Below are positions 1 through 64,000 of a stretch of DNA of 64,000 bases, piece after piece. Position 1 is the stretch's first letter; the number at the start of each line of letters is the position of its first letter. Made by a program: the position numbers and the translations under genes. Source of the stretch: Blautia sp. (GTDB lineage: Bacteria; Bacillota; Clostridia; Lachnospirales; Lachnospiraceae); contig JAFWGA010000042.1 of the NCBI GenBank assembly GCA_017515325.1, positions 1 through 64,000 of the forward strand. Direction: 5' to 3'. The notes under the pieces were generated by a model. The model saw only the letters and a list, made by a program, of their open reading frames with translations, was not told where the DNA came from and searched no databases.

Positions 1-156
1 AGGCACTGTAATTAAATAACTTAGCCATATGACGCAGTATTCGTGAGCATATGCAAGGCGGAGGAAGGCGGCGATGCGGGCATCGCCAACTGACGACAAC
101 GCGGCAGATGCTTGCGAAGACAAGTCAGAGGGCGGAGGAATTTAATTACAGGGCCT
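1..156. repeat. Small terminal-inverted-repeat intergenic element (MITE/REP-like)
   Basis: Positions 1-17 and 140-156 are inverted copies of one another with 16 of 17 matches; both are built around CTGTAATTAAAT. The interior is GC-rich and folds: a perfect 8-bp arm pair at 70-77 and 80-87 (GGCGATGC / GCATCGCC) and a direct repeat of GGCGGAGGAA near 57-66 and 131-140. There is no ORF. It lies five bases beyond the stop codon of the next minus-strand gene. Small non-coding palindromic elements like this are common between genes in Lachnospiraceae. Whether it is mobilised in trans or acts as an RNA stem at the 3' end of the neighbouring mRNA cannot be told here. The element may extend left of the window. 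Confidence 0.75.
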
Positions 157-161
157 AACCT

Positions 162-989
162 TTAGTGCACCCGAATCAAACGGAACATACTGTACCAGAC
201 CAGTGAACTCAACAGCATAAAACAGATTGTGCTGACCAATGATTCTATGGAAAAAGAAAAACTAAGCGAATTGATCACCCCATATATCCTCGGCATCAGA
301 CTTAACTCTCGGATCAGCTTAGTCAGCAGAATGGTAAAGATCACCGTAACCATTACAGTCATAAAATATTCATACAGCATTTGATTCAGCTTGGCCGCCC
401 AGGAACCGAAGACCGTAAAAAAGCCACCAATCACAAGGGAAACAACAAAGATGACGAGCAAAAAGCCGCAAATCACGATTAGATGAAGGTTTTCGTAAGA
501 AACACTGGCCTCTATCTCATTCCAGATGGTAAAATAACATACACAGCTTAGAATAACCAGGAGATATTCCGTAAAGATCCATATCATAAAATTCTTCCGC
601 CAGGCGAACTTATTGATGATTCTCTCCAATATCTCAATCACAATGGCCAGGATCAAAAGCCTTCCTCCTACATAAAGGAAATCCGATATGTCCCAGCCGT
701 AATTGTTGTATGCCCCGAAGAGATCCAAAAGAGGAGTAAAGACACGGCTGATCATGGATGAGGCAAGCATACGAACCCATGGACCGGAAATCCTTGCATC
801 GCTGAATTTCATGGAGAGAACAAAGACGGCTGCTATTACCATCATATTATAGATGCCACAGCTGACAGCATTTATGGAATTACCGCCAAATCGTATGATT
901 GTCCCCAGGAAAAAAATGACAAGCACCAGTGCCGTCAGTGTCTGGGGCAGGGATGTATGGCTTACTAACTCGATGATCTGCTCTATCAT
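162..989 (-). CDS. Polytopic membrane protein, paralogue of the gene at 1890-2717
   Basis: 275 residues with about six or seven hydrophobic segments, no signal peptide and no recognised catalytic motif. It aligns along its whole length, with the same length, to the product at 1890-2717: both open with M-(I/M)-E-Q-I and share GVYN/GIYN-M-V-I, SSM-(I/M)-S-(R/Q)-VF-(T/S)-PLLDLFG, ILER and WRKNF. I chose the ATG at 989 because AGGAGG sits nine bases before it and the paralogue starts at the same point; an in-frame ATG at 1013 would add eight poorly supported residues. It lies 68 bp after the PHP phosphatase gene. No function can be assigned; the two copies probably arose by duplication around the phosphatase gene. 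Confidence 0.8.
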   Translation of the reverse strand: MIEQIIELVSHTSLPQTLTALVLVIFFLGTIIRFGGNSINAVSCGIYNMMVIAAVFVLSMKFSDARISGPWVRMLASSMISRVFTPLLDLFGAYNNYGWDISDFLYVGGRLLILAIVIEILERIINKFAWRKNFMIWIFTEYLLVILSCVCYFTIWNEIEASVSYENLHLIVICGFLLVIFVVSLVIGGFFTVFGSWAAKLNQMLYEYFMTVMVTVIFTILLTKLIRELSLMPRIYGVINSLSFSFSIESLVSTICFMLLSSLVWYSMFRLIRVH

Positions 990-1057
990 CTTTGGGTGTC
1001 CTCCTGCTTTCAATAACCGTGGCTTTTATTATATCATATGGCTATGGCAAAGTACAG

Positions 1058-1876
1058 TCATCTTAATGCCTGCTGCTCCCAGCATATCCTCCCTTTCCAA
1101 TCCCTTTTCAGCAGATTGATATGGGTAAAGCCACAGGAAATGGCAGACCCTATGGCAAGCTCGAAACCGCCGTCCAACAACTCCTTCTGATGAGCGTCAG
1201 AGCTGATGACGATCTCTCCTCCCAATTCCTTCAGCTTCCGAAGCAGATAAGGATGGGGATATAGCTCTTTTTTTCTTCCGCGGTTTACTGCCCCGCAATT
1301 GATCTCGAAGGGGATGTCCTTGGACACCAGATATTCCATGGCGTCCAGAGCCGGGCCGGTATAACGGGGATCCTCCTCGTCCAGAAAATGCATAGAATCG
1401 TTGAAGCGGGTAACCAGATCAAAATGTCCGACAAAAGTGCAGTGAAGCCTGTCATATACCTTAGCCTCCAGTTCATAATATGCCCTGGCCAAGGCATAAT
1501 AGTCTCCATCGAAAAACTCCATTGCCAGAGTTTCCATCTCTTCCTCGCCGGCATCTACTGACATGGGTTTTTCACTGGGGACATCCAGAAAATGGGTGGA
1601 CCCAATCACATAATCCATTCCCTCTCCCACCGAAGGATCATAGAGATTATCCAGCTCAACACCGCAGAAAATCTCCAGCCTGCCTGCATATACTTCCCTC
1701 AGCCGAAATATCTCCTTTTGATAGGCCGCAAGATCCATATGGATATCCGCATCCATATGACCGGAAAAGCCAAGCCTGTTAAAGCCGATGGCACAAGCCT
1801 GTTCTGCCATAGCCTGAGCCGTATCCCTACCGTCGCAGAAACTGGTATGGGTATGAAAATTCGCCCTGATTCTCAT
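1058..1876 (-). CDS. PHP-domain phosphatase, HisJ-like
   Basis: 272-residue PHP metallophosphoesterase of the histidinol-phosphatase (HisJ) type. Metal-binding motifs occur in order: HTHTSFCDG near residue 8, GFSGHMD, GVELD, GSTHF, GHFDL, and EINCGA followed by ISSDAH near the C-terminus. HisJ proteins hydrolyse L-histidinol phosphate, but no his genes are nearby, so the substrate may be another phosphate ester. The start at 1876 has GGAGAAGG a few bases upstream; a longer reading from 1900 would overlap the previous gene. It sits between two paralogous membrane proteins on the same strand, which suggests a conserved but undescribed three-gene unit. Family is secure, substrate is not. Confidence 0.85.
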   Translation of the reverse strand: MRIRANFHTHTSFCDGRDTAQAMAEQACAIGFNRLGFSGHMDADIHMDLAAYQKEIFRLREVYAGRLEIFCGVELDNLYDPSVGEGMDYVIGSTHFLDVPSEKPMSVDAGEEEMETLAMEFFDGDYYALARAYYELEAKVYDRLHCTFVGHFDLVTRFNDSMHFLDEEDPRYTGPALDAMEYLVSKDIPFEINCGAVNRGRKKELYPHPYLLRKLKELGGEIVISSDAHQKELLDGGFELAIGSAISCGFTHINLLKRDWKGRICWEQQALR

Positions 1877-1889
1877 TTGACCTTCTCCG

Positions 1890-2717
1890 TCAGAAATCAT
1901 TCATCCTAACCAGCCTGAATAAAGCATACCAGATCAGGGATACTACTAACAGCAAGCCTCCCAGGCTGATCAAGGCTTCCGTCGAACCGACATTCGTAAA
2001 GGACTGTATGACATCGGCAATCTTCGGCATCCAGTCCATGGCACGGACAATCATGGCAAGTAAAATGGTTGCGACTGTGGTGACCATAGCTGTAAGAAAG
2101 AATTCATAGATCATACTGTCCAGGAGAAAGCCAAGCGGCCCAAATATGCTGAGAAAACCGCTGAGCACTGTGATCAGCACGGCAATCACGAAAATACCGG
2201 TTACGGTAAGCTTCAGCCGTTCACCGGGAACCCTGGTCTCTATCTCTTTCCAGGCATAATAATATCCAAAGGCACCTGCTGCTGCCAGTACATATTCTGT
2301 CAGACACCATAAAAAGAAGTTCTTTCTCCAGCCAAACAGGTTAAAAAACCGTTCCAGGATCTCGATAATAAAGGCGAGAACGAGCAGCTTCCCCCCTTCA
2401 TATAGAAAAACCGGAATATCCCATCCTGACTTTGTGTAAACCCCAAACAGATCCAAAAGAGGTGAGAAAACCTGGCTCATCATCGAGGAAGCAAGCTGCT
2501 GCGGTATCTCGCCGGTTACCCTGATGCTGCTGAATATCATCGACAAAGCAAATATGGCTATGATCACCATCACATTATATACACCACAGCTTAAGGCGAT
2601 TACAGACCGGACTGCAAAACGCAGTACGGACGCCAGGAAAAATATGACAAGCGCAGTGACCAACAATGTCGGGAACATAGGGTTGCTGCTAACAAACTGG
2701 GTGATCTGCTCCATCAT
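1890..2717 (-). CDS. Polytopic membrane protein, paralogue of the gene at 162-989
   Basis: 275 residues, mostly hydrophobic, with about six or seven likely membrane spans and a short polar N-terminus. It closely resembles the downstream protein at 162-989 in length, order of segments and short conserved blocks (GVYN, LDLFGVY, GGKLLVLAFIIEILERF). The ATG at 2717 follows AGGAGGGGAGAG at good spacing. The stop codon lies 13 bp before the start of the PHP phosphatase, so the two are very likely co-transcribed. No family name is recognised. Nothing in the sequence points to a transport or catalytic residue pattern I know. Confidence 0.8.
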   Translation of the reverse strand: MMEQITQFVSSNPMFPTLLVTALVIFFLASVLRFAVRSVIALSCGVYNVMVIIAIFALSMIFSSIRVTGEIPQQLASSMMSQVFSPLLDLFGVYTKSGWDIPVFLYEGGKLLVLAFIIEILERFFNLFGWRKNFFLWCLTEYVLAAAGAFGYYYAWKEIETRVPGERLKLTVTGIFVIAVLITVLSGFLSIFGPLGFLLDSMIYEFFLTAMVTTVATILLAMIVRAMDWMPKIADVIQSFTNVGSTEALISLGGLLLVVSLIWYALFRLVRMNDF

Positions 2718-2777
2718 TTTTCTCTCCCCTCCTCATCTATACCCATGTCATCTCGTAAGCGCACGAATGTACTATCA

Positions 2778-3686
2778 CTACATAAAGCTCCAGAAACAAT
2801 CCGGATCTGTTTCCAAACTGGCAGCGTCCCAGACCGGTTCCTTTCCCAGGCTGATTTCTTTTCCTGTAAAAGGATGCTGCCACCGTATCAGATCTGCTTC
2901 CAGCGCCAGACTGTCCGGCCTGTTCTTCAGCCCCATGCCGGTCCGGCAGGTCTCGTCCCTGCAGCCTCCATATAAAGGATCCTCCAGAATCGGACAGCCA
3001 AGCCCGGCCATATGGATGCGAATCTGGTGGGTACGCCCGCTTTTCAGGTTGAATCGGACATGCTGCAGCAGGGCAGAACTGCTTAGCACCTGATAATGGG
3101 TGAAAGCCTCTTTTCCTCCGACTAATGTCGTGATATCTCCCTCCATTGCCGGAAGATGGCCAAGAATCAGCCCGTGATAGCTTTTCCGGAAGATTCCCTT
3201 CTCCCTTTGTTCCCACAGTCTTGCCGCGGAAGCCTGATTCTTGGCATAAAGCATCAGGCCTCTGGTATCCTTATCCAGCCTGCCAATCGCCCGGATCCTG
3301 CCGGAATGCCCCTTTTGGCTGACATATTCCTGAACCCAGGTTCCCGCGTTTTCCGTCCAAAAGCCATGGCAGGGATGGCTGGGAATCCCAGCCGGTTTAT
3401 AGACCAGGACCACCGTGTCATCCTCATAGAGAATATGAAATCCCGCATGCTCCTTCAGGCAAGGCTCCGCCGTCTGTCCATCAGGATCATCAAGGAAAAG
3501 CTCAACCCTCTGCCCGGTCTTTACCGGTTGGGAAGTGCGGCATTTTTTCCCGTCCAGCCAGATCCCTCTTTCCCGGAATTTCAGCCTCGAAAGCTGCCGG
3601 GCCGAAAAGCCCTTGGTTCTGAGGAGCCGTCCCAGCGTCATTCCTTCCTCCTCAGACAAGATCTGATAGGACCAGTTTGCATCCAT
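2778..3686 (-). CDS. RluA-family pseudouridine synthase with S4-like N-terminus
   Basis: 302 residues. The first 75 or so look like an S4 RNA-binding domain (RLLRTKGFSARQLSRLKF, then GQRVELFL); the catalytic domain carries GRLDKDTRGLML, whose aspartate is the RluA-family nucleophile, plus YKPAGIPSHP and the C-terminal SGRTHQIRIHMA block. These enzymes isomerise uridine to pseudouridine in 23S rRNA or tRNA. The usual H of HRLD is G here, a variation seen in other clostridial members. The start follows AAGGAACG. It is 50 bp upstream of the membrane-protein/PHP unit and may head that transcript. Which RNA site it modifies cannot be deduced. Confidence 0.88.
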   Translation of the reverse strand: MDANWSYQILSEEEGMTLGRLLRTKGFSARQLSRLKFRERGIWLDGKKCRTSQPVKTGQRVELFLDDPDGQTAEPCLKEHAGFHILYEDDTVVLVYKPAGIPSHPCHGFWTENAGTWVQEYVSQKGHSGRIRAIGRLDKDTRGLMLYAKNQASAARLWEQREKGIFRKSYHGLILGHLPAMEGDITTLVGGKEAFTHYQVLSSSALLQHVRFNLKSGRTHQIRIHMAGLGCPILEDPLYGGCRDETCRTGMGLKNRPDSLALEADLIRWQHPFTGKEISLGKEPVWDAASLETDPDCFWSFM

Positions 3687-3737
3687 GATCGTTCCTTCCC
3701 CATAAAGCCCGAATCCGAGTACGATAGTTTTCTACAG

Positions 3738-5024
3738 TTAAAACAGCTTCATGATATCCTGAAACATGACAAAAGCCATCAAGACCATAAGGAGGATAAA
3801 GCCGGTAAGGTGAATACTCCCTTCCAGATTTCTGTTCAAAGGCTTGCGGCGAACCGCCTCAACCAAAAGAAGCAGCAATCTCCCTCCATCCAGCGCAGGA
3901 ATCGGCAGAAGATTCATCACCCCAAGATTGGCGGAGAGAAGTACTGCCATATTCAGGAGATTAATGACAACCACAAGCATTCCACCGCTCTTGCTCTGTT
4001 CATAGGTATCTCCAATCGCATCCACCACTCCCACAGGTCCGCTCAGGTCTTTTACTCCTACGCCGCCTGTAAATAATCCTTTCAGACTCAGCAGGGTCGA
4101 ACGAATCATGTATTTCACCTCAGTCAGAGCATGGGGCAGAGCCTGAAGGCCCTTTGCCTCCTGAAAGGAAAGATTGTAGGAAAAACCGCCGGTGGGAGTG
4201 CGGTATACCATGGGAACGATCTCAACCTCATACTCCAGGCCATTTCGTTCATACGTGATCTGAACCGGCTCCTCCTTCAAAGGATGATCCTTAAGATATT
4301 CTTCGTAAGCGGCTCCATCCTCAATCGGCACGCCCCCTACTCCGACAATGGTATCTCCCGGCTGCAGTCCGGCTTTTTCCAGCGGCAGGCCAGGTATCAG
4401 GGATTCCACTGTCATAGAATTCGCGTCACTTCTGTTAAAGCCAAGAAGATAGCGCTCCTGTATGTCCGGCAAAAAGGAGAGATATTTCTTTTCACCGTCT
4501 CTCAACACCTCCAGGCGGATGGGCTCATTCTCTTCTATCGTATGCAGATAAAGATAGATATAAAGATCCCGCCCCACATCGATATGATAGCCATCATAGC
4601 TGACAATGCGATCGCCTTGCATCAGTCCGGCTTCTTCGGCGTTGCTGCCCTCTGCCACAAAGGAAACAAAGGGTTCATCAAAGCCTGCATAATGAACAAT
4701 GATAATACTCAGAATAAAAGCCAGGATAAAATTAAAGACGGGGCCAGCAGCCACAACGGCAATCCTTTTGCCTACGCTGGCAGAATTAAAGGAGCCTTCC
4801 GCCATCTCGTCCGTATCCTCCCCCAGCATAGCACAGGATCCGCCCAAAGGCAGCAGCTTAAGAGAATACCTGGTTCCTCCTCTTTCAATGGAAAAAAGCC
4901 TTGGCCCCATACCCAGAGAAAATTCTGTCACAACGATACCGCTTAATTTCGCCAGAAGAAAATGCCCCCATTCGTGAAACAGAATAATCACGCTAAAAAT
5001 AACAAATGCAATAATGATTCTCAA
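3738..5024 (-). CDS. rseP: Site-2 intramembrane zinc metalloprotease RseP/RasP
   Basis: 428 residues. The first membrane helix ends in HEWGH (residues 17-21), the zinc-binding HExxH motif, and the third metal ligand lies in the LDGGR motif near residue 380. Two PDZ-type modules are visible between the membrane segments: one around EEAGLMQGDRIVSYDG, the other around EKAGLQPGDTIVGVGG. Site-2 proteases cut membrane-embedded substrates such as anti-sigma factors and signal-peptide remnants. The start is TTG at 5024, aligned to the family's usual start and preceded by AGGTGG. Last gene of the pyrH-frr-uppS-cdsA-dxr-rseP run, 17 bp after dxr, matching the usual Firmicute order. Confidence 0.95.
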   Translation of the reverse strand: MRIIIAFVIFSVIILFHEWGHFLLAKLSGIVVTEFSLGMGPRLFSIERGGTRYSLKLLPLGGSCAMLGEDTDEMAEGSFNSASVGKRIAVVAAGPVFNFILAFILSIIIVHYAGFDEPFVSFVAEGSNAEEAGLMQGDRIVSYDGYHIDVGRDLYIYLYLHTIEENEPIRLEVLRDGEKKYLSFLPDIQERYLLGFNRSDANSMTVESLIPGLPLEKAGLQPGDTIVGVGGVPIEDGAAYEEYLKDHPLKEEPVQITYERNGLEYEVEIVPMVYRTPTGGFSYNLSFQEAKGLQALPHALTEVKYMIRSTLLSLKGLFTGGVGVKDLSGPVGVVDAIGDTYEQSKSGGMLVVVINLLNMAVLLSANLGVMNLLPIPALDGGRLLLLLVEAVRRKPLNRNLEGSIHLTGFILLMVLMAFVMFQDIMKLF

Positions 5025-5041
5025 ACCACCACCTGCTTTCC

Positions 5042-6202
5042 TTATAATATCCTGGCAGCCATATCCGCCTCCAAGAAGGCGTACGTCTCCTTCTCCGTCT
5101 CCAGAACAGCCTCCAGTCCCGGGTTCTCTATCACTCTGTGATGGTCCATGGCCCGGGCAATCAATTCATAGATATCCAAAAAACCGATTCTGTCAGCAAG
5201 GAACCACTGCACTGCCCTCTCATTTGCGGCATTAAAAACCGTAGGCAGACTACCGCCCTGCCTGGCCGCTTTCCAGGCCAGGGACAGTCCCTGGAAGGTC
5301 TCCGTATCCGGGACATCAAAATCCAGGCGGGAAAGCGTGGTAAAGTCCAGTCTCTGCCCGGGAAGGTATCTTCGCTCAGGATAATACAGCGCGTATTGGA
5401 TGGGGAGTCTCATGTCCGGAGTCCCCAGCTGTGCCAGGACGGCTCCGTCCACAAACTCCACCATGGAGTGGATCACACTCTGCGGCTGGACGACAACCTG
5501 GATCTGATCCAATGAAACATCAAACAGCCACCTCGCCTCCATAACCTCCAGCCCCTTATTCACCAGACTGGCAGAGTCAATGGTAATCTTCTGTCCCATG
5601 ACCCAATTGGGGTGTTTCAGGGCATCCACGGCCTTCACATGCTCCAGCTCCTCCCTCTTTTTTCCGCGGAAGGGTCCGCCTGACGCTGTGATCAGAAGCT
5701 TTGCCAGGCTCTTTTTCTCCTGGCCGTGCAAAGCCTGAAAAATGGCACTGTGCTCAGAATCCACCGGAAGGATCCTCACTCCGGCCTTTTTGGCCATTGG
5801 CATAATCAGATGACCTGCCGTCACAAGGGTCTCTTTGTTGGCCAGGGCAATATCCTTTCCGGCCATAATCGCCTCCATGGTCGGCCGGATCCCGATCATT
5901 CCCACGATGGCCGTCACAAGAATCTGTGATTCCTCCATCCTGGCCAGCTCCAGAAGTCCATCCATTCCGGACACAATCCTGACAGAAGTATCCACAACGC
6001 GGGTACGGAGGGTATTGGCGGCCTCCTCATCCCAGACAGCTGCCAGGGTGGGATGAAACTCCCGGATCTGTGCCTCGAGCTTTTCAATATTCCTGCCCGC
6101 TCCCAGGCCAAGAACGCGGATATCCTTGTTTTCCCTGACCACATCCAGTGTCTGTACTCCAATAGAACCAGTTGACCCAAGAATAGCTATCTTTTTTTCC
6201 AT
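5042..6202 (-). CDS. dxr: 1-deoxy-D-xylulose 5-phosphate reductoisomerase
   Basis: 386 residues. Second enzyme of the MEP isoprenoid pathway: converts DXP to MEP with NADPH. The N-terminal NADPH-binding motif is ILGSTGSIG; NKETLV, PVDSEHSAIFQ and SGGPF mark the metal and substrate site, and MEARWLFDV with PQSVIHSMV follow as in the family. Three in-frame ATGs lie close together (6235, 6211, 6202); I prefer 6202 because it has AAGGA at about eight bases and gives the family's usual length. It shares the isoprenoid theme with uppS two genes upstream. A 150-bp gap with two hairpins separates it from cdsA. Confidence 0.95.
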   Translation of the reverse strand: MEKKIAILGSTGSIGVQTLDVVRENKDIRVLGLGAGRNIEKLEAQIREFHPTLAAVWDEEAANTLRTRVVDTSVRIVSGMDGLLELARMEESQILVTAIVGMIGIRPTMEAIMAGKDIALANKETLVTAGHLIMPMAKKAGVRILPVDSEHSAIFQALHGQEKKSLAKLLITASGGPFRGKKREELEHVKAVDALKHPNWVMGQKITIDSASLVNKGLEVMEARWLFDVSLDQIQVVVQPQSVIHSMVEFVDGAVLAQLGTPDMRLPIQYALYYPERRYLPGQRLDFTTLSRLDFDVPDTETFQGLSLAWKAARQGGSLPTVFNAANERAVQWFLADRIGFLDIYELIARAMDHHRVIENPGLEAVLETEKETYAFLEADMAARIL

Positions 6203-6270
6203 ATCTTCCATCCTTTTTCTTGCTGCCTTGTTCATGGCAATTCAGCCCCGCTCCCTTTTCCACCAATCTT

Positions 6271-6320
6271 TTTCACTTCCGGATAAGTGAAAGAAAGGGG
6301 AAGCCGACCTTCGGTTCCCC
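6271..6320 (-). terminator. Tandem hairpins between cdsA and dxr, possible attenuator
   Basis: Read on the minus strand, a GC-rich stem at 6297-6320 (GGGGAA ... TTCCCC, with a bulge) is followed by a T-rich stretch, and then by an 8-bp AT-rich stem at 6271-6278/6285-6292 (TTTCACTT / AAGTGAAA). The first resembles a weak intrinsic terminator inside an otherwise continuous operon, so it may lower transcription into dxr-rseP or mark a processing site. The T-tract is interrupted, so full termination is unlikely. Confidence 0.45.
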
Positions 6321-6354
6321 AAAAGTCTCTTCCCTCTGTCTGGATCATTCTACC

Positions 6355-7143
6355 TTATATGATGACTGTAACAAGGACATATAAAAACGGGGCAACGAAG
6401 ATCACACTGTCAAACCGATCCAGTATGCCTCCATGACCCGGAATCAGATTGCCATAATCTTTTATCCCCACATTTCTCTTAACCGCGGAGGCAGCCAGGT
6501 CTCCGATCATGGATACGATGGAACACAGAAGGCTCACCAGGATAAAGGAAAGAAGGGGAGCTCTTGTCACGAGGGCCGTAATTCCGCCAAGTACAGCGGC
6601 ACCGGCCAGTCCGCCCAAGGCACCTTCCCAGGTCTTTTTCGGACTCAGCTCAGGCGTCATATGATGCTTTCCGAAACGCATCCCGGCAAAATAGGCGCAG
6701 GTATCGCTTCCCCAGGAGCTGAAAAAAAGCAGCAGCTCAAAGACAAGGCCTCCCGGAAGTTCCCTGAGCAGATAGATAAAAGAAAGAAATACGGCAACAT
6801 AGACAAATCCAAAGAATACAGTCATAACCTGCGCAATCTGATAGCCGGGATAGGAGATTACATAGACTGCCAGAATTGCCAACAGGCACAATAGCATCGT
6901 AAGCATTCCATAGCGTTCAAAATCCAAACGCATCGCAACGAAATACAGGATCGCACTAAGATAGCCACAGCCCTCCAGCAATGTTACCGTTTCCCCCTGT
7001 ACCCCCATGGCACGGTAAAATTCAAACATTCCAATGATAGCTATAATAAGAAGCGGAATATACAGGAGATATCCCCCCATTCCGATTGTCACTATACTCA
7101 CAGCGCCAAGCACTATCCCGCTGATCACCCTTGTCCTTAACAT
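6355..7143 (-). CDS. cdsA: Phosphatidate cytidylyltransferase (CDP-diglyceride synthase)
   Basis: 262 residues with about seven or eight membrane spans. Makes CDP-diacylglycerol from phosphatidic acid and CTP, the branch point for phospholipid synthesis. The family signature is at the C-terminus: SAVKRNVGIKDYG followed by IPGHGGILDRFDS. I place the start at ATG 7143, four bases after the uppS stop and behind AAGGAGG; a longer reading from 7182 would overlap uppS. Tight coupling with uppS is typical of Firmicutes. Confidence 0.95.
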   Translation of the reverse strand: MLRTRVISGIVLGAVSIVTIGMGGYLLYIPLLIIAIIGMFEFYRAMGVQGETVTLLEGCGYLSAILYFVAMRLDFERYGMLTMLLCLLAILAVYVISYPGYQIAQVMTVFFGFVYVAVFLSFIYLLRELPGGLVFELLLFFSSWGSDTCAYFAGMRFGKHHMTPELSPKKTWEGALGGLAGAAVLGGITALVTRAPLLSFILVSLLCSIVSMIGDLAASAVKRNVGIKDYGNLIPGHGGILDRFDSVIFVAPFLYVLVTVII

Positions 7144-7147
7144 CCTT

Positions 7148-7855
7148 CTATGCCTCCTTGACACCGCCATAGCGTCTGTCACGATTATTGTAGGCTTCTA
7201 TCGCCTTCAGAAGCTCTTTCCTGTCAAAATCCGGCCAGTGTACATCCGTGAAATAAAACTCAGTATAAGCCAGCTGCCACATCAGGAAATTGGAAAGCCG
7301 CAGCTCACCGCTGGTTCGAATCAGCAAATCCGGATCAGGGATACCCGCTGTGTCAAGACGGGAGCTGATCATCTCAGAAGTAATATCTTCCGGTCTGATC
7401 TTCCCTTCGGCAACATCCTGGGCGAGGGAACGCACGGATCGGGTCACCTCATCTCTGCTGCCATAATTCAGAGCCAGCTGAACGTGCATTTCTTTAAACT
7501 CCCGGGAAAAATCCTCCAGAGTGCGGATACTCTTTTGAATATCGGCATCAAAAGCAGACGGGTCACCAATCACCCGGAAACAGATCTGATTGTGTTCAGC
7601 GATTTTCAGACATTTCTTCAGATACGATCGGAAAAGCTTCATCAACGTCTCAACCTCATCCCTCGACCGTTTCCAGTTCTCTGTAGAAAAAGCATATACG
7701 GAAAGATAACGGATGCCGATATCCTTTGCCTCCTCCACGATTGTCTCCAGGTTTTCACAGCCTCGGATATGCCCGTAGCTGCGAGGCATCCCCTTTGCTT
7801 TTGCCCAGCGGCCGTTTCCGTCCAGTATGATGGCAACATGATTCGGTATTGTCAA
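7148..7855 (-). CDS. uppS: Undecaprenyl diphosphate synthase (cis-prenyltransferase)
   Basis: 235 residues. Condenses isopentenyl diphosphate onto farnesyl diphosphate to form the C55 lipid carrier for peptidoglycan and wall polymers. Conserved regions are visible in order: HVAIILDGNGRWA near the N-terminus (catalytic Asp in LDGN), GHIRG, AFSTENW, ALNYGSRDE and the C-terminal RTSGELRLSNFLMWQ with TEFYF. The start codon is TTG at 7855, with GGGAGGGG at correct spacing and no better ATG. It precedes cdsA by only a few bases. Confidence 0.96.
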   Translation of the reverse strand: MTIPNHVAIILDGNGRWAKAKGMPRSYGHIRGCENLETIVEEAKDIGIRYLSVYAFSTENWKRSRDEVETLMKLFRSYLKKCLKIAEHNQICFRVIGDPSAFDADIQKSIRTLEDFSREFKEMHVQLALNYGSRDEVTRSVRSLAQDVAEGKIRPEDITSEMISSRLDTAGIPDPDLLIRTSGELRLSNFLMWQLAYTEFYFTDVHWPDFDRKELLKAIEAYNNRDRRYGGVKEA

Positions 7856-7888
7856 GCCATTCCCCTCCCATTAATAGTATAAAGATAA

Positions 7889-7925
7889 GGGAGGTCTGCC
7901 GGCTGCCTGCCTGGCAAACCTCCCT
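7889..7925. other. Hairpin in the frr-uppS gap
   Basis: An inverted repeat with arms GGGAGGT-c-TGCC and GGCA-a-ACCTCCC encloses a 12-base loop. There is no convincing T-tract on either side, so this looks more like an mRNA stability or processing stem between frr and uppS than a terminator. Confidence 0.5.
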
Positions 7926-7938
7926 CTCAGGCCGCCGA

Positions 7939-8490
7939 TCAAACGGTCAGGATCTCTTTTGATTTCCGCTCCACAGCGGCATCTACTTCTTTGATGTACT
8001 TGTCTGTCAGCTTCTGGGCATCGTCCTGAAGGGCTTCTACCTCGTCTTCAGAAACATCCTCTTTCAGGAGCTTTTTGAAGGCGTCGTTGGCATCGCGCCG
8101 GATATTGCGCACTGCCACCTTGGATGCTTCTCCCTTTTTCCTTACGTCCTTTACCAGCTCTTTTCTGCGCTCTTCCGTTAACTCCGGGAAAAACAGACGG
8201 ATAATCTTTCCGTCATTGTTGGGATTCAGTCCCAGGTCAGAGGCAAGGATAGCTTTTTCAATCTTCTTGATCAGAGATGCCTCCCAAGGCTGTATCTGTA
8301 TCACTCTGGCTTCAGGCACTGTAATGTTGGCAACCTGCTGCAGAGGTGTCTGGACGCCATAATAGTCTACGGTAAGTCGATCCAGGATATGCGGGTTTGC
8401 TCGGCCGGCGCGGATGGTCTGAAAGTCGGACTCCAGGCTGGCAATGGTCTTTTTCATCTTTTCCTCGTATTTTGCTACTCTCTCGTCCAT
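7939..8490 (-). CDS. frr: Ribosome recycling factor
   Basis: 183 residues, the normal length. With EF-G it splits the post-termination ribosome. Diagnostic blocks: [21 protein letters not shown] near residue 18, [14 protein letters not shown], the segment VIQIQPWE, and the C-terminal [27 protein letters not shown]. The start is ATG 8490 behind AAGGAG. It lies 27 bp after pyrH, the usual pyrH-frr pair. Confidence 0.97.
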
Positions 8491-8517
8491 TTCATAAGCT
8501 CCTTCTTCTCTTTTTCT

Positions 8518-9213
8518 CTATACTGTAACACGGGTTCCATGAAAATCCCCGTGTACGGTACGTATGATACTGTCTTCCTCTTCCAGGGCAAATACCAGCA
8601 TAGGGAGCCTCTGCTCCATGCACATGATCGACGCCGTCAGATCCATGGCCGCCAGTTTGTCGGCAACTACTTTTTCAATACTGATCTGGTCATACTTTTT
8701 GGCATCAGGATTCAGCTTGGGATCGCTGTCATAGATCCCGTCAACCGCTTTGGCCAGGAGAATCGCCTGTGCCCCCATCTCAACAGCACGCAAAACCGTG
8801 GCGGTGTCTGTGGAAAAAAACGGATGGCCTGTTCCGCCGGCGAAAAAGACCAGCTTTCCTGAGGCAAAGCTTTCTTCCATAGCATCCTTTCCGTACAGTT
8901 TAGTAAAACTGCCACAGATGAAAGGAGTATAAATATCCGTCTCAAGACCGATATGCCGACAGATTTCTGAGACATACAGGCAGTTCATCACTGTCGCCAG
9001 CATTCCGATCTGATCGGCCTGTACTCTCTGTATGGTTTCTGATGTCCTCCCTCTCCAGAAGTTACCACCGCCTATGACGATCCCTAACTGAACGCCTTCA
9101 GCTGTAAGAGCCTTTATCTGTTCGGCAACCGCGAGAACCGTCGCCTCATCAAATCCTGTACCCTTCTTCCCGCTCAAGGCTTCCCCGCTGAGCTTTAAGA
9201 GAAATCTTTTCAT
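8518..9213 (-). CDS. pyrH: Uridylate kinase
   Basis: 231 residues. Phosphorylates UMP to UDP; allosteric hexamer of the amino-acid-kinase fold. Motifs: KRFLLKLSGEAL at the start, VIGGGNFWRG, MLATVMNCLY, GTGHPFFSTDTA and VDGIYDSDPK. The start is ATG 9213, where the family normally starts and with AAGGGAAGGG upstream; the open frame extends to a TTG at 9246 that overlaps the lipoprotein gene. Co-transcribed with the preceding lipoprotein gene and with frr. Confidence 0.96.
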   Translation of the reverse strand: MKRFLLKLSGEALSGKKGTGFDEATVLAVAEQIKALTAEGVQLGIVIGGGNFWRGRTSETIQRVQADQIGMLATVMNCLYVSEICRHIGLETDIYTPFICGSFTKLYGKDAMEESFASGKLVFFAGGTGHPFFSTDTATVLRAVEMGAQAILLAKAVDGIYDSDPKLNPDAKKYDQISIEKVVADKLAAMDLTASIMCMEQRLPMLVFALEEEDSIIRTVHGDFHGTRVTV

Positions 9214-9242
9214 CTTTCGGATCCCTTCCCTTTCGCCTGTGA

Positions 9243-10298
9243 TCAATAAACGCCGATAACGGTCTCTGTGCCGTCTTCCCCTACCTGAGTCATTACAGTA
9301 TACGAATCATAATAATGGTATCCGACATTTCCCAGCTCCGGGATCTCGGCATAGTCATCACCGTTTGCCCCTCCCAGTTCTCCGGTAAGGTTCCCGTAGC
9401 TGTCTCCCATATATCCATTGGCTGTCTGCATATCATCTGTCATTTCATTACTGGATCCGTTGATCTCACCGGTATCCACAACCGCCTCAGGTGCCTGGGT
9501 AGGAGCCGCCTCCTGCGGTGCCTGCGTCGGTTCAGTATTTTCAGGAGTCATCGGATCATAATCGGATTCCAGATTGTCTACATCTACATTCGTCAGATAA
9601 TCATCCTCATAGTAGTCTTCTTCCTCATCCTCATAATCTTCTTCCATGGCTCCTACACGCCTCATCACTTCCTGAAGCGTAGAAAACTCTTTGGTACCTC
9701 CCGAAACCATATATGTTGCGTAGGGCCAGGCATCGTCTCCCGTCCCATTCAGGCGAAGCGTGATCTGGGTAATTGTCTGAAGGGGAAGAGAACGGAAATA
9801 GAATTCGTTTTCATCTTCATCGGTACAGATCACTCTCAGGTCATATAAAACGGAAGAGCTGCTTCCTGAGCCGGCAGAACGGGCAGGTTGGAAATAATAG
9901 ACCATTTTGCTTCCTCTGCCCAGCAAAAATGAGTTTTCGATCAATTCGTCTCCCCAATTGTCAGAATCCTCCTGGGGATGAATCCGAACATAAAATTCAC
10001 CCACGTCCATCCCAAGCTGGTTCTCGACTATGACGCTGAGGGAACCCGCCAGATTTTCCCCCACCTGATTTGCTATACTGCTTGCCGGGCTGGCCTGCAT
10101 CTCCACGAGCTCTCCCTGCTCTGCCTCCGGCGCCACCGGCGCCTGCGAAACAGCAGGTATCTCCTGTGCCAGAGAAACCTCAGCAGGAACAGGGGTTGAC
10201 GTAGGAAGTACGGGCGATACAGTATCGTTCTTGGTTCCACAGCCGGCTATCGAAATAGCAAGTAAAAGGCATGATAAAACTGAAAATATTCTTTTCAT
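9243..10298 (-). CDS. Acidic surface lipoprotein of unknown function
   Basis: 351 residues. A type II signal peptide is clear: basic MKR, a hydrophobic stretch, then the lipobox IAGC with Cys about residue 20. A proline/valine-rich linker follows, then a globular domain of roughly 130 residues (from about residue 80) and a highly acidic, low-complexity segment with runs of Asp, Glu and Tyr near residue 215, followed by a Thr/Pro/Ala linker. I recognise no family. The start at ATG 10298 has GGGGGG upstream. It is the first gene behind the 10526-10554 promoter and reads into pyrH, an unusual partner for a nucleotide and translation operon. Confidence 0.85.
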   Translation of the reverse strand: MKRIFSVLSCLLLAISIAGCGTKNDTVSPVLPTSTPVPAEVSLAQEIPAVSQAPVAPEAEQGELVEMQASPASSIANQVGENLAGSLSVIVENQLGMDVGEFYVRIHPQEDSDNWGDELIENSFLLGRGSKMVYYFQPARSAGSGSSSSVLYDLRVICTDEDENEFYFRSLPLQTITQITLRLNGTGDDAWPYATYMVSGGTKEFSTLQEVMRRVGAMEEDYEDEEEDYYEDDYLTNVDVDNLESDYDPMTPENTEPTQAPQEAAPTQAPEAVVDTGEINGSSNEMTDDMQTANGYMGDSYGNLTGELGGANGDDYAEIPELGNVGYHYYDSYTVMTQVGEDGTETVIGVY

Positions 10299-10377
10299 AA
10301 TAACCCCCCTTTTTCGTGCCGCCAACCTGTCATCCTCCACACTTTCATTTTCCCCTGATTCACACCAGAGGCATTCT

Positions 10378-10404
10378 CGACCTGTGCGGTCACCGCACAG
10401 GTCG
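10378..10404. repeat. 27-bp palindrome of the CGACCTGTGCGG family
   Basis: Perfect inverted repeat: 12-bp arms CGACCTGTGCGG and CCGCACAGGTCG around a 3-base centre. It lies in the leader between the 10526-10554 promoter and the lipoprotein start. The same arm appears at 11092-11104, at 44012-44024 and 44183-44196 (inverted), and in shortened form near 22444-22456, always between genes or at a gene edge, so it is a dispersed repeat rather than a gene-specific operator. Confidence 0.8.
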
Positions 10405-10525
10405 AAAATCCTGAAATGTGTCGTTCGGTATACACACGAAGAAACAGCGGAATTATGCCCCATCAATGGCATAGATTCAACGCAGTTAGCGAAGCAAAAC
10501 AACAGCGTTTTGTTTCCTTACTATC

Positions 10526-10554
10526 ATTATGGCAAAATTCAACAGTCTTGTCAA
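10526..10554 (-). promoter_or_regulatory. SigmaA promoter for the lipoprotein-pyrH-frr-uppS-cdsA-dxr-rseP operon
   Basis: On the minus strand TTGACA (10549-10554) and CATAAT (10526-10531) are separated by exactly 17 bp. It lies just after the smpB stop codon and about 230 bp before the lipoprotein start, leaving a long leader that contains the 10378-10404 palindrome. Confidence 0.8.
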
Positions 10555-10563
10555 CCAGAGGTG

Positions 10564-11031
10564 TCAGACATTTCGAACCTTGAATTCCCGACGAGCTTCT
10601 CTTTCCATATCCTTTTTCGCAATATCGTTCCGCTTATCGTATAACTTTTTCCCTCTTGCCAATCCAATCTCTACCTTCACAAGGCTGTTTTTGAAATAAA
10701 TCTGAAGAGGAACCAAAGTAAAACCCTTTTCCCTCAGCTTTGCGTCCAGCTTTCGGATCTCGTACCGATGCAGAAGCAGTTTTCTGATACGCAGCGGATC
10801 TTTGTTAAAGATATTTCCTTTCTCGTATGGGCTGATATTCATTCCATAGATCAATACCTCTCCCTTTTCCACCCGTACATAACTCTCCTTAATACTGCAT
10901 TTTCCCATCCGCAGGGATTTCACCTCTGTTCCTGCCAGTTCGATTCCCGCTTCATAGGTATCCTCTATAAAGTAATCATGATAGGCCTTTTTGTTGTTAG
11001 CAATCAGCTTCACTCCAGGCTTCTTAGCCAT
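10564..11031 (-). CDS. smpB: SsrA-binding protein SmpB
   Basis: 155 residues, full length. Binds tmRNA and delivers it to stalled ribosomes for trans-translation. Motifs: N-K-K-A-Y-H-D-Y-F near residue 12, [31 protein letters not shown] and [12 protein letters not shown] at the C-terminus. The start is ATG 11031 behind AGAGGAG; a longer frame has no support. No tmRNA gene is visible in the short gaps on either side, so ssrA must be elsewhere. Confidence 0.96.
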
Positions 11032-11105
11032 AACTTCTCCTCTTGGAACGCCAGTTCCAGTCTGACAAACCATCTTGGCATGACATGTTTTCGACCTGTG
11101 CGGTC

Positions 11106-11136
11106 ATTGTAAGACTTCCTCTCGAAACCCTGCCAA
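11106..11136 (-). promoter_or_regulatory. Possible weak promoter for smpB
   Basis: TTGGCA (11131-11136) and TACAAT (11106-11111) on the minus strand, with a long 19-bp spacer. It lies between the secG terminator and smpB, where a promoter is expected. A single CGACCTGTGCGG repeat arm at 11092-11104 falls in the leader. Confidence 0.35.
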
Positions 11137-11137
11137 A

Positions 11138-11168
11138 GAAAAAACACCCTCGCCTAGGAGCAAGGGTG
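11138..11168 (-). terminator. Intrinsic terminator of secG
   Basis: Minus strand: stem CACCCTTGC / GCGAGGGTG (11145-11168) with a short loop, followed by a run of six Ts (A-run on the plus strand at 11139-11144). It starts 22 bp beyond the secG stop codon. Confidence 0.85.
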
Positions 11169-11190
11169 CTTTTGCGGTATTTCGCTTTGT

Positions 11191-11427
11191 TCAGTTCATC
11201 ATATTCAGAACAAGGGAGAAAACGAAGAAAAGCACACCGAGAATGGTAGTCAGCTTCACCAGGCCTCCTTCCATGGAACGGCCTTTGTTCTTTCCCCAGT
11301 AAGATTCCGCTGCACCGGCAATAGAGCCAAGACCCTGGGATTTTCCCTCCTGCATGAGGACAAACACGGTCAAAGCGATACAGTCGATACAAAACAGAAT
11401 CGTCAGAATGACTCTCAAAACTCCCAC
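11191..11427 (-). CDS. secG: Preprotein translocase subunit SecG
   Basis: 78 residues with two membrane helices (about residues 3-23 and 56-75) joined by the conserved loop containing LMQEGKSQGLGSIAGA. SecG assists SecYE translocation. The start is GTG at 11427, with AGGAGG ten bases upstream. It has its own promoter and terminator, so it is monocistronic. The size and loop make the assignment firm despite the small length. Confidence 0.93.
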   Translation of the reverse strand: MGVLRVILTILFCIDCIALTVFVLMQEGKSQGLGSIAGAAESYWGKNKGRSMEGGLVKLTTILGVLFFVFSLVLNMMN

Positions 11428-11456
11428 TTATTACACCTCCTAATCGACTGTGCGTT

Positions 11457-11485
11457 ATTTTACCACAGCATTATCAGGATTTCAA
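11457..11485 (-). promoter_or_regulatory. SigmaA promoter of secG
   Basis: Minus strand TTGAAA (11480-11485) and TAAAAT (11457-11462) with a 17-bp spacer, about 30 bp before the GTG start. Confidence 0.75.
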
Positions 11486-11520
11486 CCTGTTTTTTCCTGG
11501 GAGATTTATTTTTTTCCTCA

Positions 11521-12084
11521 TCACTTTTTCTCACCAAAGCCAGGAGCAAAAATGGTTTTATCAATGGCAAAGATGATAACCATGGCCACGCCTCCTGTCG
11601 CTACCGTCGTCACGATATTTCTAATCCCATCCGGGATACCGAAGGCTGCTGTCACAGGATTCCAAATGCAGGTGAACAGATTCATAACCAGCATGACTGC
11701 AATAGTGCCTGCCAGGTGGCAGAGGATTTGCGGAGCCAATGGGCCCTTGCTGCGGAATGTGACATTTCTCTGCAAGGGAAAGTTGATGCATTCTCCCAGT
11801 AGAATAGAGGTGTAGTTTGCCAGGGTAAAGGCAAGGCCTCCGTCGGCCAGGCTGTTTCCAATGATCGACAAAGTAAAGGGAACACCGAACATCTTTGTCT
11901 GAATCCCCGGCCACGTCCATTCCACCTGGCCGACGATCTTTTCGAAGAAGGCCGGAAGGAAGGTCAAAAGCAGGTACTTAAAAAAGGTGACCAGATAGCT
12001 GAAGATGATAAACAAACCGCCTTCCCGGATCCACTGGGCTGCCTTAGGATGCTTCTGTGCAAAGTTTTCCATGAAATTCTTCAT
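11521..12084 (-). CDS. GtrA-like small membrane protein
   Basis: 187 residues with four likely membrane helices. The block NFPLQRNVTFRSK resembles the conserved N-x-x-x-x-R-x-x-x-F motif of GtrA/DPMS-type proteins, which help flip polyprenyl-linked sugars in cell-envelope glycosylation. The start at ATG 12084 has AAAGGA eight bases before it. It follows the GH3 glucosidase by 63 bp with no terminator, so the two are probably one transcript. The family call is a motif-level judgement. Confidence 0.65.
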   Translation of the reverse strand: MKNFMENFAQKHPKAAQWIREGGLFIIFSYLVTFFKYLLLTFLPAFFEKIVGQVEWTWPGIQTKMFGVPFTLSIIGNSLADGGLAFTLANYTSILLGECINFPLQRNVTFRSKGPLAPQILCHLAGTIAVMLVMNLFTCIWNPVTAAFGIPDGIRNIVTTVATGGVAMVIIFAIDKTIFAPGFGEKK

Positions 12085-12147
12085 ATGTAATCCTTTCCCG
12101 GTAACTGTTCTGTCAAGCGCCGTGCCCAAACCATTACCTTTCCTGTT

Positions 12148-14574
12148 TTATTTGCCCGCCAACGTCTTTTCATATTTCTTGTTCTTTCTGCCATTTCCAA
12201 AGTAGCCAGTGATCACGTTCCCCAGTCCTCCAAAGAAATGGCCGTTTACGATCTTAACGATCCCGTCCACCATTTTGCGATCCACTGCTCCGCCGGTCAT
12301 CTTGGCAATCGCCCTGAATGGCATATTGTAGATAAAAAGAATATTCAGATCAGGCTTGCCTGCCTCATCCGCTTTCTTCTTTTTCTTCTCAAGCTGTTTG
12401 AAAACAAACCGGGCCAGACCGCTCTTGGCATAGGAAAGCTGACAGATGGCATCGTTTTTGGTCAGGCTCCCGCTCCAGCTGCCATCAGGTATCTCATGTC
12501 CAAGGATCTCACGAAAGGCTTCATCGGTGACAGCTGACAGATCCCCCTTCATATAGGCCGAAACCTTCTTGGCATCGTAAGGTACCGGAGCCTGATCGCC
12601 TGCAATACGGATCGTCCCGGTCAAAGGCAGCCATGCCATTGAGCCTCCCACATAAATATTGTAGGTTCCGCTTTCCGTCGCCCAGCCATTTGTCTTAACA
12701 TTCCAGTATCGGAAGGTTCTCTTATCGAAGGGAATGGTGAGAGTCTGCTCTTCCCCTACCTTAAGAAAGACCTTTTGGAAACCCTTCAGCTCCTTTTTCG
12801 GACGGAAAACCATCGAATCATCCAGCCCGACATACATCTGACATATCTCGGCTCCATCGTACTTTCCGGTATTTTTCACCTTAAAAGAAACCCCGTTCTT
12901 GTCGATGCTAAGGTCGGAATAGGTAAAGTCGGTATAGGAAAGCCCGTGGCCAAAGGGATACTTCACATATTTACCCGCCTTATTGAAGTAGCGGTAACCG
13001 ATATAGATGCTTTCTCTGTACTCAGCATTTCTCTCCTTGGCCGGATACCAGGGATAAGACGGAACGTCCTCATAGACCTCAGGATATGTCTCCGCCAGTT
13101 TTCCGGAAGGATTGATCCTGCCTGTCAGGATATCCAGGATGGCGCCTGCACCGGCCTGACCGGTCAGATAGCCATGCAGCAATGCCTGGCAGTTTTTGTC
13201 CCAAGGAGTCTCGATGGATGAGCCGGCGCTGAGAATACCCACTACATTGGGGTTTTCCTGGGCAATGGCTTCAAGCAAGGTGATCTGCACCTGCGGGATC
13301 CTCATATGCTTTCTGTCCAGGCCTTCGGATTCGCTCATCTCATCCAGGCCAAAAAAGTAGAGAACGACATCCGCTTCCTTCGCCAGGCGCTTGGCCTCGT
13401 TCAGAAGGTTCTCATCCGGTTCGCCGGATCTGCGATACCCACGGGCGAAGCCTTTGACGGTAAGGGCTTTTTCCTCCTTAATCATACCCTCTATGGTCTC
13501 AAGCCGGGTCACGTTTACCATAGATGATCCCGCCCCCTGGTATCTTGGCTCAAAGGCGAAATCTCCGATGACAGCCACAGTAGTTCCTTCCTTAAGAGGA
13601 AGCCGGTGATTTGTATTTTTCAGAAGAACGGCACAGCTGGCGGCAGCCTTTCGTGCCAAAGCATGGTGTCCGTCCTTATCGAAATCGGTAGAGGCGCCCT
13701 TGGCTGCCTCAACCGTGGTCAGGACAGCGTCCAAAAGCTCGTCCACGCGAGCGTTCAAATCCTCCTCTGAGAGCCTTCCTTCCTTTACGGCCTGGACCAG
13801 TTCTCTGGCCGAATCCAGTCCGGGGGCTGGCATTTCAAGGTCCGAACCGGCTTTCACCGCTGCGACATGATCATTTGCGCCGCCCCAGTCGGAAACCACA
13901 AAGCCATCATACCCCCAGTCTCCCCGAAGGATTTCCTTCAGAAGATGGATATTTTCATTGGCATATTCCCCATTAACTTCGTTATAGGAAGTCATCACGG
14001 CACCGGGATGGGATTCCTCTATGGCGATTTCAAAACCAGTGAGATAGATTTCTCTCAGGGTCCGCTCGTCAACCACGGCATTCATGGCCATACGGCGCTC
14101 CTCCTGGGAGTTAACCGCGAAATGCTTGATGCAGGCATAGACTCCCTGACTCTGGATGCCACGGACATAGGATGCGGCCATTTTGCCGGAAAGATAGGGA
14201 TCTTCGGAAAAATACTCAAAATTTCTCCCGCAAAGCGGGCTTCTTTTTATATTCATACCTGGGCCTAAAAGGATATTTACACCCATGGATTTTGCTTCCT
14301 CTCCCAGTGCCCGGCCCACCTCTTCTCCCAGGCTTTCATCCCAGCTGTTGGCCATGGTGGCGGCTGTGGGGAAGCACGTCGCCGGCAGGGATGCATTCAG
14401 GCCAAGGTGATCTCCTGCTCCTGCCTGTCTGCGCAAACCGTGAGGGCCGTCAGACATGATCATGGATGGAATGTCAAGGCGCGGAATATCCCGGGAGTCC
14501 CACTCTCCTTTTCCTCCGAGGAGAGCTGCTTTTTCTTCCAATGTCAGTTTGTCGATCAAATCCTGATGCTTCAT
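12148..14574 (-). CDS. Glycoside hydrolase family 3 beta-glucosidase
   Basis: 808 residues, no signal peptide, so cytoplasmic. The GH3 N-terminal domain holds KHFAVNSQE (residues 150-158) and the nucleophile Asp229 in VSDWGG; the GH3 C-terminal domain follows, then a fibronectin-III-like domain after YPFGHGLSYTDF. Such enzymes release terminal beta-glucose or related sugars from oligosaccharides imported by the cell. After the FnIII domain there is an extra region of about 140 residues with a lysine-rich segment and a hydrophobic C-terminal stretch, not part of the catalytic core. It is controlled by the promoter and symmetric sites at 14595-14672, and the GtrA-like gene lies downstream. Sugar specificity cannot be read from sequence. 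Confidence 0.92.
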   Translation of the reverse strand: MKHQDLIDKLTLEEKAALLGGKGEWDSRDIPRLDIPSMIMSDGPHGLRRQAGAGDHLGLNASLPATCFPTAATMANSWDESLGEEVGRALGEEAKSMGVNILLGPGMNIKRSPLCGRNFEYFSEDPYLSGKMAASYVRGIQSQGVYACIKHFAVNSQEERRMAMNAVVDERTLREIYLTGFEIAIEESHPGAVMTSYNEVNGEYANENIHLLKEILRGDWGYDGFVVSDWGGANDHVAAVKAGSDLEMPAPGLDSARELVQAVKEGRLSEEDLNARVDELLDAVLTTVEAAKGASTDFDKDGHHALARKAAASCAVLLKNTNHRLPLKEGTTVAVIGDFAFEPRYQGAGSSMVNVTRLETIEGMIKEEKALTVKGFARGYRRSGEPDENLLNEAKRLAKEADVVLYFFGLDEMSESEGLDRKHMRIPQVQITLLEAIAQENPNVVGILSAGSSIETPWDKNCQALLHGYLTGQAGAGAILDILTGRINPSGKLAETYPEVYEDVPSYPWYPAKERNAEYRESIYIGYRYFNKAGKYVKYPFGHGLSYTDFTYSDLSIDKNGVSFKVKNTGKYDGAEICQMYVGLDDSMVFRPKKELKGFQKVFLKVGEEQTLTIPFDKRTFRYWNVKTNGWATESGTYNIYVGGSMAWLPLTGTIRIAGDQAPVPYDAKKVSAYMKGDLSAVTDEAFREILGHEIPDGSWSGSLTKNDAICQLSYAKSGLARFVFKQLEKKKKKADEAGKPDLNILFIYNMPFRAIAKMTGGAVDRKMVDGIVKIVNGHFFGGLGNVITGYFGNGRKNKKYEKTLAGK

Positions 14575-14594
14575 GACGCCTCCTTTCTTTTCTG

Positions 14595-14616
14595 ATATCT
14601 TTCCGAAAAAAGATAT
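14595..14616 (-). promoter_or_regulatory. Hairpin in the GH3 5' leader
   Basis: Arms ATATCTTT and AAAGATAT (8 bp) around a short loop, placed about 20 bases before the GH3 start codon and just ahead of its AGGAGG. It may shield or expose the ribosome-binding site. Confidence 0.45.
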
Positions 14617-14631
14617 GTTTTACTGTAAAAC
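14617..14631. promoter_or_regulatory. Operator-like perfect palindrome at the GH3 transcription start
   Basis: GTTTTAC-T-GTAAAAC: 7-bp arms with a one-base centre, immediately downstream of the predicted start of transcription (about 14637). The form and position suit a repressor site of a sugar-responsive regulator. No regulator gene is adjacent. Confidence 0.6.
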
Positions 14632-14643
14632 AACTCTTTATCT

Positions 14644-14672
14644 ATTATAGCTGAAAACATCATGTGATGTAA
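14644..14672 (-). promoter_or_regulatory. GH3 promoter with a symmetric site in the spacer
   Basis: Minus strand TTACAT (14667-14672) and TATAAT (14644-14649), 17-bp spacer. An inverted repeat ACATCA-tg-TGATGT at 14657-14670 covers the -35 edge and the spacer, so a dimeric regulator bound there would contact or block RNA polymerase. Confidence 0.7.
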
Positions 14673-14698
14673 ATAATATCTTGTGCTTTTTCCAGATG

Positions 14699-15301
14699 TT
14701 ATGATAAGGATCCACGAATTGCCTCAAGAAAGTCACCAAATTCTTCGAAAGCCGGGAGATCCGGATTATCTGCTTTGATCTGTTCCGTACTCCTAAACAG
14801 GAAACCTGCCTTACTCGCCCGGATCATCCCCAGATCATTGTAGCTGTCGCCTGCGGCAATGGTATCAAAGCCGATCGATTGAAGGGCTCTGACTGTGCTC
14901 AGCTTTGAGTTTTCTATGCGCATATGAAAGCCGGTAATCTCTCCGTCCGGGGCTACCTCCAGTGTATTGCAGAATAAAGTGGGCCACCCGAGCTTTTTCA
15001 TCAAAGGGCCGGCGAACTGGGTGAAGGTATCGCTGATGATGATCACTTGAGTCAGGGCGCGGAGTTCGTCCAGAAATTCTTTGGCTCCGTCGAGAGGATC
15101 GATGCCGGCAATCGTTTCCTGTATCTCCTTGAGGCCAAGATGATGTTCCCTGAGGATATTCAGACGCCATCGCATGAGTTTGTCATAATCCGGTTCATCT
15201 CTTGTCGTTTTTTTCAGCTCCGGTATATGGGTGGCCTGGGAAAATGCGATCCATATCTCAGGCACCAGTACTCCTTCTAAATCCAGGCATACTATGTTCA
15301 T
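14699..15301 (-). CDS. thrH: HAD phosphatase of the ThrH (phosphoserine phosphatase / homoserine phosphotransferase) type
   Basis: 200 residues. HAD motif I is LDLEGVLVPE at residues 6-15, nearly the same as in Pseudomonas ThrH; motif II is IISDTF, and motif IV is AGDSYNDLGM. ThrH dephosphorylates phosphoserine and can transfer the phosphate to homoserine, linking serine and threonine metabolism. The start is ATG 15301, preceded by AAGGGG; the upstream extension to 15418 crosses the gene's own promoter. No serine or threonine genes are adjacent. The family assignment is strong; the in vivo reaction is inferred. Confidence 0.88.
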   Translation of the reverse strand: MNIVCLDLEGVLVPEIWIAFSQATHIPELKKTTRDEPDYDKLMRWRLNILREHHLGLKEIQETIAGIDPLDGAKEFLDELRALTQVIIISDTFTQFAGPLMKKLGWPTLFCNTLEVAPDGEITGFHMRIENSKLSTVRALQSIGFDTIAAGDSYNDLGMIRASKAGFLFRSTEQIKADNPDLPAFEEFGDFLEAIRGSLS

Positions 15302-15326
15302 TGTCTGTGTCCCCTTTTTTATTTGC

Positions 15327-15355
15327 AGTATAGCATTTTTGGGGGGACTGTGCAA
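15327..15355 (-). promoter_or_regulatory. Promoter of the ThrH-like gene
   Basis: Minus strand TTGCAC (15350-15355) and TATACT (15327-15332) with a 17-bp spacer and a TGC extended -10. Confidence 0.75.
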
Positions 15356-15403
15356 ATATAATGATTGAATCGACAAATGGTTTTTCTCCTTGCTAAATTT
15401 CCC

Positions 15404-15432
15404 TTGCCCTTCTGCCAAAAAAAGCTTATACT
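15404..15432 (+). promoter_or_regulatory. Promoter of the PrsA-like lipoprotein gene
   Basis: Plus strand TTGCCC (15404-15409) and TATACT (15427-15432), 17-bp spacer, 35 bp before the ATG with AGGAGG between. It is divergent from the ThrH promoter 50 bp away. Confidence 0.7.
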
Positions 15433-15467
15433 ATGGGACAGATTTTGATTAGGAGGGCTTTGTAAAT

Positions 15468-17228
15468 ATGAAAGCAAAAAGATCTGCAGCTGTTATTCTG
15501 GCATCCGCTTTAGTCGTAAGCATGGCGGCCGGATGCGGAAACAGTGCGCTTGACGGCAGCAAAACAGTTGTTACCATCAACGGAACCCAGGTTCCTATGG
15601 GCATAGTCAGTCTCATGACTCGTTATCAGCAGGCTCGTATGGAAGCGTTATACCGTATGTTCGGCTACAACACGGGCATCTGGGGTACCGAAGAGGGGGA
15701 AGAAACTTCCTATGGCGAAACCATGGTTCAGTCTTCTCTGGAGCAGGTTGAGCGCCTTTATCTTCTGAAGGAAAAAGCTTCCGACTACGGGATTGCCTTG
15801 TCCCAGGAGGATGAAGAAAAGATCGATGCTGCTGCTTCGGCATTCATCGATGCCAATTCCGAAGAAGCTTTGACAGAGCTCGCCGTGACAAAGGATCAGG
15901 TTGCCGCTTATCTTGAGCTTGAGACCATTGAATCCCTTATGCATGAAGCCATCAAGGCAGAGGCGGATACAGAGGTAGATGAAGCCGAGGCTCAGCAGTC
16001 TTCCTTTACCTACTTTAATATTGCTAAAGATGAGGCTTATGGCGAGGATGAATCATTCAGTGAAGAGGATGAAGTCGTAGACCTGGGTGATCTGGAAGAT
16101 ATGGATCAGGGTAATGCGGAAGATCCAGCTGAAGCAGCTGAGGAAGAAGCCGCTGACACGCAAGAGGCCTCTGACGAAGCTGCCGCTGACACACAAGAGG
16201 GCTCTGACACGGAGACCACTGAGGAAGAAGAGGCCTCTGACGAAGCTGCCGCTGACACGCAAGAGGGCTCTGACGCGGAGACCACTGAGGAGGAAGAGGC
16301 CTCTGACGAAGCTGCCGCTGACACACAAGAGGGTTCTGACGAGGAGACCGCTGAGGAGGAAGAGGCCTCTGACGAAGCTGCCGCTGACACACAAGAGGGC
16401 TCTGACGAGGAGACCGCTGAGGAGGAAGAGGCCTCTGATGAAGCTGCCGCTGACGCAAAAGAAGCTCTCACAGCTCGTGAACAGGCTGAAGCTATCTTAG
16501 AGGCATGGAAAGCTGATCCGGCCGGAGACATCGATGCTGTCGCATCTGAAATAACACCTAACCTGCTTTCCTCTACCGGCACCTTCACGACCAAAGAAAC
16601 AGATAACGAACATCTTGCCAATACGATGGATGCTGCAGTAATCGATGCTCTTCGTACCCTGTCTGACGGAGAAGTTTATGATGGCATCATTGAAACAGAT
16701 ACAGACCTTTATGTCGTCCGTCTTGATCTCACCAAGGATGAGGAAGCCACTGCTTCAAAGATTGAGGACGTGAAGTCCGAAATGCAGGAATCCTTCTATA
16801 CCGAAACGGTTGATGGCTGGTTGGCTGATGCCAAGATCAAGGTAAATGATAAGTTCCTTAGTCAGTTAAAGGTTAACGATTACCACACCTTTACCATCGT
16901 AGAAAAGACAGAAGAAACCGAAACAGACGAATCAGCCGAAGCTGTCGCAGAAGAAGCTGAAACTACGGATGACGCAGCGGCTGATGAAGCCAAGGAAGAG
17001 ACGGCTGAAAAAGCTGAGACTGAGGAAAAGACTGAAGCCGCTGAGGAAGCTGAGGCTGCTGAAGAGGGATCTGAGGAAGTAGCTGGAACTGAGGCCGCTG
17101 AAGAGGCTGTGACCGAGGCTGCCGAAGAGGCTGTGACCGAAGCTGCCGAAGAGGCTGTTGCCGCTGAGGAAGCCAAGGCTGAGGCTGCTGAAGAAACAGA
17201 GGAAACGACTGTTGAAGAGGCGAAATAA
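15468..17228 (+). CDS. PrsA/SurA-like foldase lipoprotein with acidic tandem-repeat insert
   Basis: 586 residues. The signal peptide ends in the lipobox MAAGC (Cys about residue 23), so the protein is lipid-anchored outside the membrane. Residues 30-180 resemble the SurA/PrsA N-terminal helical domain (VVTINGTQVPMGIV...). A parvulin-like region begins near FTYFNIAKDE but is interrupted by about 120 residues of Glu/Asp/Ala/Ser/Thr repeats (22-residue unit) and resumes at REQAEAILEAWKADPAG. A second acidic tail with EAAEEAVT repeats fills the last 100 residues. PrsA proteins help exported proteins fold at the wall face; whether this one keeps isomerase activity is doubtful given the insert. Only long plus-strand gene in the interior of the window. 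Confidence 0.85.
   Translation: MKAKRSAAVILASALVVSMAAGCGNSALDGSKTVVTINGTQVPMGIVSLMTRYQQARMEALYRMFGYNTGIWGTEEGEETSYGETMVQSSLEQVERLYLLKEKASDYGIALSQEDEEKIDAAASAFIDANSEEALTELAVTKDQVAAYLELETIESLMHEAIKAEADTEVDEAEAQQSSFTYFNIAKDEAYGEDESFSEEDEVVDLGDLEDMDQGNAEDPAEAAEEEAADTQEASDEAAADTQEGSDTETTEEEEASDEAAADTQEGSDAETTEEEEASDEAAADTQEGSDEETAEEEEASDEAAADTQEGSDEETAEEEEASDEAAADAKEALTAREQAEAILEAWKADPAGDIDAVASEITPNLLSSTGTFTTKETDNEHLANTMDAAVIDALRTLSDGEVYDGIIETDTDLYVVRLDLTKDEEATASKIEDVKSEMQESFYTETVDGWLADAKIKVNDKFLSQLKVNDYHTFTIVEKTEETETDESAEAVAEEAETTDDAAADEAKEETAEKAETEEKTEAAEEAEAAEEGSEEVAGTEAAEEAVTEAAEEAVTEAAEEAVAAEEAKAEAAEETEETTVEEAK
16164..16456 (+). repeat. 66-bp in-frame tandem repeat
   Basis: Four near-identical 66-bp units start at 16164, 16230, 16296 and 16362, with a partial fifth from 16428. 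Each encodes a 22-residue acidic unit beginning EASDEAAADTQE. Units differ by only a few bases, the pattern expected of recent slippage or unequal exchange, so copy number probably varies between strains. Confidence 0.95.
17091..17162 (+). repeat. 24-bp in-frame tandem repeat
   Basis: Three 24-bp units at 17091, 17115 and 17139 encode EAAEEAVT-type octapeptides in the acidic C-terminal tail of the PrsA-like protein. Confidence 0.85.
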
Positions 17229-17257
17229 GAAAAAAGCCGACAGTTGTCAACGACAGG

Positions 17258-17635
17258 ATGAAAGGTCAGTATGACTTTATGATAGAATCTGAGTATAACC
17301 ATTCGGTCAAGCCCTCATGTTGCACTGCAAGCCGGCTGTCGCAAGAGTCGGACAGCCAAAAGCAGTCTATGACTTTTGATCATAGCTCTGCATCCGCTTT
17401 TCCTCTGAATCTCATCCTGGATCAGCTTTCTGCCAAATATGGTGAAACGCCAGATGTGATCTATGCGCAGATGCAGAATTATATTGATGAGAGTTTTGCA
17501 GAAAAAACCGGCATCTGTCGGCAATTCGCTTCCCTTCTGCAGGGGTTCAAACCAACTGTGGCAGACATGATCCGCCTTCTTTCTGACGAACTATGTCTGA
17601 AAGAATCTCTCTCCGAGCTTGATATCGAAACCTAA
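17258..17635 (+). CDS. Small protein with a Spo0A-C-like DNA-binding region
   Basis: 125 residues if the first ATG is used. The part from about residue 48 to the end lines up by eye with the effector domain of Spo0A: a KYGETPDVIYAQMQNYIDESF stretch matches Spo0A's recognition-helix region (K-F-N-T-T-A-S-R-V-E-R-A-I) and KPTVADMIRLLSDEL matches its KPTNSEFIAMVADKL. There is no receiver domain. The start is uncertain: no candidate ATG (17258, 17279, 17369) has a good ribosome-binding site. It follows the PrsA-like gene by 29 bp and may be co-transcribed. It could be a diverged regulator or a decaying fragment. Confidence 0.5.
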   Translation: MKGQYDFMIESEYNHSVKPSCCTASRLSQESDSQKQSMTFDHSSASAFPLNLILDQLSAKYGETPDVIYAQMQNYIDESFAEKTGICRQFASLLQGFKPTVADMIRLLSDELCLKESLSELDIET

Positions 17636-17666
17636 CGATTGCCCACGGATTTACGGTCAGGGCTTA

Positions 17667-17699
17667 TCGTCACTGACAAAATACATTTGTCGTTGACGA
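17667..17699. other. Hairpin downstream of the Spo0A-C-like gene
   Basis: Arms TCGTCACTGACAAA and TTTGTCGTTGACGA pair at 12 of 14 positions. A related word, GTCAACGACA, occurs at 17248-17257 just before the small gene, so the gene is bracketed by inverted copies of it. No T-tract. Confidence 0.45.
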
Positions 17700-17746
17700 G
17701 CAAAACTCGAGAATGAAATGATACCTTTTCCACAATGAAACGGAAT

Positions 17747-17790
17747 AAGGCTGTGCTTTCCTTCCACCTGGGAGGAAAAGCACAGCCTTT
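17747..17790. terminator. Bidirectional terminator between the plus-strand genes and ftsH
   Basis: A long stem, roughly 19 bp, pairs AAGGCTGTGCTTTCC with its complement, with a short loop; the plus strand has a T-rich tail (17788-17800) and the minus strand a weaker one. It ends the convergent PrsA-like and ftsH transcripts. Confidence 0.85.
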
Positions 17791-17804
17791 TTATCATTTT
17801 ATCA

Positions 17805-19628
17805 TTATGCCTCCGAAGCAAACAAAGCTTCAAACTCATCCCGATGCATTTTTTCGTTCACCAAAAGGAAATCCGCGCAGGCGTGAAGCACCTTGATATG
17901 CTCTCTGATGATCTTCTCCGCCCTGTCATGGCATTCCTGGATAATCCTGTGAATCTCCTCATCAATCGTCCGGGCCACTTCCTCGGAGTAGCCCCGGGTG
18001 TGTGCCAGGTCTCTTCCGATGAATACCGCATCGTCTTCATTCTGGTAGGCAATCATACCCACCTTCTCGGACATACCGTACCGCATGACCATGGCTCTTG
18101 CTTCATCCGTGGCTCTTTTTATGTCATTCGACGCTCCAGTTGTGATATCCCCGAAAATCACTTCCTCAGCCACACGTCCTCCCAAAAGAGTCGTGATCGA
18201 CTGCAGCATTTTTTCCCTGGTATTGAAGATATCATCATTTTCCGGCAGGGGCATCGTGTAACCGGCTGCCCCGATCCCAGTAGGAATAATGGAAATCGTG
18301 TAGACTGGCTCCATCTCTGACAGCACATGGAACAAAATGGCATGTCCCGCCTCATGATAAGCCGTGATTTTCTTTTCCTTTTCCGAAATGACCTTGCTTC
18401 GTTTTTCTGCTCCGATCCCCACCTTAATAAATGCTGACTTGATATCCTGCTGTTGGATAAATGCCCGATTTCCCTTGGCCGCCAGTATCGCTGCCTCATT
18501 CAAGAGGTTTTCCAGATCCGCCCCGGTAAAACCTGCTGTCGTCTGAGCGATTTGGTGCAGATCCACATCATCTCCCAGCGGCTTATCCTTGGCATGTACC
18601 AGGAGGATCTCCTCCCGCCCCTTGATATCAGGCCTTCCCACAGCAACCTTACGGTCAAAACGGCCAGGTCTGAGAATGGCAGGATCCAATATATCCACCC
18701 GGTTTGTCGCTGCCATGACGATGATCCCTTCATTGATGCCAAAGCCATCCATCTCGACCAGGAGCTGATTCAATGTCTGTTCCCTCTCGTCATGTCCTCC
18801 TCCCATACCGGTTCCGCGCTGCCGCGCCACCGCATCTATCTCATCGATGAAGATAATGCAGGGAGCGTTTGCCTTTCCCTCATCAAAAAGATCTCTCACG
18901 CGGGAGGCGCCAACGCCGACAAACATCTCCACAAAATCCGAGCCTGAAATAGAAAAGAAGGGAACTCCGGCCTCACCTGCCACCGCCTTGGCCAGCAGGG
19001 TCTTTCCTGTACCAGGAGGTCCTACCAGAAGAACCCCTTTGGGAATCCTGGCTCCGACCTTTGTATATTTTCCGGGCATCTTCAAAAAATCCACTACCTC
19101 AACCAGGTCTTCTTTCTCCTCCATCAGTCCGGCCACATCCGAAAATGTCACCTTTTTGTCCGATGGCAAAGAACGTCGTGCCCGGCTTTTGCCAAAATTC
19201 ATCATCCTTGCATTGGTTCCCCCTCCCATCTGACGATTCATCATGGTCATCAGAAAAATGAGAAGAGCTCCCATCAGGCCTATGGGCAAGACGGTAGAGA
19301 GGACGATATTCTCCCGGGAGACATTTTCGGTATAAGGATCCAGGTCATAGGAACGCAGCAGATCCTCCGCTTCCTTTACATCGGTAACATAAATACGCTT
19401 CATTCCCTCACCGGCTACCTCTGCCTCCACAGAACCGGTTGGGACCTCTGCGTTTTGATGAATGCGGACCGCCAGGACATTTTTCTTTTCCAAAGCCTGG
19501 ACCAGTTCCCCCCAAGTATAGTCATTCTGAGATGAAACAGAATTGTTAAGGTAGAGATAACCTGCAATCAGGGCGATAATCAGGATCAGATAAAACCCTA
19601 CCCTGCTTGACTGTTGATTATTATCCAA
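17805..19628 (-). CDS. ftsH: ATP-dependent zinc metalloprotease FtsH
   Basis: 607 residues. Membrane-anchored AAA+ protease that degrades misassembled membrane proteins and regulators. Two membrane helices flank a small extracytoplasmic domain (about residues 10-130). The AAA module has Walker A GPPGTGKT, Walker B IIFIDEID, the pore motif (F-V-E-M-F-V-G-V-G) and the second region of homology ([20 protein letters not shown]); the protease site is HEAGHA. The start is best placed at TTG 19628, which has AAGGAG eight bases before it; the frame opens at a TTG at 19652 without a site. Seventh and last gene of the hup-to-ftsH region, 31 bp after hpt. Confidence 0.96.
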
Positions 19629-19659
19629 ACGGATCTTCTCCTTTCCGGACAATCGGCTG

Positions 19660-20187
19660 TCAGGCCGACTGTATCACGCCTATATAAGGAAGATTGCGAT
19701 AATTCTGCGCATAATCCAACCCAAATCCTACAACGAACTCATCCGGGATCTCGAAGCAGCAGTAATCCACATTGACATTTTCCACTACCCGGCGATCCGG
19801 CTTGTCCAGGAGGGTACACAGGCGCAGGCTGGCAGGATTGCGGCGCTCAAGGACATCCAGCAGATAGCTTAGTGTTCTTCCGGAGTCTATGATATCCTCC
19901 ACCACGAGAACATCCTTTCCCTCCAGGGGCTGGTCCAGATCCTTAACGATCTTCACGACACCACTCGATTTTGTGTCATTCCCATAGCTTGACACGGACA
20001 TAAAATCAAGCGTGACAGGGATGGTCAGATGCTTGGCCAGCTCACACATGAAAAACACACCGCCTTTGAGAACACAGATCAGATGCAGTTCCGTGGAAGA
20101 ATAGTCCTCATTGATCTTTGCGGCCACCTCACGAATTCTCTTTTCCAAATTCTCCTGTGAGATCATCACCTCGATCTTTTCTCCCAT
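19660..20187 (-). CDS. hpt: Hypoxanthine phosphoribosyltransferase
   Basis: 175 residues. Salvages hypoxanthine (and usually guanine) with PRPP. The PRPP loop is [14 protein letters not shown] at about residues 94-107; the N-terminal LKGGVFF and the C-terminal [11 protein letters not shown] blocks are also typical. The start is ATG 20187 behind AAGGGGG. The tilS-hpt-ftsH order is the standard Firmicute arrangement. Confidence 0.96.
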
Positions 20188-20235
20188 TATGATCCCCCTT
20201 TCTCTTCTGTAAAACCTTTCTTACCCCGAAGATAT

Positions 20236-20270
20236 CGTAACTACGCAGCACTTTGAGTTTCGTAGTTGCG
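20236..20270. other. Hairpin between tilS and hpt
   Basis: Arms CGTAACTACG and CGTAGTTGCG (9 of 10 pairs) with a 15-base loop in the 99-bp gap. No T-run follows. It may stabilise the hpt-ftsH part of the message. Confidence 0.45.
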
Positions 20271-20286
20271 ACAGAAGGCACAGCTT

Positions 20287-21792
20287 TTATCCTCGCAATG
20301 GTTGTGCACCTTCTGCTTCACAGATACAGTTCTTGCCCTGCAACCGGGAAGAAATTCCTGACGGAACAGTTACATTCACTTCCAGTATCCTTTTTGTCCG
20401 TAAAGATACCTTTCCCCAAGCCCCCATTCGGAAACCGACAATCCAAAGAACCTCACTCCCTGACACCAGGAGGGGGACTGCATCCCTTTCCCCTCCGGGT
20501 ATCTTTTCATCGATCATCCAGCGGCGAAGACTCTTTCTTCCTCCTGAAGGACTCAGGAGGAATCCGTCTCCCTCCCGTCGGGTACGGATCAAAAGATTGT
20601 CTTTTATTTTATCATAATCGAACCATTTCGTACACTTTTTTTCAACAATTTCCTGCCCTTGGTAATCAAAAAGCCTGCAGCGGTATATCCCAAAGGGCGT
20701 CACAGTCTCCCCCTGTGGATCCAGTCTGAAAACCTCTGCCGTTTTTTTTCCGTCAGAGTCATCCCCATGTTTCCCGCTTCCCTGAAGTTGAAGCAAAACT
20801 CCTTCCCTCCTGCGGATTGCCAGGAGATGAAAAGGCAGAAGGACCCTTTTTCCCTCCGGCTTCCCAAAAAGCCCCTGAGTCTTATGAAGATGGACAGAGG
20901 TGATATCCTGCTGTTTTTCTGTCACACCTTCGATCGCCTGCCTTAGGATATACGAAATCATGATTTGCGGCTCCCTCAACAGTGTCTCCTTTACCAGGAG
21001 CCCTCTATTCCCAGCTTCGTCAGTCGGCAGCAGATAATCCAGGCTTCTCCTGGCGGCTTCCGTTGCGAGGAAAAGTTCCGCCTGCAGGCAAAATGAAGCT
21101 GTTTGTGCCAGGTGAAGTCTGCTTTCCTCATTGACCTCCCTCTCCAGTAAAGGCAGGACGTGGGAACGAACCCGGTTTCTGGTATAGGTGTCTGTCGCAT
21201 TGCTGGAATCGATCCGGTAGGCAAGACCGCAATCCTGAATATATTGTATCAGCTCATCCCTGGAAAAATCAAGGACAGGACGAATCTTGCCTGACTGCAC
21301 CGGCCGAATCCCAGCCATTCCCCGAATGCCGCTGCCCCTGCACAGGTGCTGAAGAACCGTCTCCGCCTGGTCATCCCGGCTGTGTGCCAAGGCAGCCTTG
21401 TATTCTTCCTTTTCCTTGCCCAGCTTTTCCCGAAGCTTTTCAAAGGCTGCTTCTCTGCACAGGCGTGCTGTCTGCTCTGTCCCCATCCGCCAGTCCCTTG
21501 AAAGAAGGGGAACATCATAATGGTAAGACTCAAATGGAAGATTCAGCTGACAGCATAAGACCCTCACGTATTCCTCGTCCTCATCCGCCTCACTTCCACG
21601 GATTCCATGATGGACATGTAAAGCATAAAGATCAAAAGGATACTCCTGCCTGAGCCTTGAAAGCATATGAAGCATCGCGACAGAATCACTTCCGCCGGAT
21701 ATTCCGGCCGCTACAGTGTCCCCTTCCTGAATCAGGTGATTAGCCCATATATACTCTCTGAATCTCTGATAATAATCCCTCAAACCTGCCAT
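20287..21792 (-). CDS. tilS: tRNA(Ile)-lysidine synthetase
   Basis: 501 residues. Attaches lysine to C34 of the AUA-reading tRNA-Ile so that it reads AUA. The ATP PP-loop is GISGGSDSVAM at residues 29-39; LHVHHGIRGSEADEDEEYV, HSRDDQAETVLQHLCRGSGIRG and the GIRP segment complete the N-terminal domain, and a C-terminal TilS domain follows (RTRREGDGF...KSLRRWMIDEKIP). It starts five bases after divIC with a weak ribosome-binding site, so translation is probably coupled. Confidence 0.95.
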   Translation of the reverse strand: MAGLRDYYQRFREYIWANHLIQEGDTVAAGISGGSDSVAMLHMLSRLRQEYPFDLYALHVHHGIRGSEADEDEEYVRVLCCQLNLPFESYHYDVPLLSRDWRMGTEQTARLCREAAFEKLREKLGKEKEEYKAALAHSRDDQAETVLQHLCRGSGIRGMAGIRPVQSGKIRPVLDFSRDELIQYIQDCGLAYRIDSSNATDTYTRNRVRSHVLPLLEREVNEESRLHLAQTASFCLQAELFLATEAARRSLDYLLPTDEAGNRGLLVKETLLREPQIMISYILRQAIEGVTEKQQDITSVHLHKTQGLFGKPEGKRVLLPFHLLAIRRREGVLLQLQGSGKHGDDSDGKKTAEVFRLDPQGETVTPFGIYRCRLFDYQGQEIVEKKCTKWFDYDKIKDNLLIRTRREGDGFLLSPSGGRKSLRRWMIDEKIPGGERDAVPLLVSGSEVLWIVGFRMGAWGKVSLRTKRILEVNVTVPSGISSRLQGKNCICEAEGAQPLRG

Positions 21793-21797
21793 ACCAA

Positions 21798-22124
21798 CTA
21801 ATTTCCCGCTGCTCCTTGATCCCGCGCTTCCACAAAAATAATCTCATTGTCCTTTACATATCCCAGGCGTTCCCGTGCCAGTTGCTCGGCATACTCATCC
21901 GACTGCATGAATTCCTTCAGCTTTTCAATCTGCGTCGTTCTTAGTCTTTCTTCTTTCTCTTCCTGATTCAGGGACTCGATTTTTGCTTGATAAAAGGCGA
22001 TAGTCGTGGATAGATCCCTTCCCTGCTTCATCATAATGATGATCAGGATAAGCACCGTAACATAAATCACTGCCATGCCCAGCCTGTCATATACCGTCAG
22101 CTTTTTCTTTCTTCTTTTCTTCAC
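21798..22124 (-). CDS. divIC: Septum formation initiator DivIC/FtsB-like
   Basis: 108 residues: a lysine/arginine-rich cytoplasmic start, one membrane helix (about 15-33), then a coiled coil and the ERLGYVKDNEIIFVE segment typical of DivIC. It forms the FtsL-DivIB-DivIC complex of the divisome. The start is GTG at 22124 with only a weak ribosome-binding site. Position between rqcP and tilS is conserved in Firmicutes. Confidence 0.9.
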   Translation of the reverse strand: MKKRRKKKLTVYDRLGMAVIYVTVLILIIIMMKQGRDLSTTIAFYQAKIESLNQEEKEERLRTTQIEKLKEFMQSDEYAEQLARERLGYVKDNEIIFVEARDQGAAGN

Positions 22125-22145
22125 AGTACTTACCCTACTTTAGGA

Positions 22146-22385
22146 TTACAGATATCGGAACAAGGACTCTGCCTCTTCTTTTCGCACGGTGTCCTTGATC
22201 TGCAGAATCTCTGCCTTTACATTTTTTGTCCCGAACTGGATCTCTATGATATCTCCCACTTTCACAGGAGAACTCGCCCTTGCCGCCTTTCCATTTAACA
22301 GGACTCTCCCGGCGTCACAGGCTTCGTTTGCCACAGTACGTCGTACAATAAGACGTGAAACCTTTAAATACTTATCCAGTCTCAT
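22146..22385 (-). CDS. rqcP: S4-domain ribosome quality-control factor RqcP
   Basis: 79 residues, a single S4 domain: MRLDKYLKVSRLIVRR at the start, then ACDAGRVLLNGK and GDIIEI. RqcP (YabO) binds the 50S-peptidyl-tRNA complex and helps RqcH add alanine tails to stalled chains. The start follows AAAGGAG. It is followed by divIC 21 bp on. Only this short family fits this size and position. Confidence 0.92.
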   Translation of the reverse strand: MRLDKYLKVSRLIVRRTVANEACDAGRVLLNGKAARASSPVKVGDIIEIQFGTKNVKAEILQIKDTVRKEEAESLFRYL

Positions 22386-22484
22386 TCCCTATCTCCTTTC
22401 CCGGACGGCTTTCCCTCACCCTTATCCCATAAAGGACAGCCGATCACCGCACAGGTTGCCATTTCTTTCAACTGGCTCTGCAGT

Positions 22485-22513
22485 AAAAAAGAAAGGAGGA
22501 ACTGTCCAGTTCC
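22485..22513 (-). terminator. Second intrinsic terminator after hup
   Basis: Minus strand: GGAACTG-ga-CAGTTCC stem (22498-22513) followed by a T-rich stretch (plus-strand A-run 22485-22493). It backs up the first terminator at 22545-22578. Confidence 0.7.
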
Positions 22514-22544
22514 CCCGATTCCATGCCTGTAGCCAAAAGCCATT

Positions 22545-22578
22545 CCAATAAAACTTAACCTGATATACGGATCAGGTT
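22545..22578 (-). terminator. Intrinsic terminator of hup
   Basis: Minus strand: 8-bp stem AACCTGAT / ATCAGGTT with a 6-base loop (22557-22578), then AAGTTTTATT. The first arm begins at the hup stop codon. Confidence 0.8.
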
Positions 22579-22853
22579 TAACCGTTAACGGCATCCTTCA
22601 AAGCCTTGCCAGGTTTGAAACGAGGAGCCTTTGAAGCAGGAATTTCGATTGCTTCCTTTGTCTGAGGATTCATACCTGTACGGGCGGCTCTTTCAGCAAC
22701 CTCAAAGGTACCGAAGCCGATCAGCTGAATCTTTTCCCCATCCTTCAGTTCTTTTGTCACTACATTGATAAAAGAATTCAAAACTGCTTCTACATCCTTC
22801 TTGGAAAGCTTTGTCTCATCCACCATTGCAGCAACCAATTCTGTCTTATTCAT
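22578..22853 (-). CDS. hup: HU-family DNA-binding protein
   Basis: 91 residues, the usual HU size. Nucleoid protein that bends DNA as a dimer. The N-terminal MNKTELVAAM, the GFGTFEV strand and the beta-arm with RTGMNPQTKEAIEIPASKAPRFKPGKALK are diagnostic; the arm's Pro intercalates into DNA. The start is ATG 22853, where the family starts; AAGGAGG lies 13 bases upstream and a second AAGGA is closer. It is a separate unit, with a promoter at 22996-23024 and two terminators. Confidence 0.96.
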   Translation of the reverse strand: MNKTELVAAMVDETKLSKKDVEAVLNSFINVVTKELKDGEKIQLIGFGTFEVAERAARTGMNPQTKEAIEIPASKAPRFKPGKALKDAVNG

Positions 22854-22995
22854 AATCCTTAAACTTCCTCCTTCTCTTTTATCATAAGCGAACAAAACTT
22901 TTTCGTTTTGTTTCGTTTACTGCGCTAAATCACCCCTAATGCGGAACACTTCCACCAGAAATCCGTGCGCATACTCGCTAAGGCATTACACCTTG

Positions 22996-23024
22996 TTTAT
23001 ATCTTATTTATGGGATACTGTCAA
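22996..23024 (-). promoter_or_regulatory. Strong sigmaA promoter of hup
   Basis: Minus strand TTGACA (23019-23024) and TATAAA (22996-23001), spacer 17 bp. Leader of about 135 nt with an AACAAAACG / CGTTTTGTT pair near 22895-22915. Confidence 0.85.
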
Positions 23025-23052
23025 GGTTTTAGTCCAAACTCATGTAACATAT

Positions 23053-24396
23053 TCATGCCCTGCTGTTGTTTTTGTCCTCCCGGGCCAGGAAAAGAAGAGT
23101 TTCTTTCCGGTTCAGCTCCGGCTGAACCAAAACTCTCTCGAGAAGACGGTTCAGTTCAGCTCCCAGCTCCGGTCCCGGCTGATAGCCAATTTCTATCAGA
23201 TCCTTTCCCTTTAGGGCAAGGGATTTCAGGGAAAGACAATCCTGGCTGGCCAGTATATCCTGATAAAGCAATTCCAACCGGTTAAGCCTTTCCAGCTTTT
23301 CTTTCCTTTTATACTCACTCTGGGCCAGGACGTCTGCCCGCTGAACCTGCAAAAAAAGAGGGAAAATGTCATTTCCCATCTTGTTGACCGCCTTTCTCAG
23401 CGTAACAGACGTAGGCTCCATACGGTAATCATGCCAATAAACAAGCCTTGCCACCGTATCGATTGTCTTACTGTCCAAACGAAGTCGATGCATGATCACA
23501 CGAGCCAGTTTTTCCCCCGTCTGTCCATGTCGATAGAAATGATCCACACCGTTTTCATCCCTTGTGCGGCATAGGGGCTTTGCCATGTCATGCAGCAGCA
23601 TTGTTAACCGGAGCAAACCGTCAGGCTCGACATTTTCCATACTGTGCAAAATATGCTCGCCCACCGAATAGCAATGATGGGGATTATTCTGCTCACAGGC
23701 CATGCATTGATCGAATTCAGGAAGAAAGACCTTTGTCAGCCCCAGACTCCAGGCAAGGCGAAGCCATTCCGGATGAGGCGATTGTATGGTCTTCAGAAGC
23801 TCATCCCGGATTCTCTCCGCACTGATTTTTTTCAGGGTAGGGGCGAAGCTTTGCACAGCCTCCTGTGTCAGAGGATCAATCGTAAATCCAAGCTGGGCGG
23901 CAAAGCGAACAGCACGCATAATTCTGAGGGCATCCTCGGTAAACCGTTCCGCAGGTTCCCCGACGCAGCGGATTATTTTCCTTTCCAGGTCACCGACTCC
24001 ATCATAGAAATCCATCAATCCTTCTCGGGGATTGTAGGCCATGGCATTGATGGTAAAATCCCGTCTCGCCAGATCTTCTGCCAGATTATCTGAGAAAACC
24101 ACCTCCTTGGGATGACGGCTGTCTTCATATTCACCATCGATCCGGAAGGTTGTCACCTCAAAACCCTCCCTGCCCATCAAGACCGTGACCGTACCGTGTT
24201 TCAGGCCGGTATCCACCGTATGGGGGAACAAGCGCTTAACCTGTCCAGGCGGAGCAGAAGTCGTGATATCCCAGTCGTGGGGTGTCCTGCCAAGCAAAGC
24301 ATCCCGGACACACCCCCCTACGATATACGCCTTCTGGCCGGCTGACTGAAGGACATTCAGTATTGTTTCCACCTTTTCAGGCAATAGAATATTCAT
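23053..24396 (-). CDS. cca: CCA tRNA nucleotidyltransferase
   Basis: 447 residues. Adds or repairs the 3' CCA of tRNAs. The polymerase active site is GGCVRDALLGRTPHDWDI near residue 27-44, followed by RRDFTINAMAYNP, the template helix FTEDALRIMRAVRFAAQL, and a C-terminal HD domain (LLHDMAKP, HGQTGEKLA, YWHDY). The HD domain gives phosphatase/phosphodiesterase activity in related enzymes. The start is ATG 24396, 3 bases after the proS stop. Confidence 0.95.
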   Translation of the reverse strand: MNILLPEKVETILNVLQSAGQKAYIVGGCVRDALLGRTPHDWDITTSAPPGQVKRLFPHTVDTGLKHGTVTVLMGREGFEVTTFRIDGEYEDSRHPKEVVFSDNLAEDLARRDFTINAMAYNPREGLMDFYDGVGDLERKIIRCVGEPAERFTEDALRIMRAVRFAAQLGFTIDPLTQEAVQSFAPTLKKISAERIRDELLKTIQSPHPEWLRLAWSLGLTKVFLPEFDQCMACEQNNPHHCYSVGEHILHSMENVEPDGLLRLTMLLHDMAKPLCRTRDENGVDHFYRHGQTGEKLARVIMHRLRLDSKTIDTVARLVYWHDYRMEPTSVTLRKAVNKMGNDIFPLFLQVQRADVLAQSEYKRKEKLERLNRLELLYQDILASQDCLSLKSLALKGKDLIEIGYQPGPELGAELNRLLERVLVQPELNRKETLLFLAREDKNNSRA

Positions 24397-24399
24397 AGA

Positions 24400-25839
24400 T
24401 TAATAAGCTCTCCCCCAATATACCATCTTCTTTGCCGGTTTTTGGCAGCACACACATTGGCCGGACAGATTTTCCTGTTCAAAGGGCATGCAGCGTGAAG
24501 TTGCCTGGACATCCTCCTTAATCTTGTCCTCACAGGCCTGGTCCCCACACCACATGGCCTTGACAAAGCCCGGCTTGGACAGAATTGTTTCCTTGAATTC
24601 ATCGTAGTTCAAAGCCGTGTAGGTATGAGCCTGCTGATGAGCACGGGCTCTTTCCAGCATATCCTTTTGCATGGTTTCCAGGATCTGGCAGAGCCTGCTC
24701 CCCAGCTCGTCAAAGGCTACCGTATATTTTTCTCTCGTATCTCTTCTGCAGATGACAGCCTGTCCTGCCTCGATATCCTTGGGTCCGCACTCAATCCGGA
24801 CCGGGATCCCCCGCATTTCCTGCTCCGCAAACTTAAAGCCTGGGCTCTTGTCCGTATCGTCAACCTTTGCCCGGATTCCTGACTGTTTCAGCAAGGCCAG
24901 GATTTCCTCAGCCTTCTCCAGGACCCCTTCCTTCCTTTGCTGAATCGGAATGATGACGGCCTGGACAGGAGCAATCTTAGGCGGAAGGACCAGACCGGAA
25001 TTATCTCCATGAACCATGATGAGGGCACCAATCATACGGGTAGTCATGCCCCAGGATGTCTGATGCACATAAGCCAGCTTATTGTCCTTATCGGTATACT
25101 GAATCCCGAAGGCCTTTGCAAAGCCGTCCCCGAAATTATGGCTGGTACCGCACTGCAGTGCTTTTCCATCATGCATCAGGGCTTCTATTGTGTAGGTAGC
25201 TTCCGCACCGGCGAATTTTTCCTTCTCTGTCTTCTGTCCTTTAATCACAGGGATTGCCAGATAGTCCTCCGCGAAATCCGCATAGACGTTCAGCATCTGA
25301 ATGGTTCTTTCCTGTGCCTCCTGGGCTGTTGCATGGGCAGTATGCCCCTCCTGCCAAAGAAATTCCCGGGAACGCAGGAAAGGCCGTGTTGTTTTTTCCC
25401 AACGAACGACAGAGCACCACTGATTAAACACTTTGGGCAGATCCCGGTGGGACTGAATCTCTTTCTGATAAAAATCACAGAAAAGAGTCTCTGAGGTAGG
25501 ACGGACACACATTCGCTCGGCCAGGGGCTCCAAACCGCCATGGGTGACCCAGGCAACCTCCGGCGCAAAGCCCTCCACGTGATCCTTCTCCTTCTGAAGG
25601 AGGGATTCCGGAATAAACATGGGCAGATAGACATTCTCCACCCCTGTTTCCTTGAAGCGGCGATCCAGCTCTTTCTGGATATTCTCCCAGATTGCGTAAC
25701 CGGCAGGCTTGATGACCATGCAGCCCTTTACACTGGTATAACCGCACAGCTCTGCCTTCTTCACCACGTCAGTATACCACTGAGCGAAATCCTCCTCCAT
25801 TGAGGTGATAGCCTCCACCAGTTTCTTTTCCTTTGCCAT
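24400..25839 (-). CDS. proS: Prolyl-tRNA synthetase, archaeal/eukaryotic (type 3)
   Basis: 479 residues. Class II synthetase charging tRNA-Pro. Motif 2 region is [11 protein letters not shown], then [26 protein letters not shown]; motif 3 is [14 protein letters not shown]. The C-terminal extension ends in [18 protein letters not shown], the zinc-type tail of the archaeal-like ProS; the long bacterial editing insertion is absent. The start is ATG 25839 behind GAGGAGAAG. Part of the sua5-dCMP deaminase-proS-cca run. Confidence 0.96.
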
Positions 25840-25907
25840 ATCTGTCTTCTCCTCACACAATAAAGAATTAACAAGTCAATACCTTCGGATGATATCGTAT
25901 GCGCCCG

Positions 25908-26405
25908 TTATACCTCGATCTCAATCCTTCTTCCGGTGGGACCGTAGGAATAGTAACGTACTCCTGCCGCGTCAAACATCCTCTTTGACGCAATGGTCAT
26001 GGCCTCGTCCGCATATTTGTCGCTGGCATAGACAACTGTGCGGATCCCAGCCTGTATAATTGCCTTGGCACACTCATTGCAGGGAAAAAGAGTGACATAG
26101 AGCTTTGCTCCTTCCAGGCTTCCTCCCCGGTAGTTAAGAATAGCATTCAGCTCGCTGTGGGTAACGTAAAAATATTTTGTCTGAAGAGCTTCTCCCTCTC
26201 TTGCCCAGGGAAAATCATCGTCAGAGCAGCCCTTGGGAAAGCCATTATATCCCATGGATAGGATCTTGTTGTCCTCACTGACGATGCAGCAGCCCACCTG
26301 GGAATTCGGGTCCTTGGATCTCATGCCAGAAAGAATCGCTACCCCCATAAAATACTCATCCCAGGACAGATAATCTGTCCGCTTGCCTGCCACGATCTTC
26401 TTCAT
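25908..26405 (-). CDS. dCMP/cytidine deaminase family protein
   Basis: 165 residues, the size of deoxycytidylate deaminase. Zinc ligands are in THSELNAI (His-x-Glu) and TLFPCNECAKAII (PCxxC). The N-terminal GYNGFPKGCSDDD is typical of dCMP deaminase, which supplies dUMP for dTMP synthesis. The start follows GGAGAAAG. It precedes proS by 68 bp. Confidence 0.88.
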   Translation of the reverse strand: MKKIVAGKRTDYLSWDEYFMGVAILSGMRSKDPNSQVGCCIVSEDNKILSMGYNGFPKGCSDDDFPWAREGEALQTKYFYVTHSELNAILNYRGGSLEGAKLYVTLFPCNECAKAIIQAGIRTVVYASDKYADEAMTIASKRMFDAAGVRYYSYGPTGRRIEIEV

Positions 26406-26438
26406 TCTTTCTCCTCATCTATACCCGCATCCGCAATT

Positions 26439-27503
26439 TCAATCTCCTGGTGAGACGGCATAGTCTACCCGATGTCCGGCAGCTTTCAACAAACGGTTCA
26501 TGATTGCCTCTCCCATCAAGGGGGTATGAAAGGATTCTGAATAGATCACATCCACCCCCCTGGCGTCAAAGCTTCTCAGGCAGTCATACAATTGTCTTGC
26601 GATTGTTTCTTCCCTTGCCAGGCTGCCGACACAAAGCACAAGGCCTGCCGGATACTGATCCGCTGTTTCCTGTGAAGAGAGGATGCCAACCTTCTTCCCC
26701 CTGGCCGCCATCTGTTCAGATCTTGACCGGATGGTTTGCACCACTGCCGACCTGTCGCCTTCGATAATGGTCAGCTCTGCTCTGGGGGCATAATGCCTGT
26801 ATTTCATCCCTGGTGCCTTTGGGTGAAGCAAAGGATCTGATTCCGGCAGACCAGGATCCATCCTTACATCAGGCAGGATTGATCTTAGCATGCCAAGGGA
26901 ATAATAGCCGGGACGCAAAATAGTCGGAGGATCCGATGTCAGATCCACGATTGTCGACTCCAGACCGATCTGTACCGGCCCTGCATCAAGAATCATATCA
27001 ATGGACTGTCCCAGATCCTCCCAGACGTGAGCAGCCGTCGTCGGGCTGGGCCGCCCGGAAGCATTAGCGCTGGGCGCTGCCACAAAGCCTCCCGCCTCCT
27101 CGATCAGCATCAGGGCTACGGGGTGGGAGGGAAAACGGACAGCCACACTGTCAAGCCCCCCCGTCGTCTCTGGAGGAACCTGCGGTGTTTTTTTCAGTAT
27201 CATAGTCAGCGGACCTGGCCAGCAGGCCTTCGCCAGCTTTCGCGCTTCTTCCGGCAGTTCCACGGTGATGGCTTCCAGGCTTTTTATATCGGCGATATGC
27301 ACGATCAGGGGATTGTCCGATGGCCTTCCCTTGGCGGCATAGATCCGCCGGGACGCCTCCGGATCCAGAGCGTTTCCTCCCAAACCGTAAACCGTCTCTG
27401 TGGGAAAGGCTACCAGCCCTCCCCGACGGATAATCTCTCCCGCCCTTTGCAGACTTTCCCTTTGAGGATTGTCGGCTGAAACTTTTACTACTTCTGCACT
27501 CAT
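26439..27503 (-). CDS. L-threonylcarbamoyladenylate synthase (Sua5 form)
   Basis: 354 residues: a YrdC/TsaC catalytic domain (about 1-205, with PTETVYGLG, KGRPSDNPL, SANASGRPSPT) and a C-terminal Sua5 domain (from about 225). Makes threonylcarbamoyl-AMP from threonine, bicarbonate and ATP for the t6A modification of ANN-reading tRNAs. First gene behind the 27557-27586 promoter. With cca and proS it gives the operon a tRNA theme. Confidence 0.93.
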   Translation of the reverse strand: MSAEVVKVSADNPQRESLQRAGEIIRRGGLVAFPTETVYGLGGNALDPEASRRIYAAKGRPSDNPLIVHIADIKSLEAITVELPEEARKLAKACWPGPLTMILKKTPQVPPETTGGLDSVAVRFPSHPVALMLIEEAGGFVAAPSANASGRPSPTTAAHVWEDLGQSIDMILDAGPVQIGLESTIVDLTSDPPTILRPGYYSLGMLRSILPDVRMDPGLPESDPLLHPKAPGMKYRHYAPRAELTIIEGDRSAVVQTIRSRSEQMAARGKKVGILSSQETADQYPAGLVLCVGSLAREETIARQLYDCLRSFDARGVDVIYSESFHTPLMGEAIMNRLLKAAGHRVDYAVSPGD

Positions 27504-27556
27504 GCTGCAACACCTTAGTGATTTCTGATTCTTCTACAAAAACGATTCGTGCGCAT

Positions 27557-27586
27557 ACTATACCATCATTTACAAAACCGTGTCAA
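27557..27586 (-). promoter_or_regulatory. SigmaA promoter of the sua5-dCMP deaminase-proS-cca operon
   Basis: Minus strand TTGACA (27581-27586) and TATAGT (27557-27562), spacer 18 bp. It starts 3 bp beyond the stop codon of the preceding gene, so the tRNA-related genes have their own supply. Confidence 0.8.
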
Positions 27587-27589
27587 TGT

Positions 27590-30007
27590 TTAAGCCGTCA
27601 CCTGAATGATATAGCTAGCAGAAGACGGATCCTGGAAGACGATGTTGCCATAGGATTTCAGCATGGTCTCGTTCAGTCTGTCCTGATACTTTGCCCTCTC
27701 TCTGGCTCCGACAAAAATATAGCTGACATCATAACCGTGAAGCAGGTTCAGGACAAGCTCATTGTTCTGGGAGGTATAGATCGTCTCCACATCCTTGAGC
27801 TTCTCATTCAGATCAGAAGGATCACTTCTCCAAAGCCACTCATGAACATACCATCCCAGAATCGTAGGCAGCCCTGTCATGGCAGAGACCCTCTCGTCAC
27901 CGTCTGCATTATAGCTGTCTCCGTTTGCCTCCAGGACAAGCGGATTCCCTTTGACATTGGCTCTCAGCCAACGGATACCTGCTGCGTCCTCCGGGAAGTC
28001 TGCCTCCATATAAGCCGTCGCGTCAAGCCCCTGCCTGGCCTGAGGTTCTTTCCAGTAGAAAAACCAGGAATCAGCGGATTTCCAGAGATACCCCAGGGTC
28101 AGGCAGAGCAGGATAAGGCCAAGAGCGGCAGGGATCCGAACCCATCTCTTTTTTGCCGCACTGAGAAAACGCCAGATCACGTAGCCCATCATAATCGCAA
28201 ATAGAATATAAGCCTGATAGGTCAGTTTGAACATAGTGTTTGCCCGGGCATTGCCGCTGGACTCATAGATGTCCCTGACATAAACCAACTCTGGGATCAA
28301 AACCAGCCCAAAGGCACAGAAAAAGATCAGAAGAACAAATAAATCGGTTGGCTCCGCCTCCCTCATCAGTCCCGGCAAGGTTCGCGTCTTTAGCCCCGGC
28401 AAACGCTCTGCCAGAAAGCGGATCAAAAACAATACTCCCAGAAAGAGGGGCAGCCCCCAGAGGATCAGAAGCTGATACCACAGCGTATGATGCTTTGCTA
28501 TGCCGACTCCATCTACCATCGTTTCAAACTGTACGATAAAGGGAACCACAAACAGCTTAGACAAGACAAAAAGCCAGGCCGCCTGCAGGAGCGTCACCCC
28601 GATCATCCGTAAGGGCCGGCCCTTGTATTCGATCATATTGAGGAATAATGCCGTTCCTGATACTACCACCAGATAAATCACGAAGTCCCAGAAATTATTC
28701 AGCTGATATAGTCCCAAAAGAAATCCGGCGAGCAGAAGGTAAGGATTTGCCAGCTTTCTCTTATAGTCCACCGGCGCTGCAGCAGCCCTCCTGATCAGAT
28801 CCTGTCCGACCTTCTTTTGTTCCGAGCGATACCAGGCATACAGAAGGCCCATCATAAGCAAAACAAAGAGGATATTCACCACATGGGCATGCAGGTCTCC
28901 CAGGACAAAGGAATAGGTGGGAAACTCATGGATCGTTCTGTCCTCCGGGCGGTCTGGATTGTAGCCAATAAACCGAGTGGCATCCGGAAACCAGTAGCTT
29001 TTCACCTCCTGCCCCCGCCATTTCTGAATCAGGGGCATAACCAGAGCATAAACGACATAGTGCATATTCCCCGCCATGGAAACGGCGAGGCCGCTGGTCA
29101 GGCCGGCCAGGGCCGGTACTCTTCCAGAATTCTTTTTTTCTGTCATCATATGCTTTGGATTAACCGGATCCGGACAGATGCCGGAAGCGGAATCAGTCTC
29201 CTTGCTCTTAGAAGCGAAGGCCAGGTGATCCGCCATCATCTGGCGAACCAGGGAAAAGGGCATGGCGCAGGCAAAGCCGGCCACAAAAGTCCGCATCAGA
29301 TTATAGGTAAGGGCGACTCTCGTGCCTGACAGCTTGGTCAGAAAAACGGCAAAATATTGCCCTCCATAATAGTAATTGATCACTCCCTGGGAATACCACA
29401 TATCCCTGGCCGGAATAGTGGAAGACCGCATCATAGCCTCCATAAAGCCATAATCCATGAATTTCTCTGTGCCGAAGGCGGCGGGATGAAAGCCTGCCAG
29501 ATAAGTCCAGACCAGGAAAGCGGCAAGAAAAACGACCTCCTCCCAGATAATCAGCGACTCCTTTCCCAAGGGAAGGCACTCTATCCCCCGTCTGGACTGC
29601 TTCAGATAGATGGTGCCAAAAAGTGCGGCACAGACACAGACCAGAGCCACACAGCTCGTTGTGGTAAAGGGAATTGCCTTGATCGAGACCAGAAACCATT
29701 CCAGATAGCCCGTCAGGGCAATGGCAAAGGCCTTGGAGAAAATCCAGCCCTTATCGTCAAAGCTGCCGAAAAGAAGGCCAACGACCGGCATAGCAGAAAG
29801 TCCCATCACCGCGGCCAATAGCCACCAGGTATAGAAGGACCAGACATCACTTCCCAGCAGAAAAAAACCGGCTGCCAACAGGATGGCCAGACAAAGGAGC
29901 GGAGCCGTCAGCGACGTTTTGCGTGAACCACTGCCAGGCGCCTCCCATTTTGGTGTCATATCCTGCTCCGGCTGTTTATTTTCTGCAGTCTCATGAATCA
30001 TTTCCAT
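27590..30007 (-). CDS. Large polytopic membrane protein, DUF2298/YYY-like
   Basis: 805 residues with 13 or more hydrophobic segments. The segment INYYYGGQYFAVFLTKLSG resembles the YYY motif of the DUF2298 (Chlor_Arch_YYY) membrane family, thought to be GT-C-fold glycosyltransferases; GDLHAH in a later loop is also seen in that family. The C-terminal 120 residues form a soluble domain with VLEANGDSY and IFVGARERAKY. The start is ATG 30007 behind GGAGAGG. It lies 32 bp after the 650-residue membrane protein in the same operon. Donor and acceptor are unknown; envelope polysaccharide or protein glycosylation is likely. Confidence 0.65.
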   Translation of the reverse strand: MEMIHETAENKQPEQDMTPKWEAPGSGSRKTSLTAPLLCLAILLAAGFFLLGSDVWSFYTWWLLAAVMGLSAMPVVGLLFGSFDDKGWIFSKAFAIALTGYLEWFLVSIKAIPFTTTSCVALVCVCAALFGTIYLKQSRRGIECLPLGKESLIIWEEVVFLAAFLVWTYLAGFHPAAFGTEKFMDYGFMEAMMRSSTIPARDMWYSQGVINYYYGGQYFAVFLTKLSGTRVALTYNLMRTFVAGFACAMPFSLVRQMMADHLAFASKSKETDSASGICPDPVNPKHMMTEKKNSGRVPALAGLTSGLAVSMAGNMHYVVYALVMPLIQKWRGQEVKSYWFPDATRFIGYNPDRPEDRTIHEFPTYSFVLGDLHAHVVNILFVLLMMGLLYAWYRSEQKKVGQDLIRRAAAAPVDYKRKLANPYLLLAGFLLGLYQLNNFWDFVIYLVVVSGTALFLNMIEYKGRPLRMIGVTLLQAAWLFVLSKLFVVPFIVQFETMVDGVGIAKHHTLWYQLLILWGLPLFLGVLFLIRFLAERLPGLKTRTLPGLMREAEPTDLFVLLIFFCAFGLVLIPELVYVRDIYESSGNARANTMFKLTYQAYILFAIMMGYVIWRFLSAAKKRWVRIPAALGLILLCLTLGYLWKSADSWFFYWKEPQARQGLDATAYMEADFPEDAAGIRWLRANVKGNPLVLEANGDSYNADGDERVSAMTGLPTILGWYVHEWLWRSDPSDLNEKLKDVETIYTSQNNELVLNLLHGYDVSYIFVGARERAKYQDRLNETMLKSYGNIVFQDPSSASYIIQVTA

Positions 30008-30039
30008 AGTTCCAAGCCTCTCCTTATAAAAGTATAGTT

Positions 30040-31992
30040 TTAGCCATGGGCACCCTCGCAGCGGTATATTCTCAGAGAACCTTGTTCATTCTCGAAAACC
30101 AGGGGATAAGTCCGGCGGATGGTATCCTCCCGGCAGGGAATACTATCCAGCTTCATTCCTTCCTCGAAGATAATATAGGTAATCCCTTCCTCTGTACAGA
30201 TCCGGCGTAAAAGCTCGGACTCCTCCGTCGTATACATCAGCTGCTGCCTTTTACTCCTGCTGTCCGTATCATAGCCCGCGCTCCAGGGATAATAAGGCCA
30301 GCCCAGATATAGCATATTGCCGGATAAAGTGACGTCGCTCATACTATAGAGGGGGGAAAGGATCAGATCCTTCTCATCCAGATTTTCATTCAGCCAGGCC
30401 GTTGTCCGAGAATCCAGGTCTACCCTCAAACAGTGTTGGGAATCATTATCCCGGATTATGATCACAAAATCGTAGACCCCGGTGGCACATAAGGTTACGG
30501 TAAGGACAAGGGCAAGAAGCCTGTTGAACAGGCCTCTGCGGAACAAGGCCGAAACAGCCCAACCCCAGAAAACGGCCAGAAAAGCATAGGAAATCATGAT
30601 GTATTTCTGGTTCACCGCAATATCCGGCGTCAAAGAAAAGCAAAAAGCGAAAAAAAGAGGAAGCAAAAAGGCAAAGGCGATGATCCTTTCTTTCTTTTCC
30701 AGGGCAGCCAGCAATACGATGGCACCAAGGAAAAAAAAGCCGCTGATCTTCATCAGATAGACCAGAACTCCCATGATCGTCTTCTGATCGGCGAGAAAGC
30801 CAAAGAAGACCTGGAAGGATATCAGGCTGCCGTTGACGAAGAAATTTGACTGCAACAGTGTCAACAGAATGGCAGTGATGGCCGTGATCAGATAATCCAG
30901 TTTTCCCTGGGAAAAGACAGCAAATCCAAAAAGGATGAGAAGACAGCCGATCACAGTGGCACCATTCCAAAAGGACAGCAACCCCAGGATCGCGCCGGCC
31001 GCCAGCGCCTTTTCTGGATGAATACAGGTAAAGGCACGGGGAGAGAGGAAAAAGACACTGTTTTCCTGATCCAGCCATTCCAGGTAAAGCCAGATCACGA
31101 AGGCTCCCAAAAGCAGGCCAAAGGCCAGATGGCGCTGGTTCAGATAGACATTAAAGTTCCACAGACCCCAGTTTTCATTCGTCGTATAGCCGATAAAAGA
31201 GGTATTGTCATGGAGGGCCTGCCCCAGATCCCCTGCCTGGAAATGCTCCCAGAGATACTGGGGAAACGCCGTTCCGCTTCGGAAAAGGAAAAAAAGAACT
31301 GTCAGAACAGTTCCCAAAAAGCCGGCACCCACCCTTCGACAAATCTCACACAGCATAATCCAGAAACCGACGAGAGCCAGAATACTGGGGATATTGTAGG
31401 CAAAGTCGATCCGCATTCCCAGGTATTCCAGATTCCCCGCCAGGAATTGAAACATAAAATGATAACGGATGTCCGCCCCACCAAAATGGGGATATTGGGT
31501 CGGATAATTGTTCTCCCGGGAAAAAGAACGGATCATAGCCGTATGGGGAGCATAATCACTGAAAACCGTATAGCCGGAACACAGGACATGATCTTTTACA
31601 TGAAAGACATAGAACATGATGAAAGAAGCAAAAACCAGGAGCAGGAGAATAAAAAACAGCTCCCTGACCCTGGGTTTCTCAAACCGGCTCCATTCCATCC
31701 AGCTGCGCCTTTTTCCCCGGCATAAGATAAATGAGACCGCCATCCAGGCCAGGACCGTTCCGATCACCAATAGATTGGCCAACCGCAGGGGTTGTCCGGT
31801 CAAAGGCCTGGCCGAAAAATAATAAGCCAGACCGTAGACCGCCCAGGTGAGCAGCAATGTCCCCACTCCAAAGGCGGCAGCCAGTCTGACTCCCAGACTG
31901 ACTCTGCCGCCATGGACAGACTTAGGCAGAAGATAACGGACCAGCCGGTCTCCCGCCAGAAAGCAACAAATCAGATACAATAATCCGTACAT
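30040..31992 (-). CDS. Large polytopic membrane protein, GT-C glycosyltransferase-like
   Basis: 650 residues with about 12 or more membrane helices and a soluble C-terminus of about 130 residues. After the first helices, a loop with SDYAPHTAMIRSFS and NNYPTQYPHFGG resembles the first extracytoplasmic loop of GT-C enzymes, where an Asp acts in catalysis. The start is best at ATG 31992, which has GAGG six bases upstream; an earlier GTG at 32004 overlaps the GH18 stop. It resembles its downstream neighbour in architecture (large membrane domain plus a C-terminal soluble domain), so the two may be diverged relatives or partners. Confidence 0.6.
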   Translation of the reverse strand: MYGLLYLICCFLAGDRLVRYLLPKSVHGGRVSLGVRLAAAFGVGTLLLTWAVYGLAYYFSARPLTGQPLRLANLLVIGTVLAWMAVSFILCRGKRRSWMEWSRFEKPRVRELFFILLLLVFASFIMFYVFHVKDHVLCSGYTVFSDYAPHTAMIRSFSRENNYPTQYPHFGGADIRYHFMFQFLAGNLEYLGMRIDFAYNIPSILALVGFWIMLCEICRRVGAGFLGTVLTVLFFLFRSGTAFPQYLWEHFQAGDLGQALHDNTSFIGYTTNENWGLWNFNVYLNQRHLAFGLLLGAFVIWLYLEWLDQENSVFFLSPRAFTCIHPEKALAAGAILGLLSFWNGATVIGCLLILFGFAVFSQGKLDYLITAITAILLTLLQSNFFVNGSLISFQVFFGFLADQKTIMGVLVYLMKISGFFFLGAIVLLAALEKKERIIAFAFLLPLFFAFCFSLTPDIAVNQKYIMISYAFLAVFWGWAVSALFRRGLFNRLLALVLTVTLCATGVYDFVIIIRDNDSQHCLRVDLDSRTTAWLNENLDEKDLILSPLYSMSDVTLSGNMLYLGWPYYPWSAGYDTDSRSKRQQLMYTTEESELLRRICTEEGITYIIFEEGMKLDSIPCREDTIRRTYPLVFENEQGSLRIYRCEGAHG

Positions 31993-32000
31993 CAAAAACC

Positions 32001-33650
32001 TCACTCATGCAGAGCGGCTGACAAGACCTGCCAGACCGTATCCCGCTCTGAACCCAGACGCCAACACGCGATACCGGCCAGACCGTATTTCCCGACCAGA
32101 AGCGCTTTCTCTCGTAGTGACTGCTCATCCTCCAGCCAAATTTCATATTTCGTCCCCCCATCATCCCAGGAGGCGTAAAGCTGCCCCAGGTCATTATTCC
32201 ACCATGGTTCAGCGTTTACCTGACTGATTAACTCAAAGGATTCCTCCATCCCCATAGAGCTGCTGTAGAGAGCATTCCCCTGGGTCCACCAGACTCTGGT
32301 ATAGAAAGGAATGGCATTGATCACTCTCTGAGGGTTGACCTCTGCAATGGCATCGATCACGCCCTGCTCTACCCAGGGCAGGGAGGCAACACTGCCGGCC
32401 GACTCAGAGTTGACATAATGTTCATCATAACCCATGATAATCAGGTAATCCACAACTCTGCCCTGCTCGCGGCGATTGTAATGTTCGGTATAAACAGAAG
32501 TGACAGGATCATCCACACTCAATACCAGGCCATACTTATGGGTTTCGATGGACAGCTCTCTAAGAAATTCGAGGAAATGGGGGATGGTGTCTTCATCAAG
32601 AGTTTCAAAATCCACATTAATGCCATCCAGGCCGACGGCGACCGCAGCGTCCACCAGTCCTCGGATCAGAGTCTGGCGGCTGCCGGTATGTCTTAAGGCT
32701 TCATAAATATTGCTCTCCGAGTTGATATTGTCCACCATGCCCCAGACCTTGAGCCCCATAGCATGAGCCCTTTCGACATAACTGCTCGAGGAAATATCCT
32801 GGAATTGTCCGGAGCTTCCTTCCAGGAAAAACCAGGTGGGAGTGATCACATTCACTCCTGTCATGTTTTCCGTCAGGCCTTCCAGGAAATCATTCGCATC
32901 CGGTACAGTCACCATATTCCAGACCATGTTTACCGGCTCTTCTGTTTTCAAATAATTGTAGGATTCCTCCTGAAAGGAGCGGGCATAGGAGTTCAGGCTC
33001 GGCTTCGTCACTTTGGATGCCTTCACATATCCGATATAACCGTCCCAGGTGGCAACCTGAAGCCAGTCGTCATAATCCTGCATAAAAAGAAGGGTATTTC
33101 CTTCAGAGACCTCTGTCAGAACCTTGGACTTGATCCCTCCCAGGACTCTGACAGCGGTCTTTTTCTTTACAGAGACCGTCATAAGATCTGTAAAACGGTT
33201 CTGCATACAGATCCTGGCAGGCTGAGAATAGACATAGCAATCCAGGTCGGTAAAGCGTTTCACATAATCCATCTTCAGAAAGACTTCGCCATCCCGCAGC
33301 CAGACATCCTGTCCCGGCTGGCTGGCTGCCGCACTGCGGGTCAGTGTGGAGGGAGTGGCATAAAGAACCTGTTGATTATCCTCGTCCCAATAGTAGCGGG
33401 CATTCAGGTATTCGTTCACCATGGCAAGGGGCAGATAGGCCTGACCGTCCCTGACCAGCCCGTTTACCTCCAGGATCTGGGTTCCCAGGACCAGCTTTGC
33501 TTCATCACCGTCTGCCGCCTGGTAGTATTCGTAGAGATCCGCCCGTTTGCTTGTCGGCATATAGCGAAGCACTGCATATGCCGCTGCTGCTGCCAGAAAC
33601 AGAACGAAAACAAGGATTCCTGCAGAAACAACAGGATTTCTTCTCTTCAT
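32001..33650 (-). CDS. Membrane-anchored GH18 cell-wall hydrolase with SH3 domain
   Basis: 549 residues. One N-terminal membrane helix (about 8-28) anchors the protein outside. Residues 50-160 resemble a stalk/copper-amine-oxidase-like domain, residues 160-220 a bacterial SH3 domain (AVRVLGGIKSKVL, DGYIGYVKASKV), and residues 240-549 a GH18 barrel with GLDGINVDFE (catalytic Glu) and MGYDEHY. Spore-cortex and wall enzymes such as SleL/YdhD share this design and cut N-acetylglucosaminyl bonds. First gene of the operon with the two GT-C-like proteins. The start follows AAAGGA. Confidence 0.85.
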   Translation of the reverse strand: MKRRNPVVSAGILVFVLFLAAAAAYAVLRYMPTSKRADLYEYYQAADGDEAKLVLGTQILEVNGLVRDGQAYLPLAMVNEYLNARYYWDEDNQQVLYATPSTLTRSAAASQPGQDVWLRDGEVFLKMDYVKRFTDLDCYVYSQPARICMQNRFTDLMTVSVKKKTAVRVLGGIKSKVLTEVSEGNTLLFMQDYDDWLQVATWDGYIGYVKASKVTKPSLNSYARSFQEESYNYLKTEEPVNMVWNMVTVPDANDFLEGLTENMTGVNVITPTWFFLEGSSGQFQDISSSSYVERAHAMGLKVWGMVDNINSESNIYEALRHTGSRQTLIRGLVDAAVAVGLDGINVDFETLDEDTIPHFLEFLRELSIETHKYGLVLSVDDPVTSVYTEHYNRREQGRVVDYLIIMGYDEHYVNSESAGSVASLPWVEQGVIDAIAEVNPQRVINAIPFYTRVWWTQGNALYSSSMGMEESFELISQVNAEPWWNNDLGQLYASWDDGGTKYEIWLEDEQSLREKALLVGKYGLAGIACWRLGSERDTVWQVLSAALHE

Positions 33651-33762
33651 AACCGTATTTCCTTTCCAAAATGATGGCGATCCGCTCGGCCGATTCCATC
33701 TGCTGCTGCCCGGAAACGTCTCCTCACTACTGACCTGCCTGTTTTTACATAATATCTATGGT

Positions 33763-33771
33763 ATTATAGCA
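33763..33771 (-). promoter_or_regulatory. Extended -10 promoter for the GH18 operon
   Basis: Minus strand TGC-TATAAT (TGn extended -10); no good -35. A GTGC-tttt-GCAC palindrome lies just upstream. It sits about 110 bp before the GH18 start, downstream of the RNA terminator at 33900. Confidence 0.55.
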
Positions 33772-33899
33772 TATTTTTCTGTGCTTTTGCACTGTGGGTT
33801 TTACCGAAATTCCACCTTACTGCATCTCTTTCTTTTTGCAGATAATCTTTCGGCCTCTACCGCCCCCTTTCGTGTCCCCACAGGTCGAGATCCTTAAAC

Positions 33900-33965
33900 A
33901 AAAAAAGCTTCTTCGTCCAGTCTGTACCGCGGGGAAAAAATGCCGGGTGGAACGAAGAAGCTTTT
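33900..33965. terminator. Strong long-stem terminator of the candidate RNA
   Basis: A perfect 14-bp stem (33903-33916 with 33952-33965, AAAAGCTTCTTCGT and complement) closes a 35-base loop. On the minus strand seven Ts follow, so it stops leftward transcription; the plus strand has only four. It separates the RNA gene from the GH18 operon promoter. Confidence 0.85.
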
Positions 33966-34257
33966 CCTATGCCTGGAACAGTTGCCAACTGCTTTCTGAC
34001 AGGCTTTGCAGGGACAACCGACCTTCATTTTTTACGTGATATTTTTTTCGTTTTTCCTCCTTTTGCGCAATTTTGGGTCCGTATTTCTAAGCTTTCTGAA
34101 CTCCCATGGTTTATGCTGCAAGGCTTTGGGGAATGTGGTGAGGCTTCTTTCAGGGCCCTTTGAGCCTGGCCGTACCCTAACGCGCTTGGCAGCCGACTAC
34201 TGTAAAAAACAGACAGCAAAACCAGTCTTAAAGGGATGTTTCCTGCCTGTTCTTTAT
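33900..34257 (-). ncRNA. Candidate structured RNA of about 355 nt, family unknown
   Basis: The 758-bp gap between the YfcE-like gene and the GH18 gene has no convincing ORF. Read on minus, it contains a consensus promoter (34264-34291) and a strong terminator about 355 nt on. Nested arms occur between them: GGCAG/CTGCC (34243-34247, 34188-34192) enclosing GACT/AGTC (34224-34227, 34195-34198) enclosing CTGT/ACAG; then GGGT/ACCC (34174-34177, 34075-34078) enclosing AGGCT/AGCCT; then GCCTG/CAGGC (34000-34004, 33971-33975) enclosing CAGTTG/CAACTG. A purine-rich open stretch with AAAGGAGG lies near 34065. I compared it with tmRNA, RNase P, SRP, T-box, TPP, SAM, FMN, lysine, cobalamin and ydaO consensus sequences from memory and found no match; 6S RNA cannot be excluded. 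Confidence 0.55.
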
Positions 34258-34263
34258 GCATGT

Positions 34264-34291
34264 ATTATACACAATCCGGAAGAAAAATCAA
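34264..34291 (-). promoter_or_regulatory. Strong promoter with AT-rich upstream region
   Basis: Minus strand TTGATT (34286-34291) and TATAAT (34264-34269), spacer 16 bp. The preceding 110 bp (34292-34408) are very AT-rich, like an UP element of stable-RNA promoters. Confidence 0.75.
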
Positions 34292-34408
34292 GTAATTTTT
34301 CTGATATTTTCTCGTATTATTCTATATTTATTCTTTATATGAAATTATTATGCCATTATTTGCTGTATTTTGCATATTTTTGTCTGTTTTTGGTTTTTAT
34401 CGTCCTTT

Positions 34409-34915
34409 TTACCAATTCTCGGACAAGCTGCAGGGAATTGCCTCTTCCCTGCCTGTTGCTTCATCCAGTTCCAGCACCAGATAAGAGCAGGCGTTGTAGC
34501 CCGGGGTTCCTCTGAGTGCCCCTGGGTTCAGAAGATGGATCCCCTCCTGCCATTCATCCACATACCTGTGAGAATGACCGAAGATGACGATATCCGCCTT
34601 TATCCTTCTGGCCTTTGCCAGAAGGCGGGAAGGGTTTCCTCCCCCTGCCCCGTACAGATGACCGTGGGTCATGAAGAAGCGCTTTCCCTCCAGCGTAAAA
34701 GAAACGGTTTCCGGCAGGTCTCCTCCCTGGTATACGTCACAGTTGCCCTGTACGATAAGGATAGGAATCATGCCCGCCATCTGTTCATAAGCCTCCTGAC
34801 GACCCTCAATATCTCCCGCGATCAGAATCCGGTCTATGCGTCCGGCTTCTTTGAGAGCCTGTCGAAAGTTTTCTTTACAGCCATGAATATCAGAACAGAT
34901 CAGAATTCTCTCCAT
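34409..34915 (-). CDS. YfcE/MJ0936-type phosphodiesterase
   Basis: 168 residues, metallophosphatase fold. Metal ligands in order: SDIHG (residues 8-12), AGDIEG, QGNCD, THGHLYG and FGHSHR. Such proteins hydrolyse small phosphodiesters; physiological substrates are unsettled. The second motif has AGDIEG where many have GD. The start follows AGGTGAAG, 4 bases after the aconitase-like gene, so translation is likely coupled. It is the last gene before the candidate RNA. Confidence 0.9.
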   Translation of the reverse strand: MERILICSDIHGCKENFRQALKEAGRIDRILIAGDIEGRQEAYEQMAGMIPILIVQGNCDVYQGGDLPETVSFTLEGKRFFMTHGHLYGAGGGNPSRLLAKARRIKADIVIFGHSHRYVDEWQEGIHLLNPGALRGTPGYNACSYLVLELDEATGREEAIPCSLSENW

Positions 34916-34919
34916 AGCT

Positions 34920-37187
34920 TCACCTGTGATTGAAATTGATCAGGCAGCCCTTCAGGATAATCTGCCTCTCATCGTCAGTCAGATCTCCCAGGGAAAGGGT
35001 AAAGGGCTCAAGCACTTCTCCCTTCACGACATAGGCCTGAATAGAATCCTTCCTTTCCTCAATGGCCTGACGGATGCCGGGGAAGAACAGGAAATCCCCA
35101 TTGGAGAAGGGAAGATCACCTGCCGGGATGATAAAGGGCAGCATGCCCCAGTTGATCAGGTTGGAACGATACCTCTTGGTAGCATATTCGTTGGCAATAT
35201 TGGCCCAGCCTCCCAAAACCTTTTGGCAGGAAGCAGCCTGCTCCCTGGCGGATCCATCTCCTGGCTTGACGGCAAAAATAGTGCTCCCGATTCCTAAGCT
35301 GTCTTTTCCTGCACCCGTCTGGGGGAAGGATTGGCAGATGGTTTCCATTGCCGTCTTCAGTCCGGGTACAGCCGAAATCGGATCCTGACCTGCTTCTATA
35401 GCCTCCTGGGCTTTATGGATCGCTTTTGCCCTGCCTACATAAGCCGGATCCTTCCGGGAAAGGGCAAATTCTGCCAGGCCCAGAGGATTGGACCGGTAGG
35501 AAGAGGTCTCTCCGGAGGGGATCAGTTCATCGGTGGTAGTGACAGGATCGTGAATTTCGCAGACTACCTGAAGGATCAGATCCCTGGCCAGAGCAGGCAT
35601 GGCAGGCCAGTCCTTGATATTGGGACCAAAATGGATGGGTACTGTCGGGTCCGCCACTCCCTTACTGTCGAACACGCGGTTGGCATAGATGGTTTTGTCG
35701 AAAAAGTACTTCTGGCCTGTATATTTTCCCTCATATTCCTCCGCCGAGGTAAGGAAGCCTTTATTGGCAGCCGTGGCAGCAATAGAACGGGCATCCATCA
35801 GGGCCACAGAGGCAATCTGTCCGTTCTGTACCTTGGAGCCCTCCCGGTTGGGGAAGTTCCTGGTGGTATGCCGGATACTGAAGGCATTGTTGGCCGGCGT
35901 ATCTCCTGCGCCAAAGCAGGGACCGCAGAAGGCGGTCTTCACAATGGCACCTGTTGCCATCAGGTCAGCAAGTACCCCGTTTTTCGCCAGCTCCATATAG
36001 ATAGGAGTGCTGGCCGGATAGATACTCAGGGTGAAGGCGTCTGTGCCGATGCTCCTGCCTCTGAGGATATCTGCCGCAGCGCAGATATTTTCAAAACCTC
36101 CGCCGGCACAACCGGCGATAATCCCCTGCTCGACATAGAACTTCCCGTCTCTCACCTTATCGTGAAGGTTGTAGGAAACTTTCCCGTCCAGACTGACCTG
36201 AGCCTTTTTTTCCACATCGGAAAGGATATCCGTCAGGTTTTCCTTCAGCACATGAATCGGATAGGCATTGCTGGGATGGAAGGGCATGGCAATCATCGGC
36301 CTGATCTCAGACAGGTCTATCTCCAGGCAGCCATCATAATAGGCCAGGTCTGCCGGGCGCAGTTCCCGATAGGCCTGAGGCCTTTGATGAATCTCATAAA
36401 ACTCCCGTATCGTCTCATCTGTCTGCCAGATAGAGGACAGGCAGGTGGTTTCTGTGGTCATCACATCGATACCGATCCTGAAATCGGCGCTGAGGCTGCC
36501 GACCCCAGGCCCCACAAACTCCATCACCTTGTTTTTCACATAGCCGTTGGCGAATACCTGGCCGATAATGGCCAGGGCCACATCCTGGGGACCCACCCCC
36601 GGTCTTGGCTGTCCCTTAAGGACGATTGCCACAATCCCAGGCATATTGATATCGTAGGTCTGCTCCAACAGCTGCTTTACCAGCTCAGGACCGCCTTCGC
36701 CCACAGCCATGGTTCCCAGGGCCCCATACCTGGTATGACTGTCTGAACCCAGGATCATTTTTGCGCATTCTGCCATGCATTCTCTGGCAAACTGATGGAT
36801 GACAGCCTGATGGGGAGGAACATAAACCCCACCGTACCTTTTGGCGCAGGAGAGACCGAACATGTGATCGTCTTCATTGATGGTTCCGCCTACCGCACAA
36901 AGGGAATTGTGACAGTTGGTTAATACATAGGGAATGGGAAACTTCTCAAGTCCGGATGCCCTGGCTGTCTGAATGATACCGACAAAGGTAATGTCGTGAG
37001 AGGTCAGCTTGTCAAATTTCAGCTGTAGTCTGTCCATATTTCCGGATCGGTTGTGATCCTTCAGAATAGACCAGGCGATTGTCCCCTGCTTTGCTTTCTC
37101 CCGGTTCCAATCGGGAGAAGCCTGATCTGCAGGTATGATCTGCCTGCCATCCTTGAGAAATACTCCACTTTCATATTGTTTCATCAT
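34920..37187 (-). CDS. Aconitase-family hydratase, YbhJ-like
   Basis: 755 residues, close to E. coli YbhJ length. Contains the aconitase-type blocks [23 protein letters not shown], and [19 protein letters not shown], with the CxxC of the Fe-S site, plus IAGCAGGGF and NRSNLINWG-like [14 protein letters not shown] near the C-terminus, where the swivel domain is. The cluster cysteines appear intact, so an active [4Fe-4S] (de)hydratase is likely. The substrate is not known; no TCA, leucine or propionate genes are adjacent. The start is preceded by GAGGAG. The YfcE gene follows by 4 bases. Confidence 0.85.
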
Positions 37188-37271
37188 AATATCTCCTCGT
37201 GATTAATGGGATGCATAATCCGCCAGGCGCTTTGCGCTTCCTGGTTACGGCGCCTCTTCCATGAACAAAAG

Positions 37272-37296
37272 AAAGGGGAGGCCTATCCTCCCCTTT
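37272..37296. terminator. Terminator of the atp operon
   Basis: Perfect 10-bp stem AAAGGGGAGG / CCTCCCCTTT with a 5-base loop, 34 bp beyond the atpC stop. T-rich tails are present on both strands. Confidence 0.85.
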
Positions 37297-37329
37297 TCTG
37301 TCCGTTTTTGCCCAATTCGAGAACACCCA

Positions 37330-37734
37330 TCAGTGGTCGTTCACACTGAGCCGTACCAAGGCACGCTGAAGCTTGGCCCGGAATATTTTGTATTCCTGTT
37401 CATCGATCTGGGTCTGGTTCAGCTTCTCCTGAGCTCTTGTCTTTGCCGCTTCGGCTCTCTCTCTGTCTATGTCCTCCTCCCATTCCCAGGTGGTGGCAAG
37501 CAGGCTGCAGGAACCATGCATCATGCTGAGCATGCCACCGATACAGGCTGCGTTCCTCCGACTCCCATCAGGAAGAATAATATGCGCCTGCCCCATTCCG
37601 ATGGCGGTGCAGTAATTGATATGACCGGCAAGAATAGCCAGTTCACCTGTAATGGTCCGGCAGACCACACGCTCTACCTCCCCGCTGAAGAGAAGGCCAT
37701 CCGGCGTACCAATCTGTAATGGAAATGTCTTCAT
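37330..37734 (-). CDS. atpC: F-ATPase epsilon subunit
   Basis: 134 residues. Central-stalk subunit: N-terminal beta-sandwich (FPLQIGTPDGLLFSGEVERVV, GELAILAGH) and a C-terminal helical hairpin rich in Glu/Arg/Ala (about 90-130) that can inhibit the enzyme. The start is ATG 37734 with AAGGAGG. Last gene of the atp operon. Confidence 0.93.
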   Translation of the reverse strand: MKTFPLQIGTPDGLLFSGEVERVVCRTITGELAILAGHINYCTAIGMGQAHIILPDGSRRNAACIGGMLSMMHGSCSLLATTWEWEEDIDRERAEAAKTRAQEKLNQTQIDEQEYKIFRAKLQRALVRLSVNDH

Positions 37735-37746
37735 ATGACCCCTCCT

Positions 37747-39150
<1,404 letters not shown>

Positions 39151-39166
39151 TCATCTCCTATTTTTT

Positions 39167-40024
39167 TCAGACTCCCTCAGATCCGGCAACGATCTCCGTG
39201 ATCTCCTGCGTAATGCTCGCCTGTCTGGCACGATTATAATTCAGGTTGAGCTTTTCGATCATCTCCTGAGCATTGTCCGTGGCAGCCTCCATGGCCATCC
39301 TTCGCGCCGCAAGCTCGGAAACAGAGCTTTCACACACAGCGCCATAGATCAGGCCGGCAAGATATTCCGGCACAATCGCATTGAAAACCTCAACGCTGTC
39401 CGGTTCATACAGGATCAGATCCCGGATGGGTTCTTTGTCCTCCCTGCCCTGGTCCAGATCCGTCAGCGGAAGGGCATGGATAAAGTCCGGCTGCTGAGAG
39501 AGCATGGAAAGAAATCTGGTATAGACAAGACTGATATGGCCATATTTTCCGGATTTAAACTCCCTGCACAGAAGGCTTGATATCTCAAAGCACTCCCCGA
39601 CCGCTACCTGAGCCACTTCAGCATAGCTTTCCGTCAGGATCGGAACCTGTCTGCGCCTGAAATACTCAACAGCCTTCTTTCCGATGGGCAGGACCACATA
39701 GTCCTTGCCTTCAGCTTCCTTTTCCAGCCGTTTGAGCAGATTGGAGTTGTATCCGCCAGCCAGACCGCGGTCGCCGGCAATGACGACATAGCACCATTTA
39801 TCGGAGACGGGTTTTCTGGCAAAGATCGAGGAAAAGTCTGTATTGCCGGTTGCAATGGTTTCCAGCGTTTTATGCAGATCCTGAAAATAGGGGCGGCAGT
39901 TATCAGCCCTTTCCTTTGCCTTGCGCAGCTTGGAGGATGCCACCAATTCCATTGCCCTGGTGATCTGCATGGTATTCTGCACACTTTTGATCCGCAGCTT
40001 CACGGCTTTCATATTTGCAGCCAT
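39167..40024 (-). CDS. atpG: F-ATPase gamma subunit
   Basis: 285 residues. Rotor shaft inside the alpha/beta ring. The N-terminal helix IKSVQNTMQITRAMELVASSKL and the C-terminal RRMAMEAATDNAQEMIEKLNLNYNRARQASITQEI match the family; ITGDRGLAGGYNSN corresponds to AGDRGLAGGYNSN here. The start is ATG 40024 behind AAAGGAG. Confidence 0.96.
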   Translation of the reverse strand: MAANMKAVKLRIKSVQNTMQITRAMELVASSKLRKAKERADNCRPYFQDLHKTLETIATGNTDFSSIFARKPVSDKWCYVVIAGDRGLAGGYNSNLLKRLEKEAEGKDYVVLPIGKKAVEYFRRRQVPILTESYAEVAQVAVGECFEISSLLCREFKSGKYGHISLVYTRFLSMLSQQPDFIHALPLTDLDQGREDKEPIRDLILYEPDSVEVFNAIVPEYLAGLIYGAVCESSVSELAARRMAMEAATDNAQEMIEKLNLNYNRARQASITQEITEIVAGSEGV

Positions 40025-40036
40025 ACATCTACTCCT

Positions 40037-41560
40037 TTACGCCTGACGATCCACATAATCCGCGGTATAAGTGTCAAGAGCTTTCTTCAGTTTATCTTCC
40101 GTTCCGCCTTCCAGCTTTCCACTGCTGCGGATTTCCTCCATGGCGGCATTACCGTCGGGATCCGTATCCAGGAAGCTGTAAAGACCGGCTTCATAATCCT
40201 TTACATTCTCCGGCCTGACCTTGACCAGAAAGCCCCTGGTCACGGCATAGAGAATGGCTACCTGCTTTTCGACGGGAACCGGGGAATTCTGATCCTGTTT
40301 GAGCACCTCCACGATACGGGCGCCCTGATCCAGACGGGCTTTGGTATCCGCATCCAGGTCTGACCCAAACTGAGCAAAGCTCTGCAGTTCACGATACTGA
40401 GAATAGATCAGCTTCAAAGTACCGGCGACCTTCTTCATGGCCTTGATCTGAGCGTTTCCACCGACTCGGGAAACAGAGATGCCGGGATTGACAGCCGGCA
40501 TAATACCCGAGTGGAAAAGCTCTGTCTCCAGATAGATCTGCCCATCCGTGATGGAAATCACGTTGGTTGGAATATAGGCTGAAACATCGCCGGCCTGGGT
40601 CTCGATGACGGGAAGAGCCGTCAGTGAACCGCCGCCGTGCTCATCGTCCATCTTTGCCGCACGCTCCAGCAGCCTGGAATGCAGATAGAAGACATCACCA
40701 GGATAAGCTTCACGTCCCGGCGGCCGGCGGATCAGAAGTGACAGGGCACGGTAAGCCACCGCATGCTTGCTCAGGTCATCATAGATTACCAGGACATCCT
40801 TTCCCTGGGCCATGAAATACTCTCCCATGGCGCAGCCGGAATAGGGGGCAATATACTGAAGCGGACTTGCCTCAGAAGCAGTAGCCGCCACCACGATGGT
40901 ATAAGCCATAGCGCCGCTGCGGGTAAGATTTTCCACAAGTGAAGCAACCGTCGACCTTTTCTGGCCGATGGCAACATAGATGCAGATCACATTCTGACCC
41001 TTCTGGTTGATAATAGTATCCACTGCCAGGGTAGTCTTACCTGTCTGGCGATCTCCGATGATCAGCTCTCTCTGGCCTCTTCCGATGGGGATCATAGAAT
41101 CAATGGCCTTGATCCCTGTCTGCAGGGGCTGATATACCGAACGACGCTCACAGATACCGGGAGCCTGCGTCTCGATAGGTCTGAACTCAGTCGTATCGAT
41201 AGGGCCGGCGCCATCGATAGGCTGACCCAGCGCATTGACGACACGGCCGATCATAGCCTCGCCCACAGGCACAGAGACAACTCTGCCCGTACGCTTCACT
41301 GTCTGGCCCTCTCCGATATTCTCATCAGAGCCGAAAAGAACGATAGAAACGCTGTTCTCCTCCAGGTTCTGCGCCATCCCGAAGCTGCCGTCCTCAAATT
41401 CCAGCAATTCGCCTGCCATGCAGTTGATCAGGCCGCTGGCTCTGGCTATACCGTCGCCAACCATGAGGATGGTACCTGTTTCATTCTGCTGAATGGTATT
41501 CTCATAGTATTTGATCTGACTGCGTATAACCTTGGATATTTCTTCAGGTTTCAGTTGCAT
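40037..41560 (-). CDS. atpA: F-ATPase alpha subunit
   Basis: 507 residues. Walker A is GDRQTGKT near residue 170; [20 protein letters not shown] and the [17 protein letters not shown] block follow. Regulatory nucleotide-binding subunit. I use the ATG at 41560, which has AAGGAG six bases before it; the ATG at 41566 has no spacing from that site. Confidence 0.97.
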
Positions 41561-41668
41561 AGACATCTCCTTCGCCGTGAAGGAAACACGGCGTCTTTCT
41601 TTCTAGTCATCCAGTTCCTGCCCGTATCGCCGAAGACACCCGGTTCCGGGCGGATACCTTTCCATTCC

Positions 41669-42208
41669 TCAAACGAGTGTTTCTTCCAGCTTTCTGGAGA
41701 TGCCGGCTATCCTGCCGGCCACAGTACCGTCCAGCTGTTTTCCCTCAAACTCCACACGAAGCCCTGCCACTACAGAACTGTCTGTCTTCGTGATCAGGCT
41801 GACCCGTTTTTGGCTAATCTTTTCCAGCTTTTCCTTAAGCGCACTCAGCTGATTCTCGTTAAGAGGAACCGCACTTGTCACGGTCGCCACTGCAATATTA
41901 TGATCCTCATGATAGCGCCTTGTAAATTCATCACAGCTGCCGGCGAATTCCCGCAAAAGGCCCTTTTCACATAAGAGCTTCATGAAATTCACCACATAAC
42001 GCTGCGCCCCTTCGCCAAAGGCCTGATCAATCAGGCCAAGCCGTGTTTCCAGGGGTATGGATGGCTCTGACAGAAGCCGTGAGTAATCCGGATTTTCCCA
42101 GAATAGCTTCCGGATCTGTTCCAGTTCTTCCTTAATTATATCGGAAAGCTGTTCCTCGGCGGCAAGCTCATAAAGGCTTCCGCCGTACAGTCTGGCTATG
42201 CCTGTCAT
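41669..42208 (-). CDS. atpH: F-ATPase delta subunit
   Basis: 179 residues. Peripheral-stalk subunit joining the b dimer to alpha. The C-terminal segment TKTDSSVVAGLRVEFEGKQLDGTVAGRI is diagnostic of AtpH. Its ATG shares one base with the atpF stop (TAATG), a tight coupling. A gap of about 108 bp to atpA holds no clear feature. Confidence 0.93.
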   Translation of the reverse strand: MTGIARLYGGSLYELAAEEQLSDIIKEELEQIRKLFWENPDYSRLLSEPSIPLETRLGLIDQAFGEGAQRYVVNFMKLLCEKGLLREFAGSCDEFTRRYHEDHNIAVATVTSAVPLNENQLSALKEKLEKISQKRVSLITKTDSSVVAGLRVEFEGKQLDGTVAGRIAGISRKLEETLV

Positions 42209-42708
42209 TATGCTTCTCCTACACTGGCAATAAACTCATCGATCAGCTTGGCATGATCATTTTCGTTGAGCTCACGCTCAATCACCTTGCCGGCGATCTC
42301 AACTGCCATGCCGCCGATCTCATCTTTGATCTCATTTACCGCTTTTCTCTTTTCCTGGGCAATATCATTCTCTGCCTTGGCCTTGATGGCTGCTGCCTGG
42401 GCATTTGCTTCACGTACCAGCTCCTCACTCTGGATCTGGGCATTTTTCTGGGCCGTGGAGAGAATCTCACTGGCCCGCTGCTTTGCGGCAAGCATATCCT
42501 GCTCATATTGAGCTTTCAGGGCCTTTGCCTCGTCGTTGGTCTTGACAGCGTCAGAAATCTGGGCGTCAGCCAGGCTCTTGCGCTTGGCGAGAACCTCATT
42601 GACAGGCTTAAAGAGAAAACGCTTTATCAGATATATCTGGATAAAAAGGTTACAGATCGTCGCGATGAAATTCCAGGGGATGATCGTAACCAGATCCTGT
42701 ACCTGCAT
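42208..42708 (-). CDS. atpF: F-ATPase b subunit
   Basis: 166 residues. One membrane helix near the N-terminus (WNFIATICNLFIQIYLI), then a long Ala/Glu/Lys-rich helix that dimerises as the peripheral stalk. The ATG at 42708 has AGGAGG at good spacing. Confidence 0.94.
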   Translation of the reverse strand: MQVQDLVTIIPWNFIATICNLFIQIYLIKRFLFKPVNEVLAKRKSLADAQISDAVKTNDEAKALKAQYEQDMLAAKQRASEILSTAQKNAQIQSEELVREANAQAAAIKAKAENDIAQEKRKAVNEIKDEIGGMAVEIAGKVIERELNENDHAKLIDEFIASVGEA

Positions 42709-42722
42709 CAAAACACCTCCTG

Positions 42723-43058
<336 letters not shown>

Positions 43059-43069
43059 CTAATGAGAGA

Positions 43070-43828
43070 TCAGCCTTCTGCTGCATTGGCAATATACATT
43101 GTCGTCAGCATACAGAAAATAAAGGCCTGCATGCAGCCGGAAAACCAGTCAAAGTAGACGCCTGTGATTGCGGGCACACCTACCGAAAGAATCGGGATCT
43201 TTGACAGAACATTTCCCACAATACCGGGAATCAGACCCAGAAGAGCCGAACTGGCAACGGCCAAGGCTCCGTAAATCAGTGTATCGATGACAAGACCTGA
43301 GAGAATATTACCGAAATGACGACAGGCCATGCTGATGGGAGTCGCCAGCTCCGAGAGAATATTGAAGGGTGTCAGAAGCGGGATGGGCTGGGTAAAGCCC
43401 TTGAGATATCCTCCGACACCGCCGGCCTTGATCTTCTGATAGGTGATCAGAATAAAAACTATGACAGCCCATGCGGCTTCTGTCGAAAGATCCGCCGTGG
43501 GACTGCGAAGACCGATCAGACTGATCAGGTTGGAAACAACACTGGTAGCGAAAAGAGCCGATACAAAGGGAATCATGTAAGAAAATTTTTCTCCCATGTT
43601 CCCGATGACAAAGTGGTTTGCCGTATCCACAATCATTTCAGCCAGAGCCTGTCTTTTTGAAATGTTCTCCACCTTCAGGTCACGCGTCAGCCAGATACAA
43701 AGTCCGGTAATCACCGCTATGACAATCCAGCTCACAACCATTGTCTCGCTGATACTCAGCTTGCCAAGTATCGGGAAGTCAAAGGGAAACGTATAAAATA
43801 TCTTTGCCCCCGATATGTCTACATTCAT
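43070..43828 (-). CDS. atpB: F-ATPase a subunit
   Basis: 252 residues with five or six membrane helices. It forms the ion half-channels beside the c ring; the segment ELATPISMACRHFGNILSG carries the essential Arg. The start is ATG 43828 with AGGAGG eight bases upstream; the GTG at 43840 is less likely. A 353-bp gap with the repeat element separates it from the atpI-like gene. Confidence 0.95.
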   Translation of the reverse strand: MNVDISGAKIFYTFPFDFPILGKLSISETMVVSWIVIAVITGLCIWLTRDLKVENISKRQALAEMIVDTANHFVIGNMGEKFSYMIPFVSALFATSVVSNLISLIGLRSPTADLSTEAAWAVIVFILITYQKIKAGGVGGYLKGFTQPIPLLTPFNILSELATPISMACRHFGNILSGLVIDTLIYGALAVASSALLGLIPGIVGNVLSKIPILSVGVPAITGVYFDWFSGCMQAFIFCMLTTMYIANAAEG

Positions 43829-44011
43829 AGACGCTCTCACCTCCTGTTTCCGGAAAGGCTAAAAATCCCCTTCCCTGATATTCCTTGCAACGGCCCAGCC
43901 CTTTGCCCTGGGTCGTTACTATTGCTTCACACACAGCCTCATTACCTTTTCAGACAGGAAACCATGTGGAGAACACAGATGATCAGACCTTACCCTTCTG
44001 AACAAAAATTC

Positions 44012-44196
44012 CGACCTGTGCGGTCACTAAAGTGACCGATACCAACGGCATTCGCAAAATCCGCGCTGTGCGCTTATGCGGCTGCTGCGCATCCGCATTT
44101 TGCTCATTCCGTTGGTGGGTGCCTCGTAAGCATGCGATATTCTGCCTGGATAAATCCAGTCATAATATCGCATACTTACGGTCACCGCACAGGTCG
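44012..44196. repeat. 185-bp inverted-repeat element of the CGACCTGTGCGG family, inside the atp operon
   Basis: Outer arms CGACCTGTGCGGT at 44012-44024 and its inverse at 44183-44196 bound the element. Inside are further pairs: GGTCAC/GTGACC near 44022-44036, CCAACGG/CCGTTGG near 44042 and 44108, and GCATGCGATATT/AATATCGCATAC near 44133 and 44163. There is no ORF. It lies between the atpI-like gene and atpB, and its right arm overlaps the last codons and stop of the atpI-like gene. The remaining 43829-44011 shows nothing else recognisable. Confidence 0.75.
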
Positions 44197-44601
44197 AAAA
44201 ATCCCCCTGATTTTGATCCCGGCTCCCGGGAACAGAAGCGGGACGATGCCAGCGACAAAATGAAAGCAGGGAGCCGCAATCGCTGCAACGACCCAGATCA
44301 ACTGCATCAGTGTCCTCTGGCCATAGCTGGCCTTCATATACCCTCTGGCCAGCTGCTCATCCTGAGTTGACGCAACCTTCTGCACCGTAAGAGCCATCAG
44401 GAAGAAATTCAGTACGGCGACAAAGCCGCCGACTGCCGCCCCAAGAACCACCGTATAGTCAAAAGGAATCCTGTCCGGCAGAAAAAAATGCCCCAGGACA
44501 AATATCAGAATGAGCAGCGCCACGCCAACAGTAGTGCTAAGAGCGACATGAACCGTTTCCTTGCGCACAGCCGGCGCAAGCTTATCCAAAAAAGAACCCA
44601 T
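44182..44601 (-). CDS. AtpI-like ATP synthase assembly membrane protein
   Basis: 139 residues with four probable membrane helices (for example near 20-40, 47-68, 92-112 and 113-130). Its place upstream of atpB and its size fit ATP synthase protein I, which helps assemble the c ring; sequence similarity is weak, as is normal for AtpI. The C-terminal FRPVR and the TGA stop are encoded by the arm of the repeat element, suggesting that insertion rewrote the end of the gene. Confidence 0.65.
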   Translation of the reverse strand: MGSFLDKLAPAVRKETVHVALSTTVGVALLILIFVLGHFFLPDRIPFDYTVVLGAAVGGFVAVLNFFLMALTVQKVASTQDEQLARGYMKASYGQRTLMQLIWVVAAIAAPCFHFVAGIVPLLFPGAGIKIRGIFRPVR

Positions 44602-44639
44602 AAGAGCCTATCCTTTCTGAGCCGGCGTAGCCGATCCGG

Positions 44640-44918
44640 CTATTCATGGTAATTAAAGGAAACGCTGTTTTTTTCTTTCTCATCCTTTTTATCCCGGGAA
44701 TGCTGTGCCTGATAAAACTTCCAGGCCACCATGAATGACCCGCCCAGGCCGAAAAAGAAGCCCGGTATATATACCCACATTCCCCAGCCCAACCGGCTCG
44801 TCACAGCATAGCATGCAGCCAGGCATACCAACAGAGGAGTGATAAAGGAAAGGCCAAGCTGGGTCAGCATGACCAGGTTTCTGAACAGATCCTGCAGCTC
44901 TTTATATGATTTCAGCAT
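44640..44918 (-). CDS. AtpZ-like small membrane protein
   Basis: 92 residues with two membrane helices joined by GWGMWVYIPGFFFGLGGS; an N-terminal helix (YKELQDLFRNLVMLTQLGLSF) and a charged C-terminus. This is the AtpZ/AtpI pattern found first in many clostridial atp operons, where the proteins aid assembly or Mg2+ uptake. The start is ATG 44918 behind GGGGGAGG; the frame extends upstream without support. First gene behind the 45018-45046 promoter. Confidence 0.75.
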   Translation of the reverse strand: MLKSYKELQDLFRNLVMLTQLGLSFITPLLVCLAACYAVTSRLGWGMWVYIPGFFFGLGGSFMVAWKFYQAQHSRDKKDEKEKNSVSFNYHE

Positions 44919-45017
44919 AACCTCCCCCTTTCTGTCTTTCATTTCAAAGGTGGTATTGGACTTCAGCAGCACAGACCTTGCAGCGGCGTGCGTGCTGCCG
45001 GCTGAACAATTAAGAAA

Positions 45018-45046
45018 AGTGTATCATAAACCGGTGGGAAAAACAA
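45018..45046 (-). promoter_or_regulatory. Promoter of the atp operon
   Basis: Minus strand TTGTTT (45041-45046) and TACACT (45018-45023), spacer 17 bp, about 95 bp before atpZ and 22 bp beyond the stop of the sugar-binding protein. Confidence 0.6.
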
Positions 45047-45068
45047 CATCAGATTGACCATGCCAGCG

Positions 45069-46289
45069 TTAATAAAGATAATCCGACAATACCGGGTCAT
45101 CAATATTCTCCGCACAGATCCAGGCCGGGGTAATCAGGATCTGTTCCGGTATTTTCCTCCTCTCAGGAGGAGCTGTCGCTTCCGCTGCAGCCCAGATAGC
45201 CTGATATCCGATGGCGTAAGGATGCTGGGAAACGCAGCCTGTCTCCCGGCCGCTTCGTATGGCTTCCTGCTGCCGCCTGGTGGCATCCACTCCCACGATT
45301 GCCAGATCCTGTGCCTGTTTCACGATATCCAAAGCCAGAAAATTATCGGAAATATCCGCATTCGTACAGAAAACGCCCTTCAGATCAGGATTTTCCTCAA
45401 ACAGGGTCGTGATCATCTTCTCTGTCTCCGATGCCTTCTCAATATAGACCGGTTCCAGAACCTCTATCTCTTTATACTCCCGGATACAGTCGTTAAAGCC
45501 CCTGACCCGCTCCAAAAGGCTCTGTCCCTTGCCTGATATGGACAAAACCACGACCTTTCCCTTCTTTCCCAAAGCCAGGGCGAGACGATATGCCCCCTGC
45601 CGGCCGATTTCATAATTATCGGAAGCGCGAAAGGCTGTGACCAGGTCACTCTCACTTACGTTTGAGTCGAAAGCGATCACAGGGATTTTATTCTCGTAGG
45701 CCATTTCCAGCTGCGCCAGGCAGGAATTCATATCGATGGCAGACAGACAGACCACATCCGGATTTTCGGAAAGGACAGCATCAAAGGTATTGATCTGCGC
45801 CTCGATGTCTTCCTCGCTGGAGGGTCCTTCATAGGTCATCTTCAGCTGTTCGTCCTTGGAAAAATCATAAGCCGCGTTGATATCACTGACCGCCTTCTTC
45901 ATGCCTTTCTGGACAAGCTTCCAGAACTCACCTTTTCTATTCTTCCCGATAACCGCAATTCTGGCTCCTTTGTGTACGGATACAGAGGTGTCTATCTGAG
46001 GGATCCACTCGTCTGTGGGATTCGATCCTGTTTGTGCTGTTTCCTCGGTTGTTGACCGAAAGGCGTCTCCTTTACTGTCATCTCCTGAAGCCGGGTTTTC
46101 ATGTGCGGCTGCGGTGTCTTTGACCTCCGCCTGGACTGCTGCCGTAATGCCCTCATCTGTATCGCCTTCCGTAAGAGTCGTCTCTGACAGCTTGTATTGC
46201 GCGGCTGTTTCCCGAGGAGTATGCAGGCCAAGCACAAACAGCACAAGAAAAACAATCCCGGCAAGAGTAACGGTAAATAATTTCCTCAT
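45069..46289 (-). CDS. Orphan sugar-binding-type protein (periplasmic-binding fold)
   Basis: 406 residues. One N-terminal hydrophobic helix without a lipobox cysteine, then an 80-residue polar linker, then a type 1 periplasmic-binding domain from about residue 100 (ARIAVIGKNRKGEFWKLVQKGMKKA, DVVCLSAIDMNSC, IPVIAFDSNV, VGVDATRRQQEAIRSG). Such domains bind sugars or similar ligands for ABC transporters or sensors. No permease or ATPase gene is adjacent, so it may work with a distant transporter or a signalling protein. The start has AAGGAG. Confidence 0.82.
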   Translation of the reverse strand: MRKLFTVTLAGIVFLVLFVLGLHTPRETAAQYKLSETTLTEGDTDEGITAAVQAEVKDTAAAHENPASGDDSKGDAFRSTTEETAQTGSNPTDEWIPQIDTSVSVHKGARIAVIGKNRKGEFWKLVQKGMKKAVSDINAAYDFSKDEQLKMTYEGPSSEEDIEAQINTFDAVLSENPDVVCLSAIDMNSCLAQLEMAYENKIPVIAFDSNVSESDLVTAFRASDNYEIGRQGAYRLALALGKKGKVVVLSISGKGQSLLERVRGFNDCIREYKEIEVLEPVYIEKASETEKMITTLFEENPDLKGVFCTNADISDNFLALDIVKQAQDLAIVGVDATRRQQEAIRSGRETGCVSQHPYAIGYQAIWAAAEATAPPERRKIPEQILITPAWICAENIDDPVLSDYLY

Positions 46290-46350
46290 TTTCTTTGTGT
46301 CTCCTTCAATAATCCAAAGCTTACTGCTTCTGAATTATTATACATATTTT

Positions 46351-47088
46351 TTATTCTTCGTCCACCGCTTTATCCTGAAAAAGCAAAAAACTCCTTCCCA
46401 GGGGCTGGCACTCCCAGTGAAGGAGCCTTCCGGTGACAGGATGCGTAGCGCAAAGGGATGTGGCACACAGCCCCATCTCCTGATTCATTCCGGGAAAAGC
46501 TTTTCCATATTTCCGGTCTCCCAGAATCGGCAGACCTGCGGCGGCAAGCTGCACCCGGATCTGATGATGCCTGCCGGTAAAAAGCCTGACAGCCAGCAGC
46601 AGGCAGAGCTCATCCGGTATCACATCCTGTCTCTTTTTCAGGATCCGATAGGCCAGCCTGGCCTTCTTTGCTCCTTTTCTCTCCTCCGGGACCTGGGCAG
46701 CGCAGTGGGTGCGGGGATCCCAGACAAGGAAGGATTCCAGAAAAGTTTCCTCTCCGCCATTTTCTGACCGTCCTGCAAAGGCGTCAATCTCCGCAGTGAC
46801 CACAGCCTGGTATTCTTTCACCATCTGTCCATTTCTCAGCTGAGTGCTCAGTTCTCCTGCCGCAAGGGGCGTTTTTGCCATCAGGACCAGCCCTTCCACC
46901 GGCTGGTCCAGCCGGTGGACAAGGCCAACATACCCGCCCTTAAGATAAGTTCTGGCCAGACTCTCCAGATCCGTTACACCAGGATTGGCGTTCTGAACCG
47001 CCAATCCCGAGGGTTTATGGCAGACGATCAGGTCGTCATCCTCGTAGAGAATGCTTTTCCGGAATTCAAACAGGGTAAACCGTTTCAT
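46351..47088 (-). CDS. RluA-family pseudouridine synthase
   Basis: 245 residues, a stand-alone catalytic domain without S4. VHRLDQPVEGLVLMAKT carries the catalytic Asp; KPSGLAVQN and FTGRHHQIRVQLA are the flanking family blocks. In the usual motif the residue after HRLDxx is Thr-Ser-Gly; here it is Val-Glu-Gly. The RNA target is unknown. Start ATG 47088 with AGGAG. It is 21 bp after the ABC-class ATPase. Confidence 0.87.
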   Translation of the reverse strand: MKRFTLFEFRKSILYEDDDLIVCHKPSGLAVQNANPGVTDLESLARTYLKGGYVGLVHRLDQPVEGLVLMAKTPLAAGELSTQLRNGQMVKEYQAVVTAEIDAFAGRSENGGEETFLESFLVWDPRTHCAAQVPEERKGAKKARLAYRILKKRQDVIPDELCLLLAVRLFTGRHHQIRVQLAAAGLPILGDRKYGKAFPGMNQEMGLCATSLCATHPVTGRLLHWECQPLGRSFLLFQDKAVDEE

Positions 47089-47109
47089 CAGATTCCTTTT
47101 CTCCTCTTC

Positions 47110-48849
47110 TTAGAGCCTTCGCCATCTGTCGATCATCGCAAAAACCTCTTCTCTGCGGGGAGCTGCAAGGCCATTCGCGATGCAGGCACCATCGAACAGT
47201 ACCTCGAGTCCTTTTGCCCTTATCAGGTCTTCTATCCAGTCTACTGCCTGCCTCACACTGGTCTTCCCGTCAAAAATATGCAGCTGCAGATATTTTAAAA
47301 TATAGGCGAGGGAAGCTGTCTGCTCCTTGTCCACAATCTGCTCCACCCCCCTCAGGATAACCTCATCCCTCTCGATCAGGAAATTGTCTTTGGATGGGAT
47401 CTTGACCCGGATTCTGCCCTCCCCCCGCAAAAGGCCTGTATCAGGGGAAGGTTTCCGGTTTTCGAAAAGCGGCAGGCCTTGGCTGAGACCGCTATCTTCC
47501 TCTTTCTCGGCCAACTCCTTTTGGTCTGCCCCGGCTGTCTTCCGATAAGCCGTCCATGCCGCTTTGGCCTGGCCGGTGATATCCCTGGGCAGATAATTGT
47601 CCATCTGGATAACGCAGTCAGCCTTTCCAAAAAAGGCTCCGGAGCTGCCCGCCACCAGAATGGTGGAGATACCCGCTTTCTCATACAGAAACCGGATCCG
47701 GGTGATGAAGGGCGTAATCGGTTCCTTATCGCGGCTGATTACCATCTGCATCAGCTCATCGCGAACCATGAAATTGGTTGCACTGGTGTCCTCATCGATC
47801 AGAAGAAGAGAGGTTCCCGCCTCCATCGCCTCAATCACATTGGCTGCCTGGGAGGTGCTTCCGCTGGCATCCGGCGTCTCAAAGACCGTCGTCTCTTTTT
47901 TATTGGGAAGATCATGAATAAAAAGAGAGATATCCGTTTTCCAGATGCTTCTTCCATCCTCAGCTCTGATCTTCATCGCACTCCTGTCTGTGATGACCAG
48001 CTCACGGCCGTCTCCTGCGATATGATTATACACTCCCCGCTCCAATGCCCCCAGAAGAGTGGACTTCCCGTGGTACCCTCCTCCCACGATCAAGGTGATC
48101 CCTCTGGGCACAGCCATTCCCCTTACCCTTCCCCTATGGGGCAGTTCCAGCACCTCTTCCAGGGAAGGAGGTGAGACAAAAGGCACGGCATGTTTCATGG
48201 GACGGTCCGAAATCCCGCTCTCCCTGGGCAGAACAGAGCCGTCTGCCACAAAGGCGGTAAGATGGCGCTTCGAAAGCTCCCGTCGGATGAAGGCCTGGTC
48301 GTCTGCCAGATCCATGCTCCTTTTCACTTTCTCCTGGCCCAGATTCCGATAAAAGAGACATTTTTCCAGCCAGGGAGGCAGCTCATCAAAGAGAATGCGG
48401 ATCAGCTCCCGGGAATTGATCGTCCTTCCGTTGGCAGGAAATCCAACCTCAAAGCGAAGGACGACATCCCCTGTCCGGGAATGGATACTCACGGCGGATC
48501 TCTCCAGGATCTCCTGGCCGGGCACAGAGGTGGTCACCAACCCGCTTTTACCGGAACCGGCATAATGTCTTTTGCCGGAGGAAAGCTCGCCGGCAAAGGC
48601 TCTCAGCACCAGATCCTGCAAAGCGATCCTGCGGTTTTCCTCCTGATAAAAGGGGGCCGGAAATCCTGCCTTTTCCCCCTTTACCGTGACACTGACCTTG
48701 CTGGGCGAGGCAAAAGGATCCCCCTGGACATGGTCGATGCTCAGGACATAGGTGCCAAAGTCCCACCTTCCTCTCGTCTGTTTATAGGCGGGATAACCCT
48801 TGCGGTCGATAGAAATCAAAAGCTGTCTTAATTCCGTTTGCTTTTCCAT
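47110..48849 (-). CDS. ABC-class ATPase (PF09818-type)
   Basis: 579 residues, no membrane segment. Walker A is GGGYHGKST near residue 265, Walker B LLLIDEDTSATNF near 350; the first 200 residues form the family's N-terminal domain. It is the predicted ATPase of the ABC class also seen in trypanosome MRB1590, which binds RNA. Function in bacteria is unsettled. The start is 8 bp after galE. Confidence 0.85.
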   Translation of the reverse strand: MEKQTELRQLLISIDRKGYPAYKQTRGRWDFGTYVLSIDHVQGDPFASPSKVSVTVKGEKAGFPAPFYQEENRRIALQDLVLRAFAGELSSGKRHYAGSGKSGLVTTSVPGQEILERSAVSIHSRTGDVVLRFEVGFPANGRTINSRELIRILFDELPPWLEKCLFYRNLGQEKVKRSMDLADDQAFIRRELSKRHLTAFVADGSVLPRESGISDRPMKHAVPFVSPPSLEEVLELPHRGRVRGMAVPRGITLIVGGGYHGKSTLLGALERGVYNHIAGDGRELVITDRSAMKIRAEDGRSIWKTDISLFIHDLPNKKETTVFETPDASGSTSQAANVIEAMEAGTSLLLIDEDTSATNFMVRDELMQMVISRDKEPITPFITRIRFLYEKAGISTILVAGSSGAFFGKADCVIQMDNYLPRDITGQAKAAWTAYRKTAGADQKELAEKEEDSGLSQGLPLFENRKPSPDTGLLRGEGRIRVKIPSKDNFLIERDEVILRGVEQIVDKEQTASLAYILKYLQLHIFDGKTSVRQAVDWIEDLIRAKGLEVLFDGACIANGLAAPRREEVFAMIDRWRRL

Positions 48850-48857
48850 ACCGCCTC

Positions 48858-49871
48858 TTATTCATATCCATTGGGATTTTTCGACTGCCATCTCCAGGAA
48901 TCCTCACACATCTGGCGGATACCGAATTCCGCTTTCCAGCCCAGCTCCTTCTCTGCCTTGGAGGCATCAGCATAACAGACGGCAATATCTCCCGGCCGAC
49001 GGGCCTTGATCTGATAGGGAATATGGACTCCTGTGGCTGCCTCAAAATTCTTTACAATATCCAGGACGCTGTATCCGACGCCGGTTCCCAGATTATAGAC
49101 CGACAATCCAGCCTTCTCTTCAATTTTCTTTAATGCCTTGACATGGCCTTTTGCCAGATCCACCACATGGATATAATCCCTGACGCCAGTCCCGTCCGGT
49201 GTATCATAATCGTTTCCGAAAACTCCCAGCTCCTTCAGCTTGCCGACAGCAACCTGGGTGATATAGGGCATGAGATTGTTGGGAATCCCGTTAGGATTCT
49301 CCCCGATGCTTCCGCTTTGATGGGCACCGATGGGATTAAAATAGCGCAGAAGAACCACATTCCACTCCGGATCAGCTTTCTGGATATCAGTCAGAATCTG
49401 CTCCAGCATAGACTTAGTCCAGCCATAGGGGTTGGTGCAGGTTCCCTTGGGGCATTCCTCCGTAATCGGGACAAAGGCAGGATTTCCATAGACTGTTGCG
49501 GAGGAGGAAAAGATGATATTTTTTACCCCATGCTTTCGCATCACGTCCACCAGGACTAAGGTTCCCGAGATGTTATTCTCATAATACTCCCAGGGCTTGG
49601 CCACAGATTCTCCTACTGCCTTAAGACCTGCGAAGTGAATACAGCTGTCGATTTTTTCTTTCTCGAATATGGTTTCCAGTCCTTGTCTGTCACGAATGTC
49701 TGTCCGGTAAAAGGGTATCTTCTTTCCTGTTATCGCTTCTACGCGCTGCAGGGATTTCTCACTGGAGTTGCTGAGATTATCCAGCACCACTACGTCATAT
49801 CCTGCATTCTCGAGCTCCACAACGGTATGACTGCCGATATAGCCGGCTCCTCCTGTCACTAAGATTGCCAT
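48858..49871 (-). CDS. galE: UDP-glucose 4-epimerase
   Basis: 337 residues, extended SDR. NAD-binding motif [10 protein letters not shown] at residues 6-15; catalytic Y-x-x-x-K in [20 protein letters not shown] supplies the Ser/Thr; [13 protein letters not shown] follows. Interconverts UDP-glucose and UDP-galactose. The start is ATG 49871 with AGGAGG; the upstream 13 codons overlap the previous gene. It follows a sugar nucleotidyltransferase, so both may feed envelope glycans. Confidence 0.96.
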
Positions 49872-49903
49872 GCTGTCCTCCTTTGTTCTTTCTCCTTTGT
49901 TAT

Positions 49904-50836
49904 TTACCAAAGCCTTTCCGGATAGATTCCCTTTTCCTTCATCAGACGGATATTCTCCATGACAAAGGGTTTATCCTCCTTATAGGTTACCCCAAACCAT
50001 CTCTGGCTGCTGGGCAGAACCTTCACATCCGCCTTCTTCTCCTTCAGCAGAGCATCCACCACAAAAGGAAGATAGTATTCGCATTTCAGCGGATCCTGGG
50101 AGAGCTTTTCCCTTAAGAATCCAGGAAACCTGTCTGAGAGTTCCTTCAGGAAGCTCTGGGTAAAGCCCCACATATTCATGGATACAATAGTCTCCATGGC
50201 AATATCCTTCCAGCTGCTGCCGCCATCCTCCGTATAGACGGCCTTCCCCTTATCCTTTTCGATGTGGGTTAGCTCATGAACGGCACTAAGGTAGGAATCT
50301 TCGTCTGTCTCGCAGATACCCCGGGATACATGACCGTGGTCTGTCAATGTATTACCCAGCTGATAGCCTACCATCATGTAGTGATATCTGTCCTCGGAGT
50401 CCTGTGTATTTTTCAGGAATTCGCAAGCCTTCTCAAAGGCATCCCTTCCATAAAAATCATCTGCGTTAATCACGGCAAAAGGCTCTTTGAGGCTGTTCCG
50501 GCAGGAAAGCACCGCATGTGCGGTTCCCCAGGGTTTTACTCTCCCGGCAGGCGGTTCGAAACCATCAGGCAGATCCGACAGCTCCTGGAAAACATATTCG
50601 ACAGGAATCCGACCGGATACTCTGTCTCCCACCGTCTCTTTGAACGCCTGTTCATTTTCCTTCTTTATGATAAAGATCACCTTCCCAAACCCTGCCTGCC
50701 AGGCATCATAGATGGAGAAGTCTATGATAAAATGTCCCTTCTCGTCCACCGGATCCATCTGCTTGAGCCCGCCATAACGGCTGCCCATGCCGGCGGCCAT
50801 CACCACCAGTGCCGGGCTTTTCTTTTTCTCTGCCAT
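49904..50836 (-). CDS. Sugar-phosphate nucleotidyltransferase family protein
   Basis: 310 residues. The GT-A nucleotide-binding motif is [15 protein letters not shown] near residue 13-27; the metal Asp pair is in NADDFYG, and [12 protein letters not shown] is at the C-terminus. Similar proteins activate hexose-1-phosphates with NTP. The substrate cannot be predicted; it is usually annotated only to family level. The start follows AAGGAAGGG. It is 32 bp upstream of galE. Confidence 0.82.
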
Positions 50837-50851
50837 TTCTCTTCCCTTCCT

Positions 50852-51382
50852 TTAATACCGGCGAATCTCCTCATTCTCATCATCATTTTTCGTGATGGAC
50901 CGGATCTCGACATAAAAATTGCTGCCGTTTTCCAGATTCACCTGAATCCTGTCACCAACATGATGTCTGAGCAGAGCCTTCCCCAGGGGGGACTCTATAC
51001 TGACCTTGTTGTCCGTGGACGCTCCCCGGATTGAAGTGACCAATTTATAGGTCTCCAATTCCTCATCTTCTTCAAACCATACCTCTACGATATCGTTCAG
51101 GCCAGCCTCATCACTTTTCGAATTGTCCGAGATGATGGTGGCATGCTTGAGGACGTTCTCCAGATACCTCACTCTGCTCTCATTCTGTCCCTTAAACTGC
51201 TTGGCAGCCTTGTACTCGAAATTCTCACTCAGGTCCCCCTGCGCCCTGGCCTCCTTTAAGGATTCAAGGGCCTCCTGCTGCACAACTGTTGTCCGGTAAC
51301 GGATTTCATCCTCTATTTTTCTGACATCCTGTCGGGTTAATCTTTCTCCCATGCTGTGTAAACTGCTCCATTTCTCTGTCAT
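50852..51382 (-). CDS. greA: Transcript-cleavage factor GreA
   Basis: 176 residues from ATG 51382, or 166 from ATG 51352. The coiled-coil tip is EARAQGDLSENFEYKAAK, whose Asp and Glu coordinate the catalytic Mg2+ in RNA polymerase; the C-terminal domain has ESPLGKALLRHHVGDRIQV. It rescues backtracked RNA polymerase. I prefer 51382 (GAGAG upstream, eight bases after the preceding stop). Together with the ribosome GTPase before it this makes a transcription-translation rescue pair. Confidence 0.93.
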   Translation of the reverse strand: MTEKWSSLHSMGERLTRQDVRKIEDEIRYRTTVVQQEALESLKEARAQGDLSENFEYKAAKQFKGQNESRVRYLENVLKHATIISDNSKSDEAGLNDIVEVWFEEDEELETYKLVTSIRGASTDNKVSIESPLGKALLRHHVGDRIQVNLENGSNFYVEIRSITKNDDENEEIRRY

Positions 51383-51389
51383 ATTCTCT

Positions 51390-54155
51390 CTATTGTCCCT
51401 GGCGCACCCGGTCAAGCCATTGGGCTACCTCTCCCTGGGCATGATCCAGCAGATAGGTCCTTGCGTTGACTCTTGGGGTCTCACTCAGATCCGTGCGCAG
51501 CCGGTCCAGGACATGATGTAATTCCTTGTACAGCCCCTCTGCCGACATGCGGATAGCTCCCTGTCCCAGGATGATCACCTGTTCCAGGCCGTCAGAGGTG
51601 GCAACCGTAACTTTATTGTTCCGCCCCAGCTTATGTACCGTTTTTTCTATATACATGTCCGCCGTCTCTGCCTCCCTGGTATAAACCACATGGATGTTGT
51701 GATAGCGGATCACCTCCTCCTGGTGGCCCTTGAGCTTGTAGGCATCAAAAACAAGGATCAGGTTCACTCCTGTTAATCCCTGATAATTGCACAGCAGATC
51801 CATCAGTCTGCCGGTGGCGGAATAAATATTTTCTCTGGCCAGCTTCTTCAGGTCCGGCCAGGCAAAAATCATATTATAACCGTCTACCAGAAGGTACTCA
51901 TCTTCATAGACCGGCGTTGATTTTGAGGTATACCTTCTTTTTTCCTCTTCTGCCTTGGCGTAATCCTTGGCTTGTATCACCGTGGGAGAACTGTCCCTGC
52001 GAAGCCGGGTTCTGACAGGACCGAAGGTCTTCTCGATCATAGCCTGAAGTTCTCTTTCCTCCTCATAGCTTCCCCAGGCGGTTTGCAATGCCCGGCTCTT
52101 CCTCCCTGTCTGAGAAGGCTCTGCCAGGACAGGCTCCTGCTCCCTGGATTCTGTATGATCCGGTTCAGAGCCCGGCAGGAAAACCGAGTCGGAAAGGTGC
52201 ATATAATTCTCAACCTCATCCCAAGGTACGATAAAACCGGCACCATGGGCACAGAACACAGACCCGGTGGGATTATCCATATCCCTCTCTGCATCATAGC
52301 CTGTTTCCTCTACCTGGGTCTCTTGATCCCTGCAAGGGAAATACCCTCCCAGGGAAAGGGAGATTCTCCCTCTTCCACCGGTAAACGAAACCAGCTCCTT
52401 GGGATAGGCAGCCATTTCCCGAACTGGTGCCCTGCCGCTTATCACTGTTGTCTCCTGCTGGGTCAAGGGAGTGTCAAAGCTTCCCCCCATCCTCTGGATA
52501 TCTGTCATTACCCTGCCCACCAAGGAGGAGGGCAGCTCTATGCTGTACTCATAATAGGGCTCCAGCAGGATGCTCTGCGCTTTCTTCAGTCCGTTTCTGA
52601 CAGCCCGGTAGGTAGCCTGGCGAAAATCTCCACCTTCTGTATGTTTGATATGGGCCCGCCCGTTGATCAGGGTGATCTGCATGTCGGTGATGGAGGAACC
52701 CGTCAGAACTCCGGGATGCTCTCTTTCCATCAGATGGGTCAGGATCAGCCTTTGCCAGTTCCGGTCCAGGACATCCTCACTCAGAGCAGTGAAAAAATTC
52801 AGGCCGCTCCCCCTCTCCGTAGGCTCCAGCAGAAGATGCACCTCGGCATAATGGCGCAATGGCTCAAAATGGCCTACTCCGATCACCGGGGCAGCTATGG
52901 TTTCCTTAAAAATGACCCTTCCTGTGCCAAAATCAACAGCAGCATGGTAGCGGTCCCAGATCACCCTCTTCAGGATTTCGGTCTGGACCTCTCCCATCAG
53001 CATCATATGGATCTCCCTCGACTTTTCCCGCCAGGAAACATGCAGCTGAGGATCCTCCTCCTCCAGCTCCCGCATGTTCCTGAGCATACGTGTGATCTCA
53101 TAATCCGAGGGGGAAAGAAGCTGGTAATCCAAAACCGGCTCCAGCACAGGCAGCAAGGGACTGTCCTCACAGCCCAGCCCTTCTCCCGGCCAGGTATGCG
53201 AAAGCCCTGTCACTGCCACACTCATCCCAGCCTGGGCTTCCTTGATCAGCTCAGACTTCATGCCGGAGATAATCCTGATCTGGTCTATCTTTTCCTCCCA
53301 GCGTTCCCCGTCCTTTTCCCCGGACAGCAGCTCTTTCACCTCCAGCCTGCCTCCCGTGATCTTCATATAGGTCAGCCGGTTTCCCTGCTCATCCCTGGAA
53401 ATCTTAAATACCCGGGCTCCAAACTCAGGATGCCTTGCCGGTTCCCTGGTAAAGAGGACAAAAGCATCCAGGAATTCCTTTACTCCCTCCATTTTCAGGG
53501 CTGAGCCAAAAAAACAGGGAAACAGCTTTCTTTCGCCAATCAGATCTACCATCGCCTGCAGAGGAATATCCCCTGTCTGAAGATAGCGATCCAACAGGGC
53601 TTCATGGTACATGGCTATGCCTTCAAGTACACTCTCATCTTCATGATCTGGCCTGCCGTCCCGATCCATATAATAAAGGCCTGCCTGGGTAAAGTCCTGG
53701 CAGTCACTGCTCAGCCGCTTCTGCGCTTCGGCCAGAAGGGCATCTGCCCTGGCTCCTTCTTGATCCATCTTGTTAAAAAACAGGATAACAGGTACATGAT
53801 ATCTTTCCAGCAGCTTCCACACGGTAAGCGTATGTCCCTGCACCCCGTCCGAACCACTGATCAGCAGAACAGCGTAGTCCAGCACCTGTAAGGTTCTCTC
53901 CATCTCTGCCGAAAAATCTACATGGCCCGGGGTATCCAAAAGGAATATCTGTGTCTCGCCATAGCTTAAAACCGCCTGCTTCGAGAAGATGGTGATGCCT
54001 CTTTCCCGTTCCAGATCCTGGGTATCCAGATACGCATCCCCATGGTCCACTCTGCCCAGCCTGCGGATATTGCCGCAGAGGTAAGCCAGGCCCTCCGAGA
54101 GTGTCGTCTTCCCTGCATCAACATGGGCCAGAATTCCTACAACCAGTTTTTTCAT
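51390..54155 (-). CDS. TetM-like ribosomal GTPase fused to a Rae1/YacP NYN ribonuclease
   Basis: 921 residues. Residues 1-650 are an EF-G-like factor of the ribosomal-protection family: G1 AHVDAGKTT, G2 ERGITI, G3 DTPGHVD (74-80), G4 NKMD (128-131), and domains II-V to about 655. A charged linker follows, then residues 752-915 match Rae1/YacP almost end to end: LLVDGYNMI (Asp758), LVFDA (Asp804), ETAD (Asp833) and VATSD (Asp855), the acidic residues of the NYN nuclease site. Rae1 cuts mRNA in the ribosomal A site. The start at 54155 has AGAGGA. It is in one operon with udk and greA. Tetracycline resistance is possible but not implied. Confidence 0.9.
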   Translation of the reverse strand: MKKLVVGILAHVDAGKTTLSEGLAYLCGNIRRLGRVDHGDAYLDTQDLERERGITIFSKQAVLSYGETQIFLLDTPGHVDFSAEMERTLQVLDYAVLLISGSDGVQGHTLTVWKLLERYHVPVILFFNKMDQEGARADALLAEAQKRLSSDCQDFTQAGLYYMDRDGRPDHEDESVLEGIAMYHEALLDRYLQTGDIPLQAMVDLIGERKLFPCFFGSALKMEGVKEFLDAFVLFTREPARHPEFGARVFKISRDEQGNRLTYMKITGGRLEVKELLSGEKDGERWEEKIDQIRIISGMKSELIKEAQAGMSVAVTGLSHTWPGEGLGCEDSPLLPVLEPVLDYQLLSPSDYEITRMLRNMRELEEEDPQLHVSWREKSREIHMMLMGEVQTEILKRVIWDRYHAAVDFGTGRVIFKETIAAPVIGVGHFEPLRHYAEVHLLLEPTERGSGLNFFTALSEDVLDRNWQRLILTHLMEREHPGVLTGSSITDMQITLINGRAHIKHTEGGDFRQATYRAVRNGLKKAQSILLEPYYEYSIELPSSLVGRVMTDIQRMGGSFDTPLTQQETTVISGRAPVREMAAYPKELVSFTGGRGRISLSLGGYFPCRDQETQVEETGYDAERDMDNPTGSVFCAHGAGFIVPWDEVENYMHLSDSVFLPGSEPDHTESREQEPVLAEPSQTGRKSRALQTAWGSYEEERELQAMIEKTFGPVRTRLRRDSSPTVIQAKDYAKAEEEKRRYTSKSTPVYEDEYLLVDGYNMIFAWPDLKKLARENIYSATGRLMDLLCNYQGLTGVNLILVFDAYKLKGHQEEVIRYHNIHVVYTREAETADMYIEKTVHKLGRNNKVTVATSDGLEQVIILGQGAIRMSAEGLYKELHHVLDRLRTDLSETPRVNARTYLLDHAQGEVAQWLDRVRQGQ

Positions 54156-54170
54156 GACATTCCTCTATGA

Positions 54171-54785
54171 TCAGCCCCCGTATAGCAGCTGACTGATCTT
54201 CGCCTTAACCACATCAAGAGCCACATTATTTCGTCCACTGTTGATGATCAGGTCGGCCGTAGCCTTTGTGGGTTCAACATACAGGTAGTGCATCGGCTTT
54301 ACCGTGGACAGATACTGTGTCACAATGTCATTGATATCTCTGCCTCTCTCCTTGACATCTCTGAGGATACGCCGGCAGATCCTCTCGTCTGCGTCAGCCT
54401 CCACAAATATTTTGATATCGATCAGATCCCTTATCCTGGCGTCCGCCAACAGAAGAATCCCCTCAACGATGATGATCTTTCTCGGTTCGATATGGAGAGT
54501 CTGATTGGAACGGTTGTGCTGGCTATAGTCATAAACCGGGCACTCGATAGCCTTCCCTGCCTTGAGCATGGTCAGGTGTTCCAGCAAAAGATCTGTTTCC
54601 AGAGAGGAGGGATGGTCATAGTTTACCTTTTTTCTTTCCTCAAAGGCGACTGTATCCTGTCTTCTGTAGTAATTGTCATGATACAGAACCGTTATGTCAT
54701 CGCCAAATTCCTTTTTCAGCCGATTGGTAAAGGTGGATTTTCCTGAACCAGATCCCCCTGCAATTCCGATCAATACCGTATCCAT
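54171..54785 (-). CDS. udk: Uridine kinase
   Basis: 204 residues. Phosphorylates uridine and cytidine. Walker A GGSGSGKST at residues 10-18; HDNYYR, DHPSSLETDLL, PVYDY and the EGILLL block follow as in Udk. The start is ATG 54785 with GGAGG seven bases ahead; a nearer ATG at 54791 has no room, and the frame from 54851 is unsupported. A 133-bp gap to telA contains no clear promoter. Confidence 0.94.
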   Translation of the reverse strand: MDTVLIGIAGGSGSGKSTFTNRLKKEFGDDITVLYHDNYYRRQDTVAFEERKKVNYDHPSSLETDLLLEHLTMLKAGKAIECPVYDYSQHNRSNQTLHIEPRKIIIVEGILLLADARIRDLIDIKIFVEADADERICRRILRDVKERGRDINDIVTQYLSTVKPMHYLYVEPTKATADLIINSGRNNVALDVVKAKISQLLYGG

Positions 54786-54918
54786 ATTCATTCCTCCATG
54801 TGTTGCAGCTGTTAGGCTGGACAATGTGGTAGTGAGAGGCACAGCAGCCATGCCATAGTAAAAATGGCCTCACCTCGCGATGAAGCCTGAAAAGCCGCCA
54901 TGATCCCTCCGGATTTTC

Positions 54919-56019
54919 CTATTCCGGAAGTCTTTTTAACCTCTCCTCCAATTCCCGGCTATCCTGCCTTTTCTTCTGGTCAGAGCTCAGTATGATGCTT
55001 CTGGCCTCGTTAATCCCTTCCGTAATCTTCTGCTGAAGCTCGCCAAGGGATTCTCTGCTGAGTGTCCCCTTGTTTTGCGTCCCGGTGAAGCTTCTCTCAT
55101 TACTGAGGACCTCTTGTGCCAGCTCCTGGGTTCTTTGCTCCAGTGCTGTCAAGGCCTGAGCCCTGAGAGCCTGTCTCTTTTGAAGAATGGCATGGGCCAG
55201 CGCCTGTTTAAATGCCGGCAGTGTGACGATAAAAGCAGAATTGATTTTTCTGACCAGTTCAAGATGGGAGAACTGGATCATACGCAGCATGGGAATCGCC
55301 TGCAGGGCAACCTGCTCTGCCAGCTTCAGATCATGAACCCGTCTTATGAGCATCTGCTGCGCCTGATGAAGATTGATCAGCTGAAACCGGCAGGAATCAT
55401 CCTTTGTCCGCTCATATTCCGCCTGAAAGCGGTCAATATAAGCCTGTATCTCCCTAAGCCCCTGCTCCCCGGCCAGTATATATTTGACCAGCTGATGATA
55501 GTAGGCCACATTAGCCTCAAACAGCCCCTCCAGCTGACGGTTGGCTTCCAGCAGCTCCTTTTCATAGCTGCGGAGCTTTACATATATTTTGTCCACCTCA
55601 AGACCAAGCTGTTGATATTTGTCGATCACCTCATCCATGGACAAAACCTTTTCCCCGGAGCTGCCAAAGAAGGAGCCCAATAGTCCGCCTGCCCTCTTTG
55701 GCCCACCTTCGCCCAGCTCCTTCCTATTGATCCTGGCCATCACAGATGCCAGCTCACCCAAAAGGTTTCCGCTTTCATCCAACCGGCTGCTGCTTACACT
55801 CTTAAGGATTTCATCTGAAGCGCGAGAAACCTCCCGGGCCGCGTCAGCCCCGAAGGTCACGATGGATGTCATGTCATCGATCGCAATCTCGCCGGTCATT
55901 GCGTCCATCTCTTCAGAATCCATGAAATCCGCGGACAATTCCTTCCTGTCCTGGTCTATGTCGTAAGGGGTAAGCTCTGCTGTTTCCTCTTCACCAGCTA
56001 AAACGAGCTCTGCTGCCAT
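54919..56019 (-). CDS. TelA-type toxic-anion/tellurite resistance protein
   Basis: 366 residues, mostly alpha-helical and cytoplasmic. It matches TelA (YceH) proteins: the central YQQLGLEVDKIYVKLRSYEKELLEANRQLEGLF, QLINLHQAQQMLIRRVHDL and the C-terminal coiled-coil. Function is not biochemically known; genes of this type travel with TerD and are linked to envelope stress, tellurite and phage tolerance. 11 bp after yceG-like. Confidence 0.88.
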   Translation of the reverse strand: MAAELVLAGEEETAELTPYDIDQDRKELSADFMDSEEMDAMTGEIAIDDMTSIVTFGADAAREVSRASDEILKSVSSSRLDESGNLLGELASVMARINRKELGEGGPKRAGGLLGSFFGSSGEKVLSMDEVIDKYQQLGLEVDKIYVKLRSYEKELLEANRQLEGLFEANVAYYHQLVKYILAGEQGLREIQAYIDRFQAEYERTKDDSCRFQLINLHQAQQMLIRRVHDLKLAEQVALQAIPMLRMIQFSHLELVRKINSAFIVTLPAFKQALAHAILQKRQALRAQALTALEQRTQELAQEVLSNERSFTGTQNKGTLSRESLGELQQKITEGINEARSIILSSDQKKRQDSRELEERLKRLPE

Positions 56020-56030
56020 CTGTCATCCTC

Positions 56031-57695
56031 CTATGGCTTTCTGGGGGAGAGCCTTTGTGCAATCCATTCCAGGGCACTTTTTGGCTTTCTGACAGCTTCC
56101 TCCCTGGCTCTTAGCATCTCGTCATCAGGAACAGGCAGATCATAGAGGTATTCCCCTGCCTGAAAGTCAATAAAAGAGACCACTGTATAGTAGCGCTCTG
56201 CGGTCTGATACCCCGAAGGGACAAACAGAGCAATATCAAACCCGATCAGACCCAGCAGGAGCAACAGTACCGCCTCCGCGAGGGAGAACAGCTTATCCTC
56301 GGTGCTGATCACGATCACCTTAGGGTTCCTCCCGGTAAAATCGAAGCTCTGAATCTGCCGTAAAAGCTGGGGATCCAGATTCAGAGCCACAGCCAGAACC
56401 GTATATTCCGCCCCCTGGCTGCCGATTCCCCTGATCAGCCTCTTATCCAGAATCTCCTGAACCTTGTCCAGGATATGCTCCTGCATTTCCTCTCTGAGAA
56501 CTCCGAAGCTGGCAATGTACTCCTTTTGCTGGCGAATACGAGAACGGTTAAGCTGAAGATTCTTCATCAGCTGAGCCGCTCTGGAGTTCCAGGACTGGTC
56601 CTGTCTTCCCGTCGGTAAGGGAAGGCTGCGGAAAAGTGTGGTTTCCGGGGTCCAGAGCCGGCCGATGCTCTTAAAATATTCCTCGGGGCTTCCCTTTGCC
56701 ACCCCGCTGACCTTAGCGAAGAGCACAGGAATACGGACCTCGTCTTCTCCCTCCTGAAAGCCCTCTCGAAATAAGGGACGCTTATCCCAGAGAAGAAAAA
56801 GCTCCTCATAAGTCATCTTGAGAAATACTGTCTGAGCCCGCCTGAACTGGTGAGGCCGGTAAAGGCCTGCTCCCTCGTAGAGCACTCCGTCCAGCTCCCT
56901 CTCGGCCTCATAGGCCGAGGTGTTGGCATAAAAGGCCTGTGCTTCCCGCCTGGCTTCCTCCTGCCGCTTTTTCTGCTCAGATGCCTCTGCCTGGTTTTCC
57001 AGCCAGGCAATGTCAAAGCCGGCCGGAAATTCCTTCTGCTCCCCCATCTTCCACTCAAAGGACCAGATCAAAGCCGGATCGGTCTTCCTGTAGGAACTCC
57101 CACGATCCGGGAGTACCAAAACAATATCACAGCCCACGCCGGACAGGATATGAAAAAAGCGCAGCTCCTCTAAGGTGACTTCTCCCAGGTGCAGGAGCCT
57201 GGGAAGGCGTTCTTCCCCAAGCCTGGGCATGAGAGACCGGCATTGATAATACATCCAGCACATATAACGGATGAAGCTGTTCTTCAGCCTCTCCTCGTTC
57301 TCTCCCTGACGCCTGCGTTCAAAAAGAGAGTCATACATGGCCAGAGACAAGTCTCTGCGTCCTGCCGGATCCATGTTCGTCAGCCAACGTTTTACCGACT
57401 GCTCCAGAAAGCCCAGACTCAGCTGAAATTCCTTTCCCAACAGCTCATAATAATATTCCACCTGGGAAGGAGCAGGATTGGGAAGCTTTCTGTCGATGAT
57501 CCAGCCCTTTTTCCCCGCTTCCCGGAAATACTGCAGTAAAAATGCTTCAATCTGCGAATTATAGCCTGTGATCCGCGTAACGTATACCGTATTTTCCGGA
57601 CGAACCGGCCTGCTCTCAAAATAATCCTGCAGATCCTGGATCTGTCTTTGCGTATACATCTGCTTCTTCCCCATTTGCCCGTAACCAGTAACCAT
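56031..57695 (-). CDS. YceG-like component of the Ter/toxic-anion module
   Basis: 554 residues, no membrane helix or signal peptide. It resembles Bacillus YceG, which sits between TerC/TerD-type genes and telA, here in the same order. Motifs with known chemistry are not visible. The start is uncertain: ATGs at 57695, 57674 and 57659 are in frame, none with a strong ribosome-binding site. It probably works with TelA, whose gene is 11 bp downstream. Confidence 0.75.
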   Translation of the reverse strand: MVTGYGQMGKKQMYTQRQIQDLQDYFESRPVRPENTVYVTRITGYNSQIEAFLLQYFREAGKKGWIIDRKLPNPAPSQVEYYYELLGKEFQLSLGFLEQSVKRWLTNMDPAGRRDLSLAMYDSLFERRRQGENEERLKNSFIRYMCWMYYQCRSLMPRLGEERLPRLLHLGEVTLEELRFFHILSGVGCDIVLVLPDRGSSYRKTDPALIWSFEWKMGEQKEFPAGFDIAWLENQAEASEQKKRQEEARREAQAFYANTSAYEAERELDGVLYEGAGLYRPHQFRRAQTVFLKMTYEELFLLWDKRPLFREGFQEGEDEVRIPVLFAKVSGVAKGSPEEYFKSIGRLWTPETTLFRSLPLPTGRQDQSWNSRAAQLMKNLQLNRSRIRQQKEYIASFGVLREEMQEHILDKVQEILDKRLIRGIGSQGAEYTVLAVALNLDPQLLRQIQSFDFTGRNPKVIVISTEDKLFSLAEAVLLLLLGLIGFDIALFVPSGYQTAERYYTVVSFIDFQAGEYLYDLPVPDDEMLRAREEAVRKPKSALEWIAQRLSPRKP

Positions 57696-57737
57696 TCAGT
57701 CTCTTGTTTCTTTAAATACAGGCTTTTTGCACTGGAA

Positions 57738-58325
57738 TCATATATACCGTCTCGCCAGTTCTCCTATACTGTTATCCCTGGTCGGCTGACCGATGGCGGC
57801 AAATTTCCAGGATCCCTTGTAGCGATAGAGCTCCGCGATAACCATGGCGGTCATCCCGTCATAGTTTTCAGACAGGTTATACCTGCACAGTTCCTTGCCG
57901 TTGTCTCCCTCCAGGATATGGATAAAGGCATTTTCGATCATGCCGAAGTGCTGCCTGCGTTCCTGGGCTTTATAGATATTAACCACAAACACAATCTTGT
58001 CATAGTCCTCGGGAAGGCTCTTCAGATCCACCAGAATCTGCTCATCGTCTCCCTCACCAGCCCCGGTAAGATTGTCTCCCATGTGGCGCACAGCTCCGCT
58101 GAAATGGGTCAGATTACCAAAATAGACAATGTCGTTCTTGTCCAAAACCCTTCCGTTTTTACAGAGTAAAGCTGTGGCATCGCAGTCAATATCTGCGCCT
58201 TTCAGTCCGAACAGCCCCTTTTTCTTTGCCTCATCCCATCCCAGACCAACCATGACATTTTTCAGCTCTGAGCCGTCCTGCTTACGCAGGTCAACCTTCT
58301 GCCCTTTTACCAGATTCACTGCCAT
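57738..58325 (-). CDS. TerD-family stress protein
   Basis: 195 residues. Ca2+-binding TerD fold: MVGLGWDE near residue 30, IDCDATALLC, IVYFGNL, GDNLTGAGEGDDEQILVDL and ELYRYKGSWKFAAIGQ. The acidic residues bind calcium in homologues. Second of two adjacent paralogues. The start is ATG 58325 behind AAGGAG; the frame upstream overlaps the previous gene. Confidence 0.92.
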   Translation of the reverse strand: MAVNLVKGQKVDLRKQDGSELKNVMVGLGWDEAKKKGLFGLKGADIDCDATALLCKNGRVLDKNDIVYFGNLTHFSGAVRHMGDNLTGAGEGDDEQILVDLKSLPEDYDKIVFVVNIYKAQERRQHFGMIENAFIHILEGDNGKELCRYNLSENYDGMTAMVIAELYRYKGSWKFAAIGQPTRDNSIGELARRYI

Positions 58326-58339
58326 ATGCCGCTCCTTTC

Positions 58340-58918
58340 CTAGACGTTTACACCATAAGTCCGGCAAAGGGCAGCCAGACCATTCTGATAACCGGCCCCG
58401 ATCGCGTTGAATTTCCATTCTCCGTTATACCGGTAGAGCTCTCCGAACACCAATGCCGTTTCTATGGAGAATTCCTCTCCCAGGTCATAGCGAATCAGCT
58501 CTGACCCACTGGTCTCATCTATGATATGGATATAGGAGTTGCTGACCTGTCCGAAATTGAGCCGATTGGCCTCTGCCTCATAGATCGTCACAGTAAATAC
58601 AATCTTCTGGATGTCTGCGGGCACCAGGGAAAGATCAATCTTGATCTGCTCATCGTCTCCCTCGGCATCGCCGGAACGGTTATCTCCCATGTGCTTCACA
58701 GCGCCGGATTCATGCTCTAAGTTGCCGTAGAACACAAAGTCCGCGTCTTTCCGTACCTTATCCCCTGTTCCCAGCAGAAAAGCTTCTACATCCAGATCAA
58801 ATTCTCCTCCGCCGTCATAGCGGTTTGCATCCCAGCCCAATCCCACCAGTATTTTTTTCAGTCCGGGATTGTCCTTGGTAAGACTGACTTTCTGACCCTT
58901 AGACAACGCTACTGCCAT
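58340..58918 (-). CDS. TerD-family stress protein
   Basis: 192 residues, paralogue of the next gene downstream. [59 protein letters not shown] and [18 protein letters not shown] are the TerD blocks; this copy has the fuller set of calcium ligands. The start at ATG 58918 has AAGGAGG and lies inside the end of the preceding gene, a 20-bp overlap. Confidence 0.93.
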
Positions 58919-59267
58919 GTGAAAAACCTCCTTCATGATTGATAGCACAGGCATTTGGCCTTAAACGATAGTACAGCTCCAGCGACCTGAAAAGCTCCTC
59001 CTTGCGACGCCTTAACTCCTTGATCCGAAGCCCCGCCCCAATATCGTCATACATGGCGTCCGAGTCCAGCGCCCGTGTCTTCATTGTCAGCGTTCCCTCC
59101 CGATCAAATTCAAGAGTAAAAATCCCCCCTACCTCCTCCGTAAAAGAGACGCACAGGATCTGAAGCTCCTCCTTCACGTGATCCGGGAGATGCCCGAACT
59201 TTGGATTAAAATAATATTTCTGTTCATAGGAGCTGGCTCCGCAAAGTACAAGCGTATCCTCAGTCAT
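58899..59267 (-). CDS. Small conserved protein, DUF6145-like
   Basis: 122 residues, soluble. Begins with [21 protein letters not shown], then [22 protein letters not shown] and ends in a helix [21 protein letters not shown]. It looks like a small protein family of Clostridia that I associate, without certainty, with DUF6145. No function is known. Its 3' end overlaps the start of terD by 20 bp, so it is translationally linked to the stress module. Confidence 0.7.
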
Positions 59268-59301
59268 CTTATTATCCTGCCTTTATCCTGACACTCAGCC
59301 T

Positions 59302-59682
59302 CTAAAGCAAAAGGCTTCTATATTCCTGAAAGGACATTTTCAGCTTCTGGAAGTCTTCTTTAAAACCGGTAAGGTCGCCATCCTCATTCAGCTCATCCAC
59401 AATCTTTTTTACCGCCTCGTAGATGGGCGTCAGACTTAAGGTTGCGCTCGTTCCCTTCAGGGTATGAGCAGCCTCATAGGCAGCCTGTCTGTCCTTGTTC
59501 TGTATGGCTTCCTTCAAGGCCTCCATTGCGGGATCCTCTGCAAAGCGCCTGATGCATTTGACATAGAGTTCCTCATCATAGAGGAATCTTTCCATCCCTC
59601 CCTGAACATCTGCTCCCCATAAATCAAGCCGGTCCAGAAGCTCCTGGGCGAAAGAATCATCCGTCCATTCCAGTTCTAACAT
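59302..59682 (-). CDS. HPt phosphotransfer protein
   Basis: 126 residues, alpha-helical bundle. AAHTLKGTSATLSL (about residues 71-84) carries the phospho-accepting His of the HPt family. It lies 32 bp after the 1254-residue hybrid kinase, whose receiver domain needs a separate HPt to relay phosphate. The final target regulator is not in the window. Confidence 0.92.
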   Translation of the reverse strand: MLELEWTDDSFAQELLDRLDLWGADVQGGMERFLYDEELYVKCIRRFAEDPAMEALKEAIQNKDRQAAYEAAHTLKGTSATLSLTPIYEAVKKIVDELNEDGDLTGFKEDFQKLKMSFQEYRSLLL

Positions 59683-59714
59683 GCTCTCACATTCTCTCTT
59701 ATTATTCCGAATGG

Positions 59715-62700
59715 CTATTGATCTTCACCCTGCCCATCCGGTTGCTGTATCTCCTGGCGTTCAAATTCATCAGCAAGTGTGGCAAAAAGCTGATTGGTAT
59801 CAATCGGTTTGCAAAGAAATGTATTCATTCCCGCGGCAGTGCACTCTTCTTCTGTTTTTTCCTGGATATCAGCTGTCAGCCCGATAATGGTAATCGTTGC
59901 TGCATCCTCGGAATCCATCTGCCGGATCTCCTTGGATGCCTGAAGACCGTTTTTCACAGGCATACGGATGTCCATCAGAATAGCCTGGAAATAATATGCC
60001 CCCCGGGCAGCATACATCTCTACCGCCTCCTGGCCATCCCTGGCCAGTTCCGCATGGATTCCCTTTTTGGCCAGAAGCTTGATAATGACCTCTGCATTGA
60101 TATGATTGTCCTCAGCAATCAGGACATTTTTGCCATAAAGGATCCTGTCCTCAAAGGTCGTGAGACGGTTTTTCAGAATCTGGATCTGCTCAGTCGTAGC
60201 CTTATTGTAAGTCAGCACAACCTTGAATGTGGTTCCTTCCCCCAGCTTGCTGCTGCAGGTGATGGTTCCGCCCAGAAGATCCACCAGGTTTTTGCATATA
60301 TACAGCCCCAGTCCTGTTCCCTGATGGGCTTCCTCAAAATCCTCCTCCTGTTCAAAGGGAAGGAACATCTTGCTTAAAAAGCCTTCGCTGATCCCCCGGC
60401 CGGTATCCGCAACAGTATAGGTATGCTCTACCAGATTGCCCCCGTAGCGGACATTGATATCCAGTTTAATCTGACCGCCGGCAGGGGTAAACTTCACCGC
60501 ATTGCTGAGCAGGTTCATCAGGATTCTCTCCACATGCTCCGTATCCATCATGACATAGGTATTGCGGGAGCCGTGAATCTCACTGGAAAACTTCTGCCCT
60601 GCCTCCCTGCACCGTTCCGTGATAATGGTTCCGATGGTCTCGAGCAGAGTATTCTCACGGACAGGCTGGCACACCGAAACAATCTTGCCTGCGTTGATCC
60701 GGCTGGTTTCAAGTATTTCCTCGATCAGCATCATGAGATAACGGCTGGAGGTCTGGATCTTTTCCAGGTTGTCCCTGACCGCATCCGGCACCCCGCTTTC
60801 CCCTAAGCTCAGCTGGGTAAGGCCGAAAATTGCCGTCATGGGAGTGCGCATATCGTGGCTCATTAAGGACAGGAAGGTTTCCTTTTCCTGGCCGGATTTC
60901 ACCGCCTGCCGGAGGGCTTTGGCCATCTCTTCGATCTGCTGCTGGTCATCCACCTGCTTGGTGGTATCGACAAAGGTCAGAACCAAGCCCCGTACACTCT
61001 CAACCGATTCCTCGACTCCACTGATGGAAGCCTTCTGCTGTACTCTGTAGGGAGCGATACGGATCAGATAGGTCCGCCCTCCCACTGAGGCACAATGATG
61101 CTCAGAAGCAACCATGGTCTTTAGAACCTCCCGGCAAAGGCTCATCAGATCGATGGTACCGAAATTATAGGAAATATAACGAAGGGACCTGCCCACATCC
61201 TGCTCTGCCACATTAAACTCCGTTGCGATATACTCCGTGAATTTGCGGATGTTCAGATCCCTGTCCACCATCAATACGCCCACAAGGGTTGTCGACAGGA
61301 AATTTGCGAGGTCATCGTTCAGGCCTGCCAGTTCATTTACCTTGGACTGAAACTCAGAATTGACCGTATAGAGCTCCTCATTGACAGACTGAAGCTCTTC
61401 GTTAGAGCTCTGCAGCTCCTCGTTCGCTGTCAGAAGCTCTTCGTTGGCAGCCTGAAGCTCAGCGTTCACAGACTCCAGCTCAGTTACGGTGTGGTGAAGA
61501 TTTTCCTGGGATACCTTCAGCTCCTGCTCCAGGTTGGATATCCTTTGGGCGGCAGCCGTATCGATGCGATAGTCCTTGATATCCCCTGTCAGAGTCCTTT
61601 TCCCTCTCAGGAAGGAAACAGAGGTAAAATCTGTCAGGGCTCCGTGTTTGTCATAAATCGGCTGGGCGACAATGGAAATATACTCCGGCTCCTCCTCCAG
61701 CTGTACCGGCACCATGTCATAGGCGATACGTTCATGCAGCCTGCGGGATTCTCTCAGAACCGTGGAAAGGGCGATCTTCAGGTCGGTCCTGATCAGAGAA
61801 AAGACGTCCAGCGTAGCCGCGCCCGGAGATATGGCGAGAAATTTGCCGCACTCCCCATAGGACCTCCAAAGCTCGTTTTTCTCATTGATCAGCACAGTGG
61901 CAGGCATCAGGGCTTCCAGCACGCTGGTTTCAAGCTCATTGGAATTGTACTGGATGTCTGCTTCCTTGGGCACGGAATAGTTCAGGGACTCTAAGGCCCC
62001 CTCCAGGGGCTGCATGGAGTAGCTCATCTTCGCATGCGCCGGTATCTTGCCCAGGGCGTTGTGGAAGAAAATCTTTTCATTTGCGCATAGCACACGGAAA
62101 ACATCATCGTAATCGATCACCGACTCTGATCTGCCCAGGAAAAGAAAGCCCTTGTCCTTGAGTGCCATGTGAAATATGCCGAAGAGGTTTCTCTGTAGGA
62201 TTGCCTGAAAATAGATCAGCAGGTTACGGCAGGATATGAGATCCAGCCTGCCAAAAGGAGGATCCTGGAAGACATTGTGCTGGGCAAAAATGATCATCTT
62301 CCTGATCTCCTGACGGATGATATATTTATTCCCCTTACGGATGAAGTAGCGGGAAAGTCTTGTCACAGAAACATCCTCAATGATGTTGTCCCCGTAAATG
62401 CCTCTGCCGGCCATGGAGATGGCGTCGGCATCCAGGTCCGTGGCAAAAATCTTGATATCCCTTACCAGGTTCAGCTCCTCCATAGCCTCCTTGAAAAGGA
62501 TGGCGATGGAGTAGGCTTCCTCTCCGGTGGAACATCCGGCCACCCAGACCCGGATCTGCTGTGATTTCAGGGATTCCTGTACCAGAGGCTTGACCACTCT
62601 GTCCTTGAGAATATCAAAATAATCAGCATCCCGGAAAAACGAGGTAACCCCAATCAGTACCTCTTTGGACAAGAGCTTGGCTTCCTCCGGATTGTTGGTG

Positions 62701-63479
62701 AGGTAATTGACATACTCTCTTAAATTACGGTTATGGGTAACGACCAGCCTCCTCTCGATCCGGCGGAGAATGGTCGTCTGCTTGTAAAAGGTATAGTTGA
62801 TATTCGTAACGTTTTTCAGGATATTGAAAACCTGGGTCATCAGATCCTCGTCCGTCAACAGCAGTCGGTTGCTTGACCGGAGCATGGATGCTGAGATATG
62901 AGCCATCTCCCGGGCAATACTCTCCGGATTCTGAATCAGGTCTACAAAACCGCTTGCTATAGCGTTTCTCGGCATCCCGTCGAACTTTGCACTCTCCGGT
63001 GACTGAACGATAATCACTCCATTCTGTTCCTTTATAGAGCGAATCCCATTCGTACCATCGGATCCTGTCCCTGACAGGATAACCGCCACAGAACGATTCT
63101 CATAGGCAAGAGCAAGAGAGCGGAAGAAGACGTCAATCGGATGGTTGATCTTTGCATGGTCGTAAGCCTTAAGCCGAAGGACATCCGATACGATCTCCAG
63201 ATTGTATTTCGGGGGAATCATGTAAATATGGTTACGCTCCACCCGCATTCCGTCGCTGGCTTCGGTGACTGGCATCATTGTGTACTTTCCGAGAATATCC
63301 GCCAGCATACTTTTATGGTCCGGAGCCAGATGCTGGATGATCACAAAAGCCATATCCGTATTTCCGGGCAAAAAAGTCAGAAACTGCTGAAGAGCTTCCA
63401 GCCCGCCTGCTGAGGCGCCAATCCCCACCACGCAGCCGGGAGCATGATATTCACTCTTTTTCCTTGATTGGTACTCCAT
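59715..63479 (-). CDS. CheB-CheR-PAS-histidine kinase-receiver hybrid
   Basis: 1254 residues, no membrane segment. Domains: CheB methylesterase 15-200 (GASAGG with Ser23, His50, SGTGSDG with Asp141); CheR methyltransferase 205-475 (GCSTGEEAYS near 315-324); a PAS-like region 510-625; a long coiled coil 645-725 of repeated ELQ/ANEEL units; PAS 725-840; HisKA with His875 (SLMSHDMRTP); HATPase N-box Asn993, DTGRGIS, GTGLGLY; receiver 1117-1237 with Asp1170 (LMDIRMP). The full kinase machinery seems intact. CheB/CheR fusions of this type are cytoplasmic sensors of unknown input, and no receptor is adjacent. It has its own promoter. Confidence 0.95.
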   Translation of the reverse strand: MEYQSRKKSEYHAPGCVVGIGASAGGLEALQQFLTFLPGNTDMAFVIIQHLAPDHKSMLADILGKYTMMPVTEASDGMRVERNHIYMIPPKYNLEIVSDVLRLKAYDHAKINHPIDVFFRSLALAYENRSVAVILSGTGSDGTNGIRSIKEQNGVIIVQSPESAKFDGMPRNAIASGFVDLIQNPESIAREMAHISASMLRSSNRLLLTDEDLMTQVFNILKNVTNINYTFYKQTTILRRIERRLVVTHNRNLREYVNYLTNNPEEAKLLSKEVLIGVTSFFRDADYFDILKDRVVKPLVQESLKSQQIRVWVAGCSTGEEAYSIAILFKEAMEELNLVRDIKIFATDLDADAISMAGRGIYGDNIIEDVSVTRLSRYFIRKGNKYIIRQEIRKMIIFAQHNVFQDPPFGRLDLISCRNLLIYFQAILQRNLFGIFHMALKDKGFLFLGRSESVIDYDDVFRVLCANEKIFFHNALGKIPAHAKMSYSMQPLEGALESLNYSVPKEADIQYNSNELETSVLEALMPATVLINEKNELWRSYGECGKFLAISPGAATLDVFSLIRTDLKIALSTVLRESRRLHERIAYDMVPVQLEEEPEYISIVAQPIYDKHGALTDFTSVSFLRGKRTLTGDIKDYRIDTAAAQRISNLEQELKVSQENLHHTVTELESVNAELQAANEELLTANEELQSSNEELQSVNEELYTVNSEFQSKVNELAGLNDDLANFLSTTLVGVLMVDRDLNIRKFTEYIATEFNVAEQDVGRSLRYISYNFGTIDLMSLCREVLKTMVASEHHCASVGGRTYLIRIAPYRVQQKASISGVEESVESVRGLVLTFVDTTKQVDDQQQIEEMAKALRQAVKSGQEKETFLSLMSHDMRTPMTAIFGLTQLSLGESGVPDAVRDNLEKIQTSSRYLMMLIEEILETSRINAGKIVSVCQPVRENTLLETIGTIITERCREAGQKFSSEIHGSRNTYVMMDTEHVERILMNLLSNAVKFTPAGGQIKLDINVRYGGNLVEHTYTVADTGRGISEGFLSKMFLPFEQEEDFEEAHQGTGLGLYICKNLVDLLGGTITCSSKLGEGTTFKVVLTYNKATTEQIQILKNRLTTFEDRILYGKNVLIAEDNHINAEVIIKLLAKKGIHAELARDGQEAVEMYAARGAYYFQAILMDIRMPVKNGLQASKEIRQMDSEDAATITIIGLTADIQEKTEEECTAAGMNTFLCKPIDTNQLFATLADEFERQEIQQPDGQGEDQ

Positions 63480-63525
63480 TTTGTTCTCCTAAGCCGCTTT
63501 TCTTTTTTCTTTTTCAACAGATTCC

Positions 63526-63554
63526 ATTATAATCCGTTCCCCTGAATAAAGCAA
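63526..63554 (-). promoter_or_regulatory. Promoter of the hybrid kinase operon
   Basis: Minus strand TTGCTT (63549-63554) and TATAAT (63526-63531), spacer 17 bp, about 46 bp before the ATG. Confidence 0.75.
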
Positions 63555-63649
63555 GTTTGTATTCGCCTGTCCCCGGCTGTCATATTTTTGTGAAGCAGGC
63601 TGCAGCACAGTGCGAGCCAATGACTAAAGCAGCGCTTCCAGTTTCTCTA

Positions 63650-63676
63650 TTGATTTTTTTTAAGTCTGAGTATAAT
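63650..63676 (+). promoter_or_regulatory. Possible promoter of the right-edge gene
   Basis: Plus strand TTGATT (63650-63655) and TATAAT (63671-63676), spacer 15 bp, shorter than ideal. It is the only clear -10 in the 324-bp divergent gap 63480-63803; the stretch 63555-63649 shows nothing else. Confidence 0.45.
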
Positions 63677-63717
63677 ATGATAGCGAATAGCTTATCAGCT
63701 CTAAGCGCCTTGTGGGT

Positions 63718-63807
63718 ATGGCAGATATGCAGCTCGCTGCAAAGCGCAAGGAGCTGACTGAATCGTTACAGGATTGCACCGAAAGGATTATGGTAATAGT
63801 AAAATGA
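63718..63807 (+). CDS. Possible 29-residue leader peptide
   Basis: A short frame from ATG 63718 to TGA 63805-63807 gives a charged, amphipathic peptide beginning MADMQLAAKRKELTESL. Its stop overlaps the start of the next gene as ATGA, the classic arrangement of translational coupling. However, no Shine-Dalgarno sequence precedes it, so it could be chance. Confidence 0.3.
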   Translation: MADMQLAAKRKELTESLQDCTERIMVIVK

Positions 63808-64000
63808 ATCACAGTTCCCACCGTTTTCCCGGCCAGAAATCCATTCAGGCCTTCCTATCCGATCCGTCTTTACTGGAAAAGACCAGGGAACTCATCCTGT
63901 ATGGAATTGCAATGAACGAATATGACCTTGTCCTGCTGATCGAGACTTCTACCGGCCTGGCTCTTCCCCTGCATTCCAACGGGTCTGATCTGCCCCTGTT
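63804..64000 (+). CDS. Right-edge gene, 5' part only
   Basis: 65 codons are visible before the window ends. The first residues are MNHSSHRFPGQKSIQAFLSD, then LLEKTRELILYGIAMNEYDLVLLIE. No domain is recognisable yet. AAAGGA lies about 15 bases before the ATG, which is far, so coupling to the short frame upstream is possible. It is divergent from the hybrid kinase. Confidence 0.6.
   Translation, partial: MNHSSHRFPGQKSIQAFLSDPSLLEKTRELILYGIAMNEYDLVLLIETSTGLALPLHSNGSDLPL

Follow-up and report, generated by a model that had tools for sequence, protein, structure and literature searches.

A putative, strongly diverged counterpart of an unnamed Blautia RNA upstream of a GH18 glycoside hydrolase gene

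The unit upstream of the GH18 gene

The window, i.e. the whole stretch of 64,000 nucleotides of Blautia DNA that was analysed, carries a GH18 glycoside hydrolase gene on its minus strand, which serves as the synteny anchor. The gap upstream of this gene (33651-34408) harbors, on the minus strand as well, a promoter, a 5′ hairpin, the Shine-Dalgarno (SD)-like sequence AAAGGAGG, the motif AAUAUCACG, and a long hairpin that is followed by seven Ts. The features are arranged as follows.

32001-33650, minus strand: GH18 glycoside hydrolase gene, synteny anchor (PF00704, E 4.5e-18)
33763-33773, minus strand: extended -10 sequence of GH18, TATGCTATAAT, with an exact TATAAT
33898-33970, minus strand: long hairpin with T7 tail, terminator; UUCCCC...UACAGAC in the loop (33940-33920)
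33984-34010, minus strand: possible small-ORF remnant TGCAAAGCCTGTCAGAAAGCAGTTGGC (relatives: TTGCAAAAGCCTGTCAGATTGCAGAGGGC), from weak blastn matches
34025-34042, minus strand: start of the small-protein frame, AUA UCA CGU AAA AAA UGA (ISRKK, early stop), read from the sequence
34035-34043, minus strand: AAUAUCACG, counterpart of the relatives' UAUAUCAC
34056-34063, minus strand: SD-like AAAGGAGG, counterpart of the relatives' GAAAGGAGG
34128-34136, minus strand: C-rich stretch ACAUUCCCC, read from the sequence; a comparably placed ACAAATTCCC stands in the consensus of 28 Blautia relatives
34203-34256, minus strand: 5′ hairpin with a 14-bp stem (z -3.07) and ACAUCCC in the loop region (34239-34233)
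34264-34291, minus strand: promoter TTGATT-16-TATAAT, 10 of 12 consensus positions

The unit is real: it runs from the promoter to a strong hairpin with a T7 tail ending at 33900, and it contains no conserved ORF. The leftward promoter, the terminator with seven Ts, the AAAGGAGG at 34063-34056, and a separate promoter of GH18 (the extended -10 at 33773-33763) had all been proposed in an earlier note on this DNA and were recovered here. Transcription of the unit is expected to start near 34257. The promoter match is modest by itself, because shuffled sequences also yield promoter-like sites (1.2 +/- 1.1, compared with four in 33600-34500). The terminator hairpin (33970-33898) reaches -29.7 kcal/mol when folded alone (z -4.78), and none of 200 shuffles is as good. 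It is absent from the terminator-scan listing, and the scan allows loops of 3-8 only.

The predicted 5′ stem consists of UAAAGAACAGGCAG (34256-34243) and CUGUCUGUUUUUUA (34216-34203), and 3 of 200 shuffles fold as well. The three nested stems that had been described for the unit (GGCAG/CTGCC, GACT/AGTC, and CTGT/ACAG) exist as strings, but the predicted fold prefers the UAAAGAACAGGCAG/CUGUCUGUUUUUUA pairing. By eye, several relatives possess a 5′ hairpin of different sequence at a comparable place. For the complete 363-nt RNA, the folding energy is unremarkable (z -1.05), with 19 of 100 shuffles folding equally well, and no competing antiterminator is seen in the folds of the window RNA. The earlier view of an independent RNA is supported in so far as the unit has its own promoter, apart from that of GH18, and stands where Blautia relatives carry a conserved RNA.

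The upstream neighbor in the window (34409-34915) encodes a Metallophos_2 phosphoesterase according to Pfam, presumably a YfcE-like one. Several Blautia relatives have a reverse-strand gene as the upstream neighbor instead, which we take to resemble mecA.

The RNA and the small protein in relatives

The GH18 gene was found in every one of the 64 Blautia genomes, and an exact TATAAT lies 20-260 nt upstream of it in 55 of 62 loci, the window included. In other Lachnospiraceae, the GH18 promoter looks strongly conserved by eye, with a consensus of about TAATGACGRTRnnnAATAGTYTGNTATAAT that was read from several of the loci L121-L160, ~60-120 nt upstream of GH18. A model of the last 75 nt of the Blautia leader (R1), built from 42 sequences out of 61 Blautia loci, matches 50 of the 64 genus genomes at E ≤ 0.001, with one match each. 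In 48 of these 50, the match lies immediately ahead of GH18 on the contig of that gene; the other two (G013 and G019) have it on another contig, and the GH18 copy there is at a contig edge. The genome of the window (G000) belongs to the 14 that lack a match at this threshold. Among 250 genomes drawn evenly from the family, nine have a match at E ≤ 0.1, one of which is strong.

The promoter of the relatives (TTG...TATAAT, passing the filter in 43 of 61 loci) precedes the SD by 200-269 nt. Their leader contains GGUGUUUUCU, which is followed by GAAAGGAGG, a spacer, and UAUAUCAC. GGUGUUUUCU is found before the SD in 51 of 53 relatives and is missing in two, a CAGCRUUCCUGCUG hairpin is found in 34 of 53 and is missing in 19, and 51 of 61 Blautia loci have both the SD and the octamer UAUAUCAC. 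The predicted consensus structure of R1 comprises 12 pairs, three of them with two-sided changes. It also pairs UGUUUUCU with AGAAAGG, which hides part of the SD; covariation support for this pairing is lacking, since the two-sided changes are all located in the CAGC hairpin.

A further recurrent element is a hairpin with a C-rich loop. Of the 61 Blautia loci, 44 have YCCC in the loop of their strongest hairpin ahead of GH18, among them 13 of the 18 that lack the ORF described below; in a few loci (L021, L046), this is a different hairpin. A stricter loop motif is present in 37 of 62 loci (36 relatives and the window), and its CCC is unpaired in 30 of the 37. Stem identity in these hairpins averages 0.33-0.35 and that of the loop core 0.67; as the hairpins were chosen as the strongest, their pairing is given by construction and the shared loop motif is not, though the 37 were picked by that motif. 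As a MAFFT alignment of 44 hairpins (A3) misplaced the stems, the comparison uses stem and loop identities. A T-run follows the hairpin in 3 of 36 relatives by a loose test, so the transcript of the relatives may run on toward GH18.

In 43 of 61 relatives, the unit additionally encodes a small protein, which the earlier reading missed. The ORF shares a 66-residue profile and is located downstream of UAUAUCAC. It was also found in 32 of 44 further loci (L117-L160), giving 75 of 105 loci examined, some of which repeat one another (e.g. L119 and L138 repeat Blautia loci, L126 repeats L124, and L131 repeats L130). The protein is roughly 75-85 aa long; Pfam and NCBIfam gave no match for the single member searched. 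At the position of the AUA, 35 of the 41 Blautia ORF loci with the motif have AUA as the codon and five have AUG; the remaining one, L057, reads AUG by eye. The AUA is mostly positioned 16-19 nt after GGAGG in ORF loci, and an in-frame ACG between the SD and this codon is present in 31 of 41 ORF loci vs 1 of 10 ORF-less ones.

Many relatives read NISRxKKKKK where the window reads ISRKK. The frame in the window stops after five codons, which renders the RNA noncoding there. The small-protein profile has no match in the gap, in line with the earlier claim that no ORF is present, and one query, run without a positive control, did not find the protein elsewhere in the genome. Downstream of the early stop follows a stretch that weakly resembles the relatives' KACQ region in another frame. 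In 9 of 29 loci, blastn matches the putative remnant at 33984-34010 to the equivalent place ahead of GH18, with E values of 0.15 to 6.3. As the unit encodes the small protein in 43 of 61 relatives, its absence from the window is probably a derived state.

The profile has no match in 18 of the 61 Blautia loci, some of which, e.g. L029, are cut contigs. Eight ORF-less species form one clade in a GH18 tree of 35 rows (support 89/82, moderate); L015 and L033 fall outside of it, and L036 and L041 were left out of the tree. The window joins L005 and L081 (100/99), neither of which matches the profile; the branches concerned are long and may be drawn together for that reason. All eight species of the clade score 54-80 bits with R1 and were used in building it; the ORF-less L041 was not used and scores 76.5 bits. 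In the 15 pairs that compare one sub-clade of the eight with the other, the core has an identity of 0.72 vs 0.51 in single-base shuffles, which served as controls for all regions compared. The C-loop reaches 0.69 (vs 0.51), the 5′ hairpin region 0.63 (vs 0.53), and the 50 nt that follow the motif 0.50 (vs 0.50), the level of the shuffles. These identities suggest selection on the RNA even where the protein is missing. Since the clade keeps the RNA core, the RNA probably has a role of its own, and a functional RNA is favored over a mere leader by the core being kept in species without the ORF. As the ORF is present in other genera, we infer that it was lost rather than gained in the ORF-less Blautia.

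Relationship of the window unit to the Blautia RNA

The unit in the window is placed just upstream of GH18 and on the same strand, as is the Blautia RNA. Its promoter-to-SD spacing of 203 nt falls within the range of the relatives, and the spacing from GGAGG to AUA is 13 nt, with 12-19 nt in 50 of 51 motif-bearing relatives and 5 nt in one. The SD and the octamer of the window deviate by one change in each half from GAAAGGAGG and UAUAUCAC, respectively. The pattern AGGAGGN{4,20}ATATCAC is present once in the 64-kb window, at the expected place and strand, vs 0.03 expected; the window had already been seen when the motif patterns were selected. Because AGGAGG...ATATCAC occurs twice in the whole genome and once in the reversed control, the count alone is not enriched. 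The 3′ hairpin with a C-rich loop is shared with the relatives as well: the loop sequence UUCCCCGCGGUACAGAC resembles UUCCCCUCAUACAGAACC of L019 and L033, and this loop pattern is seen a single time in the window, against an expectation of 0.14. In the predicted fold of the window hairpin, some Cs of the run are paired.

The body of the RNA gives a different picture. GGUGUUUUCU has no match in the window within two changes, and the CAGCRUUCCUGCUG hairpin has none within three. The window body aligned to 43 Blautia leaders reaches a z of 0.87, with 41 of 200 shuffles attaining it, and eight relatives treated likewise reach 11-21. Compared with the sister L005, 340 of 1000 shuffles attain the similarity globally and 348 locally. 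The similarity to relatives around ACAUUCCCC is not significant, and an element similarity search in 60 relatives gave one 27-nt match in one genome that was taken as chance. With filters off, the best R1 match in the window is this locus (34101-34033, minus strand), at 15 bits and E 0.48. In the complete genome, R1 finds six other places at 16.7-21.3 bits and the window locus is not among them; the top place is inside an ORF, and all six are at chance level. In nhmmer searches with the A1 and A2 profiles, the locus ranks fifth and third in the window, respectively. Conservation in related genomes, which the earlier note had made a test of its proposal, is split: Blautia relatives carry a conserved RNA at this place, but the similarity of the window body to it does not exceed that of shuffles.

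These results could be read as a lack of homology, with a chance promoter and an ordinary two-way terminator in a rearranged gap that happens to contain AGGAGG...ATATCAC. The body similarity at shuffle level, the chance R1 places that outscore the locus, the near-equal genomic motif counts, the frequency of promoter-like sites, and the 0.14 expectation of the loop pattern are all compatible with such a reading. It would require, however, that the motif, its strand, the promoter spacing, and the C-loop hairpin coincide at the syntenic place, and we regard it as rather unlikely. The unit in the window is probably the positional orthologue of the Blautia RNA that has diverged beyond alignment.

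Possible function and origin

In Rfam searches, no family reaches the cut-off over the whole window, and the gap has no match at E ≤ 5 except patAB, which is on the opposite strand, scores 18.6 of 92 bits, and was taken as chance. None of 18 Blautia and 10 other loci matches a family at gathering scores. The earlier note had likewise matched the unit to no known riboswitch or housekeeping RNA. 6S RNA had been retained as the main alternative; it is an independent promoter-to-terminator RNA, a layout that fits the unit, and it varies much between organisms, so that a 6S RNA or another known class might be too diverged to score. The unit, however, has no match to RF00013, and the genome's own 6S RNA is located elsewhere (G000, contig C45, 65670-65848, 72 bits). 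Together with the empty Rfam results, this makes a diverged known class extremely improbable. A literature search by title found no paper dealing with this RNA. A term search of the main text of a study on candidate RNAs from human microbiomes (PMC8040213) found no mention of it, and the supplements of that study may list it.

Leaders of GH18 in other Lachnospiraceae occupy the same place, and many share the small-protein family and the UAUAUCAC octamer. At least 12 non-Blautia loci (L129, L130, L141, L142, L147, L149-L152, L155, L159, and L160) differ by an extra 5′ domain (~230-380 nt) that is not recognized in Blautia or the window. By eye, both sides of a long-range helix vary among these larger leaders (AAGUGCC/GGGCACUU, GGAGUGUC/GGACAUUCC, and GAAGAUAC/GUAUCUUC), and most of the 12 carry GUCUUACAGGC..GUGCCUGU. 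Rfam gave no match for the ten larger-leader loci searched.

With a probability of roughly 55%, the window harbors a divergent version of the unnamed Blautia RNA, one that is regulatory, was formerly dual-function, and perhaps acts via C-rich loops. The promoter would yield an RNA of ~358 nt that ends at the long hairpin. In most of the Blautia relatives examined, one transcript would comprise both the conserved RNA and the small-protein message. As a trans-acting regulatory RNA, it would most likely pair through ACAUCCC, ACAUUCCCC, and the UUCCCC of the 3′ hairpin with the SD regions of target messages; its own AAAGGAGG may be occupied by base pairs within the RNA. The analysis establishes the anatomy, the synteny, the conservation of the core across the genus in relatives, and its retention in ORF-less species, and we infer orthology, transcription, and action in trans for the window copy.

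Two competing explanations need to be weighed against this regulatory RNA. The transcript could be a small-protein message only, with a leader that controls translation by pairing of the SD with UUUUCU, and the window copy would then be a decaying pseudogene whose promoter and terminator survive. The wide occurrence of the ORF within and beyond Blautia fits such a message, as do the UGUUUUCU-AGAAAGG pairing over part of the SD and, in the window, the stop after ISRKK and the unalignable body. That the ORF-less clade of eight as well as L033, L036, and L041 keep the core argues against it, as does the retention of the promoter, the SD, AAUAUCACG, and the strong hairpin with the C-rich loop in the window; we judge it unlikely. 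Alternatively, the RNA could be a cis-acting leader of GH18 in which the hairpin attenuates transcription from 34257 and some signal permits read-through to GH18. GH18 has its own -10 in the window, however, and an exact TATAAT in 55 of 62 loci, the window hairpin ends in a T7 tail, and the folds offer no antiterminator. A cis-acting leader is decidedly unlikely on these grounds, even though the RNA is found just upstream of GH18, most hairpins of the relatives lack a T-run, and a larger conserved leader occupies this place in other Lachnospiraceae.

A regulatory and formerly dual-function RNA would have parallels in known systems. RNAIII/hld of Staphylococcus aureus is a dual-function small RNA. 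SR1/SR1P of Bacillus subtilis is described as another one (PMC8501984). The short transcript of the Blautia relatives resembles them in combining conserved RNA elements with a small ORF that has a strong SD; it differs in that no Rfam relation was found and in the ORF being broken in the window. Some known C-rich small RNAs of Gram-positive bacteria pair with SD regions. RsaA of S. aureus is described as acting on the SD of mgrA (PMC3961350). The likeness to RsaA lies in the C-rich stretches and is a short-motif resemblance only.

In a wider and more tentative reading, to which we give somewhat less than an even chance, the RNA upstream of GH18 is an uncatalogued structured one that extends across the Lachnospiraceae and was once the leader of a small protein. 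Several Blautia lineages, that of the window included, would have shed the ORF and turned it into a free-standing regulatory RNA. The same guarded estimate covers, jointly with the rest of this reading, the proposal that the small protein is read mostly from a non-AUG start in Blautia. As the protein mostly lacks an AUG at its conserved start place in this genus, the choice of the start codon would be testable. The genus Blautia is common in the human gut. If the wider reading is true, the conversion of a protein-coding message to a small RNA would have been caught at several stages. A conserved RNA that is kept where its ORF is missing offers a natural setting in which to test how regulatory RNAs arise from messages.
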